Shown piece by piece: positions 1-20,060 of a stretch of 20,060 nt of DNA (positions are counted from its first letter, which is position 1; every line of letters begins with the position of its first letter). The notes under the pieces were generated by a model, which made no database searches, was not told where the DNA came from, and worked only from the letters and a program-made list of their open reading frames with translations. The DNA comes from a virus. The stretch spans positions 1 through 20,060 of the IMG/VR virus record IMGVR_UViG_3300036652_000642; one strand, written 5' to 3'. A program made the position numbers and the translations under genes.

Positions 1-26
1 ACGCCCTTTCTATAAAAGCGTTTCAT
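1..26 (-). CDS. Possible 5' end of the next tail gene (partial)
   Basis: An ATG at 24-26 opens a frame reading M-K-R-F-Y-R-K-G to the window edge. An in-frame stop lies upstream at 45-47, so the frame cannot start earlier than that. A TACTAT element sits 20 nt upstream in the gap after the sheath gene, which supports a new transcription unit. In contractile-tail phages the gene after the sheath is usually the tail tube, but eight residues cannot show that. The Shine-Dalgarno sequence is weak (AAAGA-like). Confidence 0.35.
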
Positions 27-46
27 CTGAATATTACTTAATCTTT

Positions 47-53
47 ATAGTAC
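47..53 (-). promoter_or_regulatory. Variant late-promoter-like element (GTACTAT)
   Basis: On the minus strand this reads A-GTACTAT-AAAG. It shares the core TACTAT with seven other intergenic copies and lies between the sheath stop codon and the candidate ATG at 26. It differs from the TTACTAT consensus only in the first base. No -35 box is visible, since the upstream sequence is the end of the sheath gene. Confidence 0.4.
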
Positions 54-55
54 TT

Positions 56-1414
56 TTAGAAGTTCACCGATACACTCAATGTTACCGAGCGAATTTCGAA
101 AGCAGGTGTTAGGACGAGATCGACTTCTGCCGAATTTTGTGCAGGCTGGAATGATACATTGAAGTCTGCGGCGTTTAGCGCACCTAGGGTAATCATACCA
201 CGTAGTGCTGAGCTGATTGCAGTCTGGAAAGCATTCTGAACATTAAGGCTTGCAGGCTGACCAACGAACTGTAGTGAAATCTGACGTACTGACTGCACAG
301 CCGCGAAGATTACTCTCATTGTTGTTAGGCGAGCATAGTCAGAACCTACTAGCGAGAAAGTAGGAGCATCTACCCAGTAAGGTACATTACTGAAATTCAA
401 AGCTAGAGGAACTAGATTCATATTGTCTACACTAGCTAGCTGTGAATGTGCTGGATTGTAACGTACTGCAGAGATATTGCTCAATTGCTTACCTGTTGGT
501 GCAATCCAAGCTGATAGCTGCTGACACGTAGCTGCATATGCACAAGCACTATTTGAATAACCCCAGTCATATATACCATTCACCTGATCGAATGGATATG
601 TAACAGGAGTAGATTCACCGACTACAACAGAAACATAAGGACCATACATTCCCATTACGCTCTTATTTGCAGCTAGCGTAGCTAGCGGATAAACCCCAGA
701 TATACTCTGGAAGTTTGTAAAGGCTAGATAATTCTGAAGTTCTGCTGCAGTAACGTTCTGCATTGCATTAGCACCGATACCAACATATGGGCGAACACCC
801 ATAATAGAGAAGCATGGGCTAGAACTTGAAGTGATCCCTGCCGTTAGCTGTGCAATTCGAGTTACCATCGGAATACCACTTTGACTAGTCATGTCAGCGT
901 AGTATCCAAATGCTGGGGCAGCGGGTACCGAGGTATTGTTTCCGGGAGTTGCGTCGAATAGATATGCGTTAGGTGTGGCGCTAGTTAGGGTCCAGTCAAG
1001 TGGATGACCACCACGACCCCAAGGAACAATAATATCCGGCTGTGCAGTCTGAGCTGCCTGGAAGGCAGAATCAGTGATATTTAGTACACCAGTACCACGA
1101 GCGTCAGTAACATTGCCTTCTTTGACTAGATCGGCGTCTACTGCGAATGATGGTAGGGCCACAATTACAATATTGGAGCATCCACCTGCTACTAGTTCAA
1201 GATATGCGCGATGCGCTTGTGAGCCAGCGCCAAAAGCATTTATTGCCTGCTGCTCGCTAAAGATACGATAAGGATCTAGGTCAATGACACCACCCGTTCC
1301 CGAAGCGGTATTCCGGCCTGCGATTACACAAACCTGGGGTCCCGTTGGAGGAGTAGCCTTATTAAGACTATAAAATTGATCCTTGATAATGGTAGTTACA
1401 CCAGGAAGTGCCAC
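56..1414 (-). CDS. Tail sheath protein (sheath-like protein 2)
   Basis: 452 aa. It probably forms the contractile outer tube of the tail. The N-terminus (M-A-L-P-G-V-T-T-I-I followed by a strand ending V-I-A-G-R) and the segment with F-G-A-G-S-Q-A-H and V-A-G-G-C-S-N-I-V-I-V resemble the N-terminal domain of phage sheaths. The last ~100 residues have the sheath C-terminal pattern: a helix with R-x-I-S-L-Q-F-V-G-Q, then A-F-Q-T-A-I-S-S-A-L-R-G-M, then paired strands ending V-S-V-N-F. The start is GTG at 1412-1414, chosen because GGAGG lies 9 nt upstream (1424-1428). It has its own 146-nt upstream gap with a TTACTAT element, so it is separately promoted. It resembles the protein at 2211-3404 in fold but not closely in sequence. 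Family call is by pattern, without a search. Confidence 0.8.
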   Translation of the reverse strand: MALPGVTTIIKDQFYSLNKATPPTGPQVCVIAGRNTASGTGGVIDLDPYRIFSEQQAINAFGAGSQAHRAYLELVAGGCSNIVIVALPSFAVDADLVKEGNVTDARGTGVLNITDSAFQAAQTAQPDIIVPWGRGGHPLDWTLTSATPNAYLFDATPGNNTSVPAAPAFGYYADMTSQSGIPMVTRIAQLTAGITSSSSPCFSIMGVRPYVGIGANAMQNVTAAELQNYLAFTNFQSISGVYPLATLAANKSVMGMYGPYVSVVVGESTPVTYPFDQVNGIYDWGYSNSACAYAATCQQLSAWIAPTGKQLSNISAVRYNPAHSQLASVDNMNLVPLALNFSNVPYWVDAPTFSLVGSDYARLTTMRVIFAAVQSVRQISLQFVGQPASLNVQNAFQTAISSALRGMITLGALNAADFNVSFQPAQNSAEVDLVLTPAFEIRSVTLSVSVNF

Positions 1415-1499
1415 TTGCCTTAACCTCCGAAAACTTTCTTTTAATCGAATACGAATGCCGACACAGGGCCGGAAAGGTCATAAAATCTATTCTTTTATG

Positions 1500-1506
1500 A
1501 TAGTAA
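1500..1506 (-). promoter_or_regulatory. TTACTAT promoter-like element upstream of sheath gene
   Basis: The minus strand reads CATGAT-TACTAT-CATAAAAG. It lies in the 146-nt gap (1415-1560) before the sheath gene, 85 nt from the GTG start, which has a GGAGG ribosome site. An A/T-rich run (TTTTTTATAGG) lies just upstream. A 4-bp GGCC hairpin at 1536-1548 precedes it and is too weak to call a terminator. The rest of the gap shows nothing I can name. Confidence 0.55.
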
Positions 1507-1560
1507 TCATGAAGCCTATAAAAAACTTCTCTTTTGGCCAACAAGGCCTCTTTGTATCTA

Positions 1561-2208
1561 CTAGTTAGGAGTACTACCGCTAAACTGATCGATTATATCC
1601 AAATAGATAGTAGGTGTTGCTTCTTCAAGCCATACGGGATTACTTGCTAGGTATGTTTGAATATTAACATAAACCGTATTGAGCTTATTGTAATCAACTT
1701 GAATGATCTTTTCTGTAATTACTTGGAAAGTAACTGAATTTTCATGCATTATCTTTCCTAGAGGACGCTGATCTTCTGTATCAGGTTCTCTGCGACCATA
1801 GAAGATATCTGATACCCCTAGTTGCTTATATACCGGGGTCATCTCTAGCATGAAGTCTTCAAATTGCTCAATAATAGCTTCGGCCAGATGGGGATCTCGT
1901 TCGGTCCAAACAGTAAAGGTAATATAGTTATTAAACCTCTGGCCTTTATTCACAATTGCCGAATCCTGCGGACGCGTAGCTATGGTCTCACGGTATCGAG
2001 GCTTTGTCTCGTCTTTAACGGTGTTTCGATACGCTAAACGATAAGTTATTACAGGATATTTAGATACTTCCGGGCCTCCAGCGGCTATAAGTGGGATATC
2101 GGGGTGAGTATCTATCCAGGTCTTTTGTACTACACGCATAAACCTAATATAGTCCAAATTACCTGTAGCAGTTAATCTGTTATGTTGGTAAATCGGCGGC
2201 TGTTGCAT
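1561..2208 (-). CDS. Probable tail terminator / tail completion protein
   Basis: 215 aa, not confidently recognised. It lies between the two sheath-like genes and follows the stopper-like and adaptor-like genes, which is where tail-terminator (tail-completion) proteins normally sit. These cap the tail and join it to the neck. Visible features support a small alpha/beta protein of that kind: an N-terminal helix (D-Y-I-R-F-M-R-V-V-Q), a strand with Y-P-V-I-T-Y-R-L-A-Y-R, then N-N-Y-I-T-F-T-V-W-T-E-R-D, a helix A-E-A-I-I-E-Q-F-E-D-F-M, and the strand E-N-S-V-T-F-Q-V-I-T-E-K. The order helix, strands, long helix, strand fits, but the assignment rests mainly on position. It starts 2 nt after the stop of the previous gene, so translation is probably coupled. 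It ends the operon that begins at 5485. Confidence 0.5.
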   Translation of the reverse strand: MQQPPIYQHNRLTATGNLDYIRFMRVVQKTWIDTHPDIPLIAAGGPEVSKYPVITYRLAYRNTVKDETKPRYRETIATRPQDSAIVNKGQRFNNYITFTVWTERDPHLAEAIIEQFEDFMLEMTPVYKQLGVSDIFYGRREPDTEDQRPLGKIMHENSVTFQVITEKIIQVDYNKLNTVYVNIQTYLASNPVWLEEATPTIYLDIIDQFSGSTPN

Positions 2209-2210
2209 TT

Positions 2211-3404
2211 TTATGTACCTGGTCCTACATTGACTACGAATTCAATTGTGCGCAACATCCCATATAGCTGAATGCCCACATTAACTATTATATTACTACT
2301 ATCATTCTGATTGCGATTAACAACCAAACTAAAGTTTTGAATCATACCCTTATTAACTAAACCCACAAGATAATTCTGTACAGCTAATTGGAATGATACT
2401 AAGGAGCTTCCACCTAAATTGCGCCTCGATAAACCAGCAATGACATCGATGATATCTTGAACCGCTCTAGTATTACTGATACACCAATAATCCGAAAAGG
2501 GTGGAGCTAATGTATTATCCGAAGAACAGATAACCTGGAAAGGCTTCCCACGACGACCCATTGTAGTTAGAGTCATCATATTCAGACTAGCATTAGCTAT
2601 TCTTGAAGTCTGTGAGGAGGTCGGAGTTTGAACCAATCCAACTATGTTAGGTAAAACGAAATTAGAAATACTCCGATTCAGAGGTAACTGACATAACTGT
2701 CCAGCAATTGAGGCTGTAAGAGAAGTCACATATGAAGTAGGCATCTCCTGTAGATTGATTAAACCTTCACCCACAAATACTGCTACGTATTGGCCAATCT
2801 CTTTAGTTCTATTAATATATAGGGAATTACCGGGAGTAATACGTGGGTCCGCAACCATAGCCGAAATCTCGGCTTCAGTAAGTGCAACACCCTTTCTGGT
2901 ACCTAATAACCCAGTTCTCATAGAACCGGTTGCAAGTAATGAATCGGCACAATGTTCTGCTAGAGGAGTAAGAAAGTCTACTCCAAGTACGTTAAAGGGA
3001 GCCTCTAGTGGAACGATCCACTGCACAATATCCCAATCAACTATTACATTGTAAGCGACCTGCAATTGAGCAGCATACGTCGCATACCATGATTGGTCCC
3101 TTTGGCTTGGATCTGATATGTATTGTGACATCGGAGCCACAGCTACTAAATAGATATCCTTAGCCTGACCATAATAGCACTCTAATAATCCCCGCATCAG
3201 CGGAGAGTTAGCATCATATTTTAGAGCTGCAACTGCCGCTTTAATATCAGTAACTGCATATGGGTCATTAAGGGTAGGAAGATCTCCATGCCCTAAAAGG
3301 AATATTTTATCAGTTAGACCAACATTAAGAACATTATAGTTCTGACTGACATTAATAACACCAGAGATACTCGGGGCAACCCTGTTCACATCTATAAAAG
3401 TCAT
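2211..3404 (-). CDS. Sheath-like protein 1 (tail sheath paralogue)
   Basis: 397 aa. The N-terminal part (residues ~10-95) follows the sheath pattern: A-P-S-I-S-G-V-I-N-V-S, then K-I-F-L-L-G-H-G-D, then a helix, then G-Q-A-K-D-I-Y-L-V-A-V-A-P. The C-terminus follows the sheath C-terminal domain: R-A-V-Q-D-I-I-D-V-I-A-G-L, then a helix, G-M-I-Q-N-F-S-L-V-V-N-R-N, and final strands G-M-L-R-T-I-E-F-V-V-N-V. It is shorter than the protein at 56-1414 and sits between the stopper-like and terminator-like genes, an unusual place for the main sheath. It could be the main sheath, a second sheath subunit or a neck-proximal collar. It starts 3 nt after the preceding stop and belongs to the 5485-to-1561 operon. 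Confidence 0.65.
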   Translation of the reverse strand: MTFIDVNRVAPSISGVINVSQNYNVLNVGLTDKIFLLGHGDLPTLNDPYAVTDIKAAVAALKYDANSPLMRGLLECYYGQAKDIYLVAVAPMSQYISDPSQRDQSWYATYAAQLQVAYNVIVDWDIVQWIVPLEAPFNVLGVDFLTPLAEHCADSLLATGSMRTGLLGTRKGVALTEAEISAMVADPRITPGNSLYINRTKEIGQYVAVFVGEGLINLQEMPTSYVTSLTASIAGQLCQLPLNRSISNFVLPNIVGLVQTPTSSQTSRIANASLNMMTLTTMGRRGKPFQVICSSDNTLAPPFSDYWCISNTRAVQDIIDVIAGLSRRNLGGSSLVSFQLAVQNYLVGLVNKGMIQNFSLVVNRNQNDSSNIIVNVGIQLYGMLRTIEFVVNVGPGT

Positions 3405-3407
3405 AAA

Positions 3408-3995
3408 TTAACCACCAAGTTGTTGACCCTCGATACTCATACGTGCCAACCCACAGAGATAATAAACAGGTTGTCTATTTAAGCCTACCTCTGGGTGCGC
3501 GTAACGTATCTCCCAAAGGGTCGTACCATTAGGAAAGCGCTTATCGGGAATATAAACTCTATCACCTTCATTGGGGATAGCTGCCGGGGGAAAGTACATA
3601 ATCATCGGTATCGAATGTGATTCGCCTTCTGGCCGATCCATTTCCATATCCGGGATTTGAGTCTTACGAGATGCCATAGTATAACGTACGGTCCAACGTT
3701 CAATCTTGTTCGACCAGTATGATTCATCTGCCGTCTGAATGTCTGGATTTTCTGTAACACTTGGGTTCTCCCCCGGTTCAGACTCTAGACGACGGCCATT
3801 ATAGCCTTCTGCTGAATCATACTCTAAATTTTCGTTATAAATATCCCACGTTTGATCTTCTAAATTTATCTCATTACGAATTAATGAATATAAACCACTA
3901 CCGCGCCTATATACGCGTCTTTGTAAATATATGTCCTCGCCAAAGGCAGCTAAAGTTGCCAAGAAGACAGTTGCTGGATCAGTTTGATTATACAT
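3408..3995 (-). CDS. Probable head-closure (stopper-like) neck protein
   Basis: 195 aa, not recognised by sequence. It starts 2 nt after the stop of the adaptor-like gene and precedes the sheath-like gene, the usual slot for a head-completion or stopper protein that closes the portal channel. The C-terminal ~70 residues look like a small beta-barrel: I-P-N-E-G-D-R-V-Y-I-P-D, then T-L-W-E-I-R-Y-A-H-P-E, then P-V-Y-Y-L-C-G-L-A-R-M-S-I. The G-D-x-V followed by W-E-I and a final Y-x-L-x-R strand is seen in many stopper proteins. The middle (residues ~50-90) is acidic and probably flexible. The function is inferred from position and fold pattern. Confidence 0.45.
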   Translation of the reverse strand: MYNQTDPATVFLATLAAFGEDIYLQRRVYRRGSGLYSLIRNEINLEDQTWDIYNENLEYDSAEGYNGRRLESEPGENPSVTENPDIQTADESYWSNKIERWTVRYTMASRKTQIPDMEMDRPEGESHSIPMIMYFPPAAIPNEGDRVYIPDKRFPNGTTLWEIRYAHPEVGLNRQPVYYLCGLARMSIEGQQLGG

Positions 3996-3997
3996 AA

Positions 3998-5485
3998 TTA
4001 GCTACCAGGCTTAGAGTAAACCGACCAATCATTCCATTCAACATGATGGATCTGGCGCTCAGGCATTGGATTGTGTCGCTTTGCTCCACGGTATACATCA
4101 CGCATACCGGACTTCTTAGAGAGTTGATATAACTCGTTTCGCACAACTGCAGCTAACTCACACCATGTTTGTGCATTAGATCTATTCACACTATCTTTAA
4201 TCATTCGATTAAAAGAATAGGTTAGATCACCAATAGTAACGGCACCTTGGCCTGCCCCAGAAAGAACGTCGTAAATACGACTCAATGCACAACAAGTTGC
4301 TGCTTGTACAAAGTCTTGAACCGTTTGTGCGATTATCGCATCTCTGTCCATAAGCCCAGCCAAAGTGTCTGTCATTAAGACCTTTAAGATATTCTGAGCT
4401 TCTTGTGAATGTTGCGCTACAAGTTCTGCAATTTCATATGGTGAGGCCTGAGGGAATAGGGGATAGAACTCTTCAGGATCCAGCACCATTGGTTGTGGAT
4501 CTACTAAGAAACGAATATATTGATCAGACCCTAATGGGTTAAAGTTGCCATACTGATCTGTATATCCCACAGCACCAGAAATCTTTAACCGATACTTATA
4601 TCCATCCATCCAGAACATTGGAATTGGTGCTCCATACCCATAAAAGATATCTGTTGGATATGGAGCATTAACATAGGCGTCACCGTAGTTGCCTAACGCA
4701 TCATTGTAGTAGTTGAAGTATGGATCAGTAATTGGTATAGAGATTACCGGAGTCGCATCTTGTAGCGATGGAACAGAGATGTTTACGGTATTGCCACTTA
4801 CAGTAATAACAGCAGCGGTGACAGTCTGCCAAGGATTCATTCCCCTTGCAATTGGACGACACTGAAGCTGGAAATATGTAGTGCTTATGTAAGTTGAGTC
4901 TGGCAATACGTTAAAACTTACAGATATAACACCATTTCGATAATTAATCGGTACGACAATATCTGATTGATTATCAGGAGTAGTGTTAGTTAGATAGAAA
5001 GCTGGATTAGGCTGAATTATAGCGTTTAGATCTGTTGCTAAGTTTGTAAGTATAGAATGATCTTCTATATAAAGAGGCTCATCCGCTGGAGCACTCTCTA
5101 AAACTGTAGCTGCATTAGTTGAGAAGTGATAGACAAAAGGAGGAAGTGCATTTCCTACAGCGTCTGTGACCCCAGTAATTGTTAGGGTATATGATGTTGC
5201 AGCCTGGACTCCACGTAAAAAATTAAGTGTTAGAATCTTGGAAAGAGTATTGTAGTTACCGTTGTTGAATGGAGCAAAGGCATTAGGGATTGTTTGGGGA
5301 GTTGCTTCATTAGTTTGAAGTGTAACAGTGGAGTTTAATAGTGATGCGACACTAACACTCCTTTGAAACTTGATAGCAACAGCCGTATCAAAGACCTGTA
5401 CATGCGGGTCATTATATAGAGGGGCAACGACCGAAAACACATTCGGCATTTGTGCATTACCGCTGGGATCGAAGTAAAAGGTCAT
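3998..5485 (-). CDS. Virion protein: Ig-like N-terminus, adaptor-like C-terminus
   Basis: 495 aa. Residues ~15-130 look like a bacterial Ig-like (SbsA/Big_5-type) domain: D-T-A-V-A-I-K-F-Q-R-S-V, T-V-T-L-Q-T-N, then T-S-Y-T-L-T-I-T-G-V-T-D-A-V-G-N-A-L. The middle is beta-rich and tyrosine-rich (~130-330). Residues ~335-480 switch to helices, with E-I-A-E-L-V-A-Q-H, a long helix with A-A-T-C-C-A-L-S-R-I-Y-D-V-L, and G-A-V-T-I-G-D-L-T-Y-S-F, which resembles head-tail adaptors with an 'x-I-G-D-L' turn. It opens the neck/tail operon, which also fits an adaptor. The ATG at 5483-5485 has no Shine-Dalgarno sequence, but TTACTAT lies 10 nt upstream, directly after a terminator, so its mRNA is probably nearly leaderless. 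Surface display by the Ig-like part is inference. Confidence 0.5.
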   Translation of the reverse strand: MTFYFDPSGNAQMPNVFSVVAPLYNDPHVQVFDTAVAIKFQRSVSVASLLNSTVTLQTNEATPQTIPNAFAPFNNGNYNTLSKILTLNFLRGVQAATSYTLTITGVTDAVGNALPPFVYHFSTNAATVLESAPADEPLYIEDHSILTNLATDLNAIIQPNPAFYLTNTTPDNQSDIVVPINYRNGVISVSFNVLPDSTYISTTYFQLQCRPIARGMNPWQTVTAAVITVSGNTVNISVPSLQDATPVISIPITDPYFNYYNDALGNYGDAYVNAPYPTDIFYGYGAPIPMFWMDGYKYRLKISGAVGYTDQYGNFNPLGSDQYIRFLVDPQPMVLDPEEFYPLFPQASPYEIAELVAQHSQEAQNILKVLMTDTLAGLMDRDAIIAQTVQDFVQAATCCALSRIYDVLSGAGQGAVTIGDLTYSFNRMIKDSVNRSNAQTWCELAAVVRNELYQLSKKSGMRDVYRGAKRHNPMPERQIHHVEWNDWSVYSKPGS

Positions 5486-5495
5486 GGTAAGATAA

Positions 5496-5502
5496 ATAGT
5501 AA
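5496..5502 (-). promoter_or_regulatory. TTACTAT promoter-like element before the neck/tail operon
   Basis: The minus strand reads GAAAT-TACTAT-TTATCTTACC and then the ATG of the 495-aa gene, a gap of 10 nt. It lies immediately after the U-tract of the terminator at 5516-5535. No Shine-Dalgarno sequence is present, so transcription starting about 7 nt after the element would leave a leader of only a few bases. Confidence 0.6.
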
Positions 5503-5515
5503 TTTCAAAAAGAAA

Positions 5516-5535
5516 GACCGCCCCGTAGGGCGGTC
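5516..5535 (-). terminator. Rho-independent terminator of the lysin-like gene
   Basis: A perfect 8-bp GC-rich stem (GACCGCCC / GGGCGGTC) with a 4-nt loop TACG on the minus strand, followed by TTTCTTTTT. It lies 21 nt after the stop of the gene at 5557-6453 and separates it from the neck/tail operon. Confidence 0.9.
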
Positions 5536-5556
5536 AATCAAGAGTATTTAGTTTTC

Positions 5557-6453
5557 TTAGGCTCCTGAGCCGTAGAAACCAGCATCACCGAAGTTAAAGA
5601 CTCCACCGTCAGCGGCAACTAGCCAATAGCCATTGCCTGTAGGGGTAACCTTAAGTTCTACAATAGGCTGCGCAAGCTTTACGTTCCCAGTAGAACCGAA
5701 GAACTTAGCATCTCCGAAGCAGAAGACACCGCCATCAGCTCCCACTAGGTAATAACCATTACCACTGACAGTTAGAGCACCATCGACAATGGGAGCATTA
5801 AGTTTTGCACTACCAAGCGAGCCATGGAAAGCAGCATCTCCATGAGAGAAGACACCTCCATCAGCCTGAATTAAATAATAACCTTTACCGTCTTTGGTGG
5901 GAAACCCACCGATACAATTTGTTAGCATATTCACCGGAGTTGGACTAGGAGGGGGAGGATTAGTTGGTAAGAGATGATAGGGCCACACACCATTAGTATC
6001 CGAAATGTCATATGGACCAGCATCTTTCCACTGTGTCGCTACTGAACCATTACAAAGATATGGTGTGTTAGTATATCCTGCAGCCCATAGATAAACACCA
6101 TGAGCATCGTTAGGATCTGTCGAAAAGTGTAATCCATGTTGTTGTAACTGTGTAGCTACATTAGAGATATTGGAAACACTAGTATAGATAGTTGGATAAC
6201 GTCCTGCCTGGCGTTCGGCGCTGGCCCAAACTGCAGCTGCCACAGGTGTAACATCTCCTGTCTCGCAATCTACGACCATCGCCCCTTGATTATGAGAACC
6301 AAATACTGTTATAGTTACGATAAAAGCATTTGGATGATATTGCTTAGCTGCAGCAACATTAGCAAAAGCGCCATCAGTATATGCTCCTACAATCTGTGCT
6401 GATGCAGGAATGTTAGCCTGATTGACAGAATCATATAAATAAACTACAGACAT
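5557..6453 (-). CDS. Lysin-like glycoside hydrolase domain with three C-terminal ADGGVF repeats
   Basis: 298 aa. Residues ~1-160 resemble the GH25-like / DUF1906-type TIM-barrel domain of actinobacterial and actinophage proteins: Y-L-Y-D-S-V at the first strand, V-V-D-C-E-T-G-D (D62, E64 as candidate acidic catalytic residues), a helix with A-V-W-A-S-A-E-R-Q-A-G, then Y-P-T-I-Y-T-S, Y-L-W-A-A-G-Y-T, A-T-Q-W-K-D-A-G. A proline-rich linker (163-173) leads to three 22-residue repeats spaced 42 residues apart (191-212, 233-254, 275-296). No signal peptide is seen. It probably degrades host cell wall, as an endolysin or virion-associated enzyme; position inside the head-tail region favours neither strongly. 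It starts directly after the upstream stop, with AAAGGA 5 nt before the ATG, so it is co-translated with the 119-aa gene. Its own terminator follows. Confidence 0.7.
   Translation of the reverse strand: MSVVYLYDSVNQANIPASAQIVGAYTDGAFANVAAAKQYHPNAFIVTITVFGSHNQGAMVVDCETGDVTPVAAAVWASAERQAGRYPTIYTSVSNISNVATQLQQHGLHFSTDPNDAHGVYLWAAGYTNTPYLCNGSVATQWKDAGPYDISDTNGVWPYHLLPTNPPPPSPTPVNMLTNCIGGFPTKDGKGYYLIQADGGVFSHGDAAFHGSLGSAKLNAPIVDGALTVSGNGYYLVGADGGVFCFGDAKFFGSTGNVKLAQPIVELKVTPTGNGYWLVAADGGVFNFGDAGFYGSGA
5566..5883 (-). repeat. Three tandem protein repeats (Y-x-L-x-x-A-D-G-G-V-F type)
   Basis: Three in-frame copies encode G-Y-[YW]-L-[IV]-x-A-D-G-G-V-F-x-[HF]-G-D-A-x-F-x-G-S, each followed by a ~20-residue linker in the first two copies. 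The copies differ in codons, so they are old duplications, not recent ones. Repeats of this kind occur widely in actinobacterial secreted proteins and may bind a cell-surface ligand here. Confidence 0.8.
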
Positions 6454-6813
6454 TTAATTCCTTTGTTCTATTGGTTGTATAACCGAACCAAGTAAAGCAA
6501 TTCTTGCTTCCTTGTGTTTCTCGAATTCTTTTTGTACTCGTTCTGCTTTGATCAAATCTTCTTCGCGGTCAAGCGTAGAGAATAGTACACCCTCTGGATC
6601 ATCTCTGTAATCCCATATACCACCAAGATGAATTGGACCGTCACTATTAAACTTCAACTCTAAAGCTAAGCCTAGCGGATGAAAGAATAATCTATTTACT
6701 TCTTGTAAATAGCCTGACTCCCAGAATTCACGAAGATCTAGATATGTTACTTCTCTGTCTACTGTCCTCTTGCCGTACTCCACTGAGCCATCTTCTTCGT
6801 CTAGCTTCTTCAC
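6454..6813 (-). CDS. Conserved small phage protein of unknown function
   Basis: 119 aa. It contains Y-L-D-L-R-E-F, G-Y-L-Q-E-V-N-R-L-F-F-H-P-L-G-L-A-L-E and W-D-Y-R-D-D-P-E-G-V. I recall such a G-Y-L-Q-E-x-N-R-x-F-x-H-P-L-G-L-A-L-E signature from hypothetical proteins of actinophages and other phages, with no known function. The C-terminal third is a charged helix. The start is GTG at 6811-6813. No Shine-Dalgarno sequence precedes it, but TGATATACT ends 6 nt upstream, so the mRNA is probably leaderless. It abuts the lysin-like gene (TAA immediately followed by ATG), which suggests a functional link such as immunity, folding or regulation, but this is only inference. Confidence 0.7.
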   Translation of the reverse strand: MKKLDEEDGSVEYGKRTVDREVTYLDLREFWESGYLQEVNRLFFHPLGLALELKFNSDGPIHLGGIWDYRDDPEGVLFSTLDREEDLIKAERVQKEFEKHKEARIALLGSVIQPIEQRN

Positions 6814-6819
6814 ATATTA

Positions 6820-6825
6820 AGTATA
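6820..6825 (-). promoter_or_regulatory. Extended -10-like element (TGATATACT), probably leaderless start
   Basis: The minus strand reads TTTCTGATATACTTAATAT and then GTG. TATACT with an upstream TG is a good extended -10. The start codon begins 6 nt downstream, where transcription itself would be expected to begin. It overlaps the 3' flank of the capsid-gene terminator. Confidence 0.5.
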
Positions 6826-6835
6826 TCAGAAAAGA

Positions 6836-6861
6836 AGAGGACCGCCCGAAGACGGTCCTCT
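6836..6861 (-). terminator. Rho-independent terminator of the major capsid gene
   Basis: The minus strand forms an 11-bp stem (AGAGGACCGTC / GGCGGTCCTCT, one G-U pair) closed by a C(UUCG)G tetraloop, followed by TCTTTTCT. It begins 31 nt after the capsid stop codon. The tetraloop makes it unusually stable. Confidence 0.92.
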
Positions 6862-6892
6862 CGAATATTTAATTGTCGCAGTGGAAGTCTGT

Positions 6893-7957
6893 TTAGATTG
6901 CGCTTCCGAGTGAACGGATAGCAACTGGCTCGTAGTTACGAACTAGGCTGATGTTCTTAGCAACAGTGATTCCTTCACCGTCACCTAGCATGATGATGTC
7001 ATAACGTTCCTTCATCTTAAGTGAACGAATGTCACGAGTAGGATCGTTGAACTCGTCAGTGGACATATCGTCCTTGACTAGTAGAACACCGACCTCGTTA
7101 CGGTCGATCAGGAACACATCTGACATAGCATTGGTTGAGTTAGTCTTAGCAGTGAAGCTAACGAATGGAGAAACAAGAACGTTGAGACCAAATGGGGCGG
7201 TCGAGTTCAGGTTCGCAGGCGGATCACCAATCTTCCAACCCCAGGCCTGAGCTACATTAGCTCCACCCTGATGGAAGATGCTCTCCTTGAGGAAGATAGA
7301 CCACATTAGCGGATGCATAATATAGTCGGTTGGGATGTGATGCTCAGCGATTAGAACAGCTGCCATGTCTAGGATGTCATCCCATACAATAGAGCCGTTG
7401 TAAGCGCCGTTTACGTCACGACCAGTGGTGTGAACATAGGTGCCAGAGAGGTCAAGGTTGTCAATAACAACAGTGGCAGCATTCTTGAAGCGGGCTAGTG
7501 CAATCTGCTCCTTTAGTCGGGCCATAGCACGACCAGCGGCACGCACATGCAGACCTACGATATCCCAAAGTGAGTCAGCAATAACTTCCTCTGTGAAGGC
7601 GACCTTCACACCCTTCTTCGATACCTTACCTTCAATCTGCTTTGCGAAGGCTAGAGCCTGCTCTGGGTATTCCTGACCTTCAGGCACTTCAGCAGCCTGG
7701 ATAGCGTTCACAGCTGGAAACTCTAGTGAACGACCCTGACCTAGACGTACGGTGCTTAGAAGCGGAGTAACTAGAAGCTGTGGCTCAGCTGCCTCACGAA
7801 GAGTACGGTTAATAACACGGGGGAATAGAATAGGAGCATCCGGACTTGAGAAAGCCTCGTTGATCGTAATTCTATTATCTCCCACGTAACCGTCTTCGGT
7901 GAAAGCAGTCTGCCAGGCATCTGTGCCATTTAGGAGTTCTTCGATACTCTTACTCAT
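6893..7957 (-). CDS. Major capsid protein (HK97-fold)
   Basis: 354 aa, the usual size for an HK97-fold capsid subunit. Supporting segments are A-P-I-L-F-P-R-V-I-N-R-T-L-R-E-A (N-arm to E-loop region), L-E-F-P-A-V-N-A-I-Q-A-A-E-V-P-E-G-Q-E-Y-P (E-loop), a long spine-like helix with A-A-G-R-A-M-A-R-L-K-E-Q-I-A-L-A-R-F, then D-Y-I-M-H-P-L-M-W and the late strands V-F-L-I-D-R-N-E-V-G-V-L-L-V. It follows the protease-scaffold and decoration genes, the standard order. It is its own transcription unit, with a TTACTAT element 105 nt upstream and a terminator behind it, as expected for the most abundant virion protein. AAGGAGG lies 12 nt before the ATG, a rather long spacing; an in-frame TGA just upstream excludes an earlier start. 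Confidence 0.85.
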   Translation of the reverse strand: MSKSIEELLNGTDAWQTAFTEDGYVGDNRITINEAFSSPDAPILFPRVINRTLREAAEPQLLVTPLLSTVRLGQGRSLEFPAVNAIQAAEVPEGQEYPEQALAFAKQIEGKVSKKGVKVAFTEEVIADSLWDIVGLHVRAAGRAMARLKEQIALARFKNAATVVIDNLDLSGTYVHTTGRDVNGAYNGSIVWDDILDMAAVLIAEHHIPTDYIMHPLMWSIFLKESIFHQGGANVAQAWGWKIGDPPANLNSTAPFGLNVLVSPFVSFTAKTNSTNAMSDVFLIDRNEVGVLLVKDDMSTDEFNDPTRDIRSLKMKERYDIIMLGDGEGITVAKNISLVRNYEPVAIRSLGSAI

Positions 7958-8062
7958 TTGATTTCATTTCCTCCTTGAAAGGAATCTACTTTATGTATTT
8001 TCTTTACGTTCAGCAGCTTCCTCACAAATAGGGAGGTTTTCGCTGTGTTTTGTGTATTTCGA
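7958..8062 (-). promoter_or_regulatory. Long 5' leader of the capsid gene with strong Shine-Dalgarno
   Basis: This ~105-nt leader lies between the promoter-like element and the capsid ATG. It contains AAGGAGG (7970-7976). A short hairpin (TCCT-TTCA-AGGA) overlaps the Shine-Dalgarno sequence, and an upstream ACCTCCC block (centred near 8033) is complementary to GGAGG. Alternative pairing could hide or expose the ribosome site; this is inferred from sequence only. Confidence 0.4.
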
Positions 8063-8069
8063 ATAGTAA
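8063..8069 (-). promoter_or_regulatory. TTACTAT promoter-like element of the capsid gene
   Basis: The minus strand reads AAACCCTAT-TACTAT-TCGAAAT. It lies between the decoration-gene terminator and the capsid gene, so it is the only candidate promoter in the insulated unit. The upstream CCCT is shared with the copies at 11062 and 13973. Confidence 0.6.
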
Positions 8070-8092
8070 TAGGGTTTATATGATTTTATAAA

Positions 8093-8120
8093 GGAGGGCG
8101 GATTTTTAGATCCGCCCTCC
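8093..8120 (-). terminator. Rho-independent terminator after the decoration-protein gene
   Basis: A perfect 11-bp stem (ATCCGCCCTCC / GGAGGGCGGAT) with a 6-nt A/T-rich loop, 6 nt after the stop of the gene at 8127-8837. On the minus strand it is followed by TTTATAAAATC, a moderate U-tract. Confidence 0.88.
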
Positions 8121-8126
8121 CAAAGG

Positions 8127-8837
8127 TTACTTCTTTAGAACTGCGCGGAATGCACCAACGACGTTTGTAACGTCTAGATTGGAGCGAATACCAAGCTTGC
8201 CCTGATAAGGACCAGTCTGAGTTAGCTCCCAAACAAGCTTAAGAGCACCAGGATCCGAAGGCAGAAGCATGTAAGATAGCAGGCCATCATCGAAGTTCAA
8301 AGCGAACTTCTCGATCTCTACAACCTTAGCTACTGCTACGTAGTATGGGTCTGAACCGAGGTTCATAGCCACAGGACGACCAATGTTGTCCGAACGGACA
8401 AGAGCGCCTGGAGTAAGAGTGTCATTCAGGCCAGAAATCAGAGGCCACTCAACGTAGCCTTCTGTAATCCAACCTGCACCCTGAGAGGTACCCTTATCGA
8501 AAGGACGGTATAGGTCATACTGAGCGCAACCGATTGGCACTGACTGTGAGGGCACAGTTACAGTGACGGGGGTTGCTGACTCACCATCGTTATAGGTCTG
8601 GCCTGAACCAGAGCCGTTTGCAGGGACAACGCGTGAGTCGCCATTAGCGTCAGCTACAACCGAGAGGATTGTACCCTTAGCAATGACAATCTCAAAACGA
8701 TTGTCCTCTAGGTCGGTGTAGAGGGTCGGAAGACCCTCATGGGGTAGGAGGTAGCTATGGGGAGCGGCACCTTCAGATACGACGAAGCGTCCTGAACCGT
8801 TCTTACCATAAACCTTACGAAATGCGGCTAGAGCCAT
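8127..8837 (-). CDS. Probable capsid decoration / stabilisation protein
   Basis: 236 aa. It sits between the protease-scaffold and the major capsid gene, the classical place for a head-decoration protein. The sequence looks beta-rich: R-F-E-I-V-I-A-K-G-T-I-L-S-V-V-A near residues 47-62 resembles decoration proteins that hold an 'x-x-x-I-x-K-G-T-V' strand, followed by a glycine/serine-rich loop, V-T-V-T-V-P, then a P-G-A-L-V-R-S-D segment and Y-Y-V-A-V-A-K-V-V-E. The C-terminus ends V-V-G-A-F-R-A-V-L-K-K. It might alternatively be a minor head protein. GGAAAGG lies 8 nt before the ATG. It starts 18 nt after the protease stop, so it may share that transcript, and a strong terminator follows. 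Confidence 0.6.
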   Translation of the reverse strand: MALAAFRKVYGKNGSGRFVVSEGAAPHSYLLPHEGLPTLYTDLEDNRFEIVIAKGTILSVVADANGDSRVVPANGSGSGQTYNDGESATPVTVTVPSQSVPIGCAQYDLYRPFDKGTSQGAGWITEGYVEWPLISGLNDTLTPGALVRSDNIGRPVAMNLGSDPYYVAVAKVVEIEKFALNFDDGLLSYMLLPSDPGALKLVWELTQTGPYQGKLGIRSNLDVTNVVGAFRAVLKK

Positions 8838-8855
8838 TTTAAATACCTTTCCGTA

Positions 8856-10466
8856 TTAGTATAGTTTCTTGCGATCCATAAAGACATCAGTGAAGAAGTC
8901 TACTGGATTTACTTTTTGGGATTCCTCAGAAAAGCCCTCGATTGGCTCCTTAGAACTATTGCCTACGGCGTAACCTGCGTCAACGCTTGCCTCAATAGTT
9001 GGAACGCCTCGATAATCGGGCGTGACTCGAGCTGGGGCATAATGCATAAGATCCTTGAGCGAATCGGCCAGCGATGAAGCTGAACGATTTAGGTGCTCAT
9101 CAATCTCACCAGCGCGGTCTTCTTTGTTGACAATACCTAGAGTAATCTTGGTGTCAACTACGCGTTCAACCAAGCCTCGCTTGAGAGCGGCTTTCAGCTT
9201 CGCGTTTTCCTCTCTGAGTGTAGTAGCGGCAGCTTCTAACTCGGTAACTTGTGACTCAAGCTCTTCAATTCGTTCACTGAGTTCAGATACTTCATCAAAG
9301 CTATCATTTGCCTCTTCTACATCACTGGGATTCTCGTCTGAGAGGCGAGATAGAGGTGCCCCAGTAGATCTTTCAGGATCGATGTCCTTCTTATGAGCCT
9401 TTTCCTGGCTCTCTGAACGACGGACGCGAGCATCGGTACGAACACCATGACTGGTGCGAGGATCGCCATCGGCTTCCTCTACCTCATCTTCTTCCTCGTT
9501 CTCGGTTTCCTCAGCGGCGGTCTCGTCGGTCTCGTCCTCTTCGGCCGAAGGTTCCTCGTCGGTCTCTTCTCCCTCATCTGACTCCTCTTCCGAAACTACA
9601 GTAGTTGCTAGTGCATCACTAAGGGTTTCTGAAATAGCGAGAATATCTTCCTCTTCTGACTCAGTAAGCTCCGAAGCTAGTGCATTCAAGAATGCGCCTT
9701 TCATCTGCATATACTGATTTGAGGCGTCTTTCTTCTTAAGATCTAGAAGAATATCAACCTGCTCAGATTCGGTATATTCCATAACCTCTTCTTTGTCCAT
9801 TGACAGAGAGAAGATTCGAGCACTACGTACCCAACCCTCATCCTCTGCTTCGTCGCCTTCTTGGCCTGTTGCGGGAGAACCATCTGCATGAATCTCCTTT
9901 ACACCCGAACGACCATCGGCTGGCATATTTACCCAAGAATACTCTTTGAACTCGCAGCCCTTCATTGCTAGATAGGCGGTCTTACCCTTGTAGACCTTAC
10001 CACGAGCATGCTTACAAGGCGCACTAAAGCTAGAGGCGTTGCTCCAGTTCTCTCCACAGATCGAACAAACAGCTTCCTTTGCCTTGCCACCTACAGAACC
10101 GGTTAGGTATCGTTGTGAAACAATCTTCTCACAAGCAGCTTTATCCGTAACTGCAAGCTGTAGACGAATGAATGGAGTACCATCAGCTTCTTGGTCCATC
10201 TTAGCTGCAATTACGCGGCCCAGAGGTTCAGCCTTAGGATCATGATTAATTAGAACTGGCTTAGGGTAAGGAGTTACCCAGCTCTCAAGAGCGGACTCCA
10301 GCTCTTCCTTTGAATAAAACGTGTTATTGTTTGTAAGGCCCTCATGAATTGCGGCGACCTCAATGATAAGACCCTTATTGCCTCGCTCAGCCTCCGTGAA
10401 TACGTTAGCTAGCTGCTCCTCTACGTTGGGAATCTCAAGGGTAATATTTTCCGTGAAACTAAACAT
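8856..10466 (-). CDS. Head-maturation protease fused to scaffold, with zinc-binding insert
   Basis: 536 aa. Residues ~30-190 are a prohead protease of the herpesvirus-assemblin-like serine type: V-L-I-N-H-D (H75) and L-T-G-S-V-G-G (S124) are the likely catalytic His and Ser, followed by G-C-E-F-K-E-Y-S-W-V-N. An insert C134-S-I-C137 with C151-K-H153 looks like a small zinc knuckle. Residues ~290-335 are almost purely Glu/Asp. Residues ~390-432 form a coiled coil (E-R-I-E-E-L-E-S-Q-V-T-E-L heptads), and the tail is mixed. Such an acidic, coiled-coil C-terminus is what scaffold domains look like, so one gene likely supplies both the scaffold and the protease that removes it. GGAGG lies 10 nt before the ATG. 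TTACTAT lies 32 nt upstream, so it is separately promoted. Confidence 0.82.
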   Translation of the reverse strand: MFSFTENITLEIPNVEEQLANVFTEAERGNKGLIIEVAAIHEGLTNNNTFYSKEELESALESWVTPYPKPVLINHDPKAEPLGRVIAAKMDQEADGTPFIRLQLAVTDKAACEKIVSQRYLTGSVGGKAKEAVCSICGENWSNASSFSAPCKHARGKVYKGKTAYLAMKGCEFKEYSWVNMPADGRSGVKEIHADGSPATGQEGDEAEDEGWVRSARIFSLSMDKEEVMEYTESEQVDILLDLKKKDASNQYMQMKGAFLNALASELTESEEEDILAISETLSDALATTVVSEEESDEGEETDEEPSAEEDETDETAAEETENEEEDEVEEADGDPRTSHGVRTDARVRRSESQEKAHKKDIDPERSTGAPLSRLSDENPSDVEEANDSFDEVSELSERIEELESQVTELEAAATTLREENAKLKAALKRGLVERVVDTKITLGIVNKEDRAGEIDEHLNRSASSLADSLKDLMHYAPARVTPDYRGVPTIEASVDAGYAVGNSSKEPIEGFSEESQKVNPVDFFTDVFMDRKKLY

Positions 10467-10498
10467 TTGATAAAGGCCTCCAAATACGCCTATCTAAA

Positions 10499-10505
10499 AT
10501 AGTAA
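10499..10505 (-). promoter_or_regulatory. TTACTAT promoter-like element of the protease-scaffold gene
   Basis: The minus strand reads AGACTTT-TACTAT-TTTAGATA, 32 nt before the start codon and 8 nt after the stop of the 51-aa gene. The gene it precedes has a GGAGG ribosome site, consistent with a leader of ~25 nt. Confidence 0.58.
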
Positions 10506-10512
10506 AAGTCTA

Positions 10513-10668
10513 TTACTTTTTCTTATATTCTCTATGGTTAAATTTCTCAAAACATTGGTTATGGAAATTCCATACATTCTGTAGTTTGTCGAAATCTTCG
10601 TGCAGATCTTCATTACTAACTATGGATCTTCCACAGATTGCGCAGACTAATTTATCCGCACCCGCCAC
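10513..10668 (-). CDS. Small zinc-finger-like protein (51 aa)
   Basis: A short gene with a GTG start at 10666-10668, found by translating the gap between two longer genes. AAGGA lies 6 nt upstream and overlaps the stop of the 114-aa gene, which fixes the start. The frame cannot begin earlier because that same TAA is in frame. The product has C9-x2-C12 (V-C-A-I-C-G-R-S-I) and H36-x2-C39 (F-H-N-Q-C-F), a C-x2-C-x23-H-x2-C arrangement typical of one zinc site, and a basic C-terminus (R-E-Y-K-K-K). C-A-I-C-G resembles the C-S-I-C-G of the neighbouring protease. The role is unknown; binding to DNA or to a virion protein is possible. Confidence 0.75.
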   Translation of the reverse strand: MAGADKLVCAICGRSIVSNEDLHEDFDKLQNVWNFHNQCFEKFNHREYKKK

Positions 10669-10677
10669 CGAATATCC

Positions 10678-11022
10678 TTAGGGCAGATTCTGATCTGAGG
10701 TCTTCTGCTCTTGAAGGCCAGCTAGTTTCGCCTGTGAATCAGTAAGATCCGATGCCGGACCCGATTCTCCATAAACGTTTGTCACTAAATCGAGCTGCTT
10801 CTGACGCTCCTGGATAGCTAGATCATCTAGATCGACTGTTACCTGATCATGAAGATGTTGATCCTGAACTATATAAGCATTAGGTGTCGCATGCTGGAAA
10901 ACAAGTGCAACTTCTTTTTGGGCGTTGGTTGACAAAGTACCCTGAGCTGCTGATATTGCTGACTTGTCGGCAGCAATGTTCATATCAGGCGTTGCGTCGG
11001 CATATGTCTCTTGCTGAGCCAT
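10678..11022 (-). CDS. Hypothetical protein, probably minor virion or assembly protein
   Basis: 114 aa, not recognised. It is polar and largely helical, with a Gln-rich end (A-K-L-A-G-L-Q-E-Q-K-T-S-D-Q) and a middle segment A-L-V-F-Q-H-A-T-P-N-A-Y-I-V-Q-D-Q-H-L-H. There are no cysteines, membrane segments or signal peptide. It has its own TTACTAT element 39 nt upstream and AAAGGA 7 nt before the ATG. It is followed directly by the zinc-binding 51-aa gene, whose ribosome site overlaps its stop, so the two are translated together. Position before the protease-scaffold suggests a head-assembly role, by inference only. Confidence 0.7.
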   Translation of the reverse strand: MAQQETYADATPDMNIAADKSAISAAQGTLSTNAQKEVALVFQHATPNAYIVQDQHLHDQVTVDLDDLAIQERQKQLDLVTNVYGESGPASDLTDSQAKLAGLQEQKTSDQNLP

Positions 11023-11061
11023 GTAATAATCCTTTACTTAAGAGCGATATCTACTTTAACA

Positions 11062-11068
11062 ATAGTAA
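11062..11068 (-). promoter_or_regulatory. TTACTAT promoter-like element of the 114-aa gene
   Basis: The minus strand reads AATACCCT-TACTAT-TGTTAAAG, in the 65-nt gap after the glycosyltransferase. AATACCCT closely matches the flank of the portal copy (ATACCCTT). No terminator is visible in this gap. Confidence 0.58.
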
Positions 11069-11087
11069 GGGTATTAAGGTATAAAAT

Positions 11088-11879
11088 TTAAGGATAGATT
11101 CCTAGCCGATGCGCTACTTTTTCTAGATACATCAGTTTTCGGGGATCTCCCCTCTCCAAATATTCCTCAAGCATCTGTCTACTCATGATATGGGGAGAAT
11201 AAAGGTTACTTGCGCAGTAGAGTTTAATGCCCTTATTTGCGGCATCACGGGACCAACCCAAATCTTCCCCCTGCTTATGCCAAGCATAACGAACGTTCCG
11301 ATAAACCACGGGTGTCATCATTACCGCTGCCATAATTACATCAGCTTGGAATACTTCACCTAAAGGATATCTAGAATGATCACGAAAGGCTCTACCATCT
11401 GCGACCCAAGTCATAACCGAGGGAAAATCGATGTTTATTGGAGTCATATATAATAGAGGATTAACCGCTTGAAGGGTATGAGTTAACTCAAATAATTTGG
11501 ATATTGTACGTGGATCTTCCAAGAGAACATCTGTATCTAAGGAGAAAAGACGATCTGGCTTAAGTTGCGTAACTCTATCTAAGATATTATTTCGCATTGT
11601 TGCCATATGGATATAGTGATCTTTAGTCCAAGACCGAGTACCTTCTGGATGAGTCTTATGTGGAACCTGATGATTTACATGAAGGTCGAAATGACGTACT
11701 TCTGGGTGTCTTTCGTGAAAATCAATAAGACAGCCTAAGGTTGCATCGTCGTTGGGTGCAAGTTCAAATACGAATCCCAGGTCGGCTAAGGGCCAATCCT
11801 GGGACTCAATGTAAGCAAACCATGTGGGTAATATCCACTCTCGCTGATAAACGGGAGCTGATATGATAATATAACTCAT
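11088..11879 (-). CDS. GT-A fold glycosyltransferase
   Basis: 263 aa. It starts with S-Y-I-I-I-S-A-P-V-Y-Q-R-E, the first strand and nucleotide-sugar loop of family-2-like glycosyltransferases. A D115-T-D117 motif within R-L-F-S-L-D-T-D-V-L-L is the metal/nucleotide-binding D-x-D. E205-D206 in Q-G-E-D-L-G-W-S-R-D matches the acidic acceptor-side motif that precedes W-x-x-x-A. It probably transfers a sugar to a virion protein or a surface glycan. The frame extends 24 codons upstream to 11951, but those codons overlap the 88-aa gene. The ATG at 11877-11879, one base after that gene's stop, is the better start because the conserved fold begins there. The gene lies in the portal-to-protease interval, unusual for such an enzyme. 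Confidence 0.78.
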   Translation of the reverse strand: MSYIIISAPVYQREWILPTWFAYIESQDWPLADLGFVFELAPNDDATLGCLIDFHERHPEVRHFDLHVNHQVPHKTHPEGTRSWTKDHYIHMATMRNNILDRVTQLKPDRLFSLDTDVLLEDPRTISKLFELTHTLQAVNPLLYMTPINIDFPSVMTWVADGRAFRDHSRYPLGEVFQADVIMAAVMMTPVVYRNVRYAWHKQGEDLGWSRDAANKGIKLYCASNLYSPHIMSRQMLEEYLERGDPRKLMYLEKVAHRLGIYP

Positions 11880-11880
11880 C

Positions 11881-12147
11881 TTATACTTCTGCTGGAACCT
11901 CTTCAGCCTTAGTACGGGCCTTAGCTGCTGGCTTCTCCTGTGGAAGCGCACGCTCTAGCAGATTTACAACATCCTGCTCTAACATTTCAACGCGCTTTAT
12001 TAGATTCTCAATAGCCTTATGGGCGTACTGTAGAGCCATAAGGGGCTGGTTATTGTCGGTTGTCTGCTTTAGGCCAGCCATAAAATCTTCCTGCATTCTA
12101 TACAGGGGACGTGGAGCAGACTGGGGACGGAACTGTTCATCGCTCAT
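11881..12147 (-). CDS. Small coiled-coil protein following the portal
   Basis: 88 aa, unrecognised. The middle (residues ~38-70) is a helix with heptad-like hydrophobics (A-I-E-N-L-I-K-R-V-E-M-L-E-Q-D-V-V-N-L-L) and the C-terminus is Ala/Lys/Glu-rich. It starts on the base after the portal stop, with AGGAG 8 nt before the ATG, and ends one base before the glycosyltransferase start, so the three are co-translated. The size and helix would suit an assembly factor or a small internal virion protein; this is inference. Confidence 0.75.
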   Translation of the reverse strand: MSDEQFRPQSAPRPLYRMQEDFMAGLKQTTDNNQPLMALQYAHKAIENLIKRVEMLEQDVVNLLERALPQEKPAAKARTKAEEVPAEV

Positions 12148-13941
12148 TTATTCATCTCCTAGGAGTTCTGTTAATTCTTCTAGGAACATTATATCAGATT
12201 GATCTGATGCTGTAAGTTTTTGTGGCTTCTTACGGATATTCGAAGTTCTTGTACCATATTGGTTGGTTGGCATAGACTTATTAGCTACAGCTTTCTGTCG
12301 AGGTGCAGTATTAGCTGACTTCGAAATACTAGGTGGACCAGTTAACTTAGGCCCATTATTACTACCGCCGCGCGTAGCTACCGCAGGCTTGTTTACCGAG
12401 ACTCCACCAGCCGCAGTTGGAGGTGACCCTCCTGTCGCTGGCTTTTTAGCGTTGGGATTTGTTTTACCTTTACCATTTAAGTTTTGGGTCCAGGCCGGTG
12501 TTCCCGTACCTGGTTTAATTGGTTTACCAGGAGCTTCAGGTGGAGCAAGTTCCCTATTAGAGATTGCAGTATATAGTTCTTGTCTATCTGCATCGAGTGG
12601 CTCCTTGAGTTGGATTCTTGCTTCGTCCCAAATAACTAAGTCAGAAATCCACTTCTGGATAATATGGTTTTCTTTCTTAACCTGAGTATCGACATCGATC
12701 TCATTAAATACAAAATAACAAGTATCTAAGACATCCTTGCGAGCAACGAATGGATCAAAGTCCGCCTCCAACAGAAGCTCATTAAAAATATGCAGACGTA
12801 TCAATTCACCGAAGGTCTTCTGATAAAGCTTGATCTTATCAAAGATCTTGGTATCGTCTTCTTCGTCTTTGGCTGCATTCGCCTGTGACATACCAAGACG
12901 CTTTTTAGTCAACCCCATACCGACAGCAACGCGTTCTTTGAAATGGTCTAGGTAAGGTTGGATGTCAAGTGCCTTACCCTGACTACCTACAACATCAATA
13001 TCATGTCGTTCTGGCAGGACAATGCCACCACCAGTACCAAGACCCTCAATCGAACCTACTGCAGCATTAATCTCGTCAGGTTCAGCGGGATGCTCCTCTG
13101 TACCAACAATATATTTATAGATAGGAAATAATTCTCTATGTACTAAATTCTGAACGTCCTCTTCTACCTGACGTAGAGCAATCACATCATCCATAACTGC
13201 CACGAAGAACGGCGTACCGAAAAGTCGGCCAGGCTTGACATCTACCGAGAAATGAATTACCTGCTCTGGTTTCCAAGTAGGTAGGAGATTAGCATACCCG
13301 CGCTCGCCCCGACCAAAACCGGAGGGAGCATTATAGCCATGTGCACCCCATATATTCTGGCGATACTTTATAGGCTTGTTATGATAATCGCGCATAATCT
13401 CTACGGTCTCAGCCGGTAGGAGTTCATACCCAATTACAGGCTTAGTTCCGTATACGGGATGAATATCAAGTGGGAAGAACTCATTTATATCTGCACGGAC
13501 TTTGACTACAAAAGCATTGCCGAACTTAACTAGTTGGTCCGCAACATCTATTAGGAAGTTATTAAAGCTCCTCTTCATCGACAGTTCCATAAACTGGATA
13601 CGGAGCTTTAGATACTCAACAGCCTCAGGATTCTGAGAGATAATTGTATACCCTTCTTTCCAGAAGAGTTCTTTATACTGGTTGAATCCCTGCTTCACAT
13701 AGGAGTCTGTATCGACAGCCTGTATAATCCTATCAAAATCATACGGCGCAGGTTCAAAGTTAACACGATTATAGCCAATGCTGTAGGTACCACCTGTATA
13801 ACCTACGGCTAAACCGATTGATCGAAAGAGTTTAGGAAGTACTTTTAGATCTTCCTCGTCAAGAGCAGGAGTAAGATCTTTTTTCTTACTCCCGTCCCGC
13901 TCTTGAGGACCTATAAAAGGTACTAAATCTTTGAGGGCCAT
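12148..13941 (-). CDS. Portal protein
   Basis: 597 aa. It forms the dodecameric ring at one vertex through which DNA is packaged. Supporting segments are D-T-D-S-Y-V-K-Q-G-F-N-Q-Y-K-E-L-F-W-K-E-G, N-A-F-V-V-K-V-R-A-D, Y-E-L-L-P-A-E-T-V-E-I, W-K-P-E-Q-V-I-H-F-S-V-D-V (the typical 'eeViHf' strand), G-T-P-F-F-V-A-V-M-D-D-V-I-A-L-R-Q-V-E-E-D, and then the helical crown-side region. The last ~110 residues are low-complexity (Gly/Pro/Lys/Thr/Asn), except for a final acidic helix E-E-L-T-E-L-L-G-D-E, which could contact scaffold or terminase. AAAGGA lies 5 nt before the ATG. A TTACTAT element lies 31 nt upstream. Confidence 0.88.
   Translation of the reverse strand: MALKDLVPFIGPQERDGSKKKDLTPALDEEDLKVLPKLFRSIGLAVGYTGGTYSIGYNRVNFEPAPYDFDRIIQAVDTDSYVKQGFNQYKELFWKEGYTIISQNPEAVEYLKLRIQFMELSMKRSFNNFLIDVADQLVKFGNAFVVKVRADINEFFPLDIHPVYGTKPVIGYELLPAETVEIMRDYHNKPIKYRQNIWGAHGYNAPSGFGRGERGYANLLPTWKPEQVIHFSVDVKPGRLFGTPFFVAVMDDVIALRQVEEDVQNLVHRELFPIYKYIVGTEEHPAEPDEINAAVGSIEGLGTGGGIVLPERHDIDVVGSQGKALDIQPYLDHFKERVAVGMGLTKKRLGMSQANAAKDEEDDTKIFDKIKLYQKTFGELIRLHIFNELLLEADFDPFVARKDVLDTCYFVFNEIDVDTQVKKENHIIQKWISDLVIWDEARIQLKEPLDADRQELYTAISNRELAPPEAPGKPIKPGTGTPAWTQNLNGKGKTNPNAKKPATGGSPPTAAGGVSVNKPAVATRGGSNNGPKLTGPPSISKSANTAPRQKAVANKSMPTNQYGTRTSNIRKKPQKLTASDQSDIMFLEELTELLGDE
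12188..12193 (-). promoter_or_regulatory. Possible internal -10-like element near the portal 3' end
   Basis: The minus strand reads AATCTGATATAATGTTCC inside the portal gene, 40 nt before the 88-aa start. It shares ATCTGATATAAT with the site at 14356. Because it lies in coding sequence (residues S-D-I-M), it may be chance. Confidence 0.2.
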
Positions 13942-13972
13942 ATCATTCCTTTAACGGTGCGTGACCCCCCTT

Positions 13973-13979
13973 ATAGTAA
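13973..13979 (-). promoter_or_regulatory. TTACTAT promoter-like element of the portal gene
   Basis: The minus strand reads ATACCCTT-TACTAT-AAGGGG in the 50-nt gap before the portal, 31 nt from the ATG. CCCTTTACTATAAGGG is itself nearly an inverted repeat, so a hairpin or operator function is also possible. Confidence 0.58.
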
Positions 13980-13991
13980 AGGGTATATAAA

Positions 13992-14216
13992 TTAATCTTT
14001 AGCTTTGGAGGCTCTTGCTACAGTTGACGCAGGAGTTACGGTCTGTTGACCGAGAGCTGCTGCAGCCATTTGAGCAGACAGCGACTGCTGTAGCTCCTCG
14101 ACTCGAATGTTTAAAAGAATATTCTGTAGCTGAATATCAGAAATAATTGCCTGATACTTAGCTACAATCTTATTGATATCAATAGTTGGTTGTTCTGACA
14201 ACGGAATCATCTCCAC
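13992..14216 (-). CDS. Small helical protein upstream of the portal
   Basis: 74 aa from a GTG at 14214-14216, or 72 aa from the ATG at 14208-14210. Neither start has a well-spaced ribosome site. The frame overlaps the preceding 56-aa gene by ~38 nt, so translational coupling probably sets the start. Residues ~14-48 form a helix with regular hydrophobics (I-V-A-K-Y-Q-A-I-I-S-D-I-Q-L-Q-N-I-L-L-N-I-R-V-E-E-L) likely to make a coiled coil. The C-terminal ~20 residues are Thr/Ala/Ser/Lys-rich. No function is recognised. Confidence 0.65.
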   Translation of the reverse strand: MEMIPLSEQPTIDINKIVAKYQAIISDIQLQNILLNIRVEELQQSLSAQMAAAALGQQTVTPASTVARASKAKD

Positions 14217-14349
14217 GTACTTGGGCTAGGATCATAAACTTTACTTCTTCTAACCAGAATACTACATTAGGAATGTCGAGATTACCAATATCCCAGACTA
14301 CCTGATCATCTTTAATGGTGATCTTTATTTCTGCAATGGTTTCGGACAT
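14179..14349 (-). CDS. Small hypothetical protein (56 aa), probably leaderless
   Basis: Found by direct translation. The product runs M-S-E-T-I-A-E-I-K-I-T-I-K-D-D to R-T-T-N-Y. It alternates hydrophobic and polar residues (E-I-K-I-T-I, Q-V-V-W-D-I), then has a hydrophobic helix (V-V-F-W-L-E-E-V-K-F-M-I-L-A). No Shine-Dalgarno sequence precedes the ATG, but TGATATAAT ends 6 nt upstream. Without this frame and the one at 14371-14520 there would be a ~314-nt hole in an otherwise packed region. Its end overlaps the 74-aa gene. It is not recognised. Confidence 0.6.
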   Translation of the reverse strand: MSETIAEIKITIKDDQVVWDIGNLDIPNVVFWLEEVKFMILAQVRGDDSVVRTTNY

Positions 14350-14355
14350 ATATAG

Positions 14356-14365
14356 ATTATATCAG
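14356..14365 (-). promoter_or_regulatory. Extended -10-like element (TGATATAAT) before the 56-aa gene
   Basis: The minus strand reads AATCTGATATAATCTATAT and then ATG. TATAAT with TG one base upstream is a textbook extended -10, and the start codon is 6 nt away, implying a leaderless mRNA. The upstream sequence matches the site at 6820 (TCTGATATA). Confidence 0.55.
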
Positions 14366-14370
14366 ATTAT

Positions 14371-14520
14371 TTAACTAGGACGAGGGATAATCTCGGCGTG
14401 CTGTTCTAACCACGTAACCGCATCATCAGCTGCTCTCGCTTGATCAAAATCATCTTTAGTATAAGTGCCTTCGACCCATTCATATGAGCCATTATCATTC
14501 TTGTATATTTTTATAGTCAT
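14371..14520 (-). CDS. Small hypothetical protein (49 aa)
   Basis: Found by direct translation. The product runs M-T-I-K-I-Y-K-N-D-N-G to I-I-P-R-P-S. It begins with a strand and an N-D-N-G turn, then Y-E-W-V-E-G-T-Y, then an acidic helix (D-D-F-D-Q-A-R-A-A-D-D-A-V-T-W-L-E-Q-H). An AAGG ribosome site 8 nt before the ATG overlaps the stop of the fibre gene, so it is co-translated with it. It might be a fibre chaperone or unrelated; I do not recognise it. Confidence 0.65.
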   Translation of the reverse strand: MTIKIYKNDNGSYEWVEGTYTKDDFDQARAADDAVTWLEQHAEIIPRPS

Positions 14521-14530
14521 AATTTAAACC

Positions 14531-15889
14531 TTAGTATCCCCAAGCTATCCAATTAACACGAATGGTACCACCTAGTGAAGCATTATTGTAATCAGCATGA
14601 AGGTTGAATCCAGAGGTAGTCAATGGATTCACCAATGACAATACAATAGGTATGGTTCCGCTCCAATCACCATCGCATATTACCACACTACTACAAGCTC
14701 CAGGAAATCCTGACGGGAATGTAACAGTGCCAAATCCACTGCCATTAGTCGTAATAACTGAAGTCCCAAATTGTACTAACCATCCGTTACCACCAAATGG
14801 TACCATGGGAGCATAATGTCCACTTATACCAGTGAAACCACCCGGTGAAGAGATAACGCCTGATGTTGTACTTATAGTTCCATTTGCCGAAATGGGGCCA
14901 TTACTAACTATCGATGTAGTACCAGTTATTGTATGACCAGTAATATTTCCTGATCCAGTACTGAGACTTGCACCAACTATATTGCCTGAAGTATCAACAT
15001 GGAAGTCACTATTTCCAAGATAGAACGAAGATGCGGTAATTTGACCGGCTGCAGTTAGCGTAGAAGATAAGGTAGCTGCACCACCCAAACTCAAAGTACT
15101 ACTAGCGATTAAACTGCCACCCACAGTGGTATTGCCCGTTAAGGATAGATTCCCCGTGATAGTACTATTGCCAGTTATCGCAGCTCCACCGCTTGTAGCA
15201 ACTAAACCCTGAACAGCCGTTACCTTACCCGTGGTATTTACATTACCCGTTACACCTACGTTACCGGTTATAGAACCGCCACCAGCTGTAACACTCAATC
15301 CATTATGGGCTGTAAGCGTTTGATTAGTAGTAATACCTAAAGTATCACTAATTCCAGAACTATTAAGAGTACCACTAAAATATCCTTGCCCACTGACAGT
15401 TAAGTTACCTAAAATACTTAAATTGCCACCCACCGTAGAAATAGATACCTGATCAGGAAAGGCATGAACGGGAATCCATGTTGCCGTCGCTACATTATAG
15501 ATAAATCCAATTGCGCTTGAGTTATTGGGTGTAGGATCTGGTCCCCAAGTTGTAGCGTAAGACGAATTCCAGACTACACTATGACCACCACTAGAGTCTT
15601 GCGTAAATACAAACACTAAAGGTAAAGAATACGAGGCTGCATTAATAGCTGCTGATATTTGAACATCACCAGTTAGTGCGCCTATAACAATAACATTACC
15701 CTTGGATAAATCTGGAACTATAACTGGAGAATATGCCATAACCTGCTGAAGTAGTGCAGTTTCCATGGCTACGATAGCATCGTTAGCTACAGAGTGCATC
15801 AAGTGGTGAGGCTGCGCGGCGTTCTGTGGAGTATTGGGACCCGGATCAATAAATGAATCTATGCCGCTAGGGAAGACTGAATTAGACAT
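14531..15889 (-). CDS. Tail fibre / receptor-binding protein
   Basis: 452 aa. It probably binds the host surface. The N-terminus has P-Q-N-A-A-Q-P-H-H-L-M-H-S-V-A-N-D-A-I, common in fibre bases. Residues ~60-148 match a prophage-fibre module (G-N-V-I-V-I-G-A-L-T-G-D-V-Q-I, F-V-F-T-Q-D-S-S-G-G-H-S-V-V-W, F-I-Y-N-V-A-T-A-T-W-I-P). Residues ~150-350 are beta-solenoid-like repeats of G-N-L-T-V-S-G / G-N-V-G-V-T-G type. Residues ~365-452 match the gp53-like C-terminal domain, with W-L-V-Q-F-G-T, G-T-V-T-F-P-S-G-F and the hallmark ending V-N-W-I-A-W-G-Y. The start has no Shine-Dalgarno sequence; TTACTAT ends 7 nt upstream, so the mRNA is likely leaderless. Confidence 0.82.
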   Translation of the reverse strand: MSNSVFPSGIDSFIDPGPNTPQNAAQPHHLMHSVANDAIVAMETALLQQVMAYSPVIVPDLSKGNVIVIGALTGDVQISAAINAASYSLPLVFVFTQDSSGGHSVVWNSSYATTWGPDPTPNNSSAIGFIYNVATATWIPVHAFPDQVSISTVGGNLSILGNLTVSGQGYFSGTLNSSGISDTLGITTNQTLTAHNGLSVTAGGGSITGNVGVTGNVNTTGKVTAVQGLVATSGGAAITGNSTITGNLSLTGNTTVGGSLIASSTLSLGGAATLSSTLTAAGQITASSFYLGNSDFHVDTSGNIVGASLSTGSGNITGHTITGTTSIVSNGPISANGTISTTSGVISSPGGFTGISGHYAPMVPFGGNGWLVQFGTSVITTNGSGFGTVTFPSGFPGACSSVVICDGDWSGTIPIVLSLVNPLTTSGFNLHADYNNASLGGTIRVNWIAWGY

Positions 15890-15896
15890 GTTTTAT

Positions 15897-15903
15897 ATAG
15901 TAA
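15897..15903 (-). promoter_or_regulatory. TTACTAT promoter-like element of the fibre gene
   Basis: The minus strand reads AAGG-TTACTAT-ATAAAAC and then ATG. It is the closest copy to a start codon (7 nt), placing the expected transcription start at or beside the ATG. It lies in the 16-nt gap after the 702-aa gene. Confidence 0.6.
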
Positions 15904-15905
15904 CC

Positions 15906-18014
15906 TTATGTAGTTGAGTCAATTATAAGACCTAATGAAGCCAACGAAGTAATAAGACTAGTCAAGGCTGCATTGCCGCCCCTTGATCCAGTAACGGTTG
16001 GTCGACTAATAGGTGTTTGACCATAAAACCCCATTTGGGCACCCGATATATTAACGGCAGATGTGGCAGTTATTAGTATATTTTGAAAAGCTTCTAGTCG
16101 AAGATTACCAGATACTCCCCCCGCACCGGCTTGTACACTTAAATCAGCGGAAGTCGTTTGTAAGTTAATACTGCCACTACCTTGTTGTAGAATATCAATA
16201 TCACTACTATTTTGTTCTTGTATTCTGATACCACTAGTAGTAGAATCGTCTACTATGCTAATGCCACCGGTACCCCCCAATCCGAGTGGCCCACCCGCAT
16301 TGGCCTCGATACTTAACTGCCCTGATCCCATTTCTGCGATCACAATACCTGTTGTAGAAGTATCACTTATAAACAGACCACCGGTACTAACGGTACCTAT
16401 AGATCCATCTACTCCATTCCCATTAGTTAATGCACCGCCGACAATAATTCGCGCAACACTTACCTCAGGATTACCCTGATAAGCGTCTAGGGCAATTCCA
16501 TATCCTATACCTTGATCATCTGAAATAAAAGTCCCAATTCCGGATGCACTACTAATATATACTTCACCCGGATTAATACCCAGTCCAGAACTGAGTGGAT
16601 AATTTATACCACCAACAACTCTTCCTAAATTACTTGAACTATTAATATGAACACTACCGCCATCTGTAGTTTTAATATAGACATTCGCAGGGCCATATTC
16701 GCTAATAAAAATATCGTTTGTGGAGGTGTCAGTTAAACTAATACCTGACGTAGTTACATAATTAGATAAATCTAAGGTCCCCCCACCCGAATCAGTATCA
16801 CTATACCAAGCTGGAGTAGCTGAATTATAATCTGTTATTGTTAGATACTGGGGATGGCACTGTAGATTGAGAGTGTTATCTAGTTTTAGATGATCGGCAT
16901 TGAACGATGGAGTAGCGGAAGGAATAACTCCACCTGCGGCAACTTCACTAAAGAAAGTCAATGCTGCTGGTGAATCTGTTGCCTGAATCATAACTCCAGA
17001 CACACCAGAAGGTACAGGTACCCCGTGTGTAGATAGCTGATCAATCCAGTTACGGAATGAATCACGGTTAATAATATCCGTCATGATAGTATCAACCTGA
17101 TTAGCTAAAAATTGTATTCTACTTTGCTGATCTACTAAAGCGCTATGTAAATTTTGGTTAGTCGCATCTATAGATGAGTTAAGAACAGAACCAAGTACTC
17201 CCGAATATATAGGGAGCATCTGTGAAGCTACATTCTGCCTGAATTGCAGAGCCGGTTCAAGAAACTGGCTATAGAAAACAGCAGCGCTTGACGCAAAGTT
17301 TGTGTTTAAAGTGTGTATATTCTGATTAAGCTGTATATTAAGCTTATTTAGATTAACTTGAAACAGTGCTTGTGCGTTTTGGGCATCTCCCTGGGATAGC
17401 TGGGCTGTTTCGGTCGAGGAGAGGATGACACCTTGGTTTTGGAATACGTTTTGCGCGTTTTGTACTTGTGTGTTAAGGGAGGTGAGTAAGTCTTGGAATA
17501 GTTCGGCAATACGTTGTTCCGACGAGTCAACTATGCCCCCTGAGAGATTGTTCGTAATGAAGCCATTTACATAACCGACTTCGGCAATGAGGACTTGAAC
17601 AACCGGGAGTAGGTCAATTGCGTCGTTCCCTCCGACATTCTGGGCTGCTGCCAGATAGGCGTTAGTAATTATTGTTGCGGCCGTAGAAGTATGGCCCAAC
17701 AGGTAATTATAGTAATTGAAAGTGACGTAATTGGGTGGGGATCCTAGCTGAATCGGCCAAGTTTGAGCTACTGCTGCGGCTAGGGTGGTATCTGATATAG
17801 TTACCGGTAAAGCTAACCCATCCATTGCAGAAACCAGTTGCTGCTGCAGTGATATAAGATTGCTTTGTACAGAATTTATTAAGCTTTGTATCGTCGCTAA
17901 GTTAGCGTAAGTAGGTTGAAAGGTGGGTGGCTTAAACCACTCCACACCTTTGCTATGTTGACCTAAGGGTGCTGATACATCTAATGGATTTTTGGGTGTA
18001 TCAAATGCTGCCAT
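15906..18014 (-). CDS. Long fibre or head-fibre protein with beta-repeat stalk
   Basis: 702 aa. Residues ~35-330 are mainly helical and Gln/Asn-rich (e.g. L-I-N-S-V-Q-S-N-L-I-S-L-Q-Q-Q-L), compatible with a trimeric coiled-coil stalk. Residues ~410-660 hold repeats of G-I-S-L-T-D-T-S-T-N-D-I-F-I-S-E type (also G-L-F-I-S-D-T-S-T-T-G-I-V-I-A-E and G-I-S-I-V-D-D-S-T-T-S-G-I-R-I-Q-E), suggesting a beta-prism or solenoid. The end (663-702), F-Y-G-Q-T-P-I-S-R-P-T-V-T-G-S-R-G-G, then A-L-T-S-L-I-T-S-L-A-S-L-G-L-I, is a widespread fibre C-terminal motif in phages, including proteins called head fibres. Whether it decorates the head or tail is open. It starts directly after the terminase stop and is probably co-transcribed with it. 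Confidence 0.72.
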   Translation of the reverse strand: MAAFDTPKNPLDVSAPLGQHSKGVEWFKPPTFQPTYANLATIQSLINSVQSNLISLQQQLVSAMDGLALPVTISDTTLAAAVAQTWPIQLGSPPNYVTFNYYNYLLGHTSTAATIITNAYLAAAQNVGGNDAIDLLPVVQVLIAEVGYVNGFITNNLSGGIVDSSEQRIAELFQDLLTSLNTQVQNAQNVFQNQGVILSSTETAQLSQGDAQNAQALFQVNLNKLNIQLNQNIHTLNTNFASSAAVFYSQFLEPALQFRQNVASQMLPIYSGVLGSVLNSSIDATNQNLHSALVDQQSRIQFLANQVDTIMTDIINRDSFRNWIDQLSTHGVPVPSGVSGVMIQATDSPAALTFFSEVAAGGVIPSATPSFNADHLKLDNTLNLQCHPQYLTITDYNSATPAWYSDTDSGGGTLDLSNYVTTSGISLTDTSTNDIFISEYGPANVYIKTTDGGSVHINSSSNLGRVVGGINYPLSSGLGINPGEVYISSASGIGTFISDDQGIGYGIALDAYQGNPEVSVARIIVGGALTNGNGVDGSIGTVSTGGLFISDTSTTGIVIAEMGSGQLSIEANAGGPLGLGGTGGISIVDDSTTSGIRIQEQNSSDIDILQQGSGSINLQTTSADLSVQAGAGGVSGNLRLEAFQNILITATSAVNISGAQMGFYGQTPISRPTVTGSRGGNAALTSLITSLASLGLIIDSTT

Positions 18015-19958
18015 TTAAAAACTTCTTCTACTCACCTTTGGTGTTGCTCGACCTTTTGTAGCCGCAAATGCACGACGGACCAATACAGGACCATTCTGAT
18101 CGTTTAATGCTACACGCGAAGTACTCTCGTCAGTGTCTGCTTTAACTAAGGATTGAAATATATTACCTTGTATGATTGTACCATAACGCGCGAGATTGAG
18201 TTTCATTAAATCCCCATAGTTCTGCGTTATAGCAAGACACGCTAAAATTAGCGCATCATGAGCATGGTCTACAGAGTTATCACCCGGCTCGAATACAGGA
18301 CGACCGGCTTCTGTGACATGCTTAATACGATAACCTACTAATTGCGTATACAATTCCTGATCCTTGGCCGAGAAGTAAATATATTCTTTTTCCAAGAAGT
18401 TATGTAGGTTGTCTACCATAAATGGTTTGATCGGCTTCTTGTCCTTCTGGAAAGTTTCTGGATCTGTAAGCTCAATAGCTTCACCGAAGGCAATACGCTT
18501 AACGACTTTACGTAACTTAGTTTCTGGATGAAGCTCCCCATGCTTGTGAAGCATTTCGATCTGAGTTTCACCAGCTCCAGCATCTGCGTAGATATGTCTA
18601 AAGTTAAAGACCTTATGCAGTGCGATAATCCGCTTCACCGCATTCAGATAAGAATACTCATCTTTACGAGTTTCTTCTCTGAAAATACACTTAACCTTGT
18701 TGCGGAACTGTGGATCTTCATATCTAGAACCACAGACTTCCAGAACAACCATATTTGTACCAGCACCATACTTATCCCAGTCAATACCCATGACATAGAA
18801 TGAGTCGCTAGAATTAGATGGAATCGGCTTGGTATAATCCCAACACTTCCATCCAGGCTTAGTTGCGTGTGGATCTTCTGGATCGTCTGGGAATTCATCC
18901 TGAAGGAACTGGCGATCTAGATAACGGCGAGGATAAACACCAGTTACATCTTCGCCCCAGTCAGCTTCAAATTCGTGAGCATAATCATTTACCGAATACT
19001 GGCCTCTCATTTCATCTTCAGTATCTTGAGTCCAGAAAGGGTTACACATAGAAGGGAACCAGAACTCAGTAAAACGAGGATTATGCGCGAACTCCCAGAA
19101 AGGCGTAGTGCGCTGACCAGTTGGGGTTGATGCGGCGATCAGAACCTTTTCTTCCTGACCTTCCCTAGTTGTCTGGAGCATAGCATACAAAGAAGTAATG
19201 TCATCTGGATGCATATAGTCTAACTCATCTAGCACAAGTACATCTGCTTCCTGACCACGGACAATGTTGGCCTTACCACCAGAGTTAACCCCCGAAGAGA
19301 AGAACTTAATTTCAGATCCGTTTGATAACTCAATCTTATACTGAGGTGAAGTTACGTTTCTAGAAATTGAGTCTTCTATTATAGGACTTGCTTGAACGAA
19401 TTCAAGAATTGACTTATAGATCAGTCCACCCTGTTCTTTCTGGGGTGTAATGATTAGACATTTAGCATTGTTATGAATATAAGCCCAATGGAGAAGAAAC
19501 AAAGCCAATGAGTACGACTTGCCACTTCGTCGTCCTTGACGGAGTACTTTTCTAATAGAGGGATGACGTAATACAAGTACTTGATAAACTCTTGGCTGAA
19601 TCGGATTGCCATCAGGATCTTTAAGTACTGAACGCGCCCATGTAACCGGATCTTTAGCTATGTGGATCTTACGTTGCTGTTCTTCGTCTAAGCCAGCTGC
19701 GGTCAATTCTCTCTTAATCTTAAATGGTTCATCAATAAGTAGACTTAACTCCTCACGAGTTAAGGGCTTACCCTGAATATACTCACCAGCCTCTGGGCCT
19801 GATTCCCATTTAAGGTGCCGAAGCTTATGCTTAAATACAAACTCAATTCTCTCGACACCACGAAGAAGATCCGGATTCTGATCTCCAATTATCTCTAGAA
19901 GCTCTTCTCTTGTTAGACTATCTACAAGCTTCTGTCTGAATGGATCTAAACCTCTCAT
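18015..19958 (-). CDS. Terminase large subunit
   Basis: 647 aa. It is the ATP-driven motor and nuclease that packages the genome. The ATPase domain has Walker A at 141-148 (Q-G-R-R-S-G-K-S), Walker B at 239-246 (D-V-L-V-L-D-E-L, with D244 and E245) and coupling motif III at 276-281 (A-S-T-P-T-G). The RNase H-like nuclease has its three acidic groups: D393 (G-I-D-W-D), D459 (I-Y-A-D-A-G-A-G) and D564/D568 (N-S-V-D-H-A-H-D-A-L). Length is normal for the family and all key residues are present. An N-terminal extension of ~100 residues, partly helical, precedes the ATPase. The start lies 3 nt after the stop of the upstream gene, with no clear ribosome site, so coupling is likely. Confidence 0.95.
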   Translation of the reverse strand: MRGLDPFRQKLVDSLTREELLEIIGDQNPDLLRGVERIEFVFKHKLRHLKWESGPEAGEYIQGKPLTREELSLLIDEPFKIKRELTAAGLDEEQQRKIHIAKDPVTWARSVLKDPDGNPIQPRVYQVLVLRHPSIRKVLRQGRRSGKSYSLALFLLHWAYIHNNAKCLIITPQKEQGGLIYKSILEFVQASPIIEDSISRNVTSPQYKIELSNGSEIKFFSSGVNSGGKANIVRGQEADVLVLDELDYMHPDDITSLYAMLQTTREGQEEKVLIAASTPTGQRTTPFWEFAHNPRFTEFWFPSMCNPFWTQDTEDEMRGQYSVNDYAHEFEADWGEDVTGVYPRRYLDRQFLQDEFPDDPEDPHATKPGWKCWDYTKPIPSNSSDSFYVMGIDWDKYGAGTNMVVLEVCGSRYEDPQFRNKVKCIFREETRKDEYSYLNAVKRIIALHKVFNFRHIYADAGAGETQIEMLHKHGELHPETKLRKVVKRIAFGEAIELTDPETFQKDKKPIKPFMVDNLHNFLEKEYIYFSAKDQELYTQLVGYRIKHVTEAGRPVFEPGDNSVDHAHDALILACLAITQNYGDLMKLNLARYGTIIQGNIFQSLVKADTDESTSRVALNDQNGPVLVRRAFAATKGRATPKVSRRSF

Positions 19959-19961
19959 AAC

Positions 19962-20060
19962 TTAATATCCCATTTCTGATCCAGCAAAGTGCGAATACAT
20001 TGGTCCTGCTTCATTTCCGAGAATAGAACGAGCATTTAACCTAGAACTAGCAATTGCCTC
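19962..20060 (-). CDS. 3' end of an upstream gene (partial, 32 codons)
   Basis: An open frame enters from the window edge and ends with TAA at 19962-19964. The readable C-terminus is E-A-I-A-S-S-R-L-N-A-R, then A-G-P-M-Y-S-H-F-A-G-S-E-M-G-Y. It ends three bases before the terminase start, as in a tight operon. A small terminase subunit is a common neighbour here, but the 32 residues do not identify it. The true 5' part lies outside the window. Confidence 0.6.
   Translation of the reverse strand, partial: EAIASSRLNARSILGNEAGPMYSHFAGSEMGY

Follow-up and report, generated by a model that had tools for sequence, protein, structure and literature searches.

The window analysed here, a 20,060-nucleotide stretch of viral DNA, carries two strongly diverged and apparently homologous genes of the tail sheath family, A and B, on either side of a terminator-like gene, T. 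The source of the A and B genes is a large virus of bacteria. We give an even chance to the reading that B forms the bulk of the sheath, while A makes up a low-copy sheath ring that locks the sheath top to the neck. The division of A and B into two roles is indicated by the fold of A, the homology of the two proteins, conserved gene order, separate clades, separate control signals, contrasting codon usage, unequal rates of evolution and differences in the terminal arms. The features of the locus are as follows:

56..1414, minus strand: gene B, probable main tail sheath protein (PHROG 16991, DUF2586, Foldseek)
1423..1428, minus strand: GGAGGT, ribosome-binding site of gene B (anti-SD match)
1500..1506, minus strand: TTACTAT, promoter-like core 5′ of gene B (conserved in T–B gaps)
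1517..1525, minus strand: TTTTTTATA, upstream element of the putative B promoter (T–B gap alignment)
1561..2208, minus strand: gene T, terminator-like protein (PHROG 20284, position between A and B)
2211..3404, minus strand: gene A, sheath-fold paralogue in the neck operon (PHROG 16991, AF2, Foldseek, VIA-align)
3408..3995, minus strand: neck-like gene, 195 aa, immediately 5′ of A (tblastn homologues, position)
3998..5485, minus strand: g495, Ig-domain protein opening the neck operon (Pfam Big_5, E 2.3e-5)
5496..5502, minus strand: TTACTAT, promoter-like core, putative start of the g495-neck-A-T unit
5516..5535, minus strand: terminator-like hairpin just 5′ of the g495-neck-A-T unit (8 pairs, 7 G-C)

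Genes A (2211-3404, 397 aa), T (1561-2208, 215 aa) and B (56-1414, 452 aa, GTG start) all lie on the minus strand. The preliminary description of two sheath-like genes flanking T was borne out, as the open reading frames were confirmed and both proteins match the tail sheath family PHROG 16991 (E 4.3e-10 for A and 1.7e-27 for B). In Pfam, B scored above the DUF2586 cut-off (27.3 vs. 26.4 bits) and A reached 20.6 bits with Phage_sheath_1C, under the cut-off of 26.9 bits. Phage_sheath_1C was matched (E ≤ 0.01) by 14 of the 20 members of the B alignment and by 7 of the 21 members of the A alignment. When sequence profiles were compared with PDB chains, no sheath was matched significantly, and there the sheath link was seen by fold only. 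The preliminary description would have been refuted by one of the two proteins lacking the sheath fold; this did not hold for A, whose AF2 model (pLDDT 83.4; Foldseek E 1.6e-13) aligned by VIA-align with 6j0n_V over 325 of 397 residues (Z 30.6, rmsd 3.1); judged from this model, A is a sheath by fold. For B the model was weak (pLDDT 55.0), with the pyocin sheath 3j9q as best Foldseek match in the PDB (E 1.1e-9) and contractile-tail entries, mostly at rmsd >10, as the matches listed. We assign B to the tail sheaths on its sequence.

By fold, A is closest to chains from PVC/AFP baseplate maps (6j0n_V, 9qgl_4A, and 6rao_E). Minor sheath proteins of AFP/PVC are thought to start sheath polymerization at the baseplate end, and we take them to be located at the baseplate and encoded by contiguous sheath genes (Afp3/Afp4 type). 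A might likewise be a minor ring that initiates polymerization there, i.e., at the opposite end of the tail from the neck, and in this respect the matches count against a head-end ring. The three consecutive tube-like genes found downstream of B in relatives also recall injection systems, which have multiple tube genes. Yet these baseplate chains also come up for the weak B model, so the matches do not discriminate for position, and the highest-ranked fold matches of A, phage sheaths among them, differ by no more than about 1 Z. Moreover, A sits in the neck operon before T and does not adjoin B. We consider a baseplate ring unlikely.

Strong divergence of A and B had been claimed previously and was confirmed: the best BLASTP pair shared 21.8% identity over 188 aa (E 2.6), yet profile-profile comparison linked the two proteins with a probability of 95.6% (E 1e-8, 343 columns). 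A and B are, by these comparisons, probable sheath paralogues that have lost BLAST-level similarity. A tree was built from 42 of 126 A proteins and 26 of 119 B proteins, to which the window sequences and five named proteins were added; in it, the 43 A proteins formed one clade and the 27 B proteins another, each with support of 100, and the window sequence was the first branch in both. A evolves faster than B in 324 of 325 pairs, with a median ratio of 1.82. Faster evolution would suit an assembly factor or a relic that is absent from the virion, a very improbable explanation given that the fold of A is intact and that A is present in 111/111 distinct contigs, although 65 of these were retrieved through A itself.

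The 126 loci collected correspond to these 111 distinct contigs, many of them near-identical. The order A-T-B was found in 107 of the 111, which are all the contigs with the three genes, and the remaining four contigs end before B. Relatives of B were recovered from 46 viral loci (38-42% identity). Direct searches of viral contigs with A alone and tblastn of A against the phage collection returned no relatives; A homologues were reached via B, and a search with the alignment of A and these homologues gave 159, and 80 of these were retained. Scanning of genome contigs with B gave no relatives, hence no host was assigned. The genes upstream of B are tightly packed, with 3 bases between the neck-like gene and A and 2 bases between A and T in the window, and a median A-T spacing of 1 base in relatives (n = 25). 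The T-B gap in relatives measures 78-117 bases and contains a promoter-like motif and a 6-base ribosome site.

These gaps bear on the proposal that the two sheath genes are under separate control, which agrees with our results: B has its own GGAGGT and TTACTAT, while A lies within the neck operon, with no TTACTAT near its start. The match to the anti-SD sequence is 6 bases long for B and 4 bases for A and T in the window (medians of 25 relatives: 6 for B, 3 for A, and 4 for T). TTACTAT was present in the T-B gap of 122/122 related loci holding A, T, and B (25/25 after dereplication), at 43-60 bases from the B start codon in the 25 non-redundant relatives and at 92 bases in the window. Near the start of T it was seen in 10/122 loci, or 1/25 non-redundant ones. 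The motif occurs nine times in the window vs. 4.6 expected, and 6 of 100 shuffles reach nine; seven of the nine copies fall in the intergenic 6.5% of the window (P 1.6e-7). Thus, its placement is remarkable, but its count is not. A sigma-70 promoter scan of positions 1-6000 did not exceed chance, and the case for a putative B promoter therefore rests on the conserved TTACTAT. The number of terminator-like hairpins in the region was not above chance.

To compare the genes further, we determined codon adaptation relative to MCP. In the window B scored 0.549, A 0.405, the neck-like gene 0.404, and T 0.429. B exceeded A in 20 of the 24 loci analysed out of 25 non-redundant ones (L058 was dropped, its B gene being cut by the contig end), and the four exceptions count against our reading; the neck gene was found in 19 and TMP in 23 loci of this set. 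Codon usage puts B with the abundant genes and A with the neck genes. The terminal arms also differ. Identity in the N-arm of B was 0.92, vs. 0.72 for the whole protein, whereas in A it was 0.45 vs. 0.51, in a part of the alignment that is uncertain. The C-arm is the best conserved region of A (0.66). A thus seems to have retained the C-terminal arm and, as far as the uncertain N-arm alignment indicates, to be without the conserved N-terminal arm of B. Most A relatives carry an extra N-terminal stretch of ~120 columns ahead of the N-arm. Together, codon usage, gene packing and the N-arm point to A as a minor component.

A and B could instead co-polymerize into a single two-component sheath, as the name given to the PaBG case suggests. 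Both have a sheath fold or sheath profile, and according to the excerpts of PMC7412058 the two sheath proteins of PaBG are both bands of the structural proteome. However, the PaBG pair is 38% identical, while A and B have no BLAST-level similarity and differ in codon usage, ribosome sites and promoter motif; furthermore, A lacks conservation in its N-arm, which in relatives follows the ~120 extra columns. We consider a mixed sheath quite improbable. Of the three options offered in the preliminary description it is the least supported (codons, packing, and N-arm), whereas the other two, a specialized top ring or collar and divergence of one copy to a new role, are in keeping with our results.

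Gene T matches PHROG 20284 (E 2.5e-13), as do 15/15 members of its alignment, and Pfam terminator families did not match it. From its position and a PHROG that bears the name "virion structural protein," T would be the tail terminator. Its C-terminal tail is conserved; 19 of 399 blocks score as high as this tail against the B C-arm, and 155 of 509 against the A C-arm. The likeness, slightly nearer B, would fit T capping B directly, and would then count against an A ring at the top. The neck-like gene of the window matched no PHROG or Pfam family, and tblastn recovered homologous sequences from 12 of the 46 loci; its positional counterparts in L007, MTATph1, and KLEB27-3 match the virion structural protein PHROG 38102. 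The C-terminal part of g495 is present in 46/46 loci. A link of A to the neck would follow if the extra N-terminal domain of A relatives were the same as that in homologues of g495, but profile comparison did not support this (probability 0.7%); each gave only weak Ig-like matches.

The neck operon location of A and the extra domain of its relatives would also suit a collar, a sheath-like sleeve or disc round the neck and outside the contracting sheath. The neck of phage Milano is surrounded by the sheath-like gp13 collar in the available part of PMC10491603. Conservation is highest in the A C-arm, however, which suggests contact with sheath subunits, and a collar appears rather improbable.

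In the top-ring reading that we prefer, an ancient duplication of a sheath gene would have yielded A, later turned into a low-copy part of the tail-neck junction. B subunits would polymerize round the tail tube and then contract. A would be translated together with the neck protein and T, fold as a sheath subunit and build one specialized ring, or a small number of them, at the head-proximal end next to the terminator. Its C-terminal arm and handshake domain would lock the contractile sheath top to the neck, while its N-terminal arm, freed from the lattice, would bear the extra domain in most relatives. The low copy number, ring form, head-proximal position and anchoring function are what we infer for A. 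A broader claim, to which we lend somewhat less than even belief, is that a whole lineage of large phages uses a sheath paralogue as a dedicated head-end top ring, expressed with the neck genes, lacking one of two interlocking arms and in most members provided with a possibly Ig-like domain.

Two-sheath phages have been published already, and the A-T-B layout is present in existing annotation. A single sheath in most contractile-tail phages, as stated earlier, is a fair generality, but the excerpts of PMC7412058 and PMC8472413 report two sheath proteins, arisen by duplication, in PaBG, Alexandravirus, Salmondvirus, Baikalvirus, and Yoloswagvirus, and two named phages are so annotated. These are Moorella phage MTATph1 (OR602862) and Bacillus phage KLEB27-3 (OM634661), where a neck-like gene, a tail sheath, a T homologue (E 8e-27 and 8e-8, respectively) and a second tail sheath follow each other as in the window, both sheaths of each being annotated as such. 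Our literature search on these two phages found no paper. Only their second sheaths group with B (support 90-93). The first sheaths lie on long branches, and the orthology of KLEB27-3 gp023 and the MTATph1 first sheath to A is not clear, which counts against our reading. First and second sheaths measure 357/769 aa in MTATph1 and 621/502 aa in KLEB27-3, vs. 397/452 aa for A/B. Acinetobacter phage ME3 also encodes a related sheath, and the protein before it, gp028, matches T weakly (E 0.0016), yet the whole ME3 genome contains one sheath where the window has two, and this also backs the A/B split.

The A-B pair does not resemble PaBG in identity. The PaBG sheath genes are numbered gp76 and gp213 and hence are not adjacent, and the excerpts of PMC7412058 and PMC8472413 describe no link to neck genes. 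In pyocin, Milano, and phiCD508, the available parts of PMC10491603 and PMC11948020 show a C-terminal strand of the terminator that joins the handshake sheet in the uppermost ring of the sheath; T likewise has a conserved C-terminal tail, but the top ring there is made of the ordinary sheath protein, which a separate paralogue may replace in the window lineage. The way in which the upper sheath end stays attached to the neck during contraction has been described in few phages; in the literature excerpts considered, each of these has a single sheath protein. A conserved pair with one copy seemingly reserved for this junction makes the question open to gene removal in the isolates KLEB27-3 or MTATph1. 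PVC/AFP have more than one sheath protein, according to the excerpts of PMC8894135. A resembles the AFP/PVC minor sheaths by fold (6j0n_V) but belongs to a neck operon, and the contiguity of minor-sheath genes in eCIS is not seen here, as T and a promoter-like motif separate A from B. Two sheaths and, in relatives, three tube-like genes suggest a tail built of several specialized ring types. If the broader claim is true, the A ring would match, at the head end, the special sheath rings that injection systems have at their baseplate end.

The window encodes two diverged sheath-like proteins, A and B, on either side of a terminator-like gene, T, whose terminator role is suggested by its position:

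56-1414, - strand, B, main-sheath candidate (452 aa)
1561-2208, - strand, T, terminator-like gene
2211-3404, - strand, A, sheath-fold paralogue (397 aa)
3408-3995, - strand, neck-like gene
3998-5485, - strand, g495, Ig-domain gene

PHROG 16991 (tail sheath) matched B with an E value of 1.7e-27 and A with 4.3e-10. BLASTP of A vs. B gave an E value of only 2.6; a profile of 21 A proteins aligned with a profile of 20 B proteins over 343 columns (probability 95.6%, E 1e-8). The AlphaFold2 model of A (pLDDT 83.4) was loose at residues 1-23 only, and Foldseek returned sheath matches for it with E values down to 1.6e-13. In VIA-align the model matched 6j0n_V with a Z of 30.6 (rmsd 3.1, 325 residues), and phage, pyocin and injection-system sheaths came within a few Z of this match. 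As the model of B was poor (pLDDT 55.0), the case for B as a sheath is made by sequence; the fold matches of its model were the same sheaths as for A, at lower quality. A and B are both sheath proteins by descent. If specific, the top structural matches of the A model would favor the main rival to a head-end position of this protein, namely a ring at the baseplate end in the style of AFP and PVC. However, these matches are unspecific, since B matches the same chains.

The main genes of the 20,060-base record lie on the - strand in the order terminase, two repeat-rich virion-like genes, portal, protease, capsid, g495, neck, A, T and B. The record ends 55 bases past B, so the tube genes are outside view. 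A glycosyltransferase-like gene (by eye; 11088-11951) is located inside the head gene cluster and overlaps its upstream neighbor. Another protein is encoded between the capsid and neck genes:

5557-6453, 298-aa protein with GNGYYLV.ADGGVF-type repeats

Its start presumably resembles DUF1906; no Pfam match was found above the cut-off.

Results showed that A is tightly packed with its neighbors, the neck-A and A-T gaps being 3 and 2 bases in the window. The 25 non-redundant relatives have a median of 1 base between A and T, with a single outlier of 206 bases that probably reflects a miscalled T start, and 78-117 bases between T and B. Every T-B gap contains TTACTAT, 43-60 bases 5′ of B (25/25 non-redundant relatives; 122/122 loci with all three genes), in most cases accompanied by an upstream TTTTTATA-like element. 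No TTACTAT was found near the start of A. All nine copies in the window are on the coding strand, and seven are intergenic, preceding g452b, portal, g114, protease, capsid, g495 and B by 14-112 bases:

1500-1506, - strand, TTACTAT
5496-5502, - strand, TTACTAT
8063-8069, - strand, TTACTAT
10499-10505, - strand, TTACTAT
11062-11068, - strand, TTACTAT
13973-13979, - strand, TTACTAT
15897-15903, - strand, TTACTAT

TTACTAT may serve as a late promoter in this group of phages. Together with a terminator-like hairpin at 5516-5535, the copy at 5496-5502 suggests that g495-neck-A-T form a single transcription unit and that B starts another.

A and T were encoded in each of the 46 viral loci retrieved with B. 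Extending the scan with the A alignment yielded 159 matches, of which 80 were retained; both sets combined comprise 111 distinct contigs, with the A-T-B order in 107 and the remaining four ending before B. Three long contigs (193-210 kb), each searched whole, carry one A and one B apiece. In relatives A has 491-718 aa and B 392-437 aa, and the window A is devoid of the N-terminal domain present in its relatives. This extra domain, found in most relatives (L007:7584-7970 and homologues, alignment A4), gives weak Ig-like matches. The two homologous sheath proteins are of ancient origin, are inherited together and have control signals of their own.

Other repeated genes were seen in related viral loci. 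Three consecutive tube-like genes with a common (F)SG.DI motif follow B (L007:11299-13881; L049:12644-14544; same place in L002, L027, L069, L073 and L109), and at the corresponding place in KLEB27-3 three genes are annotated as tail tube. The PHROG label of the first two tube-like genes, 'major head protein', is possibly an error. Upstream of the neck genes are runs of 3-4 similar genes (~260-390 aa, 'GxGVVLFENA'; L002:3137-5756, L007:3305-5944, L109:3712-7485).

In a tree of the C-terminal region (224 columns, 75 tips, LG+G4), 43 A and 27 B proteins formed separate clades with support of 100 each. In each clade the window protein branches off first, which dates the duplication to before the split of the window from the sampled contigs. 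Moorella MTATph1 and Bacillus KLEB27-3 share the sheath-T-sheath order of the window, are already annotated with tail sheath twice and encode T homologues (E 8.1e-27 and 8.1e-8, respectively). KLEB27-3 gp025 (support 93) and the second sheath of MTATph1 (support 90) join the B clade; the first sheaths, on long branches, are candidate orthologues of A. The more distant Acinetobacter ME3, searched as a whole genome, differs in having a single sheath match, and this one outgroup suggests that A arose as an added duplicate.

With the capsid gene as reference, codon scores in the window were 0.549 for B, 0.405 for A, 0.404 for neck and 0.429 for T. When relatives were scored against the first tube gene, B ranked above A in 20 of 24, and the tape-measure gene was exceeded by A in 9/23 and by B in 21/23. 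The median match to the ribosome-site consensus was longest for B (6 bases), followed by T (4) and A (3). These proxies point to an abundant B and a scarce A. Of the two proteins, A had the higher rate of change in 324 of 325 phage pairs, with a median A-to-B ratio of 1.82. The N-terminal arm is the most conserved region of B (identity 0.92 vs. 0.72 overall); in A the matching stretch, where the alignment is uncertain, has 0.45 vs. 0.51 overall and is preceded in relatives by ~122 extra columns, and the C-terminal arm is the most conserved part (0.66). In known sheaths, an arm handshake joins successive rings (PMC8894135, PMC10491603). A protein retaining a single arm, as A may do, suits a sheath end better than a sheath middle.

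We infer that A would be scarce and form an end ring of the sheath, probably at the head end because it would be made with neck and T. In phages with known necks, the top sheath ring takes the C-terminal strand of the terminator into its handshake sheet (PMC10491603, PMC11948020). A could be this top ring here, linking the ordinary sheath to the neck. In the literature covered, mostly outside subscription journals, we found no published description of a sheath paralogue in a neck operon beside the terminator. A duplication gave rise to two sheath proteins in PaBG and related genera (PMC7412058, PMC8472413, PMC9686651). Two-sheath phages are hence already known, and we rate the neck-operon sheath paralogue adjoining the terminator as a new version of this arrangement.
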